Below, piece after piece: positions 1 to 64,000 of a DNA stretch of 64,000 bases. The notes below the pieces were generated by a model, which ran no database searches, was not told where the DNA came from, and worked only from the letters and a program-made list of their open reading frames with translations. The DNA comes from Rathayibacter oskolensis (GTDB lineage Bacteria > Actinomycetota > Actinomycetes > Actinomycetales > Microbacteriaceae), in assembly GCF_900177245.1 (NCBI RefSeq), contig NZ_FXBM01000002.1, positions 310,001 to 374,000 on the forward strand. Reading direction: 5' to 3'. Made by a program: the position numbers and the translations under genes. The stretch's first letter is position 1, and the number at the start of each line of letters is the position of its first letter.

Positions 1-174
1 CAGCACCGGCTTCCACTCGATCGTCACGGGGATGGACGACGACTCGTTCAGCTGCGCGACGACGGCCTGCGACTGCTGGGCGACCTGGCGGAGCGTGTCC
101 TCGCCGTAGAGGTCCTGGCTGCCGGTGAGGAACCAGACGGTGCGGGTGGTGAGGTCGGGAATGATGCTCGTCAT
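1..174 (-). CDS. araA: L-arabinose isomerase, N-terminal fragment (runs off the left edge)
   Basis: Only the first 58 codons are in the window. The encoded start [20 protein letters not shown] contains the family's typical [11 protein letters not shown] segment (residues 15-25), followed by a Q-x-x-Q-x-x-V stretch. The enzyme converts L-arabinose to L-ribulose in the cytoplasm. The ATG overlaps the araD stop in an ATGA, so the gene is the third of an araB-araD-araA operon and probably translationally coupled. Completeness and catalytic residues cannot be judged because the rest lies outside the window. Confidence 0.93.
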
Positions 175-893
175 GCGAGGGCTCCGGTCGGGTTCTGTCC
201 GTAGACGTTCTGGTAGCGGTCGAACAGGGCGTCGATCGACTCCTGCGGGATGGGGACGACCTCGCCGCCCTGGCGCGCGAGGTGCACGGTGCGGGCGACG
301 TCCTCGGCCATGACGGCCGCCTTCACGGCGTCCTTCGCGTCCTTGCCGATGGTGAAGACTCCGTGGTTCTGCATCAGGACCGCGCGCGAGCGGTGGCCGG
401 TCAGCGTCGCGACGATGCCGCGGCCGATGGAGTCGTCGCCGATGATCGCGAACGGGCCGATGGGGATCTCGCCGCCGAACTCGTCGGCCATCGCGGTGAT
501 GACGCAGGGGATCGCCTCGGCGCGCGCCGCCCAGGCGGTCGCATAGGTGGAGTGCGTGTGCACGACTCCGCCGACCTCGGGCATCTGGCGGTACACGTAG
601 GCGTGCGCCGCGGTGTCGCTCGAGGGGCCGCGCTCGCTCCCGAGGCTGCCCGGCACGACGACTCCGTCGAGGTCGCAGAGGATCATGTTCTCGGGGGCGA
701 GGTCGTCGTAGGAGACGCCGCTCGGCTTGATCACGAACAGGTCGGCGCCGGGCACGCGGCCCGAGATGTTGCCGCCCGTCCAGATGACGAGGCCGTAGCG
801 GACCAGCTCGGCGTGGAGGCGGGCGACGTCCTCGCGGACGCGCGTGATCGCCTCCTCGATGTCGGGGCCGAAGCCCGTGCTCTCGGAACTCAT
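171..893 (-). CDS. araD: L-ribulose-5-phosphate 4-epimerase
   Basis: A 240-residue class II aldolase/epimerase-fold protein, the normal length for AraD, which turns L-ribulose-5-phosphate into D-xylulose-5-phosphate for the pentose phosphate pathway. Visible signatures are GGNISGR (40-46), [10 protein letters not shown] (56-65), the metal-binding HTH at 112-114 and NHG at 176-178 with the third metal ligand His177. The first two ligands sit in a [12 protein letters not shown] segment, as in AraD. The start ATG overlaps the araB stop and the stop overlaps the araA ATG, both as ATGA, giving a tightly coupled three-gene operon. Other class II aldolases (for example L-fuculose-phosphate aldolase) are less likely given the operon. 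Confidence 0.95.
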
Positions 894-2506
894 GCGGTGT
901 CTCCTTGCGTGGTGAGGGTGTCGACGGCGGTGCGCTCGACGGCGAGGCCGGCGCGGTAGCGCTCGAGGTAGGCGGTGAATCCGGCGACGTCGTCGCGGTC
1001 GGGCGCGACGGTCTCGAACTCGCCGTCTCCGAAGACCTGGTCGGTCAGGTAGGCGTCGAGCGCGACTCCGTCGGTCAGGCGGTAGGCGGCGAGCACCGCC
1101 ATGCCCCACGGTCCGCCCTCGGAGGCGGTCGCGGCGACCGAGACGGGCGCGTCGAGCGCACCGGCCAGGAAGCGCTGAGCGACCCCGGCCGTGCGGAACA
1201 TGCCACCGTGCGCGAACATCTCGTCGATGACGACGCCCTCGCCCGCGAGCACGCGCATGCCGAGCGCGAGGGTGCCGAACACCCCGTAGAGCTGGGCGCG
1301 CATGAAGTTGGCGAGGGTGAGGCGGGAGTCGGGGGTGCGCACGACGAGCGGGCGGCCCTCGTCGAGCCCGGCGATCGGCTCGCCCGCGAGGTGGTTGTAG
1401 GCGAGGAGCCCGCCGGCGTCGGCCTCGCCCGCGAGCGCCTCCGCGAAGAGGGTGCCGTAGACGGCGTCGCTGTCGGAGGGGGCGCCCTGCGCCTGGGCGA
1501 AGCGCGAGAACAGGCCCACCCAGGTCGCGAGCTCGCTGGCCCCGTTGTTGCAGTGCACCATCGCGACGAGGTCGCCGGCCGGAGTCGCGACCAGGTCGAG
1601 CTCGTGGTGGACGCTCTCGAGCGGGCGCTCCAGCACGACCATCGCGAAGATGCTCGTTCCGGCGCTGACGTTGCCGGTGCGCGGGGCGACGGAGTTGGTG
1701 GCGACCATGCCGGTGCCGGCGTCGCCCTCGGGCGGGCAGAACGGGACTCCGGGCTCGAGCGCGCCGGTCGGGTCGAGCAGCAGCGCGCCCTCGGCTGTGA
1801 GCTCGCCGGCGGCGGCGCCGGCGGGGAGGACGGTCGGCAGCAGGTCGCGCAGCGGCGGCAGGGCGCCGGCGACCTTCGCGTCGTAGCGCTCGAGCACGGT
1901 CTCGTCGTAGTCGCGGGTCGCGGGGTCGGTCGGGACCATGCCCGACGCGTCGCCGACTCCGAGGACCTTCTCGCCCGTCAGCCTCCAGTGCACGTAGCCG
2001 GCGAGGGTGGTGAGGAAGTCGATCCTCTCGACGTGCGGCTCGGAGTCGAGCACCGCCTGGTGGAGGTGCGCGAGCGACCAGCGCAGCGGGATGTTCGCGC
2101 CGAACAGCTCGGTCAGCTCGGCCGACGCGGGTCCGGTGCTGGTGTTGCGCCAGGTGCGGAACGGCACCAGCAGCTCGCCGGCGGCGTCGAACGCGAGGTA
2201 GCCGTGCATCATCGCCGAGACGCCGAGGGCGCCGACCGAGGTGAGGGTCGCGCCGTGGCGCTCGTGCGCATCGGCGACGAGGTCGGCGTAGGCGGCCTGC
2301 AGGCCCTCGTGGACGGCGTCGAGGGAGTAGGTCCAGCGCCGGTCGACGAACTGGTTCTCCCACTCGTGGCTGCCGACCGCGAGCACGATCGAGGGATCGG
2401 CGGCATCGACGAGGCACGCCTTGATCCGGGTGGAGCCGAGCTCGATGCCGAGGGCGGTCGCGCCGCTCGTGATCGCCTCGGCCGGGGTGGGCCGTCGCTG
2501 GTCCAT
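890..2506 (-). CDS. araB: FGGY-family sugar kinase, probable L-ribulokinase
   Basis: A 538-residue actin-like FGGY kinase. The phosphate-1 motif [15 protein letters not shown] lies near residues 20-34, and later Gly-rich segments ([23 protein letters not shown]) fit the second nucleotide-binding half. ATP-dependent phosphorylation of L-ribulose is inferred from its place directly before araD and araA; the fold alone does not fix the sugar. The ATG at 2504-2506 has a GAGGAG ribosome-binding site about 5 bases upstream, while longer upstream reading lacks one. It is the first gene of the operon, and a palindromic operator lies 21 bases before its start. Confidence 0.88.
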
Positions 2507-2526
2507 GGTGCTCCTCGCTCGGGCGA

Positions 2527-2540
2527 TGTGACCGTTCACA
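2527..2540. promoter_or_regulatory. LacI-type operator in the araB leader
   Basis: On the coding (minus) strand this reads TGTGAACGGTCACA, an inverted repeat with TGTGA/TCACA arms and a central CG typical of LacI-family operators. It lies between the proposed transcription start and the araB ATG, where a bound repressor would block transcription. The LacI gene at 3348-4355 is the nearest candidate regulator, but that link is inference. Confidence 0.6.
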
Positions 2541-2552
2541 AAGCCCCGGGTC

Positions 2553-2582
2553 AGCCTAGGCGAAGTGCCTCGGGGTCGGCAA
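2553..2582 (-). promoter_or_regulatory. Predicted araBDA promoter
   Basis: Read on the minus strand there is a -35-like TTGCCG (2577-2582), an 18-base spacer and a -10-like TAGGCT (2553-2558). Transcription would start close to 2546, just upstream of the palindromic operator. The hexamers fit actinobacterial housekeeping sigma factors only moderately. Confidence 0.45.
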
Positions 2583-2921
2583 TGAGTGGGGAGGGGTGCG
2601 CGCATCCCGGAAGCGCGCACAAGACCAGGCCCTGTCAACACCTCCTCGCCTGAGGATGCGTTCAGGTACCGTCGTCGACGAGGGGCACCGCACCGGTCGG
2701 CCTCGTCGTCCCGCAGACGTCTGCACGTCCCCCGCGTCAGACGCCGTGACACCGGCCAGGACACCGACGACCAGGACCGACGCCCCCCCTGCGGCCGCTC
2801 CGGACGAGTGCTCCGACCGCCGCCCGCGCCCCGCCCCGCCCCGCCCGCCGAAGGACCCCGTGAAGAGAACCCCGCCCATCCGGCCGACCGTCGCCCGCGC
2901 CCCCGTGACGCCGGAGCGGTC

Positions 2922-3314
2922 ATGACCGCGGTCGGCAGCGACGACGCCCGCCCTCTGTCGCGCACCGACGCACGCGACGTGGTCTTCGACGCGTGCCGTA
3001 TCGGCGATGCGACCCTCGACGCGCACATCGACGACCTGTGGGCGGCCAAGGCCGACCCCGATCTGACGCGGGGACTTCTCGCCCGCCTCCGGCTCGACGT
3101 CGAGGCTGCGCGCGCGCTCCTCGAGGCCGCGGCCGAACCGGAGTGGTGGTCGGCCGTCACCGCCGGCCGACTCGATGACGCCTGCAGAGCCGCGCGGATC
3201 TGGGCCGAGGGCGACCCGACCTGCGCGGAGCTCGAGCGGCTCTTCGCCTCCCGTCTCAGAGACGTCTTCGGGATCGACATCGCCGGGATCCCGCGCCGCC
3301 ACCGCTCCCTCTGA
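2922..3314 (+). CDS. Hypothetical protein, 130 residues
   Basis: I do not recognise a family. The product is soluble, mostly helical in appearance, rich in Asp, Ala, Leu and Arg, with paired Trp at about residues 73-74 (P-E-W-W-S-A-V) and no signal peptide or membrane segment. The ATG is preceded by GGAG at a normal distance, and the codon pattern (G/C in third position) looks genuine. It stands alone between the divergent araBDA operon and the convergent LacI gene, so context says little. It could be a lineage-specific protein or a remnant. Confidence 0.55.
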   Translation: MTAVGSDDARPLSRTDARDVVFDACRIGDATLDAHIDDLWAAKADPDLTRGLLARLRLDVEAARALLEAAAEPEWWSAVTAGRLDDACRAARIWAEGDPTCAELERLFASRLRDVFGIDIAGIPRRHRSL

Positions 3315-3347
3315 GCGGTAACGGCGGAGGGCTGTCGACGGCTGCGC

Positions 3348-4355
3348 TCAGCCGGCCCCGGGCGGCGCCGTCGACGCGCGCTCGACCAGCACGGGCGGCA
3401 CCGGCAGGTCGACGGCGGCGGACCCGCCCCGCAGCTCGGCCAGCACCACGCGGATCGTGCGGCGGCCGACCTCGGCGAAGTCCTGGCGGATCGTCGTCAT
3501 CGGCGGCTGGTAGTGCGCCGCCTCCGGCACGTCGTCGAAGCCGACCACGCTGAGGTCCTCGGGCACGCGCACCCCCCGATCGGCGCAGGCGTGCAGCAGC
3601 CCGAGCGCCATCTGGTCGTTCCCGGCGACGACCGCGGTCAGATCGGGCACGTCGTCGAGGAGGCGGAGCCCGGCACGGTAGCCCGACTCGGCGCTCCAGT
3701 CTCCCGCGATCACGCCGGCCGGCTCGAGCCCGGCCTCGCTCATCCGCGCCGTGAAGCCGTCGAGGCGGGCGTGCGCCTCGACCCAGTGCTGCGGGCCCGC
3801 GAGGTGCGCGATGCGGGTGTGCCCCAGCGCGAGCAGGTGCTCGGTCGCCAGTCGCGCTCCGGCGGCCTGGTCGACCAGGAGGCGCGGATCGGCGCCGCGC
3901 CCGGCCGCGCCCAGGGCGACGAACGGCACGCCGATCGCGAGGCTGTCGATCCCCTCGAGCGCGCGCTCCTGCGGGGCCAGAACGACGATCGCCTCGACCG
4001 ACTCGCGCTGGAGGTGCGCGAGACCGTCGGCGAGCGACTCCGCGTCGGGGGCGGCGTTCACCACCGGAACCCGGTAGCCGGCGTCGCGGGCCGCCTGCTC
4101 GATCGCCGCCATCGCGGTGGCGGTGCCGTAGAAGCTGTGGCTCTCGGCGGCGAGGATGCCGATGAGTCCCGATCGGCTCGTCGCGAGGGCGCGAGCGGCG
4201 GCGCTGGGGCGGAAGCCGAGCTCGTCGATCGCGGCGAGCACCCGCTCGCGCGTGCGGGGGCGCAGCTGCGGGCTGTCGTTGAGGACGCGCGAGACGGTCT
4301 GGTAGGAAACGCCCGCCCGCTCCGCGACGTCGCGGATGGTCGGCTGTCTCGGCAT
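3348..4355 (-). CDS. LacI-family transcriptional regulator
   Basis: A 335-residue repressor. The N-terminal helix-turn-helix T-I-R-D-V-A-E-R-A-G-V-S-Y-Q-T-V-S-R-V-L-N (about 6-26) and hinge (A-A-R-A-L-A-T) are complete, followed by a periplasmic-binding-protein-like sensor domain with the typical VVGFDDVPEAAHYQPPMTTI stretch near residue 270. The start at MPRQPTIRDV is chosen because it puts the helix-turn-helix at the usual position; longer upstream frames add unlikely sequence. It lies about 0.85 kb from araB in the same orientation, so it may be the arabinose regulator, but the effector is not readable from sequence. Confidence 0.9.
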   Translation of the reverse strand: MPRQPTIRDVAERAGVSYQTVSRVLNDSPQLRPRTRERVLAAIDELGFRPSAAARALATSRSGLIGILAAESHSFYGTATAMAAIEQAARDAGYRVPVVNAAPDAESLADGLAHLQRESVEAIVVLAPQERALEGIDSLAIGVPFVALGAAGRGADPRLLVDQAAGARLATEHLLALGHTRIAHLAGPQHWVEAHARLDGFTARMSEAGLEPAGVIAGDWSAESGYRAGLRLLDDVPDLTAVVAGNDQMALGLLHACADRGVRVPEDLSVVGFDDVPEAAHYQPPMTTIRQDFAEVGRRTIRVVLAELRGGSAAVDLPVPPVLVERASTAPPGAG

Positions 4356-4457
4356 GGGGTCACCGTAGCGGTAGCCGGTCGGCGGCTCCCTCGCCGGAGG
4401 GAGGCGGGGCTCCCCGCGCCTGCCTAGGCTGGTCGCCACTGAGGAGCGGAGTCGGAC

Positions 4458-4769
4458 ATGCAGGATTCCCAGATCGCCGTCCTGGCCGCGATCGTCGTCG
4501 GCCTCGCGATCGTGGGGACGGTCGTCGCGACGATCGTCCGCGGCCGCACCGCTGCCCCGTCGACGCGCCCCGACCGGCGCGGGGGCGACTCCGGGGGCGC
4601 GGCGACGACGAGCGGCAGCGACCCGGGCGACGACCGCGGGGCGCGCGGCGGGGAGTCCGACGGCGGGTCCTCGGACAGCGGACCCTCTGAGAGTGGCGCC
4701 TCCGACAGTGGCGGCGGATCGGACGGCGGCGGCGGATCGGACGGCGGTGGTGGCGGCGGCGGCGACTGA
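4458..4769 (+). CDS. Small membrane-anchored protein with Gly/Ser/Asp-rich tail
   Basis: A 103-residue protein with one membrane segment at about residues 7-27 (V-L-A-A-I-V-V-G-L-A-I-V-G-T-V-V-A-T-I-V) and then a low-complexity tail built from SDSG, ESGA, GGGSDGGGG units ending in a Gly run. The ATG has a GGAG site 10-12 bases upstream and a -10-like TAGGCT at 4425-4430. It is likely a membrane protein with a flexible acidic exterior or cytoplasmic tail; function unknown. The tail repeats are encoded by slippage-prone GGCGGC tracts, so its length may vary between strains. Confidence 0.6.
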   Translation: MQDSQIAVLAAIVVGLAIVGTVVATIVRGRTAAPSTRPDRRGGDSGGAATTSGSDPGDDRGARGGESDGGSSDSGPSESGASDSGGGSDGGGGSDGGGGGGGD

Positions 4770-4781
4770 GTCAGCGCCTCC

Positions 4782-4816
4782 CTGCTGGTCGAGCAGAAGG
4801 CGGCGTCTCGAGACCC
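4782..4816. repeat. Degenerate copy of a dispersed terminator-like repeat
   Basis: CTGCTGGTCGAG followed by a CGTCTCGAGACC-like end matches, in inverse orientation and with substitutions, the repeat seen intact at 6305-6347. It sits between two convergent genes, where a bidirectional terminator would be expected. Confidence 0.5.
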
Positions 4817-4847
4817 GCGCCCCCGGGACTGCGGACAGCCCCTCCGG

Positions 4848-5000
4848 TCAGCGGTTCCCCGCCCCGCGCGCCACGGTCGCCAGGTAGAAGTCGACGCTGT
4901 CGCCGAGCTCGATGGTGGTCAGCAGCGACGACGTGCCCAGCAGGTCGACGGGACGATCGGCGCGGACGGCGTCGCTGGCGGGGGCGGTGGTCGAGGTCAT
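4848..5000 (-). CDS. Small protein, 50 residues, unknown function
   Basis: The frame begins MTSTTAPASD and ends GAGNR. It is preceded by a strong AGGAAGG site 7 bases before the ATG, the best argument that it is real. The second half (L-L-G-T-S-S-L-L-T-T-I-E-L-G-D-S-V-D-F-Y-L-A-T-V-A-R) could form an amphipathic helix; no signal peptide, Cys or membrane segment is seen. It follows an orphan response-regulator gene in the same direction after 172 bases, and its leader contains a strong hairpin. I do not recognise it; a leader or accessory peptide are possibilities. Confidence 0.5.
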   Translation of the reverse strand: MTSTTAPASDAVRADRPVDLLGTSSLLTTIELGDSVDFYLATVARGAGNR

Positions 5001-5016
5001 GGTCGTGCCTTCCTGA

Positions 5017-5075
5017 GCGGAGCGGGGACGGAGTCGCCGGATGCGCGGCGACCCGTCCCACGATCCCCGCTCCGC
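5017..5075 (-). promoter_or_regulatory. Long stem-loop in the leader of the 50-residue gene
   Basis: Perfect 12-base arms GCGGAGCGGGGA (5017-5028) and its complement (5064-5075) enclose an inner 7-base stem (GTCGCCG/CGGCGAC). Read in the minus direction the stem ends only a few bases before the AGGAAGG ribosome-binding site of the small gene. It could terminate transcription from the response-regulator gene, stabilise the mRNA, or control translation. No U-run follows, which speaks against a plain intrinsic terminator. Confidence 0.55.
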
Positions 5076-5172
5076 GGCTCCCCGTCGTCGTCCGGGAGGA
5101 CGGGACCGGCTCATCCGATCGCGGTAGATCGGCCCACGCGCCCGCGGTGGCCGAGGCGCCGGCACGACCGCC

Positions 5173-5835
5173 TCAGGGCCCGCCGAGCCAGTGGTCGATG
5201 CGGTGGTGATCGGGAGTGAAGCCGTGGTCGACTCCCCAGAGCACCGCCTGCGTGCGGCTCGCCGCGCCGATCTTGCCGTAGACGCTGCGGATGTAGGACT
5301 TCACCGTGTTGGGGCTGAGGTAGGTGAGCTCCGCCACCTCCGCATTGCTCTTGCCCTGCGTGATCAGCGCCAGGATCTCGGACTCGCGGTCGGTGATCCC
5401 CTCGTGCCGGCCCGGCCAGTCGAGGCCGGGCGCTGTGCCGGCGCGCCGGGGAGGGTCGCTCACCTCGATCGATCCCGCACCCACCCGCTCCAGCGCCGCC
5501 ACGAGCTCCCGCGCAGGCAGCGTCTTCGACAGGTAGCCGTGCACCCCCTGCTCCAGGGCGTCGGCGATCAGGGCGGGCTGGAAGTTCCAGGTGTAGACGA
5601 CCACGTGGCGGGCGCGCTCGTTGCGCACCAGCTCCGCGAGCTCGTGGTGGTCCGACTCCGGTTGCGCGAACGAGTCGTAGAGCACGATGTCGATCGTGTC
5701 CGAGAGGGAGGCGTTCGCGTCGATCTCGGCGATCAGGATCCGATCGCGGTAGTGGTCGAACATGTGCGCCAGGCCGGTGAGGACGACGTCGTAGTCGTCG
5801 ACCAGCGCCACGGTCAGAGGCGTGGTGCGGGGCAT
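5173..5835 (-). CDS. Orphan LuxR/NarL-type response regulator
   Basis: A 220-residue protein with a receiver domain (acidic pair D13-D14, candidate phosphoacceptor D54 in IVLYDSF, T82, K104) and a C-terminal LuxR helix-turn-helix (about 146-205: ITDRESEILALITQGKSNAE, then LSPNTVKSYIRSVYGKIGA). The phosphoacceptor surroundings lack the usual D-x-x-M-P, so phosphorylation may differ from the classical scheme. No histidine kinase is adjacent. A palindrome at 5871-5888, 36 bases before its start and in the gap shared with the GlsB-type gene, is a natural candidate binding site. Confidence 0.85.
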   Translation of the reverse strand: MPRTTPLTVALVDDYDVVLTGLAHMFDHYRDRILIAEIDANASLSDTIDIVLYDSFAQPESDHHELAELVRNERARHVVVYTWNFQPALIADALEQGVHGYLSKTLPARELVAALERVGAGSIEVSDPPRRAGTAPGLDWPGRHEGITDRESEILALITQGKSNAEVAELTYLSPNTVKSYIRSVYGKIGAASRTQAVLWGVDHGFTPDHHRIDHWLGGP

Positions 5836-5870
5836 GGGTCGGACGCTACCCCAGACCTCTCGGCCGCGGC

Positions 5871-5888
5871 TACACCCCCAGGGGTGTA
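5871..5888. promoter_or_regulatory. Palindromic operator between the LuxR-type and GlsB-type genes
   Basis: TACACCCC-CA-GGGGTGTA is a perfect inverted repeat with 8-base arms. A second CCCCCGGGGTGG element follows at about 5897-5908. The site lies in the divergent gap and could be bound by the neighbouring LuxR-type regulator; the match to a specific regulator is inference. Confidence 0.55.
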
Positions 5889-5984
5889 CCGGCGCTGCCC
5901 CCGGGGTGGTTCCGTAGTCATCGGCCCCGCAACCGTCGGGCCGCGAATGCAGGGCCCGCCCTGCGCTACAGGAAGGTGACCACC

Positions 5985-6263
5985 GTGATCGGTCTCATCA
6001 TCAGTCTCATCGTCGTCGGTCTGATCGCGGGGGCCGTGGCCCGCCTGGTCGTCCCCGGACGCCAGAACATCAGCATCCTCATGACGATCGTGCTCGGCAT
6101 CATCGGCTCGTTCGTCGGCGGCTTCCTCGGCTTCCTGCTGTTCCAGCGCGACGCCACGGACGGCTTCCTCCAGCCGGCCGGCATCATCGGCTCCATCATC
6201 GGAGCGATCATCGTCCTGCTGATCTACATGCGCTTCGCGGGTCGCTCGGCCTCACGCCGCTGA
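5985..6263 (+). CDS. GlsB/YeaQ/YmgE-family stress-response membrane protein
   Basis: A 92-residue protein of three membrane segments (about 2-22, 28-50, 62-83) with the family's G-L-I-A-G-A-V-A-R-L-V-V-P-G-R stretch and a repeated G-I-I-G-S-[FI] motif. This Pfam transglycosylase-associated family consists of small envelope proteins induced by stress; the molecular role is unclear. The GTG at 5985 is chosen because AGGAAGG (5970-5976) lies 8 bases upstream; the GTG at 5976 would overlap that site. It is divergent from the orphan response regulator and may be its target. Confidence 0.85.
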   Translation: MIGLIISLIVVGLIAGAVARLVVPGRQNISILMTIVLGIIGSFVGGFLGFLLFQRDATDGFLQPAGIIGSIIGAIIVLLIYMRFAGRSASRR

Positions 6264-6270
6264 GCACCGG

Positions 6271-6347
6271 CGTATCGAGAGCCCACACCTCCTCTGCCGG
6301 AGGCGGTGGGTCTCGATACGCCCGCTCTGCGGGCCACTCGACCAGCA
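6271..6347. repeat. Dispersed hairpin repeat, probable terminator
   Basis: A long hairpin formed by CGTATCGAGA at 6271-6280 and its complement at 6311-6320, with inner pairing CCTCC/GGAGG, is followed by a second small hairpin CCCGC-TCT-GCGGG and a tail CCACTCGACCAGCAG. Degenerate relatives lie at 4782-4816 and 25453-25470. It lies between convergent genes (GlsB-type and amidase), fitting a bidirectional terminator role. Confidence 0.65.
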
Positions 6348-6373
6348 GGCAGCAGAGGGCTTCAACGCCCTCG

Positions 6374-8098
6374 TCACCCCGCCAGCCGCGGGGTGCGCGG
6401 TGGCTCGACCCGGCGCCGGCCGGTCGCCTCGAAGGCGGCCGCGATCGCCAGCAGGCGCGAGTCGTCGTAGGCGGCTCCCGCGAAGGTCAGCCCCACCGGC
6501 ATCCCGATGTCGGCCGCGACGCCCATCGGCACGGTGACCGTCGGGATCCCGAGGTGCCGGATCGCCAGGTTGCCGTTCGCGACCCACACCCCGTTCCGCC
6601 AGCCCTCGTCGGCCGACGCCTCGTCGACGTCCATGTCGGCGGCTCCCACGTCGGCGACCGCCGGGAAGACGACGGCGTCCAGTCCGAGCCGCTCCAGCCA
6701 CTCCTCCAGGTCGATGCGCCGCGTCTCCTCCAGGCCCCGCAGGCCGTCGGCCAGCTCCGGGATGTCGGTGACGCCTCCGATCGGATGCCGCCGCACGTGC
6801 TCCGGGTAGTCGGCGATGTCGTCCTCGAACCCCGTGTACCGGTCGGGCAGCGCCCCCTCCGGAGCGGGGAAGATCCGGGCGCCGTCCACCTCGGCGAGAG
6901 TGCGCAGCCGAGGGTCGCCGTTCGCCGCGAGGAAGTCGTCCCACGCCCACGCCGCCAGGTCGACGATCTCGCGCCGGAGGTACTCGGCACTCACGAGCCC
7001 GCGCGTCGCGATCGTGGGCGCGCCCGGCCGGTCGCCCTCGTAGTTCGACACCACGGGGAAGTCGACCTCGACGACGACCGCGCCGGCCGCCTCGAGATCG
7101 CGGCGGGCCGCCTCCCACAGCACGAGCACCGACTCCCGGGGCGTGATCGCGCGACCGGTCGGGCCGCCGATGCCCGGGTCCGCCGCGGTCCCCGCCTCCT
7201 CGTCGGTGCCGAGATACAGGCGCGGCACGCCGAGCCGCAGGCCCGCGAGCGATGCGGAGGCGAGCGATCGGTACGAGGCGGGTCGCACCTCCGAGGCCCG
7301 CGGCAGGCGGACCCACGGCTGCACCCGCCAGAAGTCGCCGCGGCTCTCGGGGTCGTCGGCGACGAGCACGTCGAGCACGCTCAGCAGGTCGGCCATCGTG
7401 CGGGTGTGCGGGACGACGACGTCCATGGTCGGCACCAGCGGCCAGTTGCCGCGCACCGAGATGACGCCGCGCGAGGGCGTGTAGGCGCACAGGTTGCCGT
7501 TCGAGGCGGGGCCGCGCCCGCTCGACCAGGTCTCCTCGCCGAGACCGAAGGCGGCGAAGCTCGCGCTCGTCGCGGTGCCCGATCCGTTCGACGATCCGGA
7601 GGCGAACGGCGCGGCCAGGAACGCGGCGCTGTAGGGGCTCTCGGCGCGGCCGTAGAGCCCGCGTTGCATGCCGCCGTTGGCCATCGGCGGCATGTTGGTC
7701 AGCCCGAGGCAGATCGCGCCGGCCGCGCGCAGGCGCTCGATGCTGAACGCGTCGCGCTGGGCGACCAGATCGGCGAACGCGGGACTGCCGGCGGCGGCGG
7801 TCAGGCCGGCGACGAGGTAGCTGTCCTTCGCGGTGTAGGGGATGCCGTCGAGCGGGCCTCTCGCGGCGCCGGCAGCGCGACGGGCGTCGGAGGCGGCGGC
7901 CTCGTCGAGGGCGCGCGGGTTGCGGACCACGATCGAGTTCAGCGCCGTCGCCGTGCCGGGGGCGTCGTAGGCGTCGATCCGCGCGAGGTAGGCGCTCACC
8001 AGCCCGACCGCGGTCGCCTCCCCGCTCTCGAGCGCGCCGGTGAGGTCGTCGATCGACGCCTCGACGACGTCGATCGAGGCTGCGACGGCGTCGCTCAC
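6374..8098 (-). CDS. Amidase-signature family enzyme
   Basis: A 574-residue amidase with the Ser-cisSer-Lys triad region: GIPYTAKDSYL with Lys91, the Gly/Ser-rich SGSSNGSG loop (about 168-174) with the cis-Ser, and T-W-S-S-G-R with the probable nucleophile near Ser193. In most relatives the last motif reads G-G-S-I-R, so this is a divergent member. It would hydrolyse an amide or ureido bond in the cytoplasm; no signal peptide. The GTG start overlaps the agmatine deiminase stop in GTGA, so the two are co-translated. Acting on the N-carbamoylputrescine made by that enzyme is a plausible but unproven role; AguB of the nitrilase family normally does this. Confidence 0.85.
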   Translation of the reverse strand: MSDAVAASIDVVEASIDDLTGALESGEATAVGLVSAYLARIDAYDAPGTATALNSIVVRNPRALDEAAASDARRAAGAARGPLDGIPYTAKDSYLVAGLTAAAGSPAFADLVAQRDAFSIERLRAAGAICLGLTNMPPMANGGMQRGLYGRAESPYSAAFLAAPFASGSSNGSGTATSASFAAFGLGEETWSSGRGPASNGNLCAYTPSRGVISVRGNWPLVPTMDVVVPHTRTMADLLSVLDVLVADDPESRGDFWRVQPWVRLPRASEVRPASYRSLASASLAGLRLGVPRLYLGTDEEAGTAADPGIGGPTGRAITPRESVLVLWEAARRDLEAAGAVVVEVDFPVVSNYEGDRPGAPTIATRGLVSAEYLRREIVDLAAWAWDDFLAANGDPRLRTLAEVDGARIFPAPEGALPDRYTGFEDDIADYPEHVRRHPIGGVTDIPELADGLRGLEETRRIDLEEWLERLGLDAVVFPAVADVGAADMDVDEASADEGWRNGVWVANGNLAIRHLGIPTVTVPMGVAADIGMPVGLTFAGAAYDDSRLLAIAAAFEATGRRRVEPPRTPRLAG

Positions 8099-9129
8099 AG
8101 GGTCACGCTCGGCTGCTGCTGGGTGATGCAGTGCACGCCGCCGCCGCGCGCGAAGATCGGCCGGGCGTCGACTCCGACGACCCGGCGACCCGGGTAGGCG
8201 TCGGCCAGGATCTCCTGCGCCACCGCGTCGGCGCGCGGCTCGCCGAACGAGCAGGCGATGACGCCGCCGTCGACGACGAGGTGGTTGAGGTAGCTCCAGT
8301 CGACGAACCCGTCGGCGTCTTTCAGAGTGTCGGGCGCCGGGACGTCGACGATCTCGAACAGGCGCCCCGCGGCGTCGGTCTGCGCCTCGAGCTCGGCGCG
8401 AATCCCCCGCATCACCGCGTGGTCGGGGTGCGCGGGGTCGTCCTGCCGGTGCAGGAGGAGGCGGCCGGGTGAGGGGATCGTCGCGACGATGTCGACGTGG
8501 CCGTTCGTGCCGAAGTCGTCGTAGTCGCGGGTGAGCCCGCGGGGGAGCCAGACCGCGTGCGTCGCGCCGATCGTCCGCTCCAGCTCGGCCTCGACGCGGG
8601 CGCGGTCGAGGTAGGGGTTCCGCCGCGGATCCAGCTGCACCGTCTCGGTGACCAGGACGGTGCCCTCGCCGTCGACGTGGATGCCTCCGCCCTCGTTGAC
8701 CATCGTCGAGCTGACGAGCTCGCTGCCGGCGACACCGCTCGCGAAGCGCGCGATCTCGGCCGACTTGCGCCACTCGGACCAGCCCGGGTCACCCCAGCCG
8801 TTGAAGGTCCAGTCGACGGCGCCGAGCACGCCGGGCCGCTCGTCGTCGACGACGAAGGTGGGCCCGAAGTCGCGCATCCAGAACTCGTCGACGGGAGTCT
8901 CGAGCAGCTCTGCTCCCTCGCCCAGCATCCGCCGCGCCCGCGCTCTCTCCGACGGGTCGACGACCATCGCGACCGGCTCGAACTCGGCCACGGCGAGGGC
9001 GACGGCGCTCCAGGCGGCGTAGCACTCGTCGCGCTCGGCGGCGGTGGCGCCGAGGGAGGGGCCGGCGACCGGGAACGTCATCCAGGTGCGGTCGTGCGGA
9101 GCGGTCTCCGCGGGCATGCGCCAGGTCAT
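8095..9129 (-). CDS. aguA: Agmatine deiminase (peptidyl-arginine-deiminase-like family)
   Basis: A 344-residue protein of the PAD_porph/AguA family that converts agmatine to N-carbamoylputrescine and ammonia. Visible features are FWMRDFGP near the start of the catalytic fan, the N-G-H-V-D active-site segment, and GGGVHCITQQ with the nucleophile Cys334 near the C-terminus. The start MTWRMPAETA is chosen because GAGG lies at a normal distance before it; the upstream ATG (9142-9144) has no such site. It is first in a two-gene unit with an amidase. Related family members deiminate other guanidino compounds, so the substrate is probable rather than certain. Confidence 0.88.
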   Translation of the reverse strand: MTWRMPAETAPHDRTWMTFPVAGPSLGATAAERDECYAAWSAVALAVAEFEPVAMVVDPSERARARRMLGEGAELLETPVDEFWMRDFGPTFVVDDERPGVLGAVDWTFNGWGDPGWSEWRKSAEIARFASGVAGSELVSSTMVNEGGGIHVDGEGTVLVTETVQLDPRRNPYLDRARVEAELERTIGATHAVWLPRGLTRDYDDFGTNGHVDIVATIPSPGRLLLHRQDDPAHPDHAVMRGIRAELEAQTDAAGRLFEIVDVPAPDTLKDADGFVDWSYLNHLVVDGGVIACSFGEPRADAVAQEILADAYPGRRVVGVDARPIFARGGGVHCITQQQPSVTL

Positions 9130-9266
9130 GGCCACCGTCCTCATCGTGTCGTGGTGTCGTGTCGTGTTCTGTCGTGTCGGGTCGTGTTAGGAGGTGAGTG
9201 GGGGTGGGTCGGGGATGTGGGCCGATTATCCCGTGGTGGGAGGCGCGCGCGCGTCGTCGACGGCAG

Positions 9267-9361
9267 TGCGATCTGCAGGCGGTGGTGCCGTCTGCAGGCG
9301 CCCGTGCGGTGTGCAGGTGCCCGTGCGGTGTGCAGGTGCCTGTGCGGTGTGCAGGTGATCC
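9267..9361 (+). repeat. Tandem array of five 19-base units (left array)
   Basis: Five consecutive units, each 19 bases, begin TGCGATCTGCAGGCGGTGG and drift to TGCGGTGTGCAGGTGCCCG. Every unit keeps a T-G-C-[GC]-[GA]-T-[CG]-T-G-C-A-G-G core. There are no spacers, so it is not a CRISPR. The first unit is the reverse complement of the core of the array at 9411-9489. Confidence 0.8.
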
Positions 9362-9410
9362 GAGCGACGATCCGCGTTCTTGCTCGCAGGATCGAGCGCG
9401 ATCGCGGAAT

Positions 9411-9489
9411 CGCCTGCAGATCGCACCGTCTCCTGCAGATCGCACCGCCTCCTGCAGATCGCATCTGCATCTCCTGCAGATCGCACCCG
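9411..9489 (-). repeat. Tandem array of four units, inverted relative to the left array
   Basis: Units of 19, 19, 22 and 19 bases share CTCCTGCAGATCGCACC; the third contains a 3-base insertion and partial duplication (GCATCTGCAT). CCTGCAGATCGCA is the exact reverse complement of TGCGATCTGCAGG in the left array, so the two arrays could pair into a long hairpin around a 49-base centre. Confidence 0.8.
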
Positions 9490-9535
9490 TTCGAGGCAGG
9501 ACGACACGCCCTCCCTCGGGACGCGCCCGTCGCGG

Positions 9536-9641
9536 GATCGATCCGTCGCGAACGGCCCTTGTAAGTCGGCTCAGACGGGCCGTTCGTGACCGATCGAACC
9601 GGGCGAGTCGGCGCGGACGGGCCGTTCGCGACGGATCGATC
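9536..9641. repeat. Perfect 23-base inverted repeat with an extra internal copy
   Basis: Positions 9536-9558 and 9619-9641 are exact reverse complements (arms GATCGATCCGTCGCG... and its mate). A third, slightly diverged copy, GGGCCGTTCGTGACCGATCGA, lies at 9577-9597 in the same orientation as the right arm. A related hairpin occurs downstream of the ABC operon at 23761-23820. Placed just after the tetR stop, it may terminate transcription. Confidence 0.75.
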
Positions 9642-9664
9642 GGAGCGGCGCGGATCCGCGCGGG

Positions 9665-10243
9665 CTACGCGGCGGGGGGCGCCGCGCGGTGCGGCGTCAG
9701 CACGGCGCGGGCCGACTCGAGCAGGACGCGCGCCAGGACGTCGCGGTCGGCCGAGCGGAGCGAGGGGTCCATGCCGGCGATCATGAGGCCGCCGCCCGCG
9801 ACCGCGAGCGCGATGCGCGCCTCCGGAGTCGGGTCGGCCCCGATCAGGTGCCGGTTGATGCCCGTGGTCGCCTCGACGAAGGCCGGGTCGCGCCAGAGCA
9901 GCTGCACGACCGCCGGGTCGCGCTGGATGGCGGCCGCGAACTCCCGGTGCTCGACCGCGAGCCCGACCAGCCCCTCGAGCGTGACGTCGAACGCGCGTGC
10001 GGGAGGGGCCGCGTCGGCCTCGCGCACGAGCTCGGCCATGCGCGCGAAGGCGGGCTCGACGACCGCGAGCACGATCTCGTCCTTCGACGCGAACTGGTGG
10101 TAGACGGCCGCCTTCGTCACCCCGAGCTCGTCAGCGATGAGCTGCAGCGAGGTCCCGTTGACCCCGCGCTCGCCGAACAGGCGGAGTGCCGTCTGCAGGA
10201 GGCGGGCCCGTGATTCGCCGCGCTTGCCGACCGGTCGGGCCAT
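9665..10243 (-). CDS. TetR-family transcriptional repressor
   Basis: A 192-residue regulator with the N-terminal helix-turn-helix ARLLQTALRLFGERGVNGTS then L-Q-L-I-A-D-E-L-G-V-T-K-A-A-V-Y-H-Q-F-A-S-K-D-E (about 12-58) and a helical ligand-binding domain. The ATG at 10241-10243 follows GAGGAGG, which rules against the longer upstream frame. It is divergent from the dehydrogenase operon and the gap carries a 24-base perfect palindrome overlying the predicted promoter, so it very probably represses both sides. The ligand is unknown. Confidence 0.92.
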   Translation of the reverse strand: MARPVGKRGESRARLLQTALRLFGERGVNGTSLQLIADELGVTKAAVYHQFASKDEIVLAVVEPAFARMAELVREADAAPPARAFDVTLEGLVGLAVEHREFAAAIQRDPAVVQLLWRDPAFVEATTGINRHLIGADPTPEARIALAVAGGGLMIAGMDPSLRSADRDVLARVLLESARAVLTPHRAAPPAA

Positions 10244-10279
10244 CGCTCCTCCTCGTTCGCTGACGATCCTAGGCGTCGG

Positions 10280-10309
10280 TTGTCGAAAGCTAGCCGATCG
10301 GCTAGCTTT
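10280..10309. promoter_or_regulatory. TetR operator overlying the dehydrogenase promoter
   Basis: Positions 10286-10309 are a 24-base perfect palindrome whose half is AAAGCTAGCCGA. On the plus strand a -35-like TTGTCG (10280-10285) is followed by a 17-base spacer and a -10-like TAGCTT (10303-10308), so the palindrome covers the spacer and the -10 element. Binding there would exclude RNA polymerase. Confidence 0.8.
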
Positions 10310-10357
10310 GCGGCAGATCACACAGACCGCAGATCACGGCGACGAGGAGGCGAGCGG

Positions 10358-11383
10358 ATGAAGCTCTCGATGGTCACGGCCCCGGGAACGACGACGACGG
10401 TCGAGGTCGACACCCCGACTCCTGGCCCGGCCGACGTGCTGGTGCGGGTGCGCGCGTGCGGCATCTGCGGATCGGACGCGCTGTACATCGCGCTCGGCGG
10501 ACTGCCCGGGATCGAGGGGCGCACGCCGCTCGGCCACGAGCCCGCCGGTGAGGTGGTGGCGGTCGGAGCCGACGTCGAGGGCGTGCCGGTCGGCGCCCGC
10601 GTCGTCGTGAACCCGATGGCGGCGCCCACCGGCATCATCGGCTCGGGCGGCACGACCGGAGGCATGGCCGAGTTCCTCCTGATCGAGAACGCGGTGCTCG
10701 GGCGGAGCCTGCAGATCGTGCCCGACCACGTCCCCTTCGAGGTCGCGGCGCTCAACGAGCCGATGGCCGTCGCGCGCCACGCCGTCAACCGCACGGCGCC
10801 GAAGCCGGGCGACGCGGTCGTCGTCTTCGGAGCCGGCCCGATCGGCCTCGGCGCGGTGCTCGCCTACCGCGCGCTCGGCGCCGGCCACATCACGGTCGTC
10901 GACGTGATCCCCTCCCGCCTCGAGAAGGCGCTGAGGGTCGGGGCCGACGCGGTCGTCGACTCCTCGCGCGAGGACGTCGTCGAGCGCCTGATCGAGCTAC
11001 AGGGCGAGGCGCCCGCCCGCCGCGGGCAGCGCAAGCCCGCGACCGACGTGTTCCTCGACGCCGCCGGCGCACCCGTCGTGGTGCGGACGATCCTCGGCGC
11101 GGCCAAGCACGGCGCGACCCTCGGGATCGTGGCGGTGCACAAGAAGCCGGTCGAGGTCGACTTCGGCGCGATCCTCGGCTCCGAGCTGACCATCGTGCTC
11201 TCGATGGGCTACCCGTCCGAGATCTTCGAGGTCACGGAGGATCTCGTCGCGAACTGGGAGAAGTACGCGGTGATCGTGAGCGACGTCGTCGACTTCTCCG
11301 AGGTCGACCAGGCCTTCGTCACCGCCTCGACTCCGGGCGCCGCCGACAAGGTCGTCGTCACGTTCGGGAGCGACGCCAGATGA
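10358..11383 (+). CDS. Zinc-dependent medium-chain alcohol dehydrogenase
   Basis: A 341-residue MDR-family oxidoreductase. Catalytic zinc residues are visible as CGICGSD (34-40, Cys37) and GHE (59-61); GAGPIG (158-163) starts the Rossmann fold. The four-Cys structural zinc loop is missing: the region near 86-100 is N-P-M-A-A-P-T-G-I-I-G-S-G-G, so it is of the non-structural-zinc type. It oxidises a secondary alcohol or polyol with NAD(P). The ATG has an AGGAGG-like site upstream, and the stop overlaps the next gene's ATG (ATGA). First gene of a TetR-controlled three-gene operon. Confidence 0.88.
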   Translation: MKLSMVTAPGTTTTVEVDTPTPGPADVLVRVRACGICGSDALYIALGGLPGIEGRTPLGHEPAGEVVAVGADVEGVPVGARVVVNPMAAPTGIIGSGGTTGGMAEFLLIENAVLGRSLQIVPDHVPFEVAALNEPMAVARHAVNRTAPKPGDAVVVFGAGPIGLGAVLAYRALGAGHITVVDVIPSRLEKALRVGADAVVDSSREDVVERLIELQGEAPARRGQRKPATDVFLDAAGAPVVVRTILGAAKHGATLGIVAVHKKPVEVDFGAILGSELTIVLSMGYPSEIFEVTEDLVANWEKYAVIVSDVVDFSEVDQAFVTASTPGAADKVVVTFGSDAR

Positions 11384-11952
11384 CGATCAGCGCCCTCGAC
11401 TCCGCCACCGCGCTCGTCGTGGTCGATCTGCAGCCCGCGACGACCGCGCATCCGATGGTCCACCCGATCGGCGACGTCGTCGCGCGGGCCGCCGCGCTCG
11501 CCGAGGCGTTCCGCCGCCACGGGCTCCCCGTCGCCCTCGTCACCGCCGACCTGGGTCACCCGAACCCGGGGCGAACGGAGGTGGGACGCGGCCGATCCGC
11601 GCCGGTCCTCCCTCCCGAGGCGATCGCTCCGCTGCCCGCCCTGGGCCACGGCGACATCGTGCTGGTCAAGAGCGCGTGGAGCGCCTTCGGCGGAACCGGG
11701 CTGCACGAGGCGCTGGCCGAGCGCGGGGTGACCCAGGTCGTCCTCGTCGGCGTGGCCACGAGCTTCGGCATCGAGTCGACCGCGCGCGCCGCCTACGACC
11801 TCGGCTACTCGGTGGTCGTCGCGACCGACGCCGTCACCGACCTGCAGGCCGCCTCGCACGAGAACAGCGTCGCCCGCGTGCTGCCCGTCCTCGGCGAGAC
11901 CGGCACCGCGCAGGACGTGCTCGCACTGCTCGACCCCACCCCCGAGAACTAG
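11380..11952 (+). CDS. Isochorismatase-fold hydrolase lacking the catalytic cysteine
   Basis: A 190-residue isochorismatase-like protein with Asp16 in VVVDLQ and Lys97 in VLVKSAWSAF, both expected catalytic positions. Where cysteine hydrolases read T-x-F-C-V-x-x-T-A, this protein reads T-S-F-G-I-E-S-T-A, with Gly130 in place of Cys. True isochorismatases such as EntB also lack this Cys and hydrolyse an enol ether, so the protein may do non-cysteine chemistry or only bind ligand. It is coupled by ATGA to the dehydrogenase gene and followed after 9 bases by an SDR gene. Confidence 0.82.
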   Translation: MTISALDSATALVVVDLQPATTAHPMVHPIGDVVARAAALAEAFRRHGLPVALVTADLGHPNPGRTEVGRGRSAPVLPPEAIAPLPALGHGDIVLVKSAWSAFGGTGLHEALAERGVTQVVLVGVATSFGIESTARAAYDLGYSVVVATDAVTDLQAASHENSVARVLPVLGETGTAQDVLALLDPTPEN

Positions 11953-11961
11953 GAGAACCCC

Positions 11962-12942
11962 GTGCTCACTTCGAAGAACACCGTCCAGCAGTGGCTCGAC
12001 GACGCCGTCGGCGGCCCGATCCTCCGCGGGATCCTCGCCCAGGGCGGCAGGTCGGCCGACGAGCTGGCGCCCGCGGCGGGCCTCAGCCTGCAGACCCTCG
12101 TCGAGCTCGGCGGCGGCCGGTTCCCGCAGGAGCTCGTCGACACGATCGTGCGGCAGGCGAACGGCGGGGTGATCCCGGAGGAGGAGCCGGAGCCGGCGGC
12201 CCAGGCCCGCTTCTCCGGTCGCACCGTCGTCGTCACCGGCGCGGGTTCCGGGATCGGCCGGGCGACCGCCCGACGGCTCGTGCGCGAGGGCGCGCGGGTG
12301 ATCGCCGTCGACGTGGTGCCGACGGGCATCGACGAGCTGGCCGCCGCCTCCCCCGAGGGGTCGGTCGTGACCGTCACCGCCGACATCACCTCGCCCGACG
12401 GAGTCGCCGCGATCGTCTCCGCCGCGGGCGAGCGGATCGACGGTCTCGCGAACATCGCCGGGATCATGGACGGCATGGTCCCGCTGCACGAGGTCGAGGA
12501 CGCGCTCTGGCGGCGCGTGTTCTCGGTCAACGTCGACGGCACGTTCGCGCTGAGCCGCGCGGTGCTGCCAGCGATGCTGGCGCAGGGGCGCGGCTCCATC
12601 GTCAACATCGCCTCGGAGGCGTCGCTGCGCGGCAACGCGGCCGGCACCGCCTACACGGCCTCGAAGCACGCGGTGGTGGGCATCACGAAGTCGGCGGCGT
12701 TCCTCTACGGACCCTCCGGGATCCGCACGAACGCGGTCGCTCCGGGGCCGACGGCCACGGCGATCGAGGGCACGATGGCGTCGGAGTTCGGCCGCGAGCG
12801 CCTGTCGCCGTTCTTCGCCTTCCTCCCGCCGGTGGTGTCGGCCGACACGATGGCGGCGTCGATCACCTGGCTGCTGAGCGACGACTCCGCCAACGTGAAC
12901 GGGATCGTGCTCGCCTCGGACGGCGGATGGTCGGTGCAGTAG
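11962..12942 (+). CDS. SDR-family oxidoreductase with an N-terminal extension
   Basis: A 326-residue protein whose C-terminal 240 residues are a classical short-chain dehydrogenase: TGAGSGIG cofactor loop (92-99), N-I-A-G (164-167), and a Ser218-Tyr231-Lys235 triad (NIASEAS, YTASK). About 84 residues precede the fold: a helical segment (W-L-D-D-A-V-G-G-P-I-L-R-G-I-L) and an Ala/Glu/Pro linker that I cannot assign. The GTG start at 11962 has GGAG upstream and keeps this extension in frame from the start. It is third in the TetR-controlled operon and probably acts on the same compound class as the dehydrogenase. Confidence 0.87.
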   Translation: MLTSKNTVQQWLDDAVGGPILRGILAQGGRSADELAPAAGLSLQTLVELGGGRFPQELVDTIVRQANGGVIPEEEPEPAAQARFSGRTVVVTGAGSGIGRATARRLVREGARVIAVDVVPTGIDELAAASPEGSVVTVTADITSPDGVAAIVSAAGERIDGLANIAGIMDGMVPLHEVEDALWRRVFSVNVDGTFALSRAVLPAMLAQGRGSIVNIASEASLRGNAAGTAYTASKHAVVGITKSAAFLYGPSGIRTNAVAPGPTATAIEGTMASEFGRERLSPFFAFLPPVVSADTMAASITWLLSDDSANVNGIVLASDGGWSVQ

Positions 12943-13032
12943 CCCGCGGAAGTGCGACTGGCGGTGGGCCGGACGCTGCCCGAGCCGGTGTCAGGCCGCC
13001 TGAGAGCAGCGGCACAGCGACGACCGCGGCCC

Positions 13033-14145
13033 TCACCCGCCGGAGTCGAGGTACCGCGAGAGGACGCGCGCCGCGTCCCGTCCGGCCCGGTTCGCGCCGA
13101 CGGTCGACTGCGAGGGGCCGAAGCCGATCAGGTGCACGCGCGGGTCGAGGTCGACCCGGGTCCCGCTCATCGTGATGCCGCCGCGGTCGTTGCGCAGCGC
13201 GAGCGGATCGAGGTGCGCGAGGTCGCCGCGGAAGCCGGTGGCCCAGAGGATGTCGTCGACCGGTGTCAGCGTCCCGTCGGCCTCGCGGACGCCGTCGGGC
13301 TCGATCGAGGTGAACATCGGCCGGCGCACGAGCGCGCCGCGGTCGCGGGCGGCGATCGCGTACGGGGTCCAGGCGAGTCCGGTGTACGACACGACGCTGC
13401 CCGCCGGCTTCCCCGCCTCGACGTCGGCGGTGACCCGCGCGATGATGTCGCGGCCCTCGGTCTCGGGCGTGAAGACACCGGGGAGGAACACCGGTTCGCG
13501 CCGGGTGTACCAGAACGTGGTCGCGGCGCGCGAGATCTCCTCGAGCTGCTGCACCGCCGAGATGCCTCCGCCGACGACCGCCACGCGCCGGCCGGCGAAG
13601 TCCTCGGCGCGCACGTAGTCGCGGGTGTGCAGCTGACGCCCGCGGAACGAGTCCTGCCCGGGGTAGCGGGGGAGGAGCGGGTTGTTCCAGGTGCCGGTGG
13701 CGTTGATCACGGCGCGGGTGGCCCAGTCGCCCGCGTCGGTCCTGACGACGAGGTCGCCCTCCGGATCGTCGTCGACCGCCTCGACGCTGCGCACGGAGAC
13801 GGGACGGAGGATCGGCAGCGCGGTCGCCGCCTCGAACCGGGCGAAGTACCGCGGCACCGCGACCCTCGACGGCTCCTCGGCCTCGATCGGAGGAACCGGG
13901 AAGCCGGGCAGGTCGAAGATGCCGTTCACCGTCGCCATCCGCAGCGACTCCCAGCGGTGCTGCCAGGCGCCTCCGGGAGCCGGGTTCGCGTCGAGCATCA
14001 CGACGGTGCGGGCGCCGGAGGGATCGGTGAGGGCGCTCGAGAAGCCGCGGCGCACCAGGTGGTAGCCGGCCGAGAGGCCCGCCTGACCCGCGCCGATCAC
14101 GACGACGGTCGCGGTGCGCACGCCGGTGCCGCTCAGGTCGTCCAT
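13033..14145 (-). CDS. FAD-dependent monooxygenase/oxidoreductase, FMO-like
   Basis: A 370-residue flavoprotein with an N-terminal FAD-binding VVVIGAGQAGLSAGYHL (14-30) and a second NADPH-binding VAVVGGGISAVQQ near 188. The T-G-T-W-N-N-P segment and final G-F-G-P-S-Q-S-T-V-G-A-N-R-A-G stretch fit the pyridine-nucleotide-disulfide/FMO superfamily (CzcO/YhaI-like proteins). It could oxygenate a small nucleophile; the substrate is unknown. It is divergent from the CmtR-like gene with only 48 bases between starts, so the metal-responsive operator in that gap may also influence it. Confidence 0.82.
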   Translation of the reverse strand: MDDLSGTGVRTATVVVIGAGQAGLSAGYHLVRRGFSSALTDPSGARTVVMLDANPAPGGAWQHRWESLRMATVNGIFDLPGFPVPPIEAEEPSRVAVPRYFARFEAATALPILRPVSVRSVEAVDDDPEGDLVVRTDAGDWATRAVINATGTWNNPLLPRYPGQDSFRGRQLHTRDYVRAEDFAGRRVAVVGGGISAVQQLEEISRAATTFWYTRREPVFLPGVFTPETEGRDIIARVTADVEAGKPAGSVVSYTGLAWTPYAIAARDRGALVRRPMFTSIEPDGVREADGTLTPVDDILWATGFRGDLAHLDPLALRNDRGGITMSGTRVDLDPRVHLIGFGPSQSTVGANRAGRDAARVLSRYLDSGG

Positions 14146-14165
14146 CGAGCCAGCCTACGACGGGA

Positions 14166-14183
14166 GTACAGCTGTCGCTGTAC
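14166..14183. promoter_or_regulatory. Palindromic operator upstream of the CmtR-like gene
   Basis: GTACAGC-TGTC-GCTGTAC has perfect 7-base arms. It ends 10 bases before the GTG of the CmtR-like regulator and lies in the gap shared with the divergent monooxygenase gene, the position expected for an autoregulated ArsR/SmtB repressor. Confidence 0.65.
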
Positions 14184-14193
14184 CATCGGAGTC

Positions 14194-14541
14194 GTGCCCG
14201 CCACTCTCCCCGTCTCCGCGACGCTCACCCACACCGCCGCGCTCGCCCGCCTCGGCTCGGCGCTCTCCGACCCGACCCGCGCGAGCATCCTGCTGACGCT
14301 GCGCGAGGCGCCGGCGTTCCCCTCCGACCTCGCCGACGCGCTCGACGTCTCGCGCCAGGTGATGTCGAACCACCTCGCGTGCCTGCGCGGCTGCGGGCTC
14401 GTCGAGGCGATCCCGGAGGGGCGGCGCACCTGGTACCGCCTCGCCGACGCGCACCTCGCGCCCGCGCTCGACGACCTCCTGCGCGTGGTGCTCTACGTCG
14501 ACCCCGACTGCTGCGCGGGAGACGGGTGCACCTGCTCGTGA
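14194..14541 (+). CDS. CmtR-like ArsR/SmtB-family metal sensor
   Basis: A 115-residue winged-helix repressor. The recognition-helix region S-N-H-L-A-C-L-R-G-C-G-L-V (58-70) carries Cys63 and Cys67, matching the Cys57/Cys61 pair that binds Cd(II)/Pb(II) in Mycobacterium tuberculosis CmtR. The C-terminus is Cys-rich (Cys106, 107, 112, 114), where CmtR supplies its third ligand Cys102. It should sense a soft divalent metal and derepress the transporter overlapping its stop. The GTG start leaves a very short leader after the palindrome, so the transcript may be leaderless. Confidence 0.85.
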   Translation: MPATLPVSATLTHTAALARLGSALSDPTRASILLTLREAPAFPSDLADALDVSRQVMSNHLACLRGCGLVEAIPEGRRTWYRLADAHLAPALDDLLRVVLYVDPDCCAGDGCTCS

Positions 14542-15176
14542 CGACGCTGACCGACGATCGGCGCACGCTCCTCCGGCGCCGGGTGCGCCTCATGGTCGCG
14601 GCGACCATCGGCTACAACCTCGTCGAGGCGGTCGTCGCGCTGAGCGCGGGCGCAGCTGCGTCGTCGACCGCGCTGATCGGCTTCGGACTCGACTCCGGCA
14701 TCGAGGTGCTCTCGGCCGCCGCGGTCGCCTGGCAGTTCACGCGGAAGGACCCGGAGCGCTACGAGAAGGGCACGCTGCGGGTGATCGCGGTGGCCTTCTT
14801 CGCGCTGGCCGCCTACGTCGCCGTCTCGTCGGTGCTGGCACTGACGGGGGCTCGGGAGGCGGACCACAGCCCCCTCGGACTCGTCATCACCGCGCTGAGC
14901 GTGATCGTGATGCCGTTCCTGTCCTTCGCCGAGCGCCGCACCGGGCGCGAGCTCGGCTCGGCGAGCGTCGTGGCCGACTCGAAGCAAACGCTGGTCTGCA
15001 CGTGGCTCTCGGCCGCCGTGCTGCTCGGGCTGGTGCTCGACGGGCTGCTCGGCTGGTGGTGGGCCGACCCGGTCGCGGGACTCGTGATCGTCGCCTTCGC
15101 GCTGCGCGAGGGAGTGGAGGCGTGGCGCGGCGACGCGTGCGCCACCTCCGTGGGCATGGTGCTCGAGGAGGACTGA
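14538..15176 (+). CDS. Cation transporter, cation-diffusion-facilitator-like
   Basis: A 212-residue membrane protein with about six helices (for example 14-34, 40-56, 74-94, 106-120, 140-162). Polar residues inside helices (Y-N-L-V-E, G-L-D-S-G-I-E, D-S-K-Q-T, D-P-V-A-G) resemble cation-diffusion-facilitator metal sites. It probably exports the metal sensed by the CmtR-like protein. I chose the GTG that overlaps the regulator's stop (GTGA); a GTG at 14526 with GGGAG 4 bases upstream is an alternative adding four residues. It lacks the long C-terminal cytoplasmic domain of full-length CDF proteins. Confidence 0.82.
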   Translation: MTTLTDDRRTLLRRRVRLMVAATIGYNLVEAVVALSAGAAASSTALIGFGLDSGIEVLSAAAVAWQFTRKDPERYEKGTLRVIAVAFFALAAYVAVSSVLALTGAREADHSPLGLVITALSVIVMPFLSFAERRTGRELGSASVVADSKQTLVCTWLSAAVLLGLVLDGLLGWWWADPVAGLVIVAFALREGVEAWRGDACATSVGMVLEED

Positions 15177-15210
15177 GCCCGGTCACAGCGCCGTGCTCGA
15201 TGCTCGGGGG

Positions 15211-15426
15211 ATGACTCCCGCCGTGCCCGACGCCCTCGTTCCGCCGGCGCTGCGGCTGATCCGCGCGAACCGCACCTTCGTCACGGCCGACGGTGCTCGC
15301 GGGGTGCCGCTGACGCTGCACGAGGCGGCTGGGCGGGTGCACGTGCTCCCGCTGCTGCCGACGCGCGGCGGACTCGCGGCGCAGCGCGCCGCAGTGGCGG
15401 CTCTGCGCCCGCACAACGAAGGCTGA
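15211..15426 (+). CDS. Hypothetical small protein, 71 residues (doubtful)
   Basis: The frame begins MTPAVPDALV and has reasonable G/C third-position bias, but only a GGGGG run stands before the ATG. Its last seven codons are the left arm of the hairpin repeat at 15406-15485, which suggests either that the repeat inserted into the gene end or that the frame is accidental. I do not recognise any family. Confidence 0.3.
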   Translation: MTPAVPDALVPPALRLIRANRTFVTADGARGVPLTLHEAAGRVHVLPLLPTRGGLAAQRAAVAALRPHNEG

Positions 15427-15485
15427 GCGCGCCGAACTCCCGATTTCTCGACGATTCGGGAGTTTCAGCCTTAGTTGTGCGGGCG
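15406..15485. repeat. Large hairpin repeat, copy 1
   Basis: Outer arms 15406-15426 and 15465-15485 are complementary at 20 of 21 positions (CGCCCGCACAAC... pairs with ...GTTGTGCGGGCG). Inside, AACTCCCGA (15435-15443) and TCGGGAGTT (15456-15464) form a second perfect 9-base stem around a TCTCGACGAT-type loop. A related hairpin with the same loop is at 16075-16146. Confidence 0.8.
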
Positions 15486-15515
15486 TTCCGTGCAGGACGT
15501 GGAGCAGAGAGCGGT

Positions 15516-16040
15516 TCAGCGCAGCCCGTTCCTGCGGGTGAAGCCGTCCAGCGCCGCGCGGTCCGGCAGGAGCACGGAGGGGACGGCGGCCTCGTCGTGC
15601 AGCCGCCGGTAGCGCCCCCTGCTCCGGCGCGAGGGCCCGAGCAGGAACCGCAGCATCGCGAGGCTCACTCGGTCACGGGTCCCCTCCAGGCCGCCGACGC
15701 GCTCCTGCCGGCTCCAGGTCCGGCGGAGGTAGCGGACCAGGGTCGCGCCCGTCGTCGACTCGAGCGCGATGAGGCCCGTCGCCCGGTCGAGCCGCTCGGG
15801 CAGCCAGCGCGAGTAGTTGCCCTCGATCACCCAGCGCTCGCCGGCGACGGCCGCCGCGTGCAGGGCGGCGAACTCGTCGGCTCCTCGCTCGACCCAGTGC
15901 GTCCCCGGCAGGTGCCAGTACTGGTCGAGATGCACCACCGGGATCCCGCGGGCGCGGCCGATCGCGGCGGCGAGTGTCGACTTGCCGCTGTTCGAGGGGC
16001 CGACGATGCAGATCCGATCGCCGAGGTCGTTCAGGTCCAC
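15516..16040 (-). CDS. P-loop nucleotide-kinase-like ATPase
   Basis: A 174-residue protein with Walker A GPSNSGKST (14-22), then H-L-D-Q-Y-W-H-L-P-G-T-H-W, typical of the adenylate-kinase-like family often labelled DNA topology modulation protein FlaR-related. The E-G-N-Y-S-R-W-L-P-E-R segment with an Asp-Arg follow-up fits the same group. Members likely phosphorylate a nucleotide or small molecule; the biological role is unsettled. It is flanked on both sides by the same hairpin repeat (15406-15485 and 16075-16146), so the gene plus hairpins might have moved as a unit. Confidence 0.8.
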   Translation of the reverse strand: MDLNDLGDRICIVGPSNSGKSTLAAAIGRARGIPVVHLDQYWHLPGTHWVERGADEFAALHAAAVAGERWVIEGNYSRWLPERLDRATGLIALESTTGATLVRYLRRTWSRQERVGGLEGTRDRVSLAMLRFLLGPSRRSRGRYRRLHDEAAVPSVLLPDRAALDGFTRRNGLR

Positions 16041-16074
16041 CCGTCGATCCTGGCGGACATGCGCGTCTCGAATC

Positions 16075-16146
16075 CGCAGAACTCAGGCTGAACGCCTCGA
16101 ATCCCGGATCTCTCGACGATTCAAGGCGTTCGGCCTGAGTCGTGCG
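16075..16146. repeat. Large hairpin repeat, copy 2
   Basis: Arms 16075-16097 and 16124-16146 are complementary at about 20 of 23 positions, continued by CGAATC/GATTC; the centre contains CTCTCGACGATTC as in copy 1. The stem sequence differs from copy 1 in the middle (AACGCCT versus AACTCCCGA) with compensating changes on both arms. It lies between two minus-strand genes. Confidence 0.78.
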
Positions 16147-16162
16147 CCCGAGCGGGCCGGCC

Positions 16163-17332
16163 TCAGGCGCCCCAGCTCGACTGGGTGCCGCCGACGCGCT
16201 CCGCGGCGATCGCCTGCGCGTGGCCCGATGCGGCGTAGGCGGCCATCGGGTCGGCCGGCAGCCCGCGGTCCGACCGCCAGGCGGCCAGCGCGGGGCGCAC
16301 GTCGGAGTAGAACGCGTCCATGAAGATCCCGTTGGCGCCGAGCACGTCGCCCGCGAGCTGCGCCTCCTCGAGTGCGGCGCGGTCGACGAGCAGCGCGCGG
16401 GCGGTCATCTCCTGCACGTTGAGCACCGAGCGGATCTGACCGGGGATCTTGTCCTCGACGTTGTGGCACTGGTCGAGCATGAACGCGACGGGCGAGTCCG
16501 GCCCGTAGCCGCCTCCGCGGACCACCTCGAAGAGGATGCGGAAGAGCTGGAACGGATCGGCTGCACCGACGATGAGGTCGTCGTCGGCGTAGAAGCGCGA
16601 GTTGAAGTCGAACGAGCCGAGCTTCCCGAGGCGCAGCAGCTGGGCGACGATGAACTCGATGTTGGTGCCCGGCGCGTGGTGGCCGGTGTCGAGGCAGACC
16701 AGTGCGCGGTCGCCGAGGGCGGCGACGTGGGCGTAGGAGGTGCCCCAGTCGGGCACATCGGTGTGGTAGAAGGCGGGCTCGAAGAACTTGTACTCGAGCA
16801 CCAGGCGCTGCTCGGCGCCGAGGCGCTCGTAGATCGCGGCGAGGGAGTCGGCGAGGCGGTCCTGACGTCCGCGGATGTCCTGCTGACCCGGGTAGTTCGA
16901 CCCGTCGGCGAGCCAGATCTTGAGGTCGCGCGAGCCGGTCGCGTCCATGATGTCGATGCACGCGAGGTGGTGGTCGATCGCCTTCTGGCGGATCACGGGG
17001 TCGGAGTGGGTCAGCGAGCCGAACTTGTAGTCGTCGTCCTGGAACGTGTTCGAGTTGATCGTGCCGAGGTCCACGCCCTTCGACGCCGCGTAGTCGCCGA
17101 GGGCGGCGTAGTCGTCGACGCGGTCCCAGGGGATGTGCAGCGCGACGCTCGGAGCGAGGCCCGTCAGCTCGTTCACCGTGGCGGCGTCGGCGATCTTCTC
17201 CTCGATCGTGCGCGGCGTCCCGGGGGTGGTGAAGACCTTGAAGCGGGTCCCCGAGTTGCCGAACGCCCACGAGGGCAGCTCGATGGCCTGCTGCTCCAGC
17301 TGGCTGAGGACGTCGGGGCTGAGTTCGGTCAC
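16163..17332 (-). CDS. rhaI: L-rhamnose isomerase (actinobacterial RhaI type)
   Basis: A 389-residue TIM-barrel isomerase converting L-rhamnose to L-rhamnulose. Metal and substrate motifs are visible: LVLEYKFFEPAFYHTDVPDW, CLDTGHHAPGTNIE, FDFNSRFYADDDL and the preceding K-I-W-L-A-D-G-S-N-Y-P-G-Q. The GTG at 17330-17332 is preceded by AAGGA at a good distance; longer upstream frames add Arg-rich sequence without such a site. No kinase or aldolase of the rhamnose pathway is in the window, so those lie elsewhere. It is divergent from a LacI-family gene, with a palindromic operator 51 bases before its start. Confidence 0.92.
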   Translation of the reverse strand: MTELSPDVLSQLEQQAIELPSWAFGNSGTRFKVFTTPGTPRTIEEKIADAATVNELTGLAPSVALHIPWDRVDDYAALGDYAASKGVDLGTINSNTFQDDDYKFGSLTHSDPVIRQKAIDHHLACIDIMDATGSRDLKIWLADGSNYPGQQDIRGRQDRLADSLAAIYERLGAEQRLVLEYKFFEPAFYHTDVPDWGTSYAHVAALGDRALVCLDTGHHAPGTNIEFIVAQLLRLGKLGSFDFNSRFYADDDLIVGAADPFQLFRILFEVVRGGGYGPDSPVAFMLDQCHNVEDKIPGQIRSVLNVQEMTARALLVDRAALEEAQLAGDVLGANGIFMDAFYSDVRPALAAWRSDRGLPADPMAAYAASGHAQAIAAERVGGTQSSWGA

Positions 17333-17383
17333 GGTGGAGATCCTTCTGTGCGGGGGTGAACCTGGGGAACGCGCACGACGCCC

Positions 17384-17397
17384 GTGAATCGTTTCAC
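17384..17397. promoter_or_regulatory. LacI-type operator between rhaI and its divergent regulator
   Basis: GTGAATCGTTTCAC is an inverted repeat with GTGAA/TTCAC arms and a central CG, the usual shape for LacI-family sites. It is located in the shared control region of rhaI and the LacI gene starting at 17543. Confidence 0.65.
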
Positions 17398-17542
17398 CGC
17401 GCCGTGCCGCGAGCGTATCGCGCACTCTCGAGCAGTGTCAAAGCCCTTCCACGAACGCGTCCCCCGGATCCGCGGCCGATGCCATAATTCCGGGACCGCT
17501 CCCGCGCATCGTCCGTGGTCGGTCCGATCCCGAGGAGGAGCC

Positions 17543-18532
17543 GTGCCGTCCGTGAGCATCCGTGACGTCGCCGCTCTGGCGGGGGTGTCGGTGGGCACGG
17601 TGTCGAACGTGCTGAACCGCCCCGAGAAGGTCGGGCCCGACTCCGTCCGCCGTGTGCAGGACGCGATCGCCGAGCTCGGCTTCGTCCGCAACGACGCCGC
17701 CCGGCAGCTGCGCGCCGGCCGCAGCCGCAGCGTCGGTCTGGTCGTGCTCGACGCCGGCAACCCGTTCTTCTCCGACCTCGCCAGGGGAGCCCAGGCGCGC
17801 GCGGCCGAGTCGGGGCTCGCCGTGCTGCTCGCGAGCACCGACGCCGACGCCTCGCGCGAGGACGCCTACCTCGATCTCTTCGAGGAGCAGCGGGTCAGCG
17901 GGGTGCTCATCTCGCCGCTAGGGGAGGAGTCGGCGCGGCTCGCCCGCCTCCGCTCGCACGGGATCCCCTGCGTGCTCGTCGACCGGGAGTCGGACGACGC
18001 CGCGTTCTCGTCGGTGGCGGTCGACGACATCGCCGGCGGGAGGCTCGCTGTCGAGCACCTGCTGCAGCTCGGGCGCCGTCGCATCGCGGTCATCGGCGGT
18101 CCGGAGTCGATCCGCCAGGTCGCCGACCGCGTCGCCGGCGCCCGCCAGGCCGTCGACGCCGTCGACGGCGCGACGCTCGAGGAGATCCCGACCGATGCGC
18201 TCTCGGTGCTCGCGGGGAGGGACGCGGGGCGCGCGATCGCCGAGCGCGACGCCTCCGATCGGCCGGATGCGGTCTTCTGCGCGAACGACCTGCTCGCCGT
18301 CGGCGTGCTGCAGGCGCTGGTGCTGCTCGGCGAGGTGCGCGTGCCGCAGGACATCGCGCTGATCGGCTACGACGACATCGCCTTCGCGACGGCGACCGTG
18401 GTGCCGCTGTCGAGCATCCGGCAGCCGAGCGCCCTGATCGGGGCGACCGCCGTCGACCTGCTCCTCGAGCCGGAGCCGCGTCAGGTCGTCTTCCAGCCCG
18501 AGCTGGTGATCCGCGCGTCGACCGCGGGCTGA
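17543..18532 (+). CDS. LacI-family transcriptional regulator
   Basis: A 329-residue repressor: helix-turn-helix S-I-R-D-V-A-A-L-A-G-V-S-V-G-T-V-S-N-V-L-N (about 4-24), hinge A-A-R-Q-L-R-A-G-R-S, and a sugar-binding-type sensor with V-L-D-A-G-N-P-F-F-S-D and IGYDDIAFATATVVPLSSIR. The GTG at 17543 follows GAGGAGGAG and places the helix-turn-helix normally; upstream in-frame sequence is unlikely coding. Divergent from rhaI with a LacI-type site between, so a rhamnose regulator is the natural inference. It may also act on the ABC importer that starts 110 bases downstream. Confidence 0.9.
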   Translation: MPSVSIRDVAALAGVSVGTVSNVLNRPEKVGPDSVRRVQDAIAELGFVRNDAARQLRAGRSRSVGLVVLDAGNPFFSDLARGAQARAAESGLAVLLASTDADASREDAYLDLFEEQRVSGVLISPLGEESARLARLRSHGIPCVLVDRESDDAAFSSVAVDDIAGGRLAVEHLLQLGRRRIAVIGGPESIRQVADRVAGARQAVDAVDGATLEEIPTDALSVLAGRDAGRAIAERDASDRPDAVFCANDLLAVGVLQALVLLGEVRVPQDIALIGYDDIAFATATVVPLSSIRQPSALIGATAVDLLLEPEPRQVVFQPELVIRASTAG

Positions 18533-18641
18533 TCGCGGCGCAGGGGATACCGCGGACCTCGTCTGCAGGGCTGTGCGCCCTGGTAGCGTTTCCTGGGCCG
18601 GGTCCAAGAAACGCGGCGCTCACCCCTCCCCGAAAGCGACC

Positions 18642-20306
18642 ATGACTCTGCGCTCCCACCTGCTCCCCGTCGCCGTCCTCGCGGCCGGCGCCCTCCTCCT
18701 CAGCGGCTGCACCGCCGCCTCCGACGACGACGCGGGCGGAGGCTCGGCCACGCCGGTCGCCGACGGCACCCTCACCTACGCCACCGGCGACGCCGAGCCG
18801 ACCTGCCTCGACCCGCACGTCGGCGGCAACTACCCGCAGGCCCTCCTCGCCACGCAGGTGCTCGAATCCCTCGTCTCTCGCGACAGCGACGGCACGATCA
18901 CCCCGTGGCTCGCGGAGTCGTGGACCGTCTCGGACGACGCGCTCAGCTACGACTTCACCCTCCGCGAGGGCGTCTCGTTCACCGACGGCACCCCGCTCGA
19001 CGCGGAGGCGGTCGCCGCGAACATCGCGCACCTCCAGGACCCGGCGACGAAGTCGTCCACCGGCTACCTCGCGGTCTCGAAGGTCGCCTCGGTCACGGCC
19101 GTCTCGCCGACCGTCGCGCGGTTCACCCTGAGCGCACCCGACAGCGCCCTGCTCGAGTCGCTGTCGCAGCCGTGGACCGCGATCCAGTCGCCCACCGGCA
19201 TCGCCCGCGGCGAGGCGGCGAACTGCGAGGCGCCGGTCGGCACCGGTCCGTTCACGGTGACGGAGTGGGTCAAGCAGGACCACGTCACCCTGACCCGGAA
19301 CGACGACTACGACTCCTCGACGGGCCCGACGGGCGACGGCCACGACGGCCCCGCCTACCTCTCGAGCATCACGTGGCGCTTCATCCCCGACTCCGCGACG
19401 CGGTACGCCGCGCTGCAGGCGGGCGAGGTCGACGTGATCGACAACGCGCAGCCCGACACCCTGGAGGCGGCGACCGACGCCACCGGCATCGTCGAGATCG
19501 ACGCCCCCCGGCCGGGCTCGGTCAACCGGCTCGAGCTGAACTCGGGCCAGGCGCCGTTCGACGACCAGAGCGTCCGCGAGGCGTTCATCCGCGGCGTCGG
19601 CGTGAACGACGCCATCGACTCCCTCTTCTTCGGAACCGCCGAGCGCTCGTACTCGCCGCTGTCGAGCAGCGAGGCGACCGCCTACTCCGACGCGTCGCTC
19701 TTCGAGGACGCCGGATCGGACGACGAGGTCGCGGAGGCCGAGAGCCTGCTCGAGGCCGCGGGCTGGGTCGACTCCGACGCAGACGGCATCCGCGAGAAGG
19801 ACGGCGTGCCGCTCGTCCTCCGCCTGCCCGTCAGCACGAACCAGTCGATCCCGGCCGAGCAGTCGCTGTTCGAGCAGATCCAGGCCTCGGCGAAGACGAT
19901 CGGCTTCGACGTGCAGATCAGCCTGCTCGACCTCTCGAGCTGGTACGCGGCGCTCGCCGCGAACGAGTACGAGCTGGTCAGCGCGCCCTACACGAAGGTC
20001 GGGCCGGACGTGCTCCGCATCCTCTACGCGACGTCGGGCATCACTCCGGCCCCGAGCGGCTACTTCGCCAACCACGCGCAGGTCTCGGATCCGGCGCTCG
20101 ACGCGCTGCTCGAGCAGGCGTCGGCGACGACCGACGAGGCCGAGCGCGCCGACCTGTACCAGCAGGCGCAGCGGATCGTGCTCGAGGGCTACTGGATTCT
20201 GCCGCTCTACGACCAGCAGAACCACTACCTGCACCGCTCAGAGGTGCAGGGCGTGGTCGCGCTCGCGACGGTCTCGACGCCCTGGTTCGCGGACGCCTGG
20301 GTCTGA
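18642..20306 (+). CDS. ABC transporter substrate-binding lipoprotein, oligopeptide type
   Basis: A 554-residue family 5 solute-binding protein. The signal peptide (residues 1-22) ends in the lipobox LLLSGC, with lipidated Cys23, so the mature protein is anchored outside the membrane. Family segments include P-T-C-L-D-P-H, DGTITPWLAESWTVSDD and YDFTLREGVSFTDGTPLDAE. It captures an oligopeptide or other compound for the two permeases and the fused ATPase that follow. The ATG gives the shortest complete signal peptide. Upstream are a -10-like TAGCGT (18584-18589) and an inverted repeat GCGTTTC/GAAACGC (18586-18614) that could be regulatory. Confidence 0.9.
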   Translation: MTLRSHLLPVAVLAAGALLLSGCTAASDDDAGGGSATPVADGTLTYATGDAEPTCLDPHVGGNYPQALLATQVLESLVSRDSDGTITPWLAESWTVSDDALSYDFTLREGVSFTDGTPLDAEAVAANIAHLQDPATKSSTGYLAVSKVASVTAVSPTVARFTLSAPDSALLESLSQPWTAIQSPTGIARGEAANCEAPVGTGPFTVTEWVKQDHVTLTRNDDYDSSTGPTGDGHDGPAYLSSITWRFIPDSATRYAALQAGEVDVIDNAQPDTLEAATDATGIVEIDAPRPGSVNRLELNSGQAPFDDQSVREAFIRGVGVNDAIDSLFFGTAERSYSPLSSSEATAYSDASLFEDAGSDDEVAEAESLLEAAGWVDSDADGIREKDGVPLVLRLPVSTNQSIPAEQSLFEQIQASAKTIGFDVQISLLDLSSWYAALAANEYELVSAPYTKVGPDVLRILYATSGITPAPSGYFANHAQVSDPALDALLEQASATTDEAERADLYQQAQRIVLEGYWILPLYDQQNHYLHRSEVQGVVALATVSTPWFADAWV

Positions 20307-20390
20307 CGCACTCCTGCTGCGCGGGCTGCTCGGTCGGCACGGGGTCGCATGCGAGACTCCGCGTGGTCGGGAGGTGGAGGTGGAGTGCAC

Positions 20391-21332
20391 ATGATCCGTC
20401 GCGTGCTGGTGCGCCTCGGCGGCGCCCTCCTCGTGCTGTGGGCGGTCGCGACCGCGGTGTTCTTCCTCATCCGGCTGATCCCGGGCGACCCGGCGCAGGC
20501 GATCCTGGGCGGCCCCGGCTCGCAGGCGTCCCCCGAGGCCCTCGCGGCCGTGCGCGAGGAGTACGGGCTCGATCAGCCGCTGCTCGTGCAGTACCTGGTG
20601 CAGCTGGGCCGCCTCGCGCGCGGTGACCTCGGCACCTCCTACTCCCTCCGCACCCCGGTCGCCGACCTGCTCGGGCAGCAGCTGCCGGGCACCCTCCTCC
20701 TGGCCGTCCTCGCGCTCGCCGTCGCGTGGGCACTGGCCCTCGCCACCGCGCTCTGGTCGACCCGCGGCGGACGAGTGGCCGCGACGATCGGCTCCGGGCT
20801 CGAGCTGACCGCCGCCGCTCTGCCGCACTTCTGGCTGGCCACCGTGCTGATCGCGGTGTTCGCGACCGCGCTGCGCTGGCTGCCTCCGGTGAGCACGAAC
20901 GCCCCGAGCGGCCTGGTGCTGCCGGCGCTCACGCTCGCGATCCCGCTCGCCGGGTTCCTCGGCCAGGTGATGCGCCGCTCCCTGCTCGACGCCCTGGACT
21001 CGCCGTTCGTGCTCGCCGCCCGGGCGCGCGGCGAGGGCGAGCTCGGCATCCGCCTCCGGCACGCCCTGCGGCACGCGGTGCTGCCGGGCGTCTCGCTCTC
21101 GGGTTGGGCGTTCGGCTACCTGATCGGAGGCGCGGTGGTCGTCGAGACGATCTTCGCCCGGCCGGGGCTCGGGCGGACCCTGCTCTCGGCCGTCACCGTG
21201 CGCGACGTGCCGGTCGTCACCGGCGTCGTGCTCGTGACCGCGCTCGCCTACATCGTGGTGACCCTGGCGACCGACCTCGTCACCCGCGTGATCGATCCGC
21301 GCCTCGCTCCGGCGAGGGAGGTGCGCGCATGA
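20391..21332 (+). CDS. ABC transporter permease, DppB type
   Basis: A 313-residue inner-membrane permease. The N-terminal helix is followed by the family's F-F-L-I-R-L-I-P-G-D-P-A, then six helices with the G-x-x-x-P-x-F coupling region (A-A-A-L-P-H-F-W-L-A) and the EAA-like loop A-A-R-A-R-G-E-G-E. The ATG has GGTGGAG 8 bases upstream. Its stop overlaps the next gene's start (ATGA), showing a tight operon with the substrate-binding protein, second permease and ATPase. Confidence 0.92.
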   Translation: MIRRVLVRLGGALLVLWAVATAVFFLIRLIPGDPAQAILGGPGSQASPEALAAVREEYGLDQPLLVQYLVQLGRLARGDLGTSYSLRTPVADLLGQQLPGTLLLAVLALAVAWALALATALWSTRGGRVAATIGSGLELTAAALPHFWLATVLIAVFATALRWLPPVSTNAPSGLVLPALTLAIPLAGFLGQVMRRSLLDALDSPFVLAARARGEGELGIRLRHALRHAVLPGVSLSGWAFGYLIGGAVVVETIFARPGLGRTLLSAVTVRDVPVVTGVVLVTALAYIVVTLATDLVTRVIDPRLAPAREVRA

Positions 21333-22168
21333 GCGAGCTCGAGCTGCGCGCGTCGCGGCTGCCCCGGAGCCGCGAGGGCCGCCTCCGCGCCGGCGAGCTG
21401 CTGGCGCTCGCCTTCGTCGCCGTGCTGCTGCTCGCCGCGCTCGCCCCGGGGCTGCTCGCGCCCGCCGACCCGCTCGCTGTCGCACCGCGGGAGGCGTTCG
21501 AGCCGCCCTCGCCCGCGCACCTCCTCGGGACCGACGAGTCGGGTCGCGACCTGCTCAGCCGCCTGATCGCCGGCGCGGGCGCCTCCCTCCTGATCGGGGT
21601 CAGCGCCACCGCGATCGGGCTGGTGCTCGGCGCGGTGCTCGGGGTCGTCGCCGCGTTCGGCGGCCGCCTCGTCGACGGTGTCATCGGCCGCGTGCTCGAG
21701 GTGCTGTTCGCGTTCCCCGCGCTGCTGCTCGCGCTCCTGGTCATCGTGGTCACGGGCCCCGGAGTCGTCCCCGCGACAATCGCGGTCGGCCTCTCGACGG
21801 CGCCGGGGTACGCCCGCATCCTGCGCACGCAGCTGCTCGGGATCCGCGACTCCGGCTACGTCGAGGCGGCGCGCGTGCTCGGCCACCCGCCCGCGCGGAT
21901 CCTCGTGCAGCACGTGCTGCCGAACACCTTCGGGCCCCTGGCCGTGCTCGCGACGCTCGGTGTCGGGCAGGCGATCGTGTGGGCCTCCGCGCTCAGCTAC
22001 CTGGGTCTCGGGGCCGAGCCGCCCGCTCCGGAGTGGGGCGCGATGCTGTCGGCGGGGCGGACGTACCTCGCGTCCGCGTGGTGGCTGACGGTGTTCCCGG
22101 GGCTCGTGATCGTGCTGACCACGATCGCGACGACGGTGCTCGGCGGGCGTCTGCGGGGTGCGCGGTGA
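21329..22168 (+). CDS. ABC transporter permease, DppC type
   Basis: A 279-residue membrane protein with an N-terminal helix at about 21-41, the H-L-L-G-T-D-E-S-G-R-D-L-L-S-R motif (65-79) characteristic of DppC/OppC permeases, and the EAA loop V-E-A-A-R-V-L-G-H-P-P-A-R-I-L followed by H-V-L-P-N. It pairs with the DppB-type permease to form the channel. Start and stop overlap both neighbours by 4 bases (ATGA, GTGA). Confidence 0.92.
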   Translation: MSELELRASRLPRSREGRLRAGELLALAFVAVLLLAALAPGLLAPADPLAVAPREAFEPPSPAHLLGTDESGRDLLSRLIAGAGASLLIGVSATAIGLVLGAVLGVVAAFGGRLVDGVIGRVLEVLFAFPALLLALLVIVVTGPGVVPATIAVGLSTAPGYARILRTQLLGIRDSGYVEAARVLGHPPARILVQHVLPNTFGPLAVLATLGVGQAIVWASALSYLGLGAEPPAPEWGAMLSAGRTYLASAWWLTVFPGLVIVLTTIATTVLGGRLRGAR

Positions 22169-23748
22169 GCGGGGCGGCCGTCGTGGTCGAGGGCCTCCGG
22201 GTCGCGTTCGAGGGCGTCGAGGTCGTGCACGGGGTGTCGTTCCGCGTCGAGCCGGGCGAGTGCGTCGCGATCGTCGGGGAGTCGGGCTCGGGCAAGAGCG
22301 TGACGGCGCGTGCGCTGCTCGGGCTCACCGGGGGTGCCGTGTCGGGCAGTGTCCGCATCGGCGATCAGGAGGTGGTCGGGGTCGACGAGCGGACGCTGCG
22401 GCGCGTGCGCGGGGCGGCCGTGGGCTTCGTGCCGCAGGACGCGCTGCTCTCGCTCGACCCGCTGCGGCCGGTCGGGCGCGAGATCGGCGACGCGCTCCGC
22501 CTGCACTCTCGGCTGTCGGGCCCGGAGTCGGAGCGCCGGGTCGCCGAGGCGCTCGCGAGCGTCGGGATGCCCGATCCCCTCGAGCGGATGCGCGATCGTT
22601 CCGGTGCCCTGTCAGGCGGGCTCCGCCAGCGCGCCCTGCTGGCCGCCGCCGTCGTCCTCGATCCGCCGCTGCTCGTCGCCGACGAGCCGACGACGGCGCT
22701 CGACGTCACGGTGCAGGCGCGCGTGCTCGAGCTGTTCGCCGAGCAGAAGGCGCGGGGCAGGGCGCTGCTACTGGTCTCGCACGACCTGGCGGTCGTCTCG
22801 GGGCTCGCCGACCGCATCCTGGTGCTCGCCGACGGGCGGGTGGTCGAGGAGGGGCCGGCCTCGCAGGTCCTGCGCGCGCCGGTCAGCGCCCAGGCCCGGG
22901 CGCTGGTCGCGGCGGTCCCCGCCGGGCGCCCGCGCGGCTCGCGGCTGACGGATCCGGCGGCGCCCGTCGTGCCGCCCCCGCCCGCGGGCGACGTGGTGCT
23001 GCGCGCCGGCGGTCTGGTCGCCTCCTTCGCCCGCCCCGGGGGCGGCGTGCGCACCGCCGTCGACCGCGTCGACCTCGAGCTCCGGCGCGGCGAGACCCTC
23101 GGTCTGGTCGGCGAGTCGGGGTCGGGCAAGAGCACCGTGGCGCGCCTGCTGCTGGCGCTGCGGCGGCCCGACGCGGGCGCCGTCGAGTTCCTCGGCGAGG
23201 CCTGGTCGGAGGCGCCCGAGCGACTCCGCCGCCCGCTGCGGCCCCGCATCGGCGCGATCTACCAGGACAGCCTCTCGTCGTTCGACCCGCGCTGGAGCGT
23301 GGGCCGGCTGCTGCGCGACGCGATCGGCCGCGGCGACGGTCCGCGCGCCTCCGCGGCCTCGCTGCTCGAGAGCGTCGGGCTGACGCCGGAGCTGGAGCGG
23401 CGCTCGCCGCGGACCCTCTCGGGCGGGCAGCGTCAGCGCGTCTCGATCGCCCGGGCGCTGGCCTCGCGGCCCGACGTGCTGATCTGCGACGAGCCGGTGT
23501 CGGCCCTCGACGTGTCGGTGCAGGCGCAGATCCTCGATCTGCTCGACGAGCTGCAGCGCCGGCACGGGCTCGCGCTGCTGGTGATCTCGCACGATCTCGG
23601 AGTGATCGCGCACATGAGCGACCGCATCGCGGTGATGCGCGACGGCCGGATCGTCGAGACGGGCTCGGCCGCGGCGCTGATGGCGGCCCCGCGCGAGGAG
23701 TACACGCGCCGGCTGCTGGCCGACGCGCCGCGGCTCGACCCGCGCTGA
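22165..23748 (+). CDS. Fused double ABC ATPase of an oligopeptide-type importer
   Basis: A 527-residue protein with two nucleotide-binding domains. The first has Walker A GESGSGKS (about 39-46), signature LSGGLRQR and Walker B LLVADEP; the second has GESGSGKS (about 314-321), signature LSGGQRQR and VLICDEP. It corresponds to DppD and DppF joined by a Pro/Arg-rich linker near 250-275. The first signature replaces Gln with Leu, a mild deviation. It energises the importer formed with the preceding permeases. GTG start in GTGA overlap; last gene of the operon, followed by a hairpin. Confidence 0.92.
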   Translation: MSGAAVVVEGLRVAFEGVEVVHGVSFRVEPGECVAIVGESGSGKSVTARALLGLTGGAVSGSVRIGDQEVVGVDERTLRRVRGAAVGFVPQDALLSLDPLRPVGREIGDALRLHSRLSGPESERRVAEALASVGMPDPLERMRDRSGALSGGLRQRALLAAAVVLDPPLLVADEPTTALDVTVQARVLELFAEQKARGRALLLVSHDLAVVSGLADRILVLADGRVVEEGPASQVLRAPVSAQARALVAAVPAGRPRGSRLTDPAAPVVPPPPAGDVVLRAGGLVASFARPGGGVRTAVDRVDLELRRGETLGLVGESGSGKSTVARLLLALRRPDAGAVEFLGEAWSEAPERLRRPLRPRIGAIYQDSLSSFDPRWSVGRLLRDAIGRGDGPRASAASLLESVGLTPELERRSPRTLSGGQRQRVSIARALASRPDVLICDEPVSALDVSVQAQILDLLDELQRRHGLALLVISHDLGVIAHMSDRIAVMRDGRIVETGSAAALMAAPREEYTRRLLADAPRLDPR

Positions 23749-24120
23749 CGCCCCCGCGTCGATCGATCCGTCACGAACGGCTCCCTCGGGTCCGTTGAGA
23801 GAGCCCTTCGTGACCGATGAACCGGATCGAACACGGAGCTGGGGGAGACTCCGGAGGATCCGAGCGCTTCGGAGTCGCGGGTCGCGGCGCCGCCTCGGTG
23901 AGCAGCACCTGCGGCAGGGACCTCGCGGTGCCGTCGGTCGGGACGAGCGTCGGATCCACGGCCGCTCGACGAGGAGGTCGTTCGCCTCTTGGGGCCGGTG
24001 GATTCACGGTGCGCGGGGAGGGAGCGATCGCCTCCTCCACAGGGCTGGATGAGGGTGTGGTTGTCGGCTTCCTGTGGTTGCGGCGGGTCTGGTGTCGGTG
24101 GTCGCTGGTTCAATACTCGT
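23749..24120. other. Gap between the ABC operon and the HNH gene
   Basis: This 372-base stretch begins with the hairpin at 23761-23820. The remainder is G-rich with several short overlapping frames on both strands that lack ribosome-binding sites. Just before position 24121 there is a -10-like AATACT, so the next gene may be transcribed without a leader. Confidence 0.5.
23761..23820. repeat. Hairpin downstream of the ABC operon, related to the 9.5-kb repeat
   Basis: The first 21 bases (GATCGATCCGTCACGAACGGC) match the 9536-9558 arm except for one base. The right side (23801-23820) contains GAGCCCTTCGTGAC, complementary to GTCACGAACGGCTC with one mismatch. Its place 12 bases after the operon stop suggests a terminator. 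Confidence 0.65.
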
Positions 24121-25440
24121 ATGAGAGACGCGGGTGAGCTCGAGGCAGCGGAGGGGACGCTCGGCGCGGTCGGTGGGCTCGCCGACCTCGCGGCGCGTCT
24201 CGGCCGCTCCTCGGCGCAGATGCTGCTCGCGCGGGCCGCGGCGCTGCATGCGGCGTACCTCGCGGCGCTGGCTGTTCCGGAGTCGTTCGCTCGCGGCGCC
24301 CGCCTCTCCCGCAGCGAGGCGGGGGATCTGGTGGAGCGGTCGATCCGGGCCGAGTTCGCGGTCGCGTTGGGGATGTCGGAGCCGGCCGCGTCTCGGGTTC
24401 TCGAGCATGCGCAGCTGCTGATGGAGGACCTGCCGTGCACGCGGGCGGCCCTCCGGGACGCGCGGATTCTGTGGGAGGCGTCCGAGGTGATCTGCGCAGC
24501 GGCGAGCACCCTTCCCGTGACGTCGCGAGCGGCGTTGGATGCGCGGGCGGCGGAGGCGGCGCTGGTGATGACTCCGACGCAACTGCGCAAGGCCGTGGGG
24601 CGGATGCGGGACCAGTTGCACGCGGAGCCGTTCGCGGAGCGGCATGCGCGCGCCCGGCGGGATCGCACGGTGTGGGTCAGCCCCGAGATCGACGGGATGG
24701 CGACGCTCAGTGCGCTGCTGCCGGCGCCGGTGGCGATGGGCGCGTTCGATCGGATTGACCGCATCGCGCGCACTCTGCGAGAGGGTGACGCGGGTGACGG
24801 CGACGAGCGCACACTCGCGCAGTTGCGGGCCGACGCGTTGGCCGACCTCCTCTGCGACGGGGACGTCGCGGGCACGACACCGGTCAGCGGCGGTGACATC
24901 CCGGCGACGTTCGTTCCCGGTGTGCGCGCGGAGGTGCGGCTAACGCTCCCCGTGAGTACCGCTGCGGGCCTGGACGACTCCCCGGCTGATCTCGACGGCT
25001 ACGGCCTGATCCCCGCCGACGTCGCCCGCGACCTGGTCGGTGTGGGGGCCTCGTTCACTCGAGTCCTGACCGACCCGGACACGGGGAGGGTCACCTCCGT
25101 AGGCCGCACTCACCGCGTGCCGCCGCCGCGGATGCGCCTGCACCTGCAGCTGCGCGATCAGACCTGCCGGTTTCCCGGTTGCACCCGACCCGCGTCCACG
25201 GCGGAGGCCGACCACACTCTCGAGTGGCGCAACGGCGGCGAGACTCGCCTCGAGAACCTCGCGTCGCTGTGCACCGCCCATCACCACGTCCGCCACGGCG
25301 ACCGGTGGACCTACGTCCTCCATCCCGACGGCACCGCGGAGTGGTCCACTCCCACCGGACGGCGGGTCACCACGAGCCCGCCGCCACTCCCCGGGCGACC
25401 ACCCGGGCCACGCTTCGCCGAGGCACCGCCACCGTTCTGA
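24121..25440 (+). CDS. DUF222 / HNH endonuclease-signature protein (13E12 type)
   Basis: A 439-residue protein: a long helical DUF222 region (about 1-330) and a C-terminal HNH nuclease motif (C-R-F-P-G-C, E-A-D-H, then N-L-A-S-L-C-T-A-H-H-H) with the metal-binding Cys and His residues intact. Such genes are multi-copy in actinobacterial genomes and include the REP13E12 family of mycobacteria; their role (DNA cleavage, mobility or domesticated function) is unsettled. The ATG stands about 7 bases after AATACT with no ribosome-binding site, indicating a leaderless mRNA; the longer upstream frame is rejected for that reason. Confidence 0.88.
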   Translation: MRDAGELEAAEGTLGAVGGLADLAARLGRSSAQMLLARAAALHAAYLAALAVPESFARGARLSRSEAGDLVERSIRAEFAVALGMSEPAASRVLEHAQLLMEDLPCTRAALRDARILWEASEVICAAASTLPVTSRAALDARAAEAALVMTPTQLRKAVGRMRDQLHAEPFAERHARARRDRTVWVSPEIDGMATLSALLPAPVAMGAFDRIDRIARTLREGDAGDGDERTLAQLRADALADLLCDGDVAGTTPVSGGDIPATFVPGVRAEVRLTLPVSTAAGLDDSPADLDGYGLIPADVARDLVGVGASFTRVLTDPDTGRVTSVGRTHRVPPPRMRLHLQLRDQTCRFPGCTRPASTAEADHTLEWRNGGETRLENLASLCTAHHHVRHGDRWTYVLHPDGTAEWSTPTGRRVTTSPPPLPGRPPGPRFAEAPPPF

Positions 25441-25452
25441 CGTTCACGGGAA

Positions 25453-25470
25453 GGTGGGTCTCGATCCGCC
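25453..25470. repeat. Decayed fragment of the dispersed terminator-like repeat
   Basis: GGTGGGTCTCGATCCGCC differs by one base from GGTGGGTCTCGATACGCC at 6305-6322. It sits in the short gap between convergent genes, as the copies at 4.8 and 6.3 kb do. Confidence 0.45.
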
Positions 25471-25499
25471 ATCGCCAGGACGAGGGCCCGGCGCCCGGC

Positions 25500-26642
25500 T
25501 CACCGCAGCGGGCGCACGAACTCCCGCACGTCCGCCACCAGCAGCTCCGGCTCCTCGAGCGCCGCGAAGTGGCCGCCGCGGTCGACGACGTCGGTCCAGC
25601 GCACGATCGTGTGCGCGTCCTCGACGAAGCGCCGGATGCCGATGTCGTGCGCGAAGCAGATCACCGCGGTCGGTACGCCCGAGTTCTGCGGGACAGCGCC
25701 CCACTCCGACTCCTGCGCATAGCCGACGAACGCCGCCGAGCCGGCCGTCGCCGTGAACCAGTACAGCGACGCGTTCGCGAGCAGGAACTCGAGCCCGACG
25801 ACGTCCTCCGGAGCCGTCTCGAGCGGATGCGTCCACGCCCGGAACTTGTCGATGATCCACGCCAGCTGCGCGACGGGGGAGTCGCTGAGCAGTTCGCCCA
25901 CCAGACCCGGCCGCGTCGACTGGATCGCGATGTAGCCGAACTCGTCCCGCATGAACTCGCCGATCCTCCGCAGGCGGTCCTGCTCGAGCTCGGTGAGCGA
26001 GGCGGCGGTCTCGTCGTCCACCTCCGGCACGAACCCGAGCGTGCCGTTGACGTGCACGCCGATCACCCGGTCGGGTGCGACCCGCGCGACCTCGGGCGAC
26101 ACTCCGGCGCCCAGGTCGCCGCCCTGCACCGCGAAGCGGTCGTAGCCGAGGCGGTCCATCAGAGCGACCCAGGTCTCGGCGATCCGCCGGGTCGTCCAGC
26201 CGCCCGACGCGAGCGGCGACGAGAACCCGAAGCCCGGGAGCGACGGGATGATCACGTCGAACGCGTCGGCCGGGTCGTCGGGGTCGGTGAGCGGCCCGAT
26301 GAGCCCGAGCAGCTCGAGGTACGAGCCGGGCCAGCCGTGGGTGAGCAGCAGCGGGACGGCGCCGGGCACCTCCGACCGCACGTGCACGAAGTGGATCGTC
26401 TGCCCGTCGATCCCGGTCGTGAACTGCGGCACCTCGTTCAGCCGCGCCTGGTACTCCGGCCAGTCGAACCCTGCCCACGCCTCGACGAGCCCCCGGAGGT
26501 AGCCGCTCGGCACCCCGGTGTCCCAGTCGTCGCCGGGGAGGGGCTCGGGGAGGCGCGTGGCCCGCAGCCGCGTTCGGAGGTCGTCGACGGCGCTCGGCGC
26601 GATGTCGACGCGGAAGGGACGGATGCTCTCTGCTTCGCTCAT
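25500..26642 (-). CDS. Epoxide hydrolase, alpha/beta-hydrolase fold
   Basis: A 380-residue protein with the N-terminal epoxide-hydrolase segment (I-R-P-F-R-V-D-I, residues 7-14), oxyanion motif HGWPGS (102-107), nucleophile Asp176 in QGGDLGAG and the catalytic His358 in DRGGHFAA. A Tyr-rich lid (about 210-300) fits the juvenile-hormone-type/EHN group. It opens an epoxide to a diol in the cytoplasm. The ATG has GGTGGAG upstream. It is divergent from a WYL-domain regulator 60 bases away, which probably controls it. Confidence 0.9.
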   Translation of the reverse strand: MSEAESIRPFRVDIAPSAVDDLRTRLRATRLPEPLPGDDWDTGVPSGYLRGLVEAWAGFDWPEYQARLNEVPQFTTGIDGQTIHFVHVRSEVPGAVPLLLTHGWPGSYLELLGLIGPLTDPDDPADAFDVIIPSLPGFGFSSPLASGGWTTRRIAETWVALMDRLGYDRFAVQGGDLGAGVSPEVARVAPDRVIGVHVNGTLGFVPEVDDETAASLTELEQDRLRRIGEFMRDEFGYIAIQSTRPGLVGELLSDSPVAQLAWIIDKFRAWTHPLETAPEDVVGLEFLLANASLYWFTATAGSAAFVGYAQESEWGAVPQNSGVPTAVICFAHDIGIRRFVEDAHTIVRWTDVVDRGGHFAALEEPELLVADVREFVRPLR

Positions 26643-26702
26643 GACTCCACCCTGCCTGCTGAAGCGGTCACGATACGGCCGCGATCGCTGCGACGATGGA
26701 GC

Positions 26703-27662
26703 ATGCCCCGCACCACCGGCCGCACCCTCGCCCTCCTCGGCCTCCTGCAGACCCGCCGCGACTGGAGCGGTGCCGAGCTGCGCGAGCGCCTCGAGGTCAG
26801 CGGCCGCACCCTGCGACGCGACATCGAGGATCTGCGCGGCCTCGGCTACGGGATCGACTCGGTCCCCGGGGTGGGCGGCGGCTACCGGCTCGGCATCGGC
26901 GCCTCCGTTCCTCCGCTCGTCCTCTCGACGGAGGAGGCGGTCGCGATCGCCGTCGGGCTGCGGGCCGCGGCGGGCACGACCGTCACCGGCATCGAGGACG
27001 CGGCGGCCCGCGCCCTGGTCAAGCTCGAGCAGTCGCTCGCGGCCGAGACCCGCGAGCGCATCGCCTCCGTCGAGCGCGCCGTGCTGCCCCTGGGCGGCAC
27101 CGCGGAACCCGTCGACCTCGACACGGTCGTCACGATCGCCCGCGCCATCCGCGACGCGCGGAGCCTCCGGATCGACTACACGCGCCACGACGGGCAGGAG
27201 GTGCGCCGCACCATCCAGCCGCACCGCATCGTGCACACCGGCTCGCGCTGGTACGTGGTCGCCCGCGACGCCGACCGCGACGCCTGGCGGACCCTCCGCC
27301 TCGACCGCCTCACTCCGCGTCTCCCGCTCGCCGAGCCGTTCACTCCGCAGGAGGTGCCCGATGACGCCGTGCGCGACTTCGCCTCGCGCAGCATCTCGGT
27401 CTCGCCCTACCCGCACCGCTACCGGGTGCGGATGCATGCGCCGGCCGCCGAGGTCGCGGCGCTGTTCGGTCCGGCGGTCGCCCGGGTGACGGCGCTCGAC
27501 GACGGCACCGCGCAGCTCGAGGCGGGAGCCGCCTCCCCCGAGCAGTTCGCGCTCTACATCGGCACGACGGGCATCGACTTCCACGTGCTCGAGGGCGACG
27601 ACCTGCGGGCCGTGCTCGTCGCCGTCGGTGAGCGCCTGATCCGGGCCGCGGCGCTGGCGTGA
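26703..27662 (+). CDS. YafY-type regulator with WYL domain
   Basis: A 319-residue regulator: N-terminal winged helix (R-T-L-A-L-L-G-L-L-Q, then S-G-R-T-L-R-R-D-I-E-D-L-R-G-L-G) and a WYL domain (about 140-210) with the R-I-V-H-T-G-S-R-W-Y-V-V-A-R-D segment. WYL domains sense ligands, often nucleic acids or nucleotides; many stand-alone WYL regulators control neighbouring metabolic genes. The ATG is chosen with GGAG just before it; the leader is very short. Divergence from the epoxide hydrolase suggests that gene as target. Confidence 0.87.
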   Translation: MPRTTGRTLALLGLLQTRRDWSGAELRERLEVSGRTLRRDIEDLRGLGYGIDSVPGVGGGYRLGIGASVPPLVLSTEEAVAIAVGLRAAAGTTVTGIEDAAARALVKLEQSLAAETRERIASVERAVLPLGGTAEPVDLDTVVTIARAIRDARSLRIDYTRHDGQEVRRTIQPHRIVHTGSRWYVVARDADRDAWRTLRLDRLTPRLPLAEPFTPQEVPDDAVRDFASRSISVSPYPHRYRVRMHAPAAEVAALFGPAVARVTALDDGTAQLEAGAASPEQFALYIGTTGIDFHVLEGDDLRAVLVAVGERLIRAAALA

Positions 27663-27698
27663 GCTCAGCCCGCGTGACCCCTCAGCGGCCATGAGCCC

Positions 27699-28859
27699 TC
27701 AGCCCGCGAGAGCCCGCGTCCGCTGCACTGCCCAGACCGTGATCGCGAAGCCCAGCACGCCGGCCGCGACGACGAGCAGCGCCGCCCATCCGCCCGACTG
27801 CCAGAGCACGCCGGCGAGCGCGGATCCGAGCGCGCCTCCCGCGAAGTTGCCGACGATGTAGACCGTGTTCAGGCGGCTGCGCGCCGCGGGATCGATCGAG
27901 AGCATCCGCGTCTGCGCGAGCACCTGCACCGCCTGCAGCCCGATCGAGAAGACGCCCACCGCCACCAGGACGACCACGATCGAGGCGGCGCCGATCCCCG
28001 CGATCACGAGTCCGGCCAGGGCCACCGCGAGCCCCGCTCCGAGCGCCGGCAGCGACAGCCCGCGGTCGAACAGCCGCCCCACCCGCTGCGCCGAGACGGC
28101 GCCCGCGATGCCGACGAGGCTCACCAGGCCGATCGCCGTCGCCGAGTAGGAGTAGGGGGCGCTGCTCAGCAGGAACGTCAGCCCGGTCCAGAACAGCGTG
28201 AACGCGCACATGGCGGAGCCGCCGAGCAGCACCGTCACCCGCACGGCGCGGCTGCCGGCGACCGTCCGCAGCACCGACCCGAGCAGCGCCGCATAGGGCA
28301 CCCGCTCGCGCGGCGGGAGGGTCGGCAGGCGCCGCGCCATCACCACCGCGAGCACCAGCATCAGCACGGCCGCAATCGCGAACACCGCGCGCCAGCCGAG
28401 CAGATCCGCGACGATCCCGCTGATCGCCCTCGAGATCAGCAGGCCGAGCATGAGCCCGGAGGCGACGGTGCCGAGCACGCGCCCCCGCTGCTCGTCGCTC
28501 GCGAGGTCTCCCGCCAGCGGCGTGAGCAGCTGCCCGGCGACGGTGGTCACCCCGATCAGGGCGAGCGTCGCGAGCAGCACCGGGAACGCCGGCGCGAGGG
28601 CCGTCCCCGCGAGGAACACCGCCGCCAGCACCATCAGGGTGGGGATCATCCGCCGCCGGTCGACGGTGTCGCCGAGCGGCACCAGGAGGAACACCCCGAG
28701 CGCGTAGCCGACCTGCGTCACGGTGACGAGCAGGCCGGCAGCGCTCGTGGTGACCCCGAAGGAGTCCCCGATCACGCCGAGAAGCGGCTGCGCCCAGTAG
28801 AGGTTGCCGACGGCGGCGCCTCCAGCGACGGCGAAGAGGAGGGTGAGCCCGGGAGTCAT
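27699..28859 (-). CDS. MFS transporter, drug-efflux type
   Basis: A 386-residue protein with twelve predicted membrane segments starting at about residue 4 (L-T-L-L-F-A-V-A-G-G-A-A-V-G-N-L-Y-W-A-Q-P). The loop after helix 2 reads PLGDTVDRRRM, the MFS G-x-x-x-D-R-x-G-R-R equivalent. The N-terminal Y-W-A-Q-P-L-L motif is typical of YnfM/SotB-like exporters. It probably exports a small hydrophobic or sugar-like compound. It faces convergently the WYL gene and has no partner in an operon. Confidence 0.87.
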   Translation of the reverse strand: MTPGLTLLFAVAGGAAVGNLYWAQPLLGVIGDSFGVTTSAAGLLVTVTQVGYALGVFLLVPLGDTVDRRRMIPTLMVLAAVFLAGTALAPAFPVLLATLALIGVTTVAGQLLTPLAGDLASDEQRGRVLGTVASGLMLGLLISRAISGIVADLLGWRAVFAIAAVLMLVLAVVMARRLPTLPPRERVPYAALLGSVLRTVAGSRAVRVTVLLGGSAMCAFTLFWTGLTFLLSSAPYSYSATAIGLVSLVGIAGAVSAQRVGRLFDRGLSLPALGAGLAVALAGLVIAGIGAASIVVVLVAVGVFSIGLQAVQVLAQTRMLSIDPAARSRLNTVYIVGNFAGGALGSALAGVLWQSGGWAALLVVAAGVLGFAITVWAVQRTRALAG

Positions 28860-28884
28860 CCCCCCAGGATCCTCCTCGCTCGCC

Positions 28885-30189
28885 CTACTCGTAGCGCAGC
28901 GACTGCACCGGATCGGCCCTGGCGGCCCGCGCCGCCGGCAGCGTCCCGGCGAGGAACGCGATCGCCATCACCACGAGCACCACCAGCAGGATCGACACCG
29001 GATCGAACGCGATCAGGTTCAGCCCCGGCAGATCCGCGAGCAGCGTCTCCGAGAGCACGCCGCTGATCGCCGTCCCCGCCAGCACCGCGAGCAGGGCGCC
29101 GATCGCGCTGCCCAGGAATCCGATGAACGCCGCCTCGATGCTGAACAGCGAGAACACGCGCCCGCTGCCCATGCCCATCGCCTTCATCAGCCCGATCTCA
29201 CGGGTGCGCTCCTGCACGCTCATCAGCAGGGTGTTGACGATGCCGAAGCTCGCCGCGAGCAGGGCGATGATCGCGAAGGCGTTGAGCACCAGCACGATCC
29301 CGTCGACGACCGTCTTGACCGTGCCCAGCTGGTCGGCGACCGTCGAGCCGGTGTACCCGGCGTCGGCGAGGCGGTCCTTGAGTGCCGTGACCTGGTCGTC
29401 GCTCGCGTCGGAGGCGAAGCGCACGCTCGCCTGCGCGTAGCGGTCGACCTGGTCGGCCGGCACCCCGATGTTCTGCACCTCCCAGAGCTCGTCGGTGAGC
29501 GCGTCGTTGGGCACGAGGCTCGCGCCGGCCGGAGACGCGACGCTCTCCTCCGCGACGCCGACGACGGTCGCCTCGACGACGTGCTGCGTGCGCTGCGCGT
29601 CGGTGACGGCGATCGAGACCGTCGACCCCACGGCCGAGGCGTCGTCGGCGAAGCCGAGCGGCTCGACGTACGACACCGGCAGCACCACCTGGTAGTCCGA
29701 GGCGGAGTCGTCGGGGTCCTCGCCGGCGGTCAGCTGGATCGTCTGCCCCTCGACGAGACTGCCGACTCCGATGACGTACTTCGTGCCGTCGCCCTGCTCG
29801 ACGTAGTCGGCCGAGATCGACTTCACGGCCGTCACGTCGAGCACCCCGTCGAGCCCTGAGAGGGTGTCGAGGTCGTCGGGGGTCAGTGCCACGACGGTCT
29901 GCCCCGCACCGCCGCCGACGCCGCCGCTCGCGATCGCGTCGGGGTCGTACTCGGTGGGGCCGGAGGAGAGCCCCGCCTGGTCGTCGGCGGTCTTCGTCAC
30001 CGTCATCACGTCCGAGGCGCCGACCCCGTTGACCGTGTCGTCGATGTAGGCGTTGATGCCGGTCCCGAGCCCGTTGGTGAGGGTGAGGGTGAAGGCGCCG
30101 ACGAAGATCGCGAGGATCGTCAGCAGCGTGCGCGTCTTCGAGCGGAAGGTGTTCGCGATCGCGGTCCCGATCAGGTCGACGGTCTTCAT
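28885..30189 (-). CDS. MacB/FtsX-type ABC transporter permease
   Basis: A 434-residue protein with an N-terminal membrane helix (about 21-42), a large extracytoplasmic domain (45-290) and three C-terminal helices (about 300-325, 350-380, 395-418), the FtsX/MacB layout. The E-R-T-R-E-I-G-L-M-K-A-M-G coupling motif is clear. Such mechanotransmission transporters move lipoproteins, peptides or drugs, or signal antibiotic stress. It overlaps the ATPase gene (ATGA), and the pair is divergent from a histidine kinase/response regulator system that likely controls it. Confidence 0.9.
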   Translation of the reverse strand: MKTVDLIGTAIANTFRSKTRTLLTILAIFVGAFTLTLTNGLGTGINAYIDDTVNGVGASDVMTVTKTADDQAGLSSGPTEYDPDAIASGGVGGGAGQTVVALTPDDLDTLSGLDGVLDVTAVKSISADYVEQGDGTKYVIGVGSLVEGQTIQLTAGEDPDDSASDYQVVLPVSYVEPLGFADDASAVGSTVSIAVTDAQRTQHVVEATVVGVAEESVASPAGASLVPNDALTDELWEVQNIGVPADQVDRYAQASVRFASDASDDQVTALKDRLADAGYTGSTVADQLGTVKTVVDGIVLVLNAFAIIALLAASFGIVNTLLMSVQERTREIGLMKAMGMGSGRVFSLFSIEAAFIGFLGSAIGALLAVLAGTAISGVLSETLLADLPGLNLIAFDPVSILLVVLVVMAIAFLAGTLPAARAARADPVQSLRYE

Positions 30190-30884
30190 GCGGCCACCGC
30201 CGCGGAGTCCTCGACCAGCAGGCCGTCGCGGATCAGGATGCGCCGGTCGCATCGGGCGGCCAGCTCCTCGTCGTGGGTGACCACGATCAGGGTGATGCCG
30301 TTCTCGCGGTTCAGCGAGAAGAGGATGTCCTCGACGACGGCTCCGGTCGCGGTGTCGAGGTTGCCCGTCGGCTCGTCGGCGAAGATGATCCGCGGGTTGT
30401 TGACGAGGGCCCGCGCGATCACGGTGCGCTGCTTCTGCCCGCCCGAGAGGTCGACGGCCCTGCTGCGGGCCTTGTCGTCGAGCTCGAGCTGGGCGAGGGC
30501 GGCGAGGCCGCGGCGCTTGCGCTCGGCGCGGCCGACTCCGGCGATCTTCATCGGCAGCACCACGTTGTCGAGCACCGAGGCGTTCGCCGTCAGGAAGAAC
30601 TGCTGGAACACGAAGCCGAAGGTGCGGTTGCGCGTGGTGTTGAGCCTCCGGCCACGCAGCGTCGACGTGTCGACGCCCTCGAGCTCGACGACTCCCGTCG
30701 TGGGCGCGTCGAGCAGCGCCAGCACGTGCATCAGGGTCGACTTGCCCGAGCCGCTCCTGCCGACGATGGCGACGCTCTCGCCCTCGCGGATGTCGAAGCT
30801 CACCCCCTTCAGCGCGTCGAAGCGGTTCTGGCCCTTCCCGTAGGACCGGTGGACATCTCGCACCGAGATGATGGGCGTGCTCAT
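30186..30884 (-). CDS. MacB/LolD-type ABC ATPase
   Basis: A 232-residue ATP-binding protein with Walker A GRSGSGKS (about 42-49), Q-loop F-V-F-Q-Q-F-F-L, signature DLSGGQKQR, Walker B IIFADEPTGNLD and H-loop VVTHD. The D-E-P-T-G-N-L-D block is specific for LolD/MacB-type ATPases. It drives the FtsX-type permease encoded immediately after it. The ATG is followed by MSTPIISVRDVHRSYG; longer upstream frames carry Arg/Pro-rich sequence unlikely to be coding. Confidence 0.92.
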   Translation of the reverse strand: MSTPIISVRDVHRSYGKGQNRFDALKGVSFDIREGESVAIVGRSGSGKSTLMHVLALLDAPTTGVVELEGVDTSTLRGRRLNTTRNRTFGFVFQQFFLTANASVLDNVVLPMKIAGVGRAERKRRGLAALAQLELDDKARSRAVDLSGGQKQRTVIARALVNNPRIIFADEPTGNLDTATGAVVEDILFSLNRENGITLIVVTHDEELAARCDRRILIRDGLLVEDSAAVAA

Positions 30885-31053
30885 GGGTCTCCCTCGCGGC
30901 GCCGGCCGGGATGTCCGGGGCGCCTCCTCCAGGCTCGACGACGCGGCCCCGGGGCGCGTCCTCCCGCCGCGCCATCCGGGTACCGCGGGCGCGGTAGCCG
31001 CTGCACCGCACCCGGGGGACGCCGCGGGGGGCCTCGCCCGCGAGAATGGAGCC

Positions 31054-32238
31054 ATGGCGACGACCGAGCCCTGGCACGTCCCGCTGCTCCCGAAGCCGCC
31101 GGCGTGGGTCGGCGACCTGATCGCCGCGGTGCTGATCGCCGTGCTGGCCCTCGTGCCCTTCCCCGGCCGCGAGTACCGCGCGACCAGCGCCTTCGCGATC
31201 GCGCTGACGCTCGCCCCGATCCTGGTCCTCCCGCTGCGCCGCCGCCGGCCGATCGTCGTCCTGGGCGTCGTCGTCGCGCTCTACGGAGCCGCCGCCCTCA
31301 GCGGCACCCTCTCGCCCGGCATCGTGCTCGCGGCGGCCGTCGCGATGTTCGCCGTGGCGAATCGCAGCCCGCGGCGCGTCGGCCTGATCGTGCTGATCGC
31401 GACCGCGGCGGCGATCCTCCTGCTCAGCCTGCTGGCCGCCTCCGTCGGGGTCCTCGACGCCAGGGTGGTGCAGTTCGCCGTCACGGTCGCCTTCGCCGGT
31501 GCGGCGGGCGACGCCACCCGGTCGCGGCGCGAGTACATCGCGGCTGTGACCGAGCGCGCCGAGCGGGCGGAGCAGACCCGCGAGTCCGAGGCGCGGCGGC
31601 GGGTGACGGAGGAGCGGCTGCGCATCGCCCGCGATCTGCACGACGCCGTCGCCCACCGGATCGCGGTGATCAGCCTGAACGCCGGAGTCGCGACCTCGGC
31701 CCTCGAGAGCCGTCCCGAGAAGGCGAGGGAGGCGCTGGGCACCATCCGCAGCGCCGCCCGATCGGTGCTCGGCGACATCGGCGACCTCCTCGAGGTGCTC
31801 CGCAGCGACGACGAGTCGGGGGAGGCGGCGGTCCCGCAGCCGGGACTCGACCGCCTCGACGAGCTGGTCCGCCGGTTCGGCGTCGACGGACTGCAGGTGA
31901 ACGTGCGGACCGAGGGTGACCTCGCCGCCGTCTCGGGCGCCGTCGACCTCGTCGCCTACCGCGTGGTCCAGGAGGCGCTCACCAACGCCCACAAGCACGG
32001 CGCCGAGCACCGTGCGCACGTGCTGCTCAGCGTCGGCGACGACCGGGTCGACATCGTCGTGACGAATCCCGTGCCCGCCCCCGCGGAGCCGTCGGCACCG
32101 CCGCGCGGGGGAGGGCACGGCCTGCTGGGGCTCCGCGAGCGCGTCGCCTCGGTGCGCGGGACCGTGACGACCGGCCCGACCCCCGGCGGCTACCGGGTGG
32201 CGGCGTCGCTGCCGCTGACCAAGGAGGCGACCCGATGA
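31054..32238 (+). CDS. Sensor histidine kinase, NarL-partner type
   Basis: A 394-residue membrane kinase. Residues 20-150 form about five to six membrane helices without a sizeable external domain, followed by a short coiled linker and the HisKA_3 box I-A-R-D-L-H-D-A-V-A-H-R with phosphorylated His196. The HATPase domain (about 285-390) has E-A-L-T-N-A-H-K-H-G (N box) and G-H-G-L-L-G-L-R-E-R. The lack of an external sensor suggests intramembrane sensing, as in kinases that watch transporters or cell-envelope stress. It overlaps the response-regulator gene (ATGA) and is divergent from the ABC pair. Confidence 0.92.
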   Translation: MATTEPWHVPLLPKPPAWVGDLIAAVLIAVLALVPFPGREYRATSAFAIALTLAPILVLPLRRRRPIVVLGVVVALYGAAALSGTLSPGIVLAAAVAMFAVANRSPRRVGLIVLIATAAAILLLSLLAASVGVLDARVVQFAVTVAFAGAAGDATRSRREYIAAVTERAERAEQTRESEARRRVTEERLRIARDLHDAVAHRIAVISLNAGVATSALESRPEKAREALGTIRSAARSVLGDIGDLLEVLRSDDESGEAAVPQPGLDRLDELVRRFGVDGLQVNVRTEGDLAAVSGAVDLVAYRVVQEALTNAHKHGAEHRAHVLLSVGDDRVDIVVTNPVPAPAEPSAPPRGGGHGLLGLRERVASVRGTVTTGPTPGGYRVAASLPLTKEATR

Positions 32239-32906
32239 CGACCGTTCTCGTCGTGGACGACCAGGCGCTGATCCGTCAGGCCGTCGCCGACATCCTCGGC
32301 GGCGAGGACGACCTCGAGGTCGTCGGCGACGCGCGCACCGGCCGCGAGGCCGTCGACCTGGCGCGCCGCCTCCGCCCCGACGTCGTGCTGATGGACATCC
32401 GGATGCCGGAGCTCGACGGCATCGGCGCGACCGCCGAGATCTGCGCCGATCCGGGGCTCGCCGGCACTCGGGTCCTGATCCTCACCACCTTCGAGGAGGA
32501 CGAGTACCTCGTGGCCGCCCTGCGCTCGGGGGCGAGCGGCTTCATCGGCAAGGGGTCGGAGCCGGAGGAGATCGTCGCGGCGGTCCGAGCGGTCCACGCC
32601 GGCGACAGCCTCCTCTCGCCCGCCGCGACGCGGGCCCTGATCACGCGCTACGTCCTCGCGCCGCAGCCGCCGTCGACCCTGGCCGCGCCTCCCGGGTTCG
32701 AGCACCTCACCGAGCGCGAGCGCGAGGTGCTGCTGCTGGTGGCGCGCGGGCGCTCGAACCAGGAGATCGCGCAGGAGCTCTTCATCTCGCCGCACACCGC
32801 CAAGACGCACCTGAACCGCACGATGACCAAGCTGGGCGCTCACGACCGGGCGCAGCTGGTGATCCTGGCGTACGAGAGCGGACTCCTGGCGCCCGGCGCC
32901 TCCTGA
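32235..32906 (+). CDS. LuxR/NarL-type response regulator
   Basis: A 223-residue regulator with receiver residues Asp8-Asp9, phosphoacceptor Asp54 in VVLMDIRMP, Thr84/85 and Lys106, and a LuxR helix-turn-helix from LTERERE (about 158) to N-R-T-M-T-K-L-G-A. Paired with the histidine kinase ending 4 bases into it. The likely targets are the divergent MacB/FtsX-type ABC genes and its own operon. Confidence 0.94.
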   Translation: MTTVLVVDDQALIRQAVADILGGEDDLEVVGDARTGREAVDLARRLRPDVVLMDIRMPELDGIGATAEICADPGLAGTRVLILTTFEEDEYLVAALRSGASGFIGKGSEPEEIVAAVRAVHAGDSLLSPAATRALITRYVLAPQPPSTLAAPPGFEHLTEREREVLLLVARGRSNQEIAQELFISPHTAKTHLNRTMTKLGAHDRAQLVILAYESGLLAPGAS

Positions 32907-32908
32907 CG

Positions 32909-33253
32909 CTACAGGCCGATGTCGACCGGCGTTCCCTCGCCCGTCTCGCCGGCGGAGTCGTTCCTCGTCGCGTAGACCCCCGTGGGCACGCTCGGCAGCA
33001 GTGCGACCGCCCGCGCGACCGCGGCGAGCTCCGCCTCCGTGCCGCCCGCGATGAAGAAGAGGTACTCGGGCTCGCCGTCGGCGGTCGCCCACTCCTCGCC
33101 GCTGTCGTACTCCTCGACCGGGCCCTCGAGCTCCGAGAGCATCGTCTCGACCTCGTCGATCCAGGGGAACAGGTACTCGTCGTCGTCCGCGAGCTCGGGC
33201 GCTCCGGGCTCGCGGGTGAGGGGCACGTGGATCTCGAGGAACGTCTCGCTCAT
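32909..33253 (-). CDS. Hypothetical acidic protein, 114 residues
   Basis: I do not recognise the family with certainty. The product is very acidic (runs such as E-L-A-D-D-D-E-Y-L-F-P-W-I-D-E-V-E), soluble, and begins MSETFLEIHVPLTREPG, a beta-strand-like start. A central E-Y-L-F-F-I-A-G-G-T-E-A-E-L stretch looks like a small alpha/beta fold. It is convergent with the response regulator (2-base gap), so read-through may matter. Codon bias supports a real gene. Confidence 0.7.
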   Translation of the reverse strand: MSETFLEIHVPLTREPGAPELADDDEYLFPWIDEVETMLSELEGPVEEYDSGEEWATADGEPEYLFFIAGGTEAELAAVARAVALLPSVPTGVYATRNDSAGETGEGTPVDIGL

Positions 33254-33304
33254 CCTGCGACCGTAGCGCCCGTGATCGCCTCGCCGTCACCCGCGCGTTG
33301 AGCC

Positions 33305-33316
33305 GGAACCGGTTCC
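33305..33316. promoter_or_regulatory. Palindrome upstream of the VOC gene
   Basis: GGAACCGGTTCC is a perfect 12-base palindrome with a central CG, the shape of LacI-type operators. It lies 65 bases before the GTG of the VOC-family gene. No regulator gene is adjacent, so the assignment is tentative. Confidence 0.3.
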
Positions 33317-33380
33317 GCTCCGGCTCGAGGGGGACGAGACTGACGAGGTCGTCAGGCGAGGTTCGAACGAAGGAGTCGCT

Positions 33381-33761
33381 GTGCCGGATCCGGTCGTGCA
33401 CGTCGAGATCACGGGCGCTCGGCCCGACCTGCTGCGAGCGTTCTACGCAGCCCTCTTCGGATGGGCTGCGCCCCCGGGCGATCCTGTCGCCGCCGCGGTC
33501 TCGGACCCTGACGCCTACGCCTTCACGCCACCGGGCCCGGCCTCCGGTGCTGTCCCTGTGGGCATCGGCGGTGGTGAGGGATTCGCCTCCCGAGTGGTCT
33601 TCTACGTCGGCGTGGAGGACGTCGCCGCTCGACTGGCCCGAGCGGTCGAGCTCGGCGCGACGGTCGTGGTCGAGCCGTCCGTGCGCCCGGACGGCGCGGT
33701 GACGATCGCGCAGTTCGCTGATCCGCAGGGCAACATCGTGGGTCTGGCGGGACGCGCCTGA
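33381..33761 (+). CDS. VOC (glyoxalase/bleomycin-resistance) family protein
   Basis: A 126-residue protein of the vicinal-oxygen-chelate superfamily: V-V-H-V-E-I-T-G-A-R-P-D-L-L-R-A-F-Y-A-A-L-F-G-W (5-28) supplies the first His and the typical F-Y-x-x-L-F-G-W signature, and D-P-Q-G-N-I-V-G-L ends the second half. It is a single two-module unit, so it would act as a dimer. Function within the family (lyase, dioxygenase, binding) cannot be read. The GTG has AAGGAG upstream. Confidence 0.85.
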   Translation: MPDPVVHVEITGARPDLLRAFYAALFGWAAPPGDPVAAAVSDPDAYAFTPPGPASGAVPVGIGGGEGFASRVVFYVGVEDVAARLARAVELGATVVVEPSVRPDGAVTIAQFADPQGNIVGLAGRA

Positions 33762-33775
33762 CGCCCGTCCCCCGG

Positions 33776-34666
33776 CTACGCCCGCACGAACGCGGCCGCT
33801 CGAGCACGGGTCCGCAGGCGGTAGAGGCTCGTGGTCGCGGTGATGAACAGGTCGGTCCCGTCCGGGCCGCCGAAGCAGACGTTCGACACCACCTCCGGCA
33901 CGGGCGCGAACAGGACCTCGGCTCCCGCGGAGGTGAAGACGTGGACGCCGTCCCCGGCGGACGACCAGACGCGCCCGTCCTCGTCGACGGCGATGCCGTC
34001 GGGGACCCCGCGGTCGATCTCCGCGAAGAGCCGGCCGTCCCGGGCGGCGGTGCCGCGGCCCACGACGCCGTAGGCGCGGATCCAGTGGCCGGGGCCGTCG
34101 TCGTTCGCCCGCGCGGTGTCGGTCACGTAGACGGTCCAGCCGTCGGGCGAGAACGCGATGCCGTTCGGCTGCACCATGTCGGTGACGACGGGCGCGATGC
34201 CGTCCTCGGCCGACCACCGGAAGACCCAGCGGGCCCCGTACTCGCGCACGCCGGGGTGGCCCTCGCGCGGCTGGCTGATGCCGTAGTCGGGATCCGTGAA
34301 CCAGTAGGAGCCGTCGGGCGCGAGTGCGACGTCGTTCGGGGAGTTCAGCCGTCCGCCGTCCCAGCTCGCCGCCAGCTCGTCGAGAGTGCCGTCGGGCCGC
34401 TCGCGCTCGAGGCGGCGGCGCCCGTGCGAGCACTGGACGACGCTCCCGTCCGCGTCCAGGAGGCGGCCGTTCGTGAACTCCACGCCCTCACGGCGCACCG
34501 ACGTCTCCCCGGTGGCACTGTCCCACTGCAGGATCCGGTCGTTGGGGATGTCGCTCCAGCGCACGCGGCCCTCGGCGGGCATCCAGAGCGGACCCTCGCT
34601 CCAGACGGCCCCGGTGGCCAGCCTCTCGAGCGCCCCGTCGCCGTGCAGCAGTGTCTGGTCGGTCAT
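33776..34666 (-). CDS. SMP-30/gluconolactonase-family lactonase
   Basis: A 296-residue six-bladed beta-propeller. Metal-site features include the early Glu in WSEGPLW (about 20-26), N-S-P-N-D-V-A-L-A-P-D-G-S-Y-W-F-T-D-P (about 105-123) and P-D-G-I-A-V-D-E-D-G near 213-222. It probably hydrolyses a sugar lactone in the cytoplasm. The ATG has GGGAG upstream, and the longer frame is discarded. It converges on the VOC gene and stands alone. Confidence 0.88.
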   Translation of the reverse strand: MTDQTLLHGDGALERLATGAVWSEGPLWMPAEGRVRWSDIPNDRILQWDSATGETSVRREGVEFTNGRLLDADGSVVQCSHGRRRLERERPDGTLDELAASWDGGRLNSPNDVALAPDGSYWFTDPDYGISQPREGHPGVREYGARWVFRWSAEDGIAPVVTDMVQPNGIAFSPDGWTVYVTDTARANDDGPGHWIRAYGVVGRGTAARDGRLFAEIDRGVPDGIAVDEDGRVWSSAGDGVHVFTSAGAEVLFAPVPEVVSNVCFGGPDGTDLFITATTSLYRLRTRARAAAFVRA

Positions 34667-34851
34667 CGGCTCCCGCCTCGCTCTCGTCCTCGACGTCGCG
34701 GAGCAGTGCCCGCGCACTCCAGTCTGTCGTTCCGAGAACGCGGTACGGGGCCCTTCCTCCCCGGCCGCGGCGAGTCGCGGGGTCGGCGACGGCGCGAGGT
34801 GGTCGGCTTGCGGGGCTGCCGCCGGGCCGCACCACTCCCGAGGAGGACCCC

Positions 34852-35316
34852 GTGACCGACGCCGACGCCATCGACGAGCTCGAGCAGCAGGAGCGCGAGC
34901 TCGTCCTCGACTCCTTCGACCACGGCGCTGCCTGGGAGCTCGGCTCCCGCATCGCCGAGCTCGCCCGGGCGGCGAGCGCCGCCGTCGCGGTCGACGTCCG
35001 CCGTCCGGGGCTCATACTGTTCCGCGCGGCCCTGCCCGGCAGCGTCCCCGACCAGGAGTCGTGGATCGCCCGCAAGTCGGCGGTGGTGCTGCGCCTGGAG
35101 TCGAGCAGCGCGCTGGCCGCGGCCCGCTTCACCGCCGCCGGGGGAGACCCCGCGACGGGCGGCTGGCTCGGCCCCGACTACGCCCTGACCGGCGGCTCGT
35201 TCCCGATCCGCGTGCGCGGTGTGGGAGTCGTCGCCGCGGCGACCGTCTCGGGCCTCGCCTCGATGGACGACCACGACCTCGTCGTGCGGGGGCTCCGGAG
35301 CATGGTCGGGCGCTAG
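34852..35316 (+). CDS. UPF0303 / heme-degrading-domain (HbpS-like) protein
   Basis: A 154-residue protein with the family pattern of a long first helix (A-I-D-E-L-E-Q-Q-E-R-E-L), A-W-E-L-G, A-V-A-V-D-V-R, W-I-A-R-K-S-A-V-V and a final G-G-S-F-P-I-R-V-R-G-V-G-V-V-A-A-A-T-V-S-G-L stretch. HbpS of Streptomyces reticuli binds and degrades heme; others are uncharacterised. No signal peptide, so intracellular here. GTG start with AGGAGG upstream. Its stop overlaps the convergent MFS gene's stop by 4 bases. Confidence 0.85.
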   Translation: MTDADAIDELEQQERELVLDSFDHGAAWELGSRIAELARAASAAVAVDVRRPGLILFRAALPGSVPDQESWIARKSAVVLRLESSSALAAARFTAAGGDPATGGWLGPDYALTGGSFPIRVRGVGVVAAATVSGLASMDDHDLVVRGLRSMVGR

Positions 35317-36503
35317 TCGGCCGGCCGTGAGTCGGGCACGTGCCGCAGCGTCCGCAGGAGGGGCGCACAGAGCAGCAGCGCGACCGCCGGCACCAGGAAC
35401 GCGGGCCCGAGCGAGGGCCCTGACGCGACCAGCCCGAGCACGACCGCACCCGCCACGGCGCCCGCGTAGTTGAAGAGGTTCACCCGCGCGATCACCTCGT
35501 CGCTGCGGGCCGGGAGGATCCCACCGGCCGCGCTGAAGGCGAGCGGGACGAGCGCACCCGTCGCTGCACCGGCGATCGCGAAGCCGATGACGGCGCCCGC
35601 CGCTCCCGGCACGAGGGCGACCAGGACGAGCCCGAGCACGCCTGCCCCGAGAGACAGGGCCGCCAGCCGCTCCCTGCCGAGGGCCTTCTCGAGCGGGTCG
35701 GTCGCCAGCCGGGTGAGCAGGATCGCGCCCTGGTAGGCGGCGTAGCCGAGCGGCGCGATCGCCGCGGCGACTCCGAGCCCGGTCTGCAGGTAGGCCGTGC
35801 TCCAGGTCGAGACGGCGGAGTCGAGCATGAAGGCCACCAGGACGATCGTCCCGACGGCGACGAGGCGCCCTCGCGGCAGTCTCGCCGCCGCGGCGGGCCT
35901 CGCTCCCGCCTCACGCGCCGCCCGGGTCGGGTCGAGCCAGAGCGCCCCGACGACGAGGACCGCGGCGTCGACCACGGCCGCGACCACGAGGGCCCCGGTC
36001 ACCGCGCCGCTGGAGGCGAGGAACGCCGACATGCACAGCGCTCCGACGATCGCCGCCGCCGTGTACGCGGCGTAGAAGCGGCCCATCAGCGGCCGCCCGC
36101 CGGCGCGCTCGTGCAGCACGCCCTGCATGTTCTGCGCTGCGTCGAGCATGCCGAGGCCGACTCCGTAGAGCACGATCGCCGCGAGGAAGACCGGGAAGAC
36201 CGGGGCGACGGCGATGCCGAGGATCGTGGCGGCCTGCACGAGCAGCGCGAGGCACATCGCGGCCCGGCTTCCCCGGCGCACCGCGACCAGGTCGGCGAGC
36301 AGCGATCCCACGGCCGCCGCGACGCAGGTGCCCAGGACGATGAGCGCGACGCCCGTCGCGTCGAGCCGCCAGTGGGCGGCGGAGGTGGGGAGCGACGTCA
36401 TGATCGCCGCGTAGCCGAGCCCCTGTGCGGCGAATCCCGCGCCGATGGCGAGGCCCCGCCGGTCGGTCGTGCGGGTCGCAGGCGTGCGGGTGAGGGCGGA
36501 CAC
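35313..36503 (-). CDS. MFS transporter divergent from a TetR regulator
   Basis: A 396-residue twelve-helix major-facilitator protein. The helix 2-3 loop (L-L-A-D-L-V-A-V-R-R-G-S-R-A) fits the MFS motif A. The GTG at 36501-36503 is chosen because GAGGAG lies 6 bases upstream; the long ATG frame (to 36713) would start beyond the operator and lacks a site. A perfect palindrome 25 bases before the start matches one upstream of the divergent tetR gene, so it is almost certainly controlled by that regulator. Substrate unknown; export is likely. Confidence 0.88.
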   Translation of the reverse strand: MSALTRTPATRTTDRRGLAIGAGFAAQGLGYAAIMTSLPTSAAHWRLDATGVALIVLGTCVAAAVGSLLADLVAVRRGSRAAMCLALLVQAATILGIAVAPVFPVFLAAIVLYGVGLGMLDAAQNMQGVLHERAGGRPLMGRFYAAYTAAAIVGALCMSAFLASSGAVTGALVVAAVVDAAVLVVGALWLDPTRAAREAGARPAAAARLPRGRLVAVGTIVLVAFMLDSAVSTWSTAYLQTGLGVAAAIAPLGYAAYQGAILLTRLATDPLEKALGRERLAALSLGAGVLGLVLVALVPGAAGAVIGFAIAGAATGALVPLAFSAAGGILPARSDEVIARVNLFNYAGAVAGAVVLGLVASGPSLGPAFLVPAVALLLCAPLLRTLRHVPDSRPAD

Positions 36504-36527
36504 GGGCGGCTCCTCGAGGGGTTCGCA

Positions 36528-36549
36528 GAGTTGGACTCTTGTCCAACTC
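36528..36549. promoter_or_regulatory. TetR operator, copy on the MFS side
   Basis: GAGTTGGAC-TCTT-GTCCAACTC is a perfect inverted repeat with 9-base arms. The same AGTTGGAC/GTCCAACT arms and 4-base spacing recur at 36690-36709. The two copies flank the divergent gap. Confidence 0.85.
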
Positions 36550-36654
36550 GGGTCAAGAGAAGCCCAGGAGGCTCGCGCAGGCAAGCGGCACCAGAAGTCT
36601 TCATCCGCTCGAAACGAGGCCGAAACGAGGAGTGCGGAGGGCCGCACAGGCCTC

Positions 36655-36683
36655 TTGACGCCCGCCGTCGCAGCGGCTTCACT
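36655..36683 (+). promoter_or_regulatory. Predicted tetR promoter
   Basis: A -35-like TTGACG (36655-36660), 17-base spacer and -10-like TTCACT (36678-36683). Transcription would start near 36690, exactly at the edge of the second operator. Confidence 0.55.
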
Positions 36684-36689
36684 GGTCGG

Positions 36690-36709
36690 AGTTGGACGCT
36701 CGTCCAACT
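36690..36709. promoter_or_regulatory. TetR operator, copy on the tetR side
   Basis: AGTTGGAC-GCTC-GTCCAACT is a perfect inverted repeat; the symmetry continues one base into the spacer on each side. It overlies the predicted transcription start of tetR and ends 18 bases before its ATG. Confidence 0.85.
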
Positions 36710-36727
36710 TCACGGAGGGATCCCACG

Positions 36728-37372
36728 ATGCGCCGCATCCCCGTCACCCAGAGGCGCGCCGAGCTCGTCGACGCCGCCGTCCGCGTCATCGCCCGCGACG
36801 GACTGGCCGCCGCCACCACGCGCGCCGTCGTCACCGAGGCCGGCATGCCCCTCGGCGCGTTCCACTACTCCTTCGCCTCGCGCGACGAGCTCGTCTCGGC
36901 GGTGATCGAGCAGGTGACCGACAGCGAGCGGCTCGCGGCGATCCTGCACGCCGACCACGCCGACGCACGTCCCCCGGCCGACATCGCGACGGTGCTCACC
37001 GACGGCCTCGAGGGCTACCTCGCGCTGCTCGAGAGCTCGCCCAGCGGTGAGCTCGCCCTCCTCGAGGTCGCCCTCTACGCCGTCCGGCACGACCCCGACG
37101 CCGTGCGCGCGCAGTGGGCCGTGTACCGGGCCGCGTCGGAGGAGGCGCTCGCGTACGCCGCCGAGATCGCGGGAGTCCGCTGGACGCGTCCCGTCGCCGA
37201 GCTCGCCCACTCCCTCTCGCGCTCGCTCGACGGGCTGACCCTCACCTGGCTCGCCGACCGCGACTCCGAGGCCGCGCGGGCCTACATCGCCTTCACCGCG
37301 ACGGCCCTCGCGGCACTGTCCGTGCCGGCGCTGACCGTGCCGGCCACCGACCCTGCCAGCCACAGACGCTGA
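36728..37372 (+). CDS. TetR-family transcriptional regulator
   Basis: A 214-residue repressor: R-R-A-E-L-V-D-A-A-V-R-V-I-A-R-D-G and T-T-R-A-V-V-T-E-A-G-M-P-L-G-A-F-H-Y-S-F-A-S-R-D-E-L (about 9-55) form the DNA-binding domain, followed by a helical effector domain. The ATG has GGAGGGA upstream. It is first of a tetR-SCP2-aminotransferase unit and divergent from an MFS gene, with twin operators in between. The ligand is probably a substrate of the exporter or the operon enzymes. Confidence 0.92.
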   Translation: MRRIPVTQRRAELVDAAVRVIARDGLAAATTRAVVTEAGMPLGAFHYSFASRDELVSAVIEQVTDSERLAAILHADHADARPPADIATVLTDGLEGYLALLESSPSGELALLEVALYAVRHDPDAVRAQWAVYRAASEEALAYAAEIAGVRWTRPVAELAHSLSRSLDGLTLTWLADRDSEAARAYIAFTATALAALSVPALTVPATDPASHRR

Positions 37373-37380
37373 AGGACTCC

Positions 37381-38136
37381 ATGCTGACCGAACTCGATGA
37401 CCGCGTCCTCGCCGCGGTCAACCTCCACGCCGTCCTCGGCGCCCTGCCCCGCCTCGTCGAGCTGTCGCCCGAGGCCGCCCGCGCTCTCGCCCCGGTGACG
37501 AAGCCCACGACCCTCACCCTGGTCGCTCCCGGTGGCCTGCGCGCGAGCTACACGTTCACCCGCACCGCGATCCGCCGCGGCGGGGGAGCGCCCGGTCCGA
37601 CGCTGCTGTTCACCTCGGCGAAGCACCTCAACGCCGTCATCGCGGGCACGGCGCAGCCGGTCCCGGTGGCGGGTCCGCGGGGCATCGCCTTCCTCACGAA
37701 GGTCTTCACCCCGATCAGCGCGCTGCTCGGGGAGGCCCTCACCTCCGAGGATCCCGCCCTCACCGACCGCACGACCCTGCTCACGCTCGAGGTGGTCGCC
37801 TCCGCCCTGACGGTGATCGCGAACGGCGACCGCTCGGGCCGGGTCTCGGCGGCGCACATGGCCGACGGCGATCTCGACATCGAGGTCGGCGACGACCTCC
37901 GCTACCGCATCCGGGTGCGCGAGCACCGGCTCTCCCGCCTGAGCGACCCGGTCGGAGGCCCGCGCGCCGCCCTGCGCTTCGACGACCTCGGCGTCGCCGG
38001 CGACGTGCTCTCGGGCCGCGAGACCGCGCTGGCGTGCGTCGCCGACGGCCGGGTCACGATGCGCGGCTACATCCCCCTGATCGACAACACCAATCGACTC
38101 CTCGACCGCGTCGGGGCCTACCTCGGAGCATCATGA
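37381..38136 (+). CDS. SCP2-like sterol-binding-fold protein
   Basis: A 251-residue protein with a beta-rich centre (T-L-T-L-V-A-P-G-G-L-R-A-S-Y-T-F) and a C-terminal A-L-A-C-V-A-D-G-R-V-T-M-R-G-Y-I-P-L-I-D segment as in SCP2-domain proteins, which bind lipids or acyl-CoAs. The assignment rests on overall pattern and is tentative. The ATG has AAGGA 5 bases upstream. It starts 8 bases after tetR and overlaps the aminotransferase gene (ATGA), so the three belong together; a carrier role for a hydrophobic intermediate is a possible reading. Confidence 0.6.
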   Translation: MLTELDDRVLAAVNLHAVLGALPRLVELSPEAARALAPVTKPTTLTLVAPGGLRASYTFTRTAIRRGGGAPGPTLLFTSAKHLNAVIAGTAQPVPVAGPRGIAFLTKVFTPISALLGEALTSEDPALTDRTTLLTLEVVASALTVIANGDRSGRVSAAHMADGDLDIEVGDDLRYRIRVREHRLSRLSDPVGGPRAALRFDDLGVAGDVLSGRETALACVADGRVTMRGYIPLIDNTNRLLDRVGAYLGAS

Positions 38137-39386
38137 CCCTCGCCACTCCCACGGTCCCGTTCACCTATCCGCGCAGCCAGGAGGCGTTCGCCCGCGCCTC
38201 GAGGGTCATCCCCGGCGGCGTGCCCGGGCACCTCGGCCCGGCGGGCGGCGGGATGATCCCGCGCTCGGCCTACCCGCTGTTCTCGGAGCGGGCCGAGGGG
38301 ACCCGATTCTGGGACCTCGACGGCAACGAGTACCTCGACTACATGTGCGGCTACGGGCCCAACGTGCTCGGCTACGTCGACCCCGACGTGACCGCGGCGG
38401 CCGCCGCGCAGACGGCGCGCGAGGACGTGGTGTCGCTCCCCTCGACCGTGATGATCGACTTCGCCGAGCTGCTCGTCGACCAGGTCGCGAGCGCCGACTG
38501 GGCGTTCTTCGCGAAGAACGGCGGAGACGTCACCACGCTCGCGATCATGACCGCGCGGGCGGCGACGGGCCGGCAGCGGATCGTCATGATCACGGGCTAC
38601 TACCACGGCGTCGACCCGTGGTCGCAGAAGCTCGACTACCCGGGGGTGCTGCCGCAGGACGTCGAGGGCAACCTCGAGATCCCGTGGAACGACCTGGCCG
38701 CGGTGCGCGCCGTGTTCACCGGGCACCGGGGCGAGATCGCCGCGCTGATCGGGCAGCCGTACATGCACGGCAACTTCGCCGACAACGTGCTGCCCGAGGA
38801 CGGCTACTGGCCGGCGGTGCGAGCGCTCTGCGACGAGTTCGGAGTCGTCCTGATCATCGACGACGTGCGCGCCGGCTTCCGCCTCGACCTCGCCGGCAGC
38901 GACCACTACTACGGCTTCGAGGCCGACCTGATCTGCTTCTGCAAGGCGATCGCGAACGGCTACAACGTCTCGGCGCTGTGCGGGAAGGAGAGCCTGCGCG
39001 CGACCGTCGGCAGCATCACCTACACCGGCAGCTACTGGATGAGCGCGGTGCCGTTCGCCGCGGGCATCGCCACCCAGCAGAAGCTGGTCGAGCTCGACGC
39101 CCCGCGGCTGTTCCGCGAGCTCGGGACGGAGCTCACGACCGGCCTCGTCGATGTCGCCGCGTCGCACGGCCACACCCTGGTGACCTCCGGCGAGCCAGCC
39201 CTGTTCTACCTGCGGCTCGTCGACGACGGGTCGCTGATGCTCCACCAGCAGTGGATCGCGGAGTGCGTGCGGCGCGGGATCTTCTTCAGCTCGCACCACA
39301 ACCACTTCCTCAACGCCGCGCTGACGTCGGCCGACATCGCCCGCACGCTCGACGTCGCCGACGAGGCGTTCCGCGCGCTGCCCTGA
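38133..39386 (+). CDS. Class III PLP-dependent aminotransferase / aminomutase-like
   Basis: A 417-residue enzyme of the glutamate-1-semialdehyde aminomutase group. PLP-binding residues are seen in V-L-I-I-D-D-V-R-A-G-F-R (Asp243, replacing the usual D-E-V by D-D-V) and F-C-K-A-I-A-N-G-Y (Lys271, Schiff base). N-terminal S-R-V-I-P-G-G-V and D-L-D-G-N-E-Y-L-D-Y match the group. GSA-aminomutase for heme synthesis is unlikely because the gene sits in a TetR-controlled accessory unit; a specialised amine metabolism is more probable. Last gene of the unit; convergent with the LLM gene. Confidence 0.85.
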   Translation: MTLATPTVPFTYPRSQEAFARASRVIPGGVPGHLGPAGGGMIPRSAYPLFSERAEGTRFWDLDGNEYLDYMCGYGPNVLGYVDPDVTAAAAAQTAREDVVSLPSTVMIDFAELLVDQVASADWAFFAKNGGDVTTLAIMTARAATGRQRIVMITGYYHGVDPWSQKLDYPGVLPQDVEGNLEIPWNDLAAVRAVFTGHRGEIAALIGQPYMHGNFADNVLPEDGYWPAVRALCDEFGVVLIIDDVRAGFRLDLAGSDHYYGFEADLICFCKAIANGYNVSALCGKESLRATVGSITYTGSYWMSAVPFAAGIATQQKLVELDAPRLFRELGTELTTGLVDVAASHGHTLVTSGEPALFYLRLVDDGSLMLHQQWIAECVRRGIFFSSHHNHFLNAALTSADIARTLDVADEAFRALP

Positions 39387-39426
39387 GCGGGACGCGCGCG
39401 GAACGGGAGTCGGACGAGCTGAGGGG

Positions 39427-40761
39427 TCAGAACTGCAGCAGGTTGTCCCGCAGAGTCCCGCCGGTGTACTCCTCGCGGATCAGCCCGCGCCGCCGCAGCG
39501 CAGGAGCGAGGCCGTCGGCCACCATCGCCATGTTGACGCGCGTGGTGGGCATGTACACCAGGAATCCGTCGCCGCCGATCTCGTCCATCAGCTCGCCCAT
39601 CTTCGCCGCGACGGTGTCCGGGGAGCCGACGAGCCCCATGTCCGAGACCTGGTGCGACTCCGTGACGGCCTCGCGCAGTGTCCGGTCCTCGTAGCCGCGG
39701 AACAGCTCGAGGATCGAGGTGTGCTCGCCGTTCTGCTTCGAGAGGTCGATGTCCCTGATCAGGGTGTCGGGGTCGATGCCGCCGAAGTCGATGCGCCCAC
39801 CCGAGGTGTACGACATGTTCCAGAGGTTGTACTCGATGCCCTTGTCGCTGCGCCGGTACTCGGCGTACGCGTCGGCCGCGGCCCGCGCCTCCGCGTCGGT
39901 CGCCCCGAGGACCGGGTTGATCAGGAACATGAACTTCACGGTGTCGGGGTCGCGACCGAACTCGGCGACCCTGCGCCGCATGTCCTCGCGGTAGGCGCGA
40001 CCGAGTGCCCCGGTCTTGACCATCGAGATCATCGTGTCGTCGTACTTCGCCGCGAGCTCCCGCCCGGCCGGCGAGCTTCCCGCCGAGCACACCGGCACGA
40101 GCCCCTGCGGACCGGGGATGGTGTTGAGCGGCCCCCGCGAACGGAAGTACGTCCCCTCGAAGTCGATGGGCTCGACCTTCGTGTGGTCGGCGTAGATCCC
40201 CGCCTCGCCGTCGGCGATCACCGCACCGGGCTTCCACGAGGTCTGCAGCTGCTGCACGACCTCGGTCCACTCCATCGCCATCGTGTAGCGCTCGTCGTGC
40301 TCGAGGTGCCGCTCGTAGCCGAAGTTCTGCGCGACGCGGTCGGTCACGCTCGTGACGACGTTCATCCCGACCCGCCCCTCGGTGAGGTGGTCGAGGGTCG
40401 TGAACAGGCGAGCGGCCAGGTACGGCGGGTACTGGATCGTCGACACGGTCGGCACGATGCCGATGTGCTTGGTGGCCTGCGTCATGAGCGGGACCAGCGG
40501 CATCGGGTCGTTCTTCGGTGCCATGAACCCGCGCCGGAGGCTCGTGTCGGCGCTGCCGTTGTAGCTGTCCTCGACCATGGCCGTGTCCTCGATGAGGATG
40601 TAGTCGAAGCCGGCGCGCTCGAGACTCGTCGCCAGGTCGATGTGGATGCCCGGCTTCATCCATTCGGTGGCGCCGTTCCCGGCCCAGGGGCCGTCGCCGT
40701 TCGTCGAGCTCCAGGCGTGGATGCCGAAGCCGTCGCCGAGGAACCAAGCGAGATGAAACAT
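39427..40761 (-). CDS. LLM-class flavin-dependent monooxygenase (NtaA/SnaA/DszA type)
   Basis: A 444-residue bacterial-luciferase-like monooxygenase. W-S-S-T-N-G near residue 17, D-T-S-L-R-R-G and the G-R-V-G-M-N-V-V-T-S segment (about 128-137) are characteristic of the NtaA/SnaA/DszA group, which uses FMNH2 from a separate reductase to oxidise nitrilotriacetate, EDTA, pristinamycin precursors or sulfones. It is downstream of a complete oligopeptide-type ABC importer in the same direction, so it probably attacks the imported compound. No flavin reductase gene is nearby. Confidence 0.9.
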   Translation of the reverse strand: MFHLAWFLGDGFGIHAWSSTNGDGPWAGNGATEWMKPGIHIDLATSLERAGFDYILIEDTAMVEDSYNGSADTSLRRGFMAPKNDPMPLVPLMTQATKHIGIVPTVSTIQYPPYLAARLFTTLDHLTEGRVGMNVVTSVTDRVAQNFGYERHLEHDERYTMAMEWTEVVQQLQTSWKPGAVIADGEAGIYADHTKVEPIDFEGTYFRSRGPLNTIPGPQGLVPVCSAGSSPAGRELAAKYDDTMISMVKTGALGRAYREDMRRRVAEFGRDPDTVKFMFLINPVLGATDAEARAAADAYAEYRRSDKGIEYNLWNMSYTSGGRIDFGGIDPDTLIRDIDLSKQNGEHTSILELFRGYEDRTLREAVTESHQVSDMGLVGSPDTVAAKMGELMDEIGGDGFLVYMPTTRVNMAMVADGLAPALRRRGLIREEYTGGTLRDNLLQF

Positions 40762-40816
40762 GTGAACTCCAGTGGTGTGTGGGTGGAACGGGGAAGCGGA
40801 TGCCGCGCCGAGCGGC

Positions 40817-41614
40817 TCAGGCCCGGGTCTCGAGGGCGGTGTAGGCGCCGATGAGCTGGGACGTGTAGGAGTGGACGGGGTTCGTGATGACCTCGCCGGT
40901 GCGACCCGCCTCGACGACGGTGCCCGCGTGCATGACGACGAGCTCCGAGGTCAGGAACGCCGTCGCGGGGAGCCCGTGCGACACGAAGAGGAGCCCCGCG
41001 CCGTGGTCCTCCGAGTAGCGCTTGAGGAGGTTGAGGACGACCCCCTGCACCGAGACGTCGAGGGCGCTGACCGCCTCGTCGCAGACGAGCAGGCCGGGTC
41101 GGACGACCAGCGCGCGCGCGATCGCCATCCGCTGCCGCTGACCGCCCGACAGCTCGGACGGGTAGCGGTCGACGAGAGCGGGGTCGATGCCCAGCTCCGC
41201 GGTGATCGCGTCGATCGCGCCGTCGGCTCCGGCCCGATCGAGGCCGCTGAGGATCTGCGCGGGGATGCGCAGCGACTCCCGGATGCGGGCCTTCGGGTCG
41301 AACGTCGACGTCGTGTCCTGCGCGATCAGCTGCACGCGCCGGCGGTAGTCGAGGCGACCCGCGCGAGTGGAGAGGAGCGACGCCAGGTCCTGCCCGTCGA
41401 CCGTGACCGCGCCGCTCGTCGCCCGTTCGAGCCCGGTGATGATCTTCGCCATCGTCGACTTGCCCGAGCCGGACTCTCCGACGACGCCGACGCGTGCCCC
41501 CGCGTCGACCGCGAAGCTCACATCGACGACGGCCGTGGTGCTCCGGTACTCCTTGCGGACGTGCGAGCACTCGATGCGCACGCCGGAGGCGGCCCGTGCC
41601 GGCGCGGCGCTCAT
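40817..41614 (-). CDS. ABC ATPase, DppF type
   Basis: A 265-residue ATP-binding subunit: Walker A GESGSGKS (about 45-52), signature ELSGGQRQR, Walker B LLVCDEAVSALD. The D-E-A (not D-E-P) after Walker B is a small deviation. It is the second ATPase of the importer, overlapping the first (ATGA), and precedes the monooxygenase gene by 55 bases. Confidence 0.92.
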   Translation of the reverse strand: MSAAPARAASGVRIECSHVRKEYRSTTAVVDVSFAVDAGARVGVVGESGSGKSTMAKIITGLERATSGAVTVDGQDLASLLSTRAGRLDYRRRVQLIAQDTTSTFDPKARIRESLRIPAQILSGLDRAGADGAIDAITAELGIDPALVDRYPSELSGGQRQRMAIARALVVRPGLLVCDEAVSALDVSVQGVVLNLLKRYSEDHGAGLLFVSHGLPATAFLTSELVVMHAGTVVEAGRTGEVITNPVHSYTSQLIGAYTALETRA

Positions 41615-42474
41615 GCCGCCTCCTCCGCTCCGGCGACCGACTCGAGGGTCGGCAGCACCTCCAGTCCCGCGGAGGCGAGGGTGGGCACGCACTGCACGAG
41701 GCCGCGCGTGTACGGGTGCTGAGCGCGATCGAGGTCGGCCGAGGCGAGGGTCTCGACGATGCGGCCCCTGTGCATCACCACGACCACGTCCGTGAACCGG
41801 CGGCACAGCTCGATGTCGTGGGTGACCATCAGAACCGCTGTCCCCTCGCGCCGGGCGAGGTCGACCATGAGCTCCATCGCCACCACCGCCAGCGACGCGT
41901 CGAGGGCACTCGTGGGCTCGTCGGCGATGAGCAGGCTCGGCTTGGAGGACAGAGCGATGGCCATCATCACCCGCTGGCGCATGCCTCCAGAGAGCTGGTG
42001 CGGTCGGTCGTGCATCACCCGCTCGGGTTCGGCGATCCCCACCTCGCGGAGCCATGCGACCGCCTCGCTCCGCGCCTGCTTCTTCGACATCGCGCTCACG
42101 CCGCGGAGCACGGCGGTCAGCTGGCTCCCGATCGTCCAGACCGGGTCGAGCGACGACATGGCGTCCTGGAACACCATCGAGAGCCCGGGGGTGCGGCGCG
42201 GGATGCGCTCCTGCATCCCGACCTCGAAGGTGCGCTCCAGGGGCCGGCCCTCGAGCAGGAGCGCATCGGCGGTCACGTGTCCCGCGAGCGGGTCGATGAA
42301 GCCTCCGATCGCGTTGCCCAGGCTGGTCTTGCCCGAGCCCGACTCGCCGACGATCGCGACGCGCTGGCCGCGCTGGACCACGAGGTCGGCGCCCTCGACG
42401 GCGGTCACCGAGCCGTAGGCGACCCGCAGACCGCGCACCTCGAGGAGGGGGCCGTCGTGCTCTCCGCCGGTCAT
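41611..42474 (-). CDS. ABC ATPase, DppD type
   Basis: A 287-residue ATP-binding subunit: Walker A GESGSGKT (about 42-49), signature QLSGGMRQR, Walker B LLIADEPTSALD, H-loop V-T-H-D. The C-terminal H-P-Y-T-R-G-L motif is typical of oligopeptide importer ATPases. It starts at MTGGEHDG in an ATGA overlap with the substrate-binding protein gene. Confidence 0.92.
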   Translation of the reverse strand: MTGGEHDGPLLEVRGLRVAYGSVTAVEGADLVVQRGQRVAIVGESGSGKTSLGNAIGGFIDPLAGHVTADALLLEGRPLERTFEVGMQERIPRRTPGLSMVFQDAMSSLDPVWTIGSQLTAVLRGVSAMSKKQARSEAVAWLREVGIAEPERVMHDRPHQLSGGMRQRVMMAIALSSKPSLLIADEPTSALDASLAVVAMELMVDLARREGTAVLMVTHDIELCRRFTDVVVVMHRGRIVETLASADLDRAQHPYTRGLVQCVPTLASAGLEVLPTLESVAGAEEAA

Positions 42475-44093
42475 CCGGCGACCGCCAGCTCGGAGTAGTC
42501 GATGACGTTGTCGCTGCGGAACGCGTAGCCCTCGACTCCGGTCGCGAAGGCGTTCAGGGGCTGCACGTAGCCGATGTAGATCGTGGGCATCTCGGCCTGG
42601 AGCACCTGCTGGGCGGCGTTCCACTCCGCGCCGGCCTCCGTGCCGAGCGGGTCGCCCGCGGCGTTGCCGGCAGCGATGGCGTCGTTGAGGGCTGCGTCGT
42701 CGAAGTCGGGCCAGTTGATCGGGGAGCCCGGCGTGTAGAAGAGCGAGAGCACGTAGGGCGGCGACTGCACGACGGCGTAGTCGCGACCCATCGACGCCTG
42801 GAAGGTCTTCGCGGCGAGCCCCTCCTGGAACGCGGCCGAGTTGACCGGGTCGATGGTGATCTCGAATCCGGCGTCACGAGCCGCTGTCTGGATCTGCACG
42901 GCCGTCTCCTGCAGGTCGGGCACCGCGTTGTTCACCGTGAGGGTGAACTCCACCGGGTTCTCCGCGGAGTAGCCCGCCTCGGCGAGCAGGGCCCTCGCCG
43001 CCTCGACATCGGTGGTGTTCGCCACCAGCCCCTCGTCGCTGAAGCCCGGCGCGGAGGCGTCGAGGATCGTCGAGATCGGGCTGAGCCGGTCCTGGTAGAC
43101 GTCGCTCATGATCTGCTCCGAGGGGATCGCGGCGGCGAGCGCCCTGCGGACCCGCACGTCGTCGAAGGGGGCGGCGGTGGTGAGCAGCGGCATGTAGACG
43201 AAGGCGTTCGTCGGGACGGTGAAGACCTGGGCCGAGTCGTCCGAGGCGAGCGTCGCCTGGTCGGCGGGACGTAGCTGGGTGGCGATCTGGGCGTCGCCGC
43301 TCGAGACCAGGTTGCTCCGCTGCCCGGCGTCGGCGACGACGCGCTGCACGATGCGCTTCACCGTCGGCTCCCCGAGCGCGAAGCCGGGGTTGGCCTCGTA
43401 GACCATCTGCTCACCGGGGGTGTAGTCGCTGAGCGAGTAGGCGCCGTAGCCGAAGTTCGCGTTGGTCTGCGACCAGGTCACCGCGTACGGGTCGTCGTCG
43501 GTCGCGTGCTCCTTCAGCGCCGTCGAGTCGTAGATGTTGTAGGGGGTGTTCGCCAACAGGGACAGCAGCGTGAAGCCGTAGCCGGGCTCGGCGACCGTGA
43601 ACTGCACGGTGTCCTCGTCGATCTTCGTCACCTGGTCGGGGCTCGTCAGGGACGGAGCGCTGATGAAGGCGACGATGCTCGTCTCCACCTCGAACTTGCG
43701 CTGGATCGAGAAGATCACGTCGTCGGCGGTGAGGGTGTTGCCCGCGGTGCTGACCGCGTCGGTGTTGAGGTCGAAGGTGTAGGTCAGCTGGTCGTCGCTC
43801 ACCTCGTAGCTCTCGGCGAGCACGGGCTCGAAGTCGTAGAGGTCCTGGTGCACCGACTCCCCCTCCGAGCCGTCGATGTAGGGGTTCCGGATCAGCGTGG
43901 CCCCGGTGTTCATGAAGAACTCCGCCGCCTCGTAGCCCGTGGCGCTGGTCTCGTAGCTGAAGCTCGAGGGCTGCGCTGCGGTGACGATGACGAACGTGTC
44001 CGTGGCGGAGGAGCCTCCCGAGCAGCCGCTCAGGACGAGGGCTGTCGCGGCGGCTACCGCGGCGACGGCGAGGGGACGGGTGGGACGGTGCAT
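42471..44093 (-). CDS. ABC transporter substrate-binding lipoprotein
   Basis: A 540-residue family 5 solute-binding protein with signal peptide and lipobox LVLSGC (lipidated Cys24). Core segments include LAESYEVSDDQLTYTFDLNT and a C-terminal Y-I-G-Y-V-Q-P-L-N. It captures the substrate of the 39.4-46.2 kb importer outside the membrane. The ligand is unknown; association with an NtaA-type monooxygenase argues for something other than ordinary peptides. It lies between the second permease gene (79 bases upstream) and the ATPases (4-base overlap). Confidence 0.9.
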   Translation of the reverse strand: MHRPTRPLAVAAVAAATALVLSGCSGGSSATDTFVIVTAAQPSSFSYETSATGYEAAEFFMNTGATLIRNPYIDGSEGESVHQDLYDFEPVLAESYEVSDDQLTYTFDLNTDAVSTAGNTLTADDVIFSIQRKFEVETSIVAFISAPSLTSPDQVTKIDEDTVQFTVAEPGYGFTLLSLLANTPYNIYDSTALKEHATDDDPYAVTWSQTNANFGYGAYSLSDYTPGEQMVYEANPGFALGEPTVKRIVQRVVADAGQRSNLVSSGDAQIATQLRPADQATLASDDSAQVFTVPTNAFVYMPLLTTAAPFDDVRVRRALAAAIPSEQIMSDVYQDRLSPISTILDASAPGFSDEGLVANTTDVEAARALLAEAGYSAENPVEFTLTVNNAVPDLQETAVQIQTAARDAGFEITIDPVNSAAFQEGLAAKTFQASMGRDYAVVQSPPYVLSLFYTPGSPINWPDFDDAALNDAIAAGNAAGDPLGTEAGAEWNAAQQVLQAEMPTIYIGYVQPLNAFATGVEGYAFRSDNVIDYSELAVAG

Positions 44094-44172
44094 GAGGAGA
44101 CTCCAGTTCGAGCGGCGCGAGCGGGACAGGGGTGTGGGGAGGGCGTGCGGTGGGGAGCGGTCGGGGAGCGGA

Positions 44173-45069
44173 TCAGCGTCGTGGGCGCTGGGGCGGGTCG
44201 GTGAGGGCGGCCACGAACAGGGAGGCGGACCAGACGCTGAACGCCAGCGCGACGGCGGGGAAGAGGACCGGCCACCATCGGCCGACGGCGGCGTCGGGTG
44301 CGCCGAGCGCCAGCATCGAGCCCCACTCGGCGGTCGGCACGGGGATGCCGACGCCGAGGAACCCGAGAGCAGCGCTGAAGATGATCGCCATGCCGAAGAC
44401 GGAGGAGGAGTTCTCGATCGCCGGGCCCGCCGAGTTGCGCAGCACGTGCCGGAGCAGGATCCGACCCTCGGACTCGCCCGACATCCGGGCGGCGTCCACG
44501 TAGCCGTCGGAGCGGGTCCGCAGCACCTCGGTGCGGGTCAATCGGGCCTGGAACGGGAGCAGGACCACGGCGAGGGAGAGCGTGATGACGACGGCGTTGC
44601 GGCCGAAGAACGACACGACCACCAGCCCCGCGATCATCACGGGGATCGCCTGCACGAGGTCGACCGCCCGCCCGAGGAGGCGTGCCGCGAGGCCGAGAAG
44701 GCCCCGCCGACCGTCGTACATCCCCGACACGAGACCGAGCGCGATCCCGCCGACCGTCGACACTGCTGTGACGACCAGGGCGATCACGATGTCGAGCCGG
44801 AACGCCGTGAGCGTGCGGCTCAGCACGTCGAGACCGTTCGAGTCCGTGCCGGCGAGATGCTCCGACGACGGGGCCTGGGAGTTCGGCCCGACCACGTCGG
44901 TCGCGCTCAGCGGCGCGAGCGCGGGCCCGGCGGCGGCGAGCAGGAGCACCAGGGTGAACGGCAGGAGGCGCAGCGCAGTGGAGACCGCGGGCGGGAGCAC
45001 GCGGCGCCGGTCCCTCCGAGGGACGCGCGGGAGGACGGGATCGGTGACGACGGGGGTGTGCAGCGACAT
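44173..45069 (-). CDS. ABC transporter permease, DppC type
   Basis: A 298-residue permease with the N-terminal helix (about 26-44), the DppC-type H-L-A-G-T-D-S-N-G-L-D-V-L-S-R motif (64-78) and EAA loop V-D-A-A-R-M-S-G-E-S-E-G-R-I-L-L-R-H-V-L. The start ATG shares one base with the stop of the preceding permease gene (TGATG). Together with that protein it forms the membrane channel. Confidence 0.92.
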   Translation of the reverse strand: MSLHTPVVTDPVLPRVPRRDRRRVLPPAVSTALRLLPFTLVLLLAAAGPALAPLSATDVVGPNSQAPSSEHLAGTDSNGLDVLSRTLTAFRLDIVIALVVTAVSTVGGIALGLVSGMYDGRRGLLGLAARLLGRAVDLVQAIPVMIAGLVVVSFFGRNAVVITLSLAVVLLPFQARLTRTEVLRTRSDGYVDAARMSGESEGRILLRHVLRNSAGPAIENSSSVFGMAIIFSAALGFLGVGIPVPTAEWGSMLALGAPDAAVGRWWPVLFPAVALAFSVWSASLFVAALTDPPQRPRR

Positions 45070-46202
45070 CAGCGGGCGCCTCCGTTCGCGACGGAGCGGC
45101 GGCGGGGGTCGAGCAGTCCGACGCCGATGTCGCTCAGCAGGTAGATGGCGAGGCACATCGCGGCCGTCACCACCAGGAAGGAGCGGAGGGCGAAGACGTC
45201 GGACGAGTTCACCGCGTCGACGGCGTACTGCCCCAGCCCGCCCAGGCCGAACAGCGCCTCCAGCACCACCGCTCCGCCCAGGAGCAGGCCGAACAGCATG
45301 CCGAGCATCGGGACGGCGGTCGGCAGCGCCCGGCGGTAGATGCTGGCGAGGACCGACCGGCGAGGAGCGCCCGAGGCGATGCGGAACCGCGTGGCCGGAT
45401 CGTCGATCGCGGCGTCGAGTCCGACGATGAGGGTCTTCATCAGGATCGGGGTGTGCGCGACGACCATGACGATCACCGGCAGCACGAGGTGCGCGACGCC
45501 CGACTGCGCCGCCGCGACGTCACCGGCGATCAGCGCGTCGAGCACCGGGAACCCCGTGGTCCTCGGCGGGGAGATCAGCGCCGGATCCAGGCGGCCGGTG
45601 GGCGCAGGCGCCCAGTGCAGCACGGCGTAGAAGACGAACAGGAACGCGATGCCGATGACGTACTCCGGCAGCGCTCCCGCCGATCGGGCGTAGGAGGTGA
45701 GCACCCGGGCCGTCCTCGTCGCCCGGTGCGTCACCACGTAGTGCGAGAGCAGCACGGCGACGACGCAGGCGAGGACGAGCCCGCTCAGGACGAGCTCCAG
45801 GGTCGCGGGGATCCGCGCGGCGAAGTCGTCCGCGACGGGTCGGCCCGTTGCGATCGAGGTGCCGAGATCGAGCGAGACCAGCTGGCCGAGGTAGGCGACG
45901 AACTGCTCCGGCCACGGGCGGTCCAGACCGTAGGTGGCGCGCGCGGCCTCGAGCTCTGCGCCTGTCAGCCTTCCGCCGGTGGCGGTCACCACAGGGTCGC
46001 CGGGGATGAGCTGGACGAGGAAGAACGCGACGACGACGAACGCCGTGAGATTGGCGAGCGTCATGCCCAGGGGGCGGAGGATCCACCCGCCGGGGAGCGG
46101 CCGGCGGGATCGCCCGCGCCCGTCCGGTCGAGCCGGGGGTGCCGGATCTCGGGGTGCCGGTGCGGCCGTCGAGGGCACCGCGCGTGCTGGGGCGACGCTC
46201 AT
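45069..46202 (-). CDS. ABC transporter permease, DppB type
   Basis: A 377-residue permease whose first about 50 residues form a Pro/Ala/Arg-rich cytoplasmic extension (S-T-A-A-P-A-P-R-D-P) before the first helix and the F-F-L-V-Q-L-I-P-G-D-P-V motif. Most DppB proteins are 310-340 residues, so the extension is unusual. The ATG with GGAGGAG 3-4 bases upstream supports including it; an internal start near the helix lacks a good site. It is the first gene of the importer operon, divergent from a GntR regulator, with a palindrome 48 bases upstream. Confidence 0.88.
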   Translation of the reverse strand: MSVAPARAVPSTAAPAPRDPAPPARPDGRGRSRRPLPGGWILRPLGMTLANLTAFVVVAFFLVQLIPGDPVVTATGGRLTGAELEAARATYGLDRPWPEQFVAYLGQLVSLDLGTSIATGRPVADDFAARIPATLELVLSGLVLACVVAVLLSHYVVTHRATRTARVLTSYARSAGALPEYVIGIAFLFVFYAVLHWAPAPTGRLDPALISPPRTTGFPVLDALIAGDVAAAQSGVAHLVLPVIVMVVAHTPILMKTLIVGLDAAIDDPATRFRIASGAPRRSVLASIYRRALPTAVPMLGMLFGLLLGGAVVLEALFGLGGLGQYAVDAVNSSDVFALRSFLVVTAAMCLAIYLLSDIGVGLLDPRRRSVANGGAR

Positions 46203-46516
46203 CGTCTCCTCCTGTCTCCGCCGCCGCGGGTTCGGCATCGGGATTCGGTGAGCATCCTGATGCTCGGCGACGAGTCGTGCACTCATGGTGTCGGCGGGAT
46301 GTTTCGCCCCCCGCACTCGGCCGTTAACGCCCATTGCGCGAGCTGGCGCCTCGCGACGGCGCAGCGAAAGGCCAGGTCAGAGCCCCTGTCGCCGGGGTGT
46401 TACGCCGATCGGTCCCTCCGCCGATCTCCGCCCCGGAGGCGCTCGGAGCGCCCCTCGGCGCCGAGGGCTACGCTGACTCCACCTCACTCGCTTCCCCTGC
46501 CCCCCAAGGAGAGACC
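46203..46516. other. Divergent control region of the importer operon and GntR gene
   Basis: This 314-base gap contains the palindrome at 46250-46265 and a -10-like TACGCT before the GntR gene. I see no RNA gene or further repeat in it. Confidence 0.5.
46250..46265. promoter_or_regulatory. Palindrome upstream of the importer operon
   Basis: GAGCATC-CT-GATGCTC is a perfect inverted repeat with 7-base arms, 48 bases before the first permease gene. It is the best candidate operator for the divergent GntR/UTRA regulator. Confidence 0.55.
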
Positions 46517-47284
46517 ATGAGCGGAACGCCCAGCGAGCATCCGCGCGCGAAGGGAGGCTCCGCCCGGGGACGGCAGATGAGCGCGAGCCGGGTGCGCGAC
46601 CTCATCAGCGCCTCCATCAGAGAGGGCCATCTCGACCCGGACGAACCGCTGGCCGAGGAGCACCTGATGACGCTGTTCGCGGCCAGCCGGGGATCGGTGC
46701 GGGCGGCGCTCTCCCAGCTGCGCGACTCCGGCTTCGTCGAGCGCAAGCCACGGGTCGGCACGAGGGCGACAGGGATCGGCTTCGTCCTCCCGCTCGCCGA
46801 CATCGACACGGCCACCGACTACCCCGACGGGGCGATCGGCAGGGGCGCCGCCCATGTGACCATCACCATCACCGAGGAGCGGGAGGTGCCCGCCTTCCCG
46901 CTCGTGAGGGACCGCCTCGGTCTGGTTGATCCGACCGTGCGCATGGTCGAGAACACCTTCACGGCCGACGGCGAGGTGGTGGGGGTGCGCACCGCTTACT
47001 ACTCGACGTCCTACGGGTTCGACCCGCGCGACATCCTCGGTCCGCTCAGCATGCGCGAGATCATCGAGCGCTACTTCCGCGAGGAGACCGGAGCGGTGCA
47101 CGTCCAGATCGGAGCCGACCAGGCCGATGCCCACACGGCGCGGCTGCTCGGCGTGGCGGAGGGGACCCCTCTGATCGTGCGCGAGATGACCTACGTGACG
47201 CCGACCGGCTCCGCGATCCAGATCGTGTTCGACCGGTACCGCGGCGATCGCGTGCGCCTGGAGTCGACAGCGGTCGTGGACTGA
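46517..47284 (+). CDS. GntR-family regulator with UTRA sensor domain
   Basis: A 255-residue regulator: winged helix (S-A-S-R-V-R-D-L-I-S-A-S-I-R-E-G, then S-R-G-S-V-R-A-A-L-S-Q-L-R-D-S-G-F-V-E-R, about 22-78) and a UTRA ligand-binding domain (about 100-250) with P-L-I-V-R-E-M-T-Y-V near its end. UTRA regulators sense small metabolites, often the substrate of a neighbouring transporter. The ATG has AAGGAG upstream. It is divergent from the ABC importer/monooxygenase operon, the presumed target. Confidence 0.9.
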   Translation: MSGTPSEHPRAKGGSARGRQMSASRVRDLISASIREGHLDPDEPLAEEHLMTLFAASRGSVRAALSQLRDSGFVERKPRVGTRATGIGFVLPLADIDTATDYPDGAIGRGAAHVTITITEEREVPAFPLVRDRLGLVDPTVRMVENTFTADGEVVGVRTAYYSTSYGFDPRDILGPLSMREIIERYFREETGAVHVQIGADQADAHTARLLGVAEGTPLIVREMTYVTPTGSAIQIVFDRYRGDRVRLESTAVVD

Positions 47285-47308
47285 CGAGCCCGCGGTCCGC
47301 CCGGGCGC

Positions 47309-48382
47309 TCAGTGCACCCCGGGCGGCTCCACCGCCAGCACGCGGTCGTCCTCCCCGCCCGGCTCGCCGCGACCGTCGGTGTTGCTCGTGACGATCCACA
47401 GGGTGCCGTCCGGAGCCGCGACCGCGTCGCGCAGGCGTCCGTACTCGCCGATCGCGTAGTCGCTCTGGCTCGACGGATCCGCCACCGGTACCGCGCGCAG
47501 CACCTGTCCGCGGAGGTTCGCGAGGTAGAGCACGTCGTCGATCGCGACCATCCCGCTCGGGCTCGCCGCATCCGGGTTCCACTGCTGCACCGGGTCGACG
47601 TACCCGTCGCGCGAGGCGATCCCCTCGACGAGCGGCCAGCCGTAGTTCGCTCCCGGAGTGATGATGTTCAGCTCGTCCCAGGTGTCCTGCCCGAACTCGC
47701 TCGCGAACAGAGTGCCGTCGGAGGCCCAGGCGAGGCCCTGCGGGTTGCGGTGTCCCGAGCTGTAGACGAGCGATCCGGGATAGGGGTTGTCGTCGGGCGC
47801 CTCCCCGTCGAGGGTCATCCGGAGGATCTTGCCCGAGAAGGAGTCGAGGTCCTGCGCCGCGTCGCGCTGCCCGGCGTCGCCGACGGTGGCGTAGAGCATC
47901 CCGTCGGGCCCGATCGCGAGGCGGCCGCCGTCGTGGTTCCGTGCGGCGGGGATGCCGTCGAGGATCGTCTCCGGGTCGCCGAGTTCGAGTGAGCCGGGGT
48001 CGCCCGAGACGTCGAAGCGCTGGATGCGGTTGCCGTCCGGCCCGGTCGAGTACGCGACGAGGGTCCGTCCGTCGATGGCGAGACCGAGGAGTCCGCTCTC
48101 GCCCTCGGCGACCACGCCCTCGACGACGCCGATCTCCCGCGTCGCGCCGTCGTCGGCGACCTCGAGGATGCGCCCGCTGTCGCGCTCGCTGATCACGGCC
48201 GTGCCGTCGACGAAGGCGACCGACCAGGGCGCCTCGAGGTCCTGCGCGACCGTGCGGATCTCGCCGTCGCCCTCCGCGAGCAGGCTGCTCGGCGGTGGTG
48301 GTGAGGCCGTGCACGAGGCGAGCAGGCCGCCGAGCGCGAGCGTCGCGGCCACGAGGCCGCCGCGTGTCGTGGTGCGGTTCAT
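47309..48382 (-). CDS. PQQ-dependent sugar dehydrogenase-like lipoprotein
   Basis: A 357-residue secreted beta-propeller with a lipobox LLASC (lipidated Cys24). L-E-A-P-W-S-V-A-F, SGLLGLAID, H-D-G-G-R-L-A-I-G-P-D-G-M-L-Y-A-T-V-G-D and S-S-G-H-R-N-P-Q-G-L-A are the hallmarks of the GSDH/Hhip-type glucose-sorbosone dehydrogenase family, which oxidises sugars outside the cell with PQQ. No PQQ synthesis genes are in the window. It is divergent from the MoxR-type gene. Confidence 0.9.
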   Translation of the reverse strand: MNRTTTRGGLVAATLALGGLLASCTASPPPPSSLLAEGDGEIRTVAQDLEAPWSVAFVDGTAVISERDSGRILEVADDGATREIGVVEGVVAEGESGLLGLAIDGRTLVAYSTGPDGNRIQRFDVSGDPGSLELGDPETILDGIPAARNHDGGRLAIGPDGMLYATVGDAGQRDAAQDLDSFSGKILRMTLDGEAPDDNPYPGSLVYSSGHRNPQGLAWASDGTLFASEFGQDTWDELNIITPGANYGWPLVEGIASRDGYVDPVQQWNPDAASPSGMVAIDDVLYLANLRGQVLRAVPVADPSSQSDYAIGEYGRLRDAVAAPDGTLWIVTSNTDGRGEPGGEDDRVLAVEPPGVH

Positions 48383-48521
48383 CGGGTGTCCCTCCGATCG
48401 GGGATGGCCTTCGACCCTCGCAGCCGAAGCTTCGAGCCCTCTCAGCCTCGTACGGGTAGCCCCTGGGACGAGTTCCGGCGACCCCCGCCGGATGTCGGAG
48501 CTGCGGCGTAGCGTTGCGACG

Positions 48522-49907
48522 GTGACGAGTCCCACGATCAACACCCTCGGCCAGCTGCGCGCCTCCGGGCACGTGCAGAAGAGCCTCCGCACCGAGATCC
48601 GCGACAACCTGCTCGACGCGCTCCGCGAGGGGCGCGACCCGTGGCCGGGGCTGCACGGCTTCTCCGAGACCGTGATCCCGCAGGTCGAGCGCGCGGTGAT
48701 CGCGGGGCACGACATCGTCCTGCTCGGCGAGCGCGGCCAGGGCAAGACCCGCCTCCTGCGCACCCTCAACGGCCTGCTCGACGAGTGGACCCCCGTCATC
48801 GACGGCTCCGAGCTCGGCGAGCACCCCTACGAGCCGATCACCTCGATCAGCCGCAGGCGCGCGGCCGAGCTCGGCGACGGGCTGCCCGTCGCCTGGCGCT
48901 CCCGCGAGGAGCGCTACGTCGAGAAGCTCGCCACCCCCGACACGAGCGTCGCCGACCTCATCGGCGACGTCGACCCGATGAAGGTCGCCGAGGGCCGCAG
49001 CCTCGGCGACCCCGAAACCATCCACTTCGGCCTCATCCCGCGCAGCCACCGCGGCATCGTCGCGATCAACGAGCTGCCCGACCTCGCCGAGCGCATCCAG
49101 GTCGCGATGCTCAACGTGATGGAGGAGCGCGACATCCAGATCCGCGGCTACGTCCTCCGCCTCCCGCTCGACGTCCTCGTCGTCGCGAGCGCGAACCCCG
49201 AGGACTACACGAACCGCGGCCGCATCATCACCCCGCTGAAGGACCGCTTCGGCGCCGAGATCCGCACCCACTACCCCACGGCGCTCGTCGACGAGGTCGC
49301 GGTCATCCGTCAGGAGGCGGAGCTCGTCGCGATCGTGCCCGACGCGCTGATCGAGATCCTCGCCCGCTTCACCCGGGCGCTCCGCGAGTCGAGCTCCGTC
49401 GACCAGCGCAGCGGTGTGAGCGCCCGCTTCGCCATCGCCGGCGCCGAGACGATCGCCGCGGCGGCCCTCCACCGCGCCACCCGGCAGGGCGAGGACGAGG
49501 CCGTCGCGCGCCCGATCGACCTCGAGACCGCGGTCGACGTGCTCGGCGGCAAGATCGAGTTCGAGTCGGGCGAGGAGGGCCGCGAGGACGAGATCCTCGA
49601 CCACCTCCTCCGCCAGGCCACCGCCGAGACGGTGCGCGCGCACCTGCGCGGCATCGACCTCTCGCCGCTCGTCGACGCCGTCGAGAACGGCGCCATGATC
49701 ACGACCGGCGAGCAGGTGACCGCGCGCGAGTTCCTCGCCGGGCTGCCGATGCTCGGCGAGGCGACCGTCTACGACGAGATCGCCGAGCGGCTCGACGCGA
49801 CCGGCGACGGGCGCATCGCCGGAGCGATCGAGCTCGCCCTCGAGGGGCTCTACCTCTCGCGCCGGCTGAGCAAGGAGACCGGTGGAGGCGAGGCCGTCTA
49901 TGGCTAG
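48522..49907 (+). CDS. MoxR/magnesium-chelatase-type AAA+ ATPase
   Basis: A 461-residue ATPase with Walker A LLGERGQGKT (67-76), Walker B G-I-V-A-I-N-E-L-P-D-L and sensor V-V-A-S-A-N-P-E-D-Y. The N-terminal 45 residues are helical. Such ATPases remodel partner proteins, usually with a VWA protein encoded next door, as here (8-base overlap). The GTG start is chosen because a -10-like TAGCGT ends 7 bases before it, suggesting a leaderless mRNA; an ATG at 48492 is the alternative. Confidence 0.88.
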   Translation: MTSPTINTLGQLRASGHVQKSLRTEIRDNLLDALREGRDPWPGLHGFSETVIPQVERAVIAGHDIVLLGERGQGKTRLLRTLNGLLDEWTPVIDGSELGEHPYEPITSISRRRAAELGDGLPVAWRSREERYVEKLATPDTSVADLIGDVDPMKVAEGRSLGDPETIHFGLIPRSHRGIVAINELPDLAERIQVAMLNVMEERDIQIRGYVLRLPLDVLVVASANPEDYTNRGRIITPLKDRFGAEIRTHYPTALVDEVAVIRQEAELVAIVPDALIEILARFTRALRESSSVDQRSGVSARFAIAGAETIAAAALHRATRQGEDEAVARPIDLETAVDVLGGKIEFESGEEGREDEILDHLLRQATAETVRAHLRGIDLSPLVDAVENGAMITTGEQVTAREFLAGLPMLGEATVYDEIAERLDATGDGRIAGAIELALEGLYLSRRLSKETGGGEAVYG

Positions 49908-51954
49908 GGACAACGCTCCCAGGGCCAACCGCCGCCTCCGCCGCGACGCCCGCTACTCGCCGTACGACGGCGGGCCCGATCCGCTCGCGCCTCCCGTCGA
50001 CATCGCCGCAGCGCTCGACGCGATCGGCGAGGACGTGATGGCCGGCACCTCCCCGGAGCGAGCGATGCGCGAGTACCTGCGCCGCGGCGCTCGCGACGGG
50101 CGCGGGCTCGACGATCTCGCCGCCCGCGTCGCCGAGCGCCGTCGCGAGCTCTCGAAGAAGCACAACCTCGACGGCACCCTCCGCGAGATCCGCGAGCTGC
50201 TCGACCGGGCAGTGCTCGCCGAGCGCAAGCAGCTCGCCCGCGACACCGAGATGGACGACGCCGATCGCGCCCTCGCCGAGATCCAGCTCGACAGCCTGCC
50301 TCCCTCTCCCGCTGCCGCGGTGTCGGAGCTCGGCGACTACCGCTGGCAGAGCCCCGAGGCGCGCGCCGACTTCGAGAAGATCCGCGAGCTGCTGGGCAGG
50401 GAGATGCTCGAGCAGCGCTTCGAGGGCATGAAGCAGGCGCTCGAGAACGCGAGCGACGCCGACCGCGCGGCCATCGACGCGATGCTCCGCGACCTCAACG
50501 AGCTGCTCGAGGCGCACGCCCGAGGCGACGACACCCCCGAGCAGTTCGACGCCTTCATGGCGCAGCACGGCGAGTACTTCCCCGAGTCCCCGGAGTCGGT
50601 GGACGAGCTCATCGACGCCCTCGCGGCCCGCGCGGCCGCGGCGCAGCGGATGCGCAACTCGATGACCCAGGAGCAGCGCGACGAGCTCGACGCCCTCGCC
50701 CAGCAGGCGTTCGGCACCCCCGAGCTGATGCAGTCCCTCGGCCGCCTCGACGAGACCCTGAGGGGCCTGCGCCCCGGCGAGGACTGGGGCGGCTCCGAGC
50801 GGATGGACGGCGAGCAGGGCCTCGGTCTCGGCGACGGCACCGGCGTGTTCCAGGAGCTCGCCGACCTCGACGCCCTCGCCGAGCAGCTCGCGCAGCCGCA
50901 CGAGCGGTCGAGTCTCGACGATCTCGACCTCGACCTGCTGGCCCGCCGCCTCGGCGATGACGCGGCCGTCGACGCGCAGACGCTGAAGCGCCTCGAGCGG
51001 GCGCTGCGCGACTCCGGGACGATGCGGCGCGGCTCCGACGGCCGGCTGACGCTCACGCCGAAGGCCATGCGCCAGCTCGGCAAGGCGCTGCTGCGCGACA
51101 TCGCCGACACGATGTCCGGGCGGCAGGGGGCGCGCGACGTGCGCCGCGCGGGTGCCGCGGGCGACCGCTCCGGAGCCACCCGGTCGTGGGAGTTCGGCGA
51201 CACCGAGGCGTGGGACGTCACGAGGACCGTGACCAACGCGCTGACCCGCACCGCGGGCGGGGGGCGGCCCACGGGCGCCGGCGTCCGCATCGAGATCGGC
51301 GACGTCGAGGTCCAGGAGACGGAGGCGCGCACCCAGGCCTGCGTCGCGCTCCTTGTCGACACCTCGTTCTCGATGGCGATGGACGGGCGCTGGGTGCCGA
51401 TGAAGCGCACCGCTCTCGCCCTGCACACCCTGATCAGCAGCCGCTTCCGCGGCGACGAGCTGCAGCTCATCGCCTTCGGGCGCCAGGCCGAGGTGATGGA
51501 CGTCGAGCAGCTCGTCGGCCTCGACGCCGAGTGGGAGAAGGGCACCAACCTGCACCACGCCCTGCTGCTGGCCAACCGCCACTTCCGCAAGCACCCGAGC
51601 GCCCAGCCCGTGCTGCTGATCGTCACCGACGGCGAGCCGACGGCGCACCTCGAGCCCGACGGCGGGATCTTCTTCGACTACCCGCCCGACCCGGTGACCA
51701 TCGCCGTCTCGGTCCGCGAGCTCGACGCCTCCCTCCGCCTGGGCGCGCACACCACGTTCTTCCGGCTGGGGGAGGATCCCGGCCTCGCCCGCTTCATCGA
51801 CTCGCTCGCGCGGAGGGTCGGCGGCACCGTCGTGAACCCGGAGGCCGACGACCTCGGTGCGGCCGTCGTCTCCTCCTACCTCGGTGCGCGCGGCGCAGCC
51901 CCCGGCGGCCGCCCGCCCGGCGACGAGCTGTTCGGGCGCGGCTGGGGCTTCTGA
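49900..51954 (+). CDS. VWA-domain protein paired with the MoxR-type ATPase
   Basis: A 684-residue soluble protein. The first 450 residues are mostly charged helices. The C-terminal VWA domain has the metal site D487-T-S-F-S-M (a D-x-S-x-S form) and VTDGEP. Together with the preceding ATPase it forms a chaperone-like module known in many bacteria, often linked to metal insertion, stress or complex assembly; the client is unknown. Overlap by 8 bases (ATGGCTAG) couples translation. It converges with the SCO1664-family gene. Confidence 0.88.
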   Translation: MARDNAPRANRRLRRDARYSPYDGGPDPLAPPVDIAAALDAIGEDVMAGTSPERAMREYLRRGARDGRGLDDLAARVAERRRELSKKHNLDGTLREIRELLDRAVLAERKQLARDTEMDDADRALAEIQLDSLPPSPAAAVSELGDYRWQSPEARADFEKIRELLGREMLEQRFEGMKQALENASDADRAAIDAMLRDLNELLEAHARGDDTPEQFDAFMAQHGEYFPESPESVDELIDALAARAAAAQRMRNSMTQEQRDELDALAQQAFGTPELMQSLGRLDETLRGLRPGEDWGGSERMDGEQGLGLGDGTGVFQELADLDALAEQLAQPHERSSLDDLDLDLLARRLGDDAAVDAQTLKRLERALRDSGTMRRGSDGRLTLTPKAMRQLGKALLRDIADTMSGRQGARDVRRAGAAGDRSGATRSWEFGDTEAWDVTRTVTNALTRTAGGGRPTGAGVRIEIGDVEVQETEARTQACVALLVDTSFSMAMDGRWVPMKRTALALHTLISSRFRGDELQLIAFGRQAEVMDVEQLVGLDAEWEKGTNLHHALLLANRHFRKHPSAQPVLLIVTDGEPTAHLEPDGGIFFDYPPDPVTIAVSVRELDASLRLGAHTTFFRLGEDPGLARFIDSLARRVGGTVVNPEADDLGAAVVSSYLGARGAAPGGRPPGDELFGRGWGF

Positions 51955-51982
51955 CCTGCTCCCTCGGTGACGGGTCGCGTGG

Positions 51983-52750
51983 TCAGAACAGCGGCCACGG
52001 CACCGCGGGCATGCTGCCGCGCGGTGCCGGGAAGCGCCCGGACGAGCGGAGGCGTTCGCACCGCTTCGCGAACGCCGCGATCTCCTCCTCCATCAGCACC
52101 TCGCCGAGAGCCGCCCCCAGCTCGCCGTCGATCGCTGCCCGGAGGTGCGCCAGGGCCGCGATCTCGTCGGCCGTCAGCGGTTCGCCGATCCAGCCCCAGA
52201 GCACCGTGCGCAGCTTGTGCTCGGCGTGGAAGGTGAGCCCGTGGTCGACCCCGAAGCGGTGGCCGTCGGGCATCTCGAGCACGTGCCCGCCCTTGCGGTC
52301 GGCGTTGTTGACGACCACGTCGAACACCGCCATCCGCCGCAGCGCCTCCGAGTCCTCGTGCACGAGCGAGATGTCGCGGTCGTTCTCGTCGCTTCCGTCG
52401 AGGACGTGCCGCCACCCGTCCGGAATCGCGTCGGCCGGAACGAGGCCCACGGCGTCCTGCTCGGGGTCGATGTCCTGCCACAGCTGCACCATGCCGACGC
52501 CGAGCGGCCCCTCGCGGACCCAGGTGCAGGGCACGACGTTCCAGCCGAGCGCCTCCGAGACGAGGTAGGCGGCCCGCTCGCGGCCCGCGAGATCGCCGTC
52601 GGGGAAGTCCCACAGCGGCTTCTCGCCCGCGATCGGCTTGTAGACGACGGAGGTGTCGCCGATCTGCGCGAGGAACGTCGCGTTCGAGGCGGTCGTGATC
52701 CGTCCCCTGAGCTCCAGCTCGCCGGCGACCGGCTCGGAGTCGGAGCTCAT
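51983..52750 (-). CDS. SCO1664-family protein (kinase-fold-like)
   Basis: A 255-residue protein of the actinobacterial SCO1664 family, related in fold to phosphatidylinositol 3/4-kinase-like and HipA-like domains. V-V-Y-K-P-I-A-G-E (near 33-41) gives the ATP-site Lys; F-D-V-V-V-N-N-A-D-R-K (about 145-155) and F-G-V-D-H-G-L resemble the catalytic and metal-binding loops. Function is not established. It overlaps the DUF3090 gene (ATGA), and with it and the histidine phosphatase forms a trio conserved in Actinobacteria. Confidence 0.88.
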   Translation of the reverse strand: MSSDSEPVAGELELRGRITTASNATFLAQIGDTSVVYKPIAGEKPLWDFPDGDLAGRERAAYLVSEALGWNVVPCTWVREGPLGVGMVQLWQDIDPEQDAVGLVPADAIPDGWRHVLDGSDENDRDISLVHEDSEALRRMAVFDVVVNNADRKGGHVLEMPDGHRFGVDHGLTFHAEHKLRTVLWGWIGEPLTADEIAALAHLRAAIDGELGAALGEVLMEEEIAAFAKRCERLRSSGRFPAPRGSMPAVPWPLF

Positions 52751-53277
52751 GCGAGCGGGCAGTCGTGCCCGTCGGGGTCCATCGGGTCGCCGCACCGCGG
52801 GCAGAGCGGGCGGCCGGCGCCGACCACCTCGAGCGTCCGCTTGGCGAAGGCGCGAGCGGTGCCCACGGGGATGCGCACCTGCAGCACCTCGGTCGGCTCC
52901 GTCTCCTCCTCGTCGGGGGCGTCGTCCTCGATCGGGTACGCCTCGATCAGGATCTGCGCGGTCGCCGGGTCCCAGCCGAGGCTGATCCCGCCGACGCGGA
53001 ACTCGGGCTCCACCGGCTGGTCGAGGGGCTCGTTGTCGACGAGCTCGGGAGGCGTGCCGGCCGGGACGCTCACCGGGTTGCCCTGGGCGGCCATCAGCTG
53101 GTCGAGGATCTCGTCGATCTTCTCGGCCAGCAGGGCGGACTGCTGCTTCTCGAGTCCGACGCTGACGACGCGGGGGCCCGTGCGGGCCTGGAGGTAGAAG
53201 GAGCGCGAGCCGGGGGAGCCGACGGTTCCGACGACGACGCGGTCGGGCCAGTCGAACCCGTGGACGATCGGAGGCAT
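52747..53277 (-). CDS. DUF3090-family protein
   Basis: A 176-residue protein. G-S-R-S-F-Y-L-Q-A-R and V-S-V-G-L-E-K-Q-Q-S-A-L-L-A-E-K-I are family hallmarks, and the C-terminus carries a zinc-ribbon-like C-P-R-C ... D-C-P. Function unknown. It is the middle gene of the trio: the histidine phosphatase gene ends 45 bases upstream and the SCO1664-family gene overlaps its stop. Confidence 0.9.
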   Translation of the reverse strand: MPPIVHGFDWPDRVVVGTVGSPGSRSFYLQARTGPRVVSVGLEKQQSALLAEKIDEILDQLMAAQGNPVSVPAGTPPELVDNEPLDQPVEPEFRVGGISLGWDPATAQILIEAYPIEDDAPDEEETEPTEVLQVRIPVGTARAFAKRTLEVVGAGRPLCPRCGDPMDPDGHDCPLA

Positions 53278-53322
53278 GCGCCCAGTCTACGAGCGTGCGC
53301 CTGACACCCGCCCGGGCGCCCG

Positions 53323-54009
53323 CTACTCGTGCCCCGCGCCCCCGCCGACCGGAGCATCGGCGGCGGGGGCCGCCGCGCGCAGCCACGAGAGGTCGCCCGC
53401 CTCCGTGTTCGTGGCGACGACCTCGGGCCGGCCCGCGCCGTAGCGGATGATCGACACCGATGCCGGCCCGACCGTGATCCGCTGGAACAGGTCGAGGTGC
53501 ATCCCGAGCGCGTCGGCGAGGATCGCCTTGATCGTGTCGCCGTGGCTGACCGCCGCCCACACCGCGTTCGGGCCGTGCCCCGCGGCGACCGCCGCGTCGT
53601 GCCTCCGGATCGCGCCGACCGCGCGCGCCTGCATCCCCGCGAGCGACTCGCCTCCGGGGAACACCACCGCCGACGGCTGGCTCTGCACGACCGACCACAG
53701 CGGCTCCTTCGCCAGCTCGCGCAGCGACCTGCCCTGCCACTGCCCGTAGTCGCACTCGGTGATGCCCCTCTCGATCGACGTCGCGGGCGAGCCGCTCTGC
53801 CGTTCGAGGACGAAGCGCGTGGTCTGCCGGCAGCGCTCCAGCGGGCTCGACACGACCGAGGCGAGCTCCACCGCGGCGAGCCGCTCGCCGGTCCGCGCGG
53901 CCTGCTGCCGCCCGACCTCGTCGAGCCTGACTCCCGCGGTGCGTCCCGCGAGGATCCCTGCGGTGTTGGCCGTGGTGCGCCCGTGCCGGACGAGGAGGAG
54001 GGTGGGCAT
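53323..54009 (-). CDS. Histidine phosphatase of the MSMEG_4193 type
   Basis: A 228-residue phosphoglycerate-mutase-fold phosphatase with the catalytic LVRHGRT (6-12), second-His region V-S-H-G-D, and T-E-C-D-Y-G-Q-W-Q-G-R-S. The physiological substrate is not established. It is the first gene of the conserved trio. In many Actinobacteria the cysteine ligase gene mshC (mycothiol synthesis) lies next to these genes; it is absent from this window. Confidence 0.88.
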   Translation of the reverse strand: MPTLLLVRHGRTTANTAGILAGRTAGVRLDEVGRQQAARTGERLAAVELASVVSSPLERCRQTTRFVLERQSGSPATSIERGITECDYGQWQGRSLRELAKEPLWSVVQSQPSAVVFPGGESLAGMQARAVGAIRRHDAAVAAGHGPNAVWAAVSHGDTIKAILADALGMHLDLFQRITVGPASVSIIRYGAGRPEVVATNTEAGDLSWLRAAAPAADAPVGGGAGHE

Positions 54010-54148
54010 CGCTCCAGAGTAGGCGGGTGCGGGCTCGACGGCGTCGGCACCTCCTCCCTCCGAAGGATGCCCGGTGGGCCTCCGGCGCCTACCGTGGAGG
54101 TGCGGCCGCCCACCGCGGCCCGACGGACACCCACCCGAAGGGACTCTC

Positions 54149-54994
54149 ATGGATGGGACCACGCCCACCGGCACTCCGCAGGACGGCCCCGATGCCGTCA
54201 CGCCCCAGTGGGCGGCTCCGGAGGCGACGGGTCGCCAGAACGAGACGGCCCTCCGCATCCGCGGCCTGCGCAAGCGCTTCGGCGACAGAGAGGCCGTCGC
54301 GGGCATCGACCTCGACGTGCCGGCCGGGTCGTTCTTCGGTCTCGTCGGGCCCAACGGCGCCGGCAAGACGACGACCCTCTCGATGGCCACCGCGCTGCTG
54401 CGGCCCGACGCCGGCACGGTCGCCATCCACGACGTCGACGTCTGGAAGGACACGCTCGAGGCCAAGCGCCTGATCGGCGTGCTGGCCGACGGGGTCAAGC
54501 TCTTCGACCGGCTCACCGGGCTCCAGCTGATCACCTACTACGGCCTGCTCTGCGGCATCGACCGCCCGACCGTGCTCGAGCGCGCCGGCGATCTGCTGGC
54601 TCTGCTGGGTCTCGATCCGGCCGATCGCACCCTCGTCGTCGACTACTCCGCGGGCATGACCAAGAAGATCGCGCTGGCGTGCGCTCTGGTGCGAGCCCCG
54701 CGCCTCCTCGTGCTCGACGAGCCGTTCGAGTCGGTCGACCCCGTGTCGGCGGCGAACATCCGCGACATCCTCACCGGCTTCGTCGCGTCCGGCGGCACCG
54801 TCATCGTCTCGAGCCACTCGATGGACCTGGTCGAGAGGATGTGCGACCGGGTCGCCGTCATCGCCGACGGGCGGGTCCTCGCCGCGGGCACGCTCGAGGA
54901 GGTCCGCGCCGGATCCAGCCTCGAGGAGCGCTTCGTCGCGCTCGTCGGCGGCCGCACCCACCAGGAGGGCCCGGCATGGTTGCGCATCTCCTGA
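54149..54994 (+). CDS. ABC-2-type exporter ATPase
   Basis: A 281-residue ATPase with Walker A GPNGAGKT (67-74), Walker B LLVLDEPFESVDP and the signature D-Y-S-A-G-M-T-K-K in place of L-S-G-G-Q, common in ABC-2 exporters. The first 33 residues are a flexible extension. The ATG is preceded by GAAGGGA; the longer upstream frame is rejected. It overlaps the permease gene by 19 bases, so the two form one exporter of unknown substrate. Confidence 0.9.
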   Translation: MDGTTPTGTPQDGPDAVTPQWAAPEATGRQNETALRIRGLRKRFGDREAVAGIDLDVPAGSFFGLVGPNGAGKTTTLSMATALLRPDAGTVAIHDVDVWKDTLEAKRLIGVLADGVKLFDRLTGLQLITYYGLLCGIDRPTVLERAGDLLALLGLDPADRTLVVDYSAGMTKKIALACALVRAPRLLVLDEPFESVDPVSAANIRDILTGFVASGGTVIVSSHSMDLVERMCDRVAVIADGRVLAAGTLEEVRAGSSLEERFVALVGGRTHQEGPAWLRIS

Positions 54995-56553
54995 CCCTGC
55001 GCCTCCTGCTCCTGCGGAACACCCTGACCCGCAACGTCTGGCAGCTGGTAGGCGTGGTCTTCGGCGCGCTGTACGCGCTGTTCCTGCTGGGGCTCGTGGT
55101 CGTCGGGCTCGTCTCGCTCGGCGCCACCGACCCCGCGTTCGCGAGCGTCGCGCTGACCCTCGGCGGGTCGGTGCTGCTGCTGGGCTGGGTGCTCGGGCCG
55201 ATCTTCGTGTCGGGATCCGATCAGAGCCTCGACCTGACGACGCTCGCCACCTTCCCGATCCCGCTGCGCACCCTGATGCTGGGCCTGGCCGCCGCGGGTA
55301 TCGCGGGGATCCCGGGGCTGGTCACCTCGCTCGGCGCCCTCGCCTCCGCCGCGGCCTGGTGGAACAACCCGATCGGCATCCTCCCGGGCCTCGTCTGCGC
55401 CGTGATCGGCGTCGCGACCTGCGTGGTCGCCTCCCGGCTGATCGGCGCGCTGACCACGGGCCTCGGCTCGAGCCGCCGCTACCGCGAGGTGATCGGCGGC
55501 GTCGTGCTCGTCGTGCTGGTCCTCCTCGGGCCGCTGATCATCGGGCTCACCGGTGTGGTCAGCGAGGGCGTCGATCTGCTCCCCGTGATCGCCTCGGCCC
55601 TCGGCTGGTCGCCGCTCGGCGCGATCTGGGCGGTGCCCGGCTCGATCGTCGCGGGCGACTGGCTCGTCGCGCTCGCGCGCTTCGCGATCGGAGTCGCCAC
55701 CCTCGCCCTGGTCACCTGGGCCTGGTCGCGGGCGCTGCGCCATGCGCTGTCCGAGCCGGCCGCGTCGACCTCGCGCGCCGCCTCCGGCTCGGTGGGCATC
55801 GGTCTGTTCGGGCGCTTCCCCGGCACGCCGACCGGAGCCGTCGCCGCCCGCGCCCTCGGCTACTGGTGGCGCGATCCGCGCTACAGCCGCGGCCTGCTCA
55901 TCATTCCGGCGATCGTCGTCCTCGCGGTCTTCTACAGCGCGATCGGCGGAGGCGGCGGGACGCTGGTCATCCTGTCCTCCCTCTTCATCGGGTTGATCTT
56001 CGGCGTGACCCTCTGCGCCGACGTGTCCTACGACGGCACGGCGTGGGCGGCCCACGTGAGCTCGGGAGTCACCGGCGCGGCGGATCGCGCCGGTCGCGTC
56101 ATCGCCGCCGCGATCGTCGGGGTCCCCGCGGTCCTGGTCGTCGGCATCGGCACCTGCCTCTACGCGGGGCAGCCGGAGCTGATCCCCGCGGTGCTCGGGA
56201 TGTCGCTCGCGCTGGTGCTGAGCGGTTTCGGGGTCTCGAGCGTCGCCTCCGCCCTGATCGTGTACCCGGTGCCCGCACCGGGCGACAGCCCGCTGAAGAC
56301 GCCGCCGGGCTCGGGGATGATCTCGAGCGTCGTGATGCTCGCCTGCATGGGCGCGACCGCGGCGCTGTCGCTGCCGTCGCTCGTGCTCGGACTGGTCTCG
56401 CTCGTCGTCGGGAGCACGGAGTTCGGAGTCTGGTCGCTGGTCGCCGCGCTCGTGCTCGGCTCGGTGTTCACTCTGGTCGGCGTCCGCGTCGGCGGCCGCA
56501 TCCTCGACCGCCGCGCTCCCGAGCTCTTCGCCGCCCTGGTCACGATCGGCTGA
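54976..56553 (+). CDS. ABC exporter membrane subunit, 525 residues
   Basis: A large membrane protein with about 12 predicted helices (for example 20-45, 60-78, 92-115, 125-145, 165-190). This size and layout fit the actinobacterial double ABC-2 permease group, in which one polypeptide replaces two half permeases. The start is set by the ATG within the ATPase gene's end, and translation is probably coupled. The cargo is unknown; a lipid, peptide or drug are possible. Confidence 0.85.
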   Translation: MVAHLLTLRLLLLRNTLTRNVWQLVGVVFGALYALFLLGLVVVGLVSLGATDPAFASVALTLGGSVLLLGWVLGPIFVSGSDQSLDLTTLATFPIPLRTLMLGLAAAGIAGIPGLVTSLGALASAAAWWNNPIGILPGLVCAVIGVATCVVASRLIGALTTGLGSSRRYREVIGGVVLVVLVLLGPLIIGLTGVVSEGVDLLPVIASALGWSPLGAIWAVPGSIVAGDWLVALARFAIGVATLALVTWAWSRALRHALSEPAASTSRAASGSVGIGLFGRFPGTPTGAVAARALGYWWRDPRYSRGLLIIPAIVVLAVFYSAIGGGGGTLVILSSLFIGLIFGVTLCADVSYDGTAWAAHVSSGVTGAADRAGRVIAAAIVGVPAVLVVGIGTCLYAGQPELIPAVLGMSLALVLSGFGVSSVASALIVYPVPAPGDSPLKTPPGSGMISSVVMLACMGATAALSLPSLVLGLVSLVVGSTEFGVWSLVAALVLGSVFTLVGVRVGGRILDRRAPELFAALVTIG

Positions 56554-56598
56554 TGCGCCGGCCCTCGCCCCACTCCGGACGTCGCAGCCCCAGCCGCT

Positions 56599-56644
56599 GT
56601 CCAGAAGTTGTCGCACTGGGCGTCGAGTGCGACAACTTCTGGAC
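56599..56644. repeat. Perfect hairpin, copy 1 of a tandem pair
   Basis: A 19-base perfect stem (left arm GTCCAGAAGTTGTCGCACT) encloses an 8-base loop GGGCGTCG. It lies 45 bases after the exporter permease gene. No T-run follows, so it is not a typical intrinsic terminator. Confidence 0.85.
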
Positions 56645-56684
56645 TCTCGCTCGCGCACGCCGCCCGGCGTGGCCACCCACTGTC

Positions 56685-56724
56685 CAAGAGTTGTCGTACT
56701 GGGCGTCGAGTGCGACAACTCTTG
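56685..56724. repeat. Hairpin with the same loop, copy 2 of a tandem pair
   Basis: A 16-base stem (left arm CAAGAGTTGTCGTACT) with one G-T pair and the identical loop GGGCGTCG. The stem shares TTGTCG(C/T)ACT with copy 1. It ends 22 bases before the GTG of the 2'-5' RNA ligase-like gene. Confidence 0.85.
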
Positions 56725-56746
56725 AGTTCTCGCGGAGGATGGGGGT

Positions 56747-57232
56747 GTGCGCAGCGTCGAACTCCTCCTGGATGCGGAGTCGGAGGCGCGGATCAGGGCG
56801 CAGTGGGAGGCGCTCGAAACGGCCGGCATCCCGAGTCTGTCCCTGCACACCTCGGCCAGCAACCGGCCGCACGTCACCCTCGTCGCCGGCCCCGAGCTCA
56901 TCGCGCCCGAGCCCGGCGCGCTCGGTGCGCTGCCCGCCCGGATCGATCTCGCGGCCGTCCTCCTCTTCCCGCACGACGGCCGCTACGTGCTCGCGTGGGG
57001 CGCCACCCGGTCTCCGGCGCTCGACGCGCTGCACGCCCGCGCCACCCGACTGGTCCCCGGAGGCGTGCCCACGTCGCTCCCGGAGGAGTGGACCCCGCAC
57101 GTGAGCATCTCGCGCCGCCTCCGCGCCGAGCAGCTCGCCGAGGCGGTGCCGCTGCTGGGCGAGCCGTTCTCCGTCGGCCTCGCCAGCGTGCGCTTCTGGA
57201 ACGGGGACACGAAGGAGATCACCGAGCTCTGA
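56747..57232 (+). CDS. 2'-5' RNA ligase / cyclic phosphodiesterase-like protein
   Basis: A 161-residue protein of the 2H phosphoesterase superfamily with two H-x-[TS] motifs: H-V-T-L-V (about 44-48) and H-V-S-I-S (about 122-126), both catalytic His present. Members hydrolyse cyclic phosphodiesters or ligate RNA ends in vitro; the natural substrate is uncertain. The GTG at 56747 follows GGAGGATG; the second hairpin lies just before it, which may affect its expression. Confidence 0.82.
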   Translation: MRSVELLLDAESEARIRAQWEALETAGIPSLSLHTSASNRPHVTLVAGPELIAPEPGALGALPARIDLAAVLLFPHDGRYVLAWGATRSPALDALHARATRLVPGGVPTSLPEEWTPHVSISRRLRAEQLAEAVPLLGEPFSVGLASVRFWNGDTKEITEL

Positions 57233-57306
57233 CTCCTCCCCAGGCGTGCGCCGCCGCCGCTCTCCCCGGGAGCGCCTACTCCCGAGGCCGCGTCGGAGGC
57301 GGCGGG

Positions 57307-57312
57307 TAGAGT
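57307..57312 (+). promoter_or_regulatory. -10 element for a leaderless recQ transcript
   Basis: TAGAGT ends 7 bases before the GTG of recQ, and no ribosome-binding site is visible. This arrangement points to transcription starting at the GTG itself. Confidence 0.5.
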
Positions 57313-57319
57313 TCCCCAG

Positions 57320-59431
57320 GTGACAGACCCCACCGCGACCGCCCTCTCGACCGCCGAGCCGCTCTCCGACGGTGCCGCGTCGACCGAGGCGCAGGCGATC
57401 CTCGAGAAGGTCTTCGGCTACGGCTCCTTCCGGGGTGAGCAGCAGGCCATCGTCGAGCAGGTCATCGGCGGGGGCGACGCGGTCGTGCTCATGCCCACCG
57501 GCGGCGGCAAGTCGCTCTGCTACCAGATCCCCTCGATCGTCCGACCCGGCACCGGCGTCGTCGTCTCGCCGCTCATCGCCCTCATGCAGGACCAGGTCGA
57601 CGCCCTGCGCGCGAACGGCGTCCGCGCCGAGTTCCTCAACTCCACTCAGGACTCGGGCGAGCGCTCCCGCGTCGAGCGCGCCTACCTCGACGGCGAGCTC
57701 GACCTGCTCTACGTCGCGCCCGAGCGCCTCGGCAACGAGGGCACGAAGCAGTTCCTCGCCCGCGGTCGGATCGCACTCTTCGCGATCGACGAGGCGCACT
57801 GCGTGAGCCAGTGGGGCCACGACTTCCGCCCCGACTACCTCGCCCTCGGCGAGCTGGCCGAGCGCTGGCCCGACGTGCCGCGCATCGCCCTCACGGCGAC
57901 AGCGACCGAGGCGACCCACCGCGAGATCACCACCCGCCTCCACCTGGGCGCCGCGCGCCACTTCGTCTCGAGCTTCGACCGCCCCAACATCCAGTACCGC
58001 ATCGTCAACAAGGTCGAGCCGCGCAAGCAGCTGATCGACTTCCTCCGCCGCGAGCACGCCCACGACGCCGGCATCGTCTACGCGCTCTCGCGCAAGAGCG
58101 TGGAGGCGACCGCCGAGGCCCTGCGCGCCGCCGGGTTCGACGCGGTCGCCTACCACGCCGGTCTCGACTCCCGGGTGCGCGCCGCCGCGCAGTCGCGCTT
58201 CCTCCGCGAGGAGGGCGTGATCGTCTGCGCCACCATCGCGTTCGGCATGGGCATCGACAAGCCCGACGTCCGCTTCGTCGCGCACATCGACCTCCCCAAG
58301 TCGGTCGAGGGCTACTACCAGGAGACCGGTCGCGCCGGCCGCGACGGGCTCCCCTCGACCGCCTGGCTCGCCTACGGCCTGCAGGACGTCGTGCAGCAGC
58401 GCCGCATGATCGACGAGTCACCGGGCGATCTCGCGCACCGCCGTCGGATGTCCGCCCACCTCGACGCGATGCTCGCCCTCTCCGAGACGGTCCAGTGCCG
58501 CCGGGTGAACCTGCTCGCCTACTTCGGCCAGGAGAGCACCGCCTGCGGCAACTGCGACACCTGCCTCGAGCCCCCCGCGAGCTGGGACGGCACGGTCGCC
58601 GCTCAGAAGTTCCTCTCGACCGTGGTGCGGCTCAAGCGCGAGCGCAACCAGCAGTTCGGCGCCGGCCACATCATCGACATCCTCCGCGGCAAGACCACGC
58701 CGCGCACGACCCAGCACCAGCACGACGGCCTCGCGACCTGGGGCATCGGCGCCGAGCTGAGCGACACCCAGTGGCGCGGAGTCGCGCGCCAGCTCCTCGC
58801 GCAGGGGCTGCTCGGCGTGAACGACGACGGGTTCGGCACCCTCGTGATCACTCCCGCCTCGGCGTCCGTCCTCAGCGGCGAGCGCAAGGTCGAGCTGCGG
58901 CAGGAGCCCGAGCGCCCCGCTCGATCCAGCGGATCCTCCCGCTCGGGCCGGTCGACCGTGTCCGAGCTCCCGACCGAGGCTCAGCCGCTGTTCGAGCGCC
59001 TCCGGGAGTGGCGTGCCGCCCAGGCCCGGGCCCAGGCGGTCCCGGCCTACATCGTCTTCAACGACGCGACCCTCCGCGAGATCGCGACGGCCGAGCCCTC
59101 CTCGATCGACGCGCTCAGCATCATCGGCGGCGTCGGCCAGAAGAAGCTCCTGACCTACGGCGCTGCCGTGCTGGCCGTGGTCGCGGGCGAGACGCCCGAG
59201 ATCACCGAGCCCGACGCCGACCAGGAGGCGCCCGCCCCGCGACGCGCCGCGGCGTCGCGGTCCGGTGCCTCGCGATCCGGCGCGTCCCGGTCCGGCGCGT
59301 CCAAGCTCGCGGCCGCCCGGCCGTCGTTCGGTGCCGACACCTCGGGCCCGCCGGTCACCTCGGCCGCGCCCGAGGACGACTGGGTGCCGCCGGACGAGCC
59401 CGACTGGGAGCCGGGCTGGGACAGCTACTGA
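57320..59431 (+). CDS. recQ: ATP-dependent DNA helicase RecQ
   Basis: A 703-residue superfamily 2 helicase: Walker A MPTGGGKS (58-65), DEAH box (157-160) followed by C-V-S-Q-W-G-H-D-F-R, motif VI E-T-G-R-A-G-R-D-G, the zinc-binding C-x-x-C pair in ACGNCDTC, winged-helix region, and an HRDC domain at about 550-630. It unwinds DNA in the cytoplasm during recombination and fork repair. The C-terminal tail contains SRSGA repeats (DNA 59255-59299) and an acidic end. The GTG start lacks a ribosome-binding site. Confidence 0.96.
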   Translation: MTDPTATALSTAEPLSDGAASTEAQAILEKVFGYGSFRGEQQAIVEQVIGGGDAVVLMPTGGGKSLCYQIPSIVRPGTGVVVSPLIALMQDQVDALRANGVRAEFLNSTQDSGERSRVERAYLDGELDLLYVAPERLGNEGTKQFLARGRIALFAIDEAHCVSQWGHDFRPDYLALGELAERWPDVPRIALTATATEATHREITTRLHLGAARHFVSSFDRPNIQYRIVNKVEPRKQLIDFLRREHAHDAGIVYALSRKSVEATAEALRAAGFDAVAYHAGLDSRVRAAAQSRFLREEGVIVCATIAFGMGIDKPDVRFVAHIDLPKSVEGYYQETGRAGRDGLPSTAWLAYGLQDVVQQRRMIDESPGDLAHRRRMSAHLDAMLALSETVQCRRVNLLAYFGQESTACGNCDTCLEPPASWDGTVAAQKFLSTVVRLKRERNQQFGAGHIIDILRGKTTPRTTQHQHDGLATWGIGAELSDTQWRGVARQLLAQGLLGVNDDGFGTLVITPASASVLSGERKVELRQEPERPARSSGSSRSGRSTVSELPTEAQPLFERLREWRAAQARAQAVPAYIVFNDATLREIATAEPSSIDALSIIGGVGQKKLLTYGAAVLAVVAGETPEITEPDADQEAPAPRRAAASRSGASRSGASRSGASKLAAARPSFGADTSGPPVTSAAPEDDWVPPDEPDWEPGWDSY

Positions 59432-59434
59432 GCG

Positions 59435-59965
59435 TCAGGTCCCCGAGCCGACCGAGGCCATCCACCCGCCGAGAACGGTGAAGCCGAACGACAGAGCCAT
59501 GCCGGCGAGTGGCACCCAGAACGCGAGCCGGCGCACGACCAGCAGCACGATCGACACGACGAGCGCGGCGATGAACGGCAGCCACACCCCGCCCGCGGCG
59601 ACCAGCACGCCCCAGCCGATCAGATCGCCGTCGCAGTCGTTGCCGCCCATGCAGGCGTCGCTCGCCATCGCGAAGAACAGTCCGAAGTACGACAGGAGCA
59701 GCGTGAGCCCGAAGGTGCAGATCAGCAGCACCGAGGTGACCACGGCGTCCCAGACGCGCACGGGGCGCCGCTCCCGGGCGGCCTTCCAGGGGGTGCCAGG
59801 GCCTGACGGTCGGGGATCGCTCCACGGCTGAGCGCGCGCCCACTCGGGCGAGCCCTGCTCCGGCGGCCCCGCGGGGTACTCCGACGGGGGTCCGTACACG
59901 GGCCCCGGCTGCGCCGCCGACGGCGGGCGCGGGGGAGGGGGCGGAGGCAGCGGCGGCTCGCTCAT
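59435..59965 (-). CDS. Proline-rich membrane protein
   Basis: A 176-residue protein: residues 1-68 are cytoplasmic and Pro-rich (P-P-L-P-P-P-P-P-P-R-P-P), followed by three or four membrane helices (about 75-97, 115-140, 143-170) with a loop holding two Cys (A-C-M-G-G-N-D-C). It resembles small Microbacteriaceae membrane proteins annotated only as DUF families (DUF6264 is my tentative match). Function unknown. It converges with recQ, leaving only 3 bases. Confidence 0.72.
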   Translation of the reverse strand: MSEPPLPPPPPPRPPSAAQPGPVYGPPSEYPAGPPEQGSPEWARAQPWSDPRPSGPGTPWKAARERRPVRVWDAVVTSVLLICTFGLTLLLSYFGLFFAMASDACMGGNDCDGDLIGWGVLVAAGGVWLPFIAALVVSIVLLVVRRLAFWVPLAGMALSFGFTVLGGWMASVGSGT

Positions 59966-60156
59966 CCTCCGAGACTAGCCAGCCCCCGGTCGGCGGCGCA
60001 GAACCAGGAGACAGCGCAGAACCCGGAGACAGCGCCTGGCCGGTTCCGACAACGCGCCGACGCCTCCGCCCGGCGCCTTTGTGCTCCCGCGACGGATCGT
60101 TTCCGCGATCCGCGAACCCGATCTAGCGTGCAGTGCGTCGAAGGGATCCTCCAGTC

Positions 60157-62319
60157 ATGGTCACCACCGCTCCCCGCCCCCGCTCCGCCGCCGACGCCGC
60201 CGACAAGGCCGCCACCGGCTCCGCGCGCTCGCGCACCCGCCGCTCGAAGGCCGGTGCGATCGCGCCGACGCCTCCCATCGACTCGCTCGGCACCGAGGTC
60301 GACGCCCGGCTCGACGAGGACGGCTCGCCCGCCGTCGACGTCGCCGCACTCGGCGAGGCCCTCCTCGGCTCGTGGCGTGAGCAGCGGCTCGCCTCGCGCG
60401 AGCTGACCGCACGCGAGGAGCTGCACCGCGTCGACGGCCTGCCCATGGCCGAGCACCGCGCCCGGGTGACGCGGCAGATGCACGTCCTCGCGGCCGAGGG
60501 CGGCGTGCACCGGGCGTTCCCCCGCGACCTCGGCGGCGAGGAGGACCACGGAGGCAACATCGCGGGCTTCGAGGAGCTCGTCACCGCCGACGCGTCGCTG
60601 CAGATCAAGTCGGGAGTGCAGTGGGGCCTCTTCGGGGCCGCCGTGCTGCACCTCGGGACCCGCCCGCACCACGAGAAGTGGCTGCCCGGCATCATGAGCC
60701 TCGAGATCCCCGGAGCGTTCGCGATGACCGAGACGGGTCACGGCTCCGACGTCGCCTCGATCGGCACGACCGCCACCTTCGACGACGAGACGGGCGACTT
60801 CGTCCTGCACACCCCGTTCCGGGCTGCCTGGAAGGACTACCTCGGCAATGCCGCCGTCGACGGCCGCGCCGCCGTCGTCTTCGCCCAGCTCGTCACGCAG
60901 GGCGTGAACCACGGCGTCCACGCGTTCTTCGTCCCGCTCCGCGACGAGCAGGGCGGCTTCCTCCCGGGCATCGGCGGCGAGGACGACGGCCTCAAGGGCG
61001 GCCTGAACGGCATCGACAACGGCCGCCTGCACTTCGACCAGGTCCGCGTGCCGCGCGAGAACCTCCTCAACCGCTACGGAGACGTCGCCGCCGACGGGAC
61101 CTACTCCTCGCCCATCGCGAGCCCCGGCCGCCGCTTCTTCACCATGCTCGGAACGCTCGTGCAGGGGCGCGTCTCGCTCGACGGCGCCTCCGTGGTCGCT
61201 GCCCGCATCGCGCTCACCATCGCCGTCACCTACGGCGACCAGCGCCGGCAGTTCACCGGAGGCGGCGACCGCGAGGAGGTGCTGCTCGACTACCAGCGGC
61301 ACCAGCGCCGCCTGCTGCCGCGCCTGGCCACCACCTACGCGGCCGGCTTCGCGCACGACAAGCTGCTGAGGGCCTTCGACGACGTGTTCTCGGGCGCGAA
61401 CGACACCGACGAGTCGCGGCAGGACCTCGAGACCCTCGCCGCCGGGCTCAAGGCGCTGTCGACCTGGCACGCGCTCGACACCCTCCAGGAGGCGCGCGAG
61501 GCGTGCGGAGGAGCGGGCTTCCTCGCCGAGAACCGCCTCACGCAGCTGCGCGCCGACCTCGACATCTACTCGACCTTCGAGGGCGACAACACCGTCCTGC
61601 TGCAGCTCGTGGCGAAGCGGCTGCTCACCGACGTGGGCAGGCGCTTCAAGAACGCGCAGCCCGGCGACCTCGCCCGCTACGCCGTCGGTCAGGTCGCGGG
61701 CGCGACCGTCAACAACTCGGGACTCCGCCGCCTGGCGCAGGTGGTCGCCGACCGCGGGTCGACCGCGCGCTCGGTCGGGCAGCTGCGGGAGGAGCAGCGC
61801 GAGCTGCTGACCGACCGCGTCGAGAGCATGGTCGCCGGCATCGCCTCCCGGCTCCGCTCGGCGTCGAAGCTCCCGGCCGACGAGGCCGCCCGCCTGTTCA
61901 ACGCCTACCAGAGCGAGCTCATCGAGGCGGCGCGCGCGCACGCCGAGCTGCTGCAGTGGGAGGCGTTCACGGAGGGGCTCGCCACGATCGAGGACGCGGG
62001 CACCCGCACGGTCCTCACGTGGCTCCGCGACCTGTTCGGCCTGGGCTTGATCGAGAAGCACCTCGACTGGTACCTGATCCACGGGCGGCTCTCGTCGCAG
62101 CGCGCGCTGGCGGTCACCTCCTACATCGACCGCCTGCTCGCACGACTGCGCCCGCACGCCGGCGACCTGGTCGCCGCATTCGGCTACCGCCCCGAGCACG
62201 TCCGCGCGGCGATCGCGAGCGGCGCCGAGGCCGCCCGGCAGGAGGAGGCGCACGCCTTCTTCGAGGCGGCGCGCGCCGACGGCTCCCTCCCGCGCCCCGA
62301 GAAGGCCCCGCACCGCTGA
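60157..62319 (+). CDS. Acyl-CoA dehydrogenase/oxidase, large form
   Basis: A 720-residue flavoenzyme. A charged N-terminal extension (1-60) precedes the acyl-CoA dehydrogenase core, with M-T-E-T-G-H-G-S-D-V (the FAD/substrate loop) and EACGGAGFLAENRLTQLRAD then D-I-Y-S-T-F-E-G-D-N-T, the catalytic-Glu region. Length and the C-terminal helical part match acyl-CoA oxidases (ACOX-like) rather than 380-residue dehydrogenases. It carries out the first step of fatty-acid beta-oxidation. A -10-like TAGCGT lies at 60124-60129. It stands alone, convergent with mdh. Confidence 0.9.
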   Translation: MVTTAPRPRSAADAADKAATGSARSRTRRSKAGAIAPTPPIDSLGTEVDARLDEDGSPAVDVAALGEALLGSWREQRLASRELTAREELHRVDGLPMAEHRARVTRQMHVLAAEGGVHRAFPRDLGGEEDHGGNIAGFEELVTADASLQIKSGVQWGLFGAAVLHLGTRPHHEKWLPGIMSLEIPGAFAMTETGHGSDVASIGTTATFDDETGDFVLHTPFRAAWKDYLGNAAVDGRAAVVFAQLVTQGVNHGVHAFFVPLRDEQGGFLPGIGGEDDGLKGGLNGIDNGRLHFDQVRVPRENLLNRYGDVAADGTYSSPIASPGRRFFTMLGTLVQGRVSLDGASVVAARIALTIAVTYGDQRRQFTGGGDREEVLLDYQRHQRRLLPRLATTYAAGFAHDKLLRAFDDVFSGANDTDESRQDLETLAAGLKALSTWHALDTLQEAREACGGAGFLAENRLTQLRADLDIYSTFEGDNTVLLQLVAKRLLTDVGRRFKNAQPGDLARYAVGQVAGATVNNSGLRRLAQVVADRGSTARSVGQLREEQRELLTDRVESMVAGIASRLRSASKLPADEAARLFNAYQSELIEAARAHAELLQWEAFTEGLATIEDAGTRTVLTWLRDLFGLGLIEKHLDWYLIHGRLSSQRALAVTSYIDRLLARLRPHAGDLVAAFGYRPEHVRAAIASGAEAARQEEAHAFFEAARADGSLPRPEKAPHR

Positions 62320-62332
62320 TCGTGCTCCGCGA

Positions 62333-63322
62333 TCAGCGGTCGAGGAACGCCAGTGCCGCGTCGCGCTCGGCGCGCAGCTCGAGCACGGACTCGTCGATCT
62401 TCGCGCGCGAGTGCGCGTCGATCTCGAGGCCCTCGATGATCCGCCACTCGCCGTCGACCGCGCGCACCGGGAACGACGAGACGAGGCCCTCCTCCACGCC
62501 GTAGGAGCCGTCGGACTCGACCGCGGCCGAGGTCCACTCGGTGCCGGTCACCCAGTCGTGCACGTGGTCGATCGCGGCGGAGGCGGCCGAGGCGGCGGAG
62601 GACGCCCCGCGCACCTCGATGATCTCGGCTCCGCGCTTCGCGACGCGCGGCTCGAACTCGGTGTGGAGCCAGTCGGCGTCGACGAGCTCGGTCGCGGGGC
62701 GACCGTCGACGGTCGCGTGCGTGACGTCGGGGTACTGCGAGGCGGAGTGGTTGCCCCAGATGGTGACGCCGCGGATCGAGTCGACCGGCGCCTCGAGCTT
62801 CGCCGCGAGCTGCGCGACGGCGCGGTTGTGATCGAGCCGGGTCATCGCGGTGAAGCGGCCGGCCGGGATGTCGGGGGCGCTCGCGCGGGCGATCCAGGCG
62901 TTCGTGTTGGCGGGGTTGCCCACGACGAGCACGCGCACGTCGTCGGCGGCGTGGGCGTTGAGGGCCGCGCCCTGCGGTCCGAAGATGCCGGCGTTCGCTG
63001 CGAGGAGGTCGGCCCGCTCCATGCCGGCGCTGCGCGGTCGGGCGCCGACCAGCAGGGCGATGCTCGCGCCGTCGAAGGCGGCGGCGGGGTCGTCGGTCAC
63101 CTCGACTCCGCGGAGGAGCCCGAAGGCGCCGTCCTGCAGCTCGAGGGCCGTTCCGGCCGCCGAGCGCAGTCCGGCGGGGATCTCGAGGAGGTTCAGCCTC
63201 ACCGGGACGTCCGGCCCGAGGAGCTGACCCGAGGCGATCCGGAACAGGAGCGCGTAGCCGATGGCGCCTCCCGCTCCCGTGACGCTGACGGTGACCGGGT
63301 TCGCGCGCTTCTGAGTGCCCAT
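62333..63322 (-). CDS. mdh: Malate dehydrogenase
   Basis: A 329-residue NAD-dependent enzyme of the cytosolic MDH type: [19 protein letters not shown] (14-32) binds [17 protein letters not shown] is the substrate loop, [10 protein letters not shown] precedes the catalytic Asp/Arg, and I-W-G-N-H-S-A-S-Q holds the catalytic His. It interconverts malate and oxaloacetate in the citric acid cycle. An alanine-serine repeat ([10 protein letters not shown]) near 243-252 is unusual. A -10-like TACAGT lies 9 bases before the ATG, so the leader is very short. Confidence 0.95.
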
Positions 63323-63383
63323 GCCGCCGACTGTATTGCCGCTGGCTGCACTGCCGCTGGCTGCACGCCCGGTCGGAGTCTCG

Positions 63384-64000
63384 TCACCCCACCGCCGGCG
63401 GTGCCGTCGACCCCCGCACCACCAGGCGGTTCCGCAGCAGCACGCGCTCCTCGCCGAGAGTCCCGCCGCCGATCAGGGTCAGCAGCGCCCGCGTCGCCGA
63501 TCGGCCCATCCGGTGCAGCGGCTGGCGCACCGTCGTGAGCGCAGGCGCGATCCGCGAGGCGTCGGGCACGTCGTCGAAGCCCACGATCGAGAGGCGCTCG
63601 GGTACGGCGACGCCGAGACCTCGGGCGACCTCGACGGCGGCGATCGCGGAGGCGTCGTTCGCGGCGAAGACCGCCGTGGGCGGATCCTCCCGCGAGAGCA
63701 GCTCGCGGACGGGCCCGAGGGACGCGTCGTAGCTGTAGTGGCCCACGCGCGCGAGGTCGGCGTCGAACGGTATCCCGGCGTCGGCGAGCGCACGCCGGTA
63801 GCCGGCCTCGCGCAGGTGCGACGACTCCAGGTCGGGGCGGCCGCCGAGGAGCGCGATGCGCCGGTGGCCGAGCTCGACGAGGTGCCGCACCGCGAGGACG
63901 GCGCCGCCGAAGTCGTCCGAGCCGATCGAGGGCAGCTCGACCTGGGCGATGAGCGGCCCGATGACGATCAGCGGCAGCCCGGGAGCCGCGAGGACGCTGG
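63384..64000 (-). CDS. LacI-family regulator, C-terminal part (runs off the right edge)
   Basis: About 205 C-terminal codons lie in the window. They cover the periplasmic-binding-protein-like sensor domain: [26 protein letters not shown], and [20 protein letters not shown], then R-Q-P-L-H-R-M-G. The DNA-binding domain is outside the window. The frame stays open to position 64000, so the ATG at 63888-63890 is internal and not the true start. Confidence 0.88.

Follow-up and report, generated by a model that had tools for sequence, protein, structure and literature searches.

What are the two short tandem arrays that face each other between a deiminase gene and a tetR gene in this DNA, and what might read them? 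The window, by which we mean the whole 64,000-nucleotide stretch of DNA that was analysed, was taken as Rathayibacter because its deiminase is 92-93% identical to the homologues of Rathayibacter sp. VKM Ac-2754 and Leaf185. The features concerned are the following.

Positions 9267 to 9361, minus strand: left array of five 19-bp units, with 13-bp cores at 9267, 9286, 9305, 9324 and 9343.
Positions 9413 to 9489, plus strand: right array of four units, with 13-bp cores at 9413, 9432, 9451 and 9473.
Positions 9343 to 9425, no strand: minimal 83-bp element, made of the innermost left unit, a 57-nt centre and the innermost right unit, with a start-to-start distance of 70.
Positions 9356 to 9412, no strand: the 57-nt centre between the arms, nearly fixed in length and weakly conserved in sequence.
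Positions 8095 to 9144, minus strand: agmatine/peptidylarginine deiminase gene (PF04371, E 1.8e-99), with its start towards the array.
Positions 9665 to 10243, minus strand: TetR-family regulator gene (PF00440, E 5e-17; ORF call), with its end adjoining the array.

The array thus lies between the end of tetR and the start of the deiminase gene, both on the minus strand, and these two genes are context, outside the system. An earlier note on this DNA had described two facing tandem arrays of units of about 19 bp, five on the left and four on the right, at 9267-9489. This description is correct, and both arrays are also reported by Tandem Repeats Finder. Read directly from the sequence, the cores advance by 19 throughout on the left and by 19, 19 and 22 on the right, and the gaps between 13-mer units within the arrays are of 6 nt; the unit words, named for the window's strain, are TGCGATCTGCAGG and TGCGGTGTGCAGG. 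The exact reverse-complement match holds for the left unit at 9267 against all four right units, but the other four left units are 2 bases off. With up to 3 mismatches, the unit matches the window 45 times against 29.65 expected, a count reached in 0 of 100 shuffles. A CRISPR array was rejected, given the 6-nt gaps between units and the inverted arms, in place of unique spacers of constant length.

Other features were seen close by. Between the array and the end of tetR, at 9536-9641, lies a second and different imperfect palindrome, with arms of 51 nt that are 75% complementary, around CGAACGGCCC; similar GGGCCC-type hairpins by gene ends in loci L090 and L110 suggest that it is a terminator-like repeat. 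A run of TCGTG pentamers occupies 9144-9187, immediately upstream of the deiminase start. ARAGORN calls a tRNA-Pro (CGG) on the minus strand at 10789-10873, within and antisense to a dehydrogenase-like ORF, which is probably a false positive.

The array belongs to a dispersed family. We surveyed relatives of the window's species, namely 15 genomes of a Rathayibacter set (the genus set) and 398 genomes of the family; where needed, genomes and loci are cited by our G and L numbers. The exact 13-mer is present in 10 of the 15 genus-set genomes, with 42 copies in Leaf185 (G002) and 18 in G001, against 0 for the reversed-pattern control. A sequence model of 34 elements, read at E up to 0.01 and able to match a single place on both strands, gives 1 to 74 matches in each of the 15 genus-set genomes and in G374. 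Since the sole match in G015 sits in apparent coding sequence and looks like chance, we count dispersed elements in 14 of the 15. A paired pattern that admitted spacings of 68-72 only was found in 6 of the 398 family genomes. Finally, 95 related-locus regions (441,193 bases), which had been selected for holding elements, contain 475 units; when reversed, that sequence gives 2. The earlier note had proposed a genome-wide search and had named uniqueness to one assembly, or a match to a catalogued repeat, as reasons to abandon the element; as far as searched, it is neither. A phage or plasmid origin was rejected, as two exact patterns had 0 matches in viral contigs and a blastn search with 9255-9500 hit none of 72,556 plasmid and 50,697 phage records.

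Beyond these genomes, sequence model R1 gave 83 matches up to E 10 in 78 loci of other relatives (best 2e-4), and of the ten inspected none was convincing; inverted tandem 10-mers in the same 78 loci have a period of 19 in 4 cases and each other period from 12 to 31 in 0-2. A Microbacterium array of CCGACATCCGG was considered as a parallel case and discarded, as it occurs at only one place among 12 loci read.

The elements keep a ruler-like geometry. In a survey of 108 distinct elements that allowed innermost-unit spacings of 66-74, the spacing was 70 (64 elements), 71 (39), 72 (4) or 69 (1), that is, 70-71 bp in 103 of 108 and nothing outside 69-72. In the 441,193 bases of element-bearing loci, neighbouring units on the same strand are 19 apart in 176 of 230 cases. 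Among 116 left-to-right neighbours the distance is 70 or 71 in 101, and in 14 of the remaining 15 it is 70/71 plus a multiple of 19. Each arm carries 1 to 9 tandem units, 31 of 130 elements having a single unit per arm in an analysis that admitted spacings of 69-72 only, and whole elements are sometimes tandemly repeated.

Unit sequence and spacing are genome-specific. The unit consensus is NNCGATCTGCAGG, and its second base is G in G001, G002, G006 and G010, G or A in G005 and G008, T or C in G009, G011 and G013, and mixed in G007. Spacing is 71 in 15 of 18 G005 elements and 72 in 4 of 4 G374 elements, 72 being the upper edge of the searched pattern. In G012 the layout is unchanged, and the unit is GGAAATGCAGGAGATC at all 5 of the 5 loci read. 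Elements occupy orthologous places in several species (76 rows compared, repeats of the same pair included). At such places most units follow their own genome's version; the left units of L208 and L143 are among those that do not. Unit frequencies in early element sets, the 45-element pairing set used below among them, are biased through choice by exact 13-mer; the 108-element set, a 103-element set and the flank-fit test described below are less so. Another dispersed palindromic repeat, roughly TGCTGGTCGAGTAGCCCC...GGGGCGTATCGAGACCC, was observed in L002 (~9860-9900), in L001 (~30-75) and upstream of dapA in L344/L345, and takes several of the same intergenic sites as array elements in relatives.

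A DNA-binding protein gene that co-occurs with the arrays, which the earlier note had suggested looking for, has a strong candidate in a dapA-linked nuclease with a predicted winged helix. In G010, the gene for a DUF559/MTES_1575 protein adjoins dapA and lies between two elements ~1 kb apart, an arrangement shared by G005, G008 and G009; the G010 copy contains an in-frame stop. The nuclease adjoins dapA in 9 of the 15 genus-set genomes, and each of these nine copies stands between two elements. A protein search of 21 genomes found orthologs of at least 65% identity in G005, G006, G007, G008, G009, G010 and G014, orthologs at 42-44% in G012 and G015, and weaker family members nearly everywhere (20 of 21 genomes at E 1e-8). 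In the 64-kb window itself, tblastn detected no member of the family at E 1e-5.

The protein, of ~277 aa, joins an N-terminal AbiEi-type winged helix to a C-terminal DUF559/Vsr-like nuclease domain. The N-terminal domain matches PF13338 and the PADLOC AbiEi models; among 10 proteins, AbiEi_4 scores above its curated cut-off in 6, below it in 3 and is not found in 1. DUF559 (PF04480) is above the cut-off in 10 of 10, and MTES_1575 is detected in 9 of 10, always below. The residues invariant in 23 aligned proteins include E184, D210, E220, H227 and D232. A PDB profile search returned 3hrl ('Endonuclease-Like Protein', E 2.7e-10) and 3r3p ('Mobile intron protein', E 2.4e-4), the latter presumably I-Bth0305I. 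By profile, the catalytic domain is related to the EDxHD type, and the invariant acidic and His residues may correspond to those of that type; EDxHD enzymes are Vsr-like. Our literature search, with subscription journals mostly outside its coverage, yielded no published description of a partnership between this nuclease and the element and no match for the unit string or for DUF559 together with inverted repeats; judged by title, none of the papers retrieved for DUF559 concerns repeats. The repeat is not mentioned in the available portions of the R. toxicus genome paper (PMC5552033) or of the RepRanger paper (PMC12306157).

The units that bracket the gene mostly match those dispersed in the same genome. 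They read GGTTTGCAGG in G007 and GGAAATGCAGGGT in G015, where no dispersed copy was identified, and in G012 the flanking word is identical to the dispersed one. In 5 of 7 genomes tested, the gene-flanking units fit their own genome's dispersed units best; the exceptions are G005, which fits its relative G008 better, and G006, which fits G007 better by 0.3 bits. Against a role for the nuclease, the gene flanks of G374 carry a GAAATGCAGGA-type unit, versus TGCGATCTGCAGG in four pattern-found elements, and G011, in which the search found no family member at E 1e-8, still yields 31 element-model matches. In the same direction, G001 and G002, which are close relatives of the window's species, as well as G011, G013, G016 and G017, contain elements and no ortholog of at least 65% identity. 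Since these six genomes keep elements without a close ortholog, either the gene is dispensable for their short-term retention or another reader exists. In the 260-330 nt that precede the dapA start, these gene-less genomes show no element (G001, G002, G016), a different repeat (G011, G013) or a decayed element (G017).

The bracketing extends to the wider family, where homologs at E 1e-40 occur in 53 of 398 genomes. The 23 new family loci examined were the best-scoring ones, and 14 of these further loci also include the dapA start. Of 33 family members, 25 have one and the same 9-mer as an inverted pair of equal spacing in the two flanks, compared with 2 of 150 random site pairs. Among the eight members that miss it, five do have elements or inverted pairs to either side of the gene by other analyses (L312, L315 and L356; L316 and L319 by reading). 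Distant paralogs are positive in this test as well, 8 of 20 of them, or 7 of 19 without L329, an artefact of a short contig on which the flanks overlap the gene. A 10-mer test, from which L329 was left out and which had no random control, was positive in 35 of 52 cases, 32 of them with matching spacing; the spacings of L321, L333 and L363 differ by 11-29. The unit words vary widely (GAAATGCAGG, TTATGCAGGA, AATCAAGGAG, CAAATCACGG, GCAACCGAGG and others), and unit similarity correlates with protein identity, with r of 0.50 for the spacing-matched 10-mer loci (n 32), 0.48 when Rathayibacter orthologs are excluded (n 26) and 0.42 (n 25), at 0 of 5000 permutations each. As the flanks are linked to the gene, this correlation is partly expected from common descent; dispersed copies that follow the same unit are the stronger sign.

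Related observations were made outside the main set. In G008, G005 and G016 (L336, L337 and L338), a distant nuclease paralog has its own inverted word of the GCAACCGAGG type on both flanks, at a spacing of 52-58 by word, which suggests that these genomes contain a further, independent enzyme/repeat pair. Agromyces italicus (G409) holds 20 copies of CGGGTTTACAGG units (control 0). In L223-L233 of this genome and in L222 of A. humatus (G410), CGGGTTTACAGG units follow one another every 19 bp, most outer pairs being 69-70 apart, and at C11:78388-78624 of G409 a partial nuclease-family member is enclosed by two CGGGTTTACAGG elements. Inverted tandem intergenic repeats in Leifsonia and Microbacterium, ACGAATGTCG (L033, ~12769-12940), GGGCACGTCG with a period of 23 (L040, ~6170) and GCCGACACGCC (L036, ~7400), may belong to further enzyme/repeat pairs.

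We consider it probable that the array is one dispersed copy of the recognition element of this two-domain AbiEi-winged-helix/DUF559 nuclease. The earlier note had offered a mobile repeat, a protein-binding array and a structured RNA as possible identities, and a protein-binding array is the best supported of the three, with binding inferred. Each winged helix would bind one 13-bp unit on duplex DNA, and a nuclease dimer would span the inverted pair at 70-71 bp; we propose that the reach of the dimer across the pair fixes the spacing and leaves the centre sequence free. Extra tandem units would be added binding sites, and cutting and repair at the element could drive the fast gain and loss of units and sometimes copy the element elsewhere. 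A broader proposal, which we put forward tentatively and with less confidence than the first, is that Microbacteriaceae contain a nuclease-repeat system which propagates itself and arose independently as a counterpart of RAYT/REPIN. The dapA-linked nuclease, with its AbiEi winged helix and EDxHD-like domain, would act as a dimer on inverted units 70 bp apart and cut the dispersed elements, repair would drive the turnover of their units, their homogenisation and their spread, and in each genome enzyme and repeat would mutually rewrite their specificity. If this is true, poorly characterised AbiEi/DUF559 proteins would gain a function and a natural substrate, and the riddle posed by RAYT/REPIN, a vertically inherited enzyme accompanied by dispersed repeats, would have a second and unrelated answer. 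Protein-DNA co-evolution could then be tested directly on the many natural enzyme/site pairs with differing unit words, and genome engineers may find long dimeric sites of varied specificity of interest.

The alternative that survives best, which we judge unlikely, is that the arrays are sites of a chromosomal architectural or transcription-boundary protein near gene 3' ends, and that the nuclease gene merely carries them or is regulated by them. Genomic context agrees with it. With genes called by a home-made GC3 caller, under which one place may class differently between fetches (L089/L127), element-bearing gaps are convergent, tandem or divergent in 18, 24 and 5 cases, versus 55, 177 and 99 for element-free gaps of 100 bp or more. 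Convergent gaps are thus enriched (odds ratio 3.1, p 0.0012) and divergent ones depleted (0.28, p 0.005), and 17 of the 24 tandem-gap elements lie closer to the upstream stop. The recurrence of orthologous sites over the genus and the persistence of elements in genomes without a close ortholog also fit a boundary protein. However, a 3'-end bias is expected of any promoter-avoiding repeat, and a boundary protein leaves unexplained why the same nuclease family sits between elements despite their differing unit words.

A REPIN/RAYT family of the known type, or another non-autonomous transposon family, seems improbable to us. Such repeats, too, consist of an inverted pair around a spacer that is constant in length and poorly conserved in sequence, 71 bp long in GI REPINs in the accessible part of PMC3116915, and an enzyme gene flanked by its repeats recalls RAYTs as presented in the portion available of PMC2817692. 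Presence and absence also differ between close relatives. A 360-kb block of G002, compared with G001 (about 90%), contains 8 elements at 7 loci. In G001, 2 of these loci have an element too, 1 retains a single unit and 4 have none; G001 holds one extra weak candidate without a G002 counterpart. The site of the window's own array has no element in G002 and G010. The elements may still be a mobile repeat, as the earlier note suggested: 12 of 13 G008 loci match a fetched G005 locus (flanks ~93-98% identical), but only 2 of 7 loci are shared by G002 and G001, and five aligned G001/G002 sites show no clear target duplication. This last result, together with a best identity of ~81% between non-orthologous elements at separate places, speaks against a transposon or MITE. 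A RAYT was rejected as the partner enzyme, as none of 18 genomes has a match to its family, PF01797, which is present in 5 of 14 control genomes. Moreover, the unit consensus has neither a GTAG-type head nor a hairpin palindrome, and the arms do not covary within genomes (103 elements).

Less probable still is a structured RNA, a long hairpin terminator or a cruciform. The window element folds strongly, at -142 kcal/mol with z -8.4 as RNA (-6.8 for the other strand) and -7.0 as DNA, although good folding is inherent in any inverted array; in addition, the elements are located at 3' ends, and 3 of 32 position pairs in 45 elements give a nominal, uncorrected pairing signal (0.007, 0.016 and 0.035). 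Against this, the arms evolve in the manner of duplex sites. Within genomes, none of the 13 unit positions shows significantly more agreement between arms than shuffles do (103 elements); across genomes, positions 2 and 8 do agree above shuffles, which reflects genome-specific units since the agreement is absent within genomes. The two arms show no correlation in unit number (rho -0.07, p 0.44, 130 elements), one element having for instance 9 versus 1. In tandem gaps the core points along transcription as often as against it (31:31), and the 34 centres analysed have no more folding than shuffled sequence (z -0.16 +- 0.15). The consensus fold pairs conserved unit columns only, and a search of Rfam returned two miRNA-like matches, both far below threshold. 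From the missing covariation, the uncorrelated arms, the lack of strand bias and the unfolded centres, it follows that the unit is probably read as duplex DNA and not as a hairpin or RNA. The large cruciform proposed earlier is therefore not supported despite the strength of the fold, and the even orientation makes a structured RNA unlikely. An ordinary, function-free minisatellite might be suggested by the unit numbers, which differ between G008 and G005 at roughly six of the ten loci that were compared by eye, but is scarcely credible given the nearly fixed inverted spacing (70/71 in 103 of 108 elements), the genome-wide dispersal, the genome-specific unit found also at orthologous sites and the link to one gene family.

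The recognition element of a two-domain nuclease, our preferred reading, has parts in common with several known systems. The protein shares with the Type IV AbiEi antitoxin family its N-terminal winged-helix domain (PF13338, PADLOC AbiEi models), whereas a nuclease-like domain replaces the antitoxin domain at its C-terminus. Its catalytic domain is related by profile (3r3p) to the EDxHD homing endonucleases. One of these, I-Bth0305I, dimerises on a target of nearly 60 bp according to the consulted part of PMC3943268, which resembles an inverted pair across 57 nt. In contrast to such enzymes, there is here no sign of an intron or intein context, the winged helix is of AbiEi type, and many dispersed target-like elements take the place of one homing site and bracket the gene as well. 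The BIME/REP sequences of enterobacteria are also intergenic, repeated inverted modules, at times several in a row (PMC2817692, in the part available), but the present units are not hairpin palindromes and the arms are head-to-tail arrays. The arrangement also resembles RAYT/REPIN. In the accessible parts of PMC2817692 and PMC3116915, a dispersed intergenic repeat forms an inverted pair ~70 bp apart with a spacer of fixed length, the enzyme gene is flanked on both sides by its repeat, as it is here in 9 of 9 dapA-locus copies with a different enzyme, and co-evolution of enzyme and repeat is proposed. The differences lie in the enzyme, an AbiEi/DUF559 nuclease where the tyrosine transposase is absent from 18 genomes, and in the repeat, whose 13-mer units stand in tandem arrays without a hairpin and show no compensatory changes within genomes. 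By analogy, then, our best reading is that the arrangement would work like RAYT/REPIN while being built from an unrelated enzyme.
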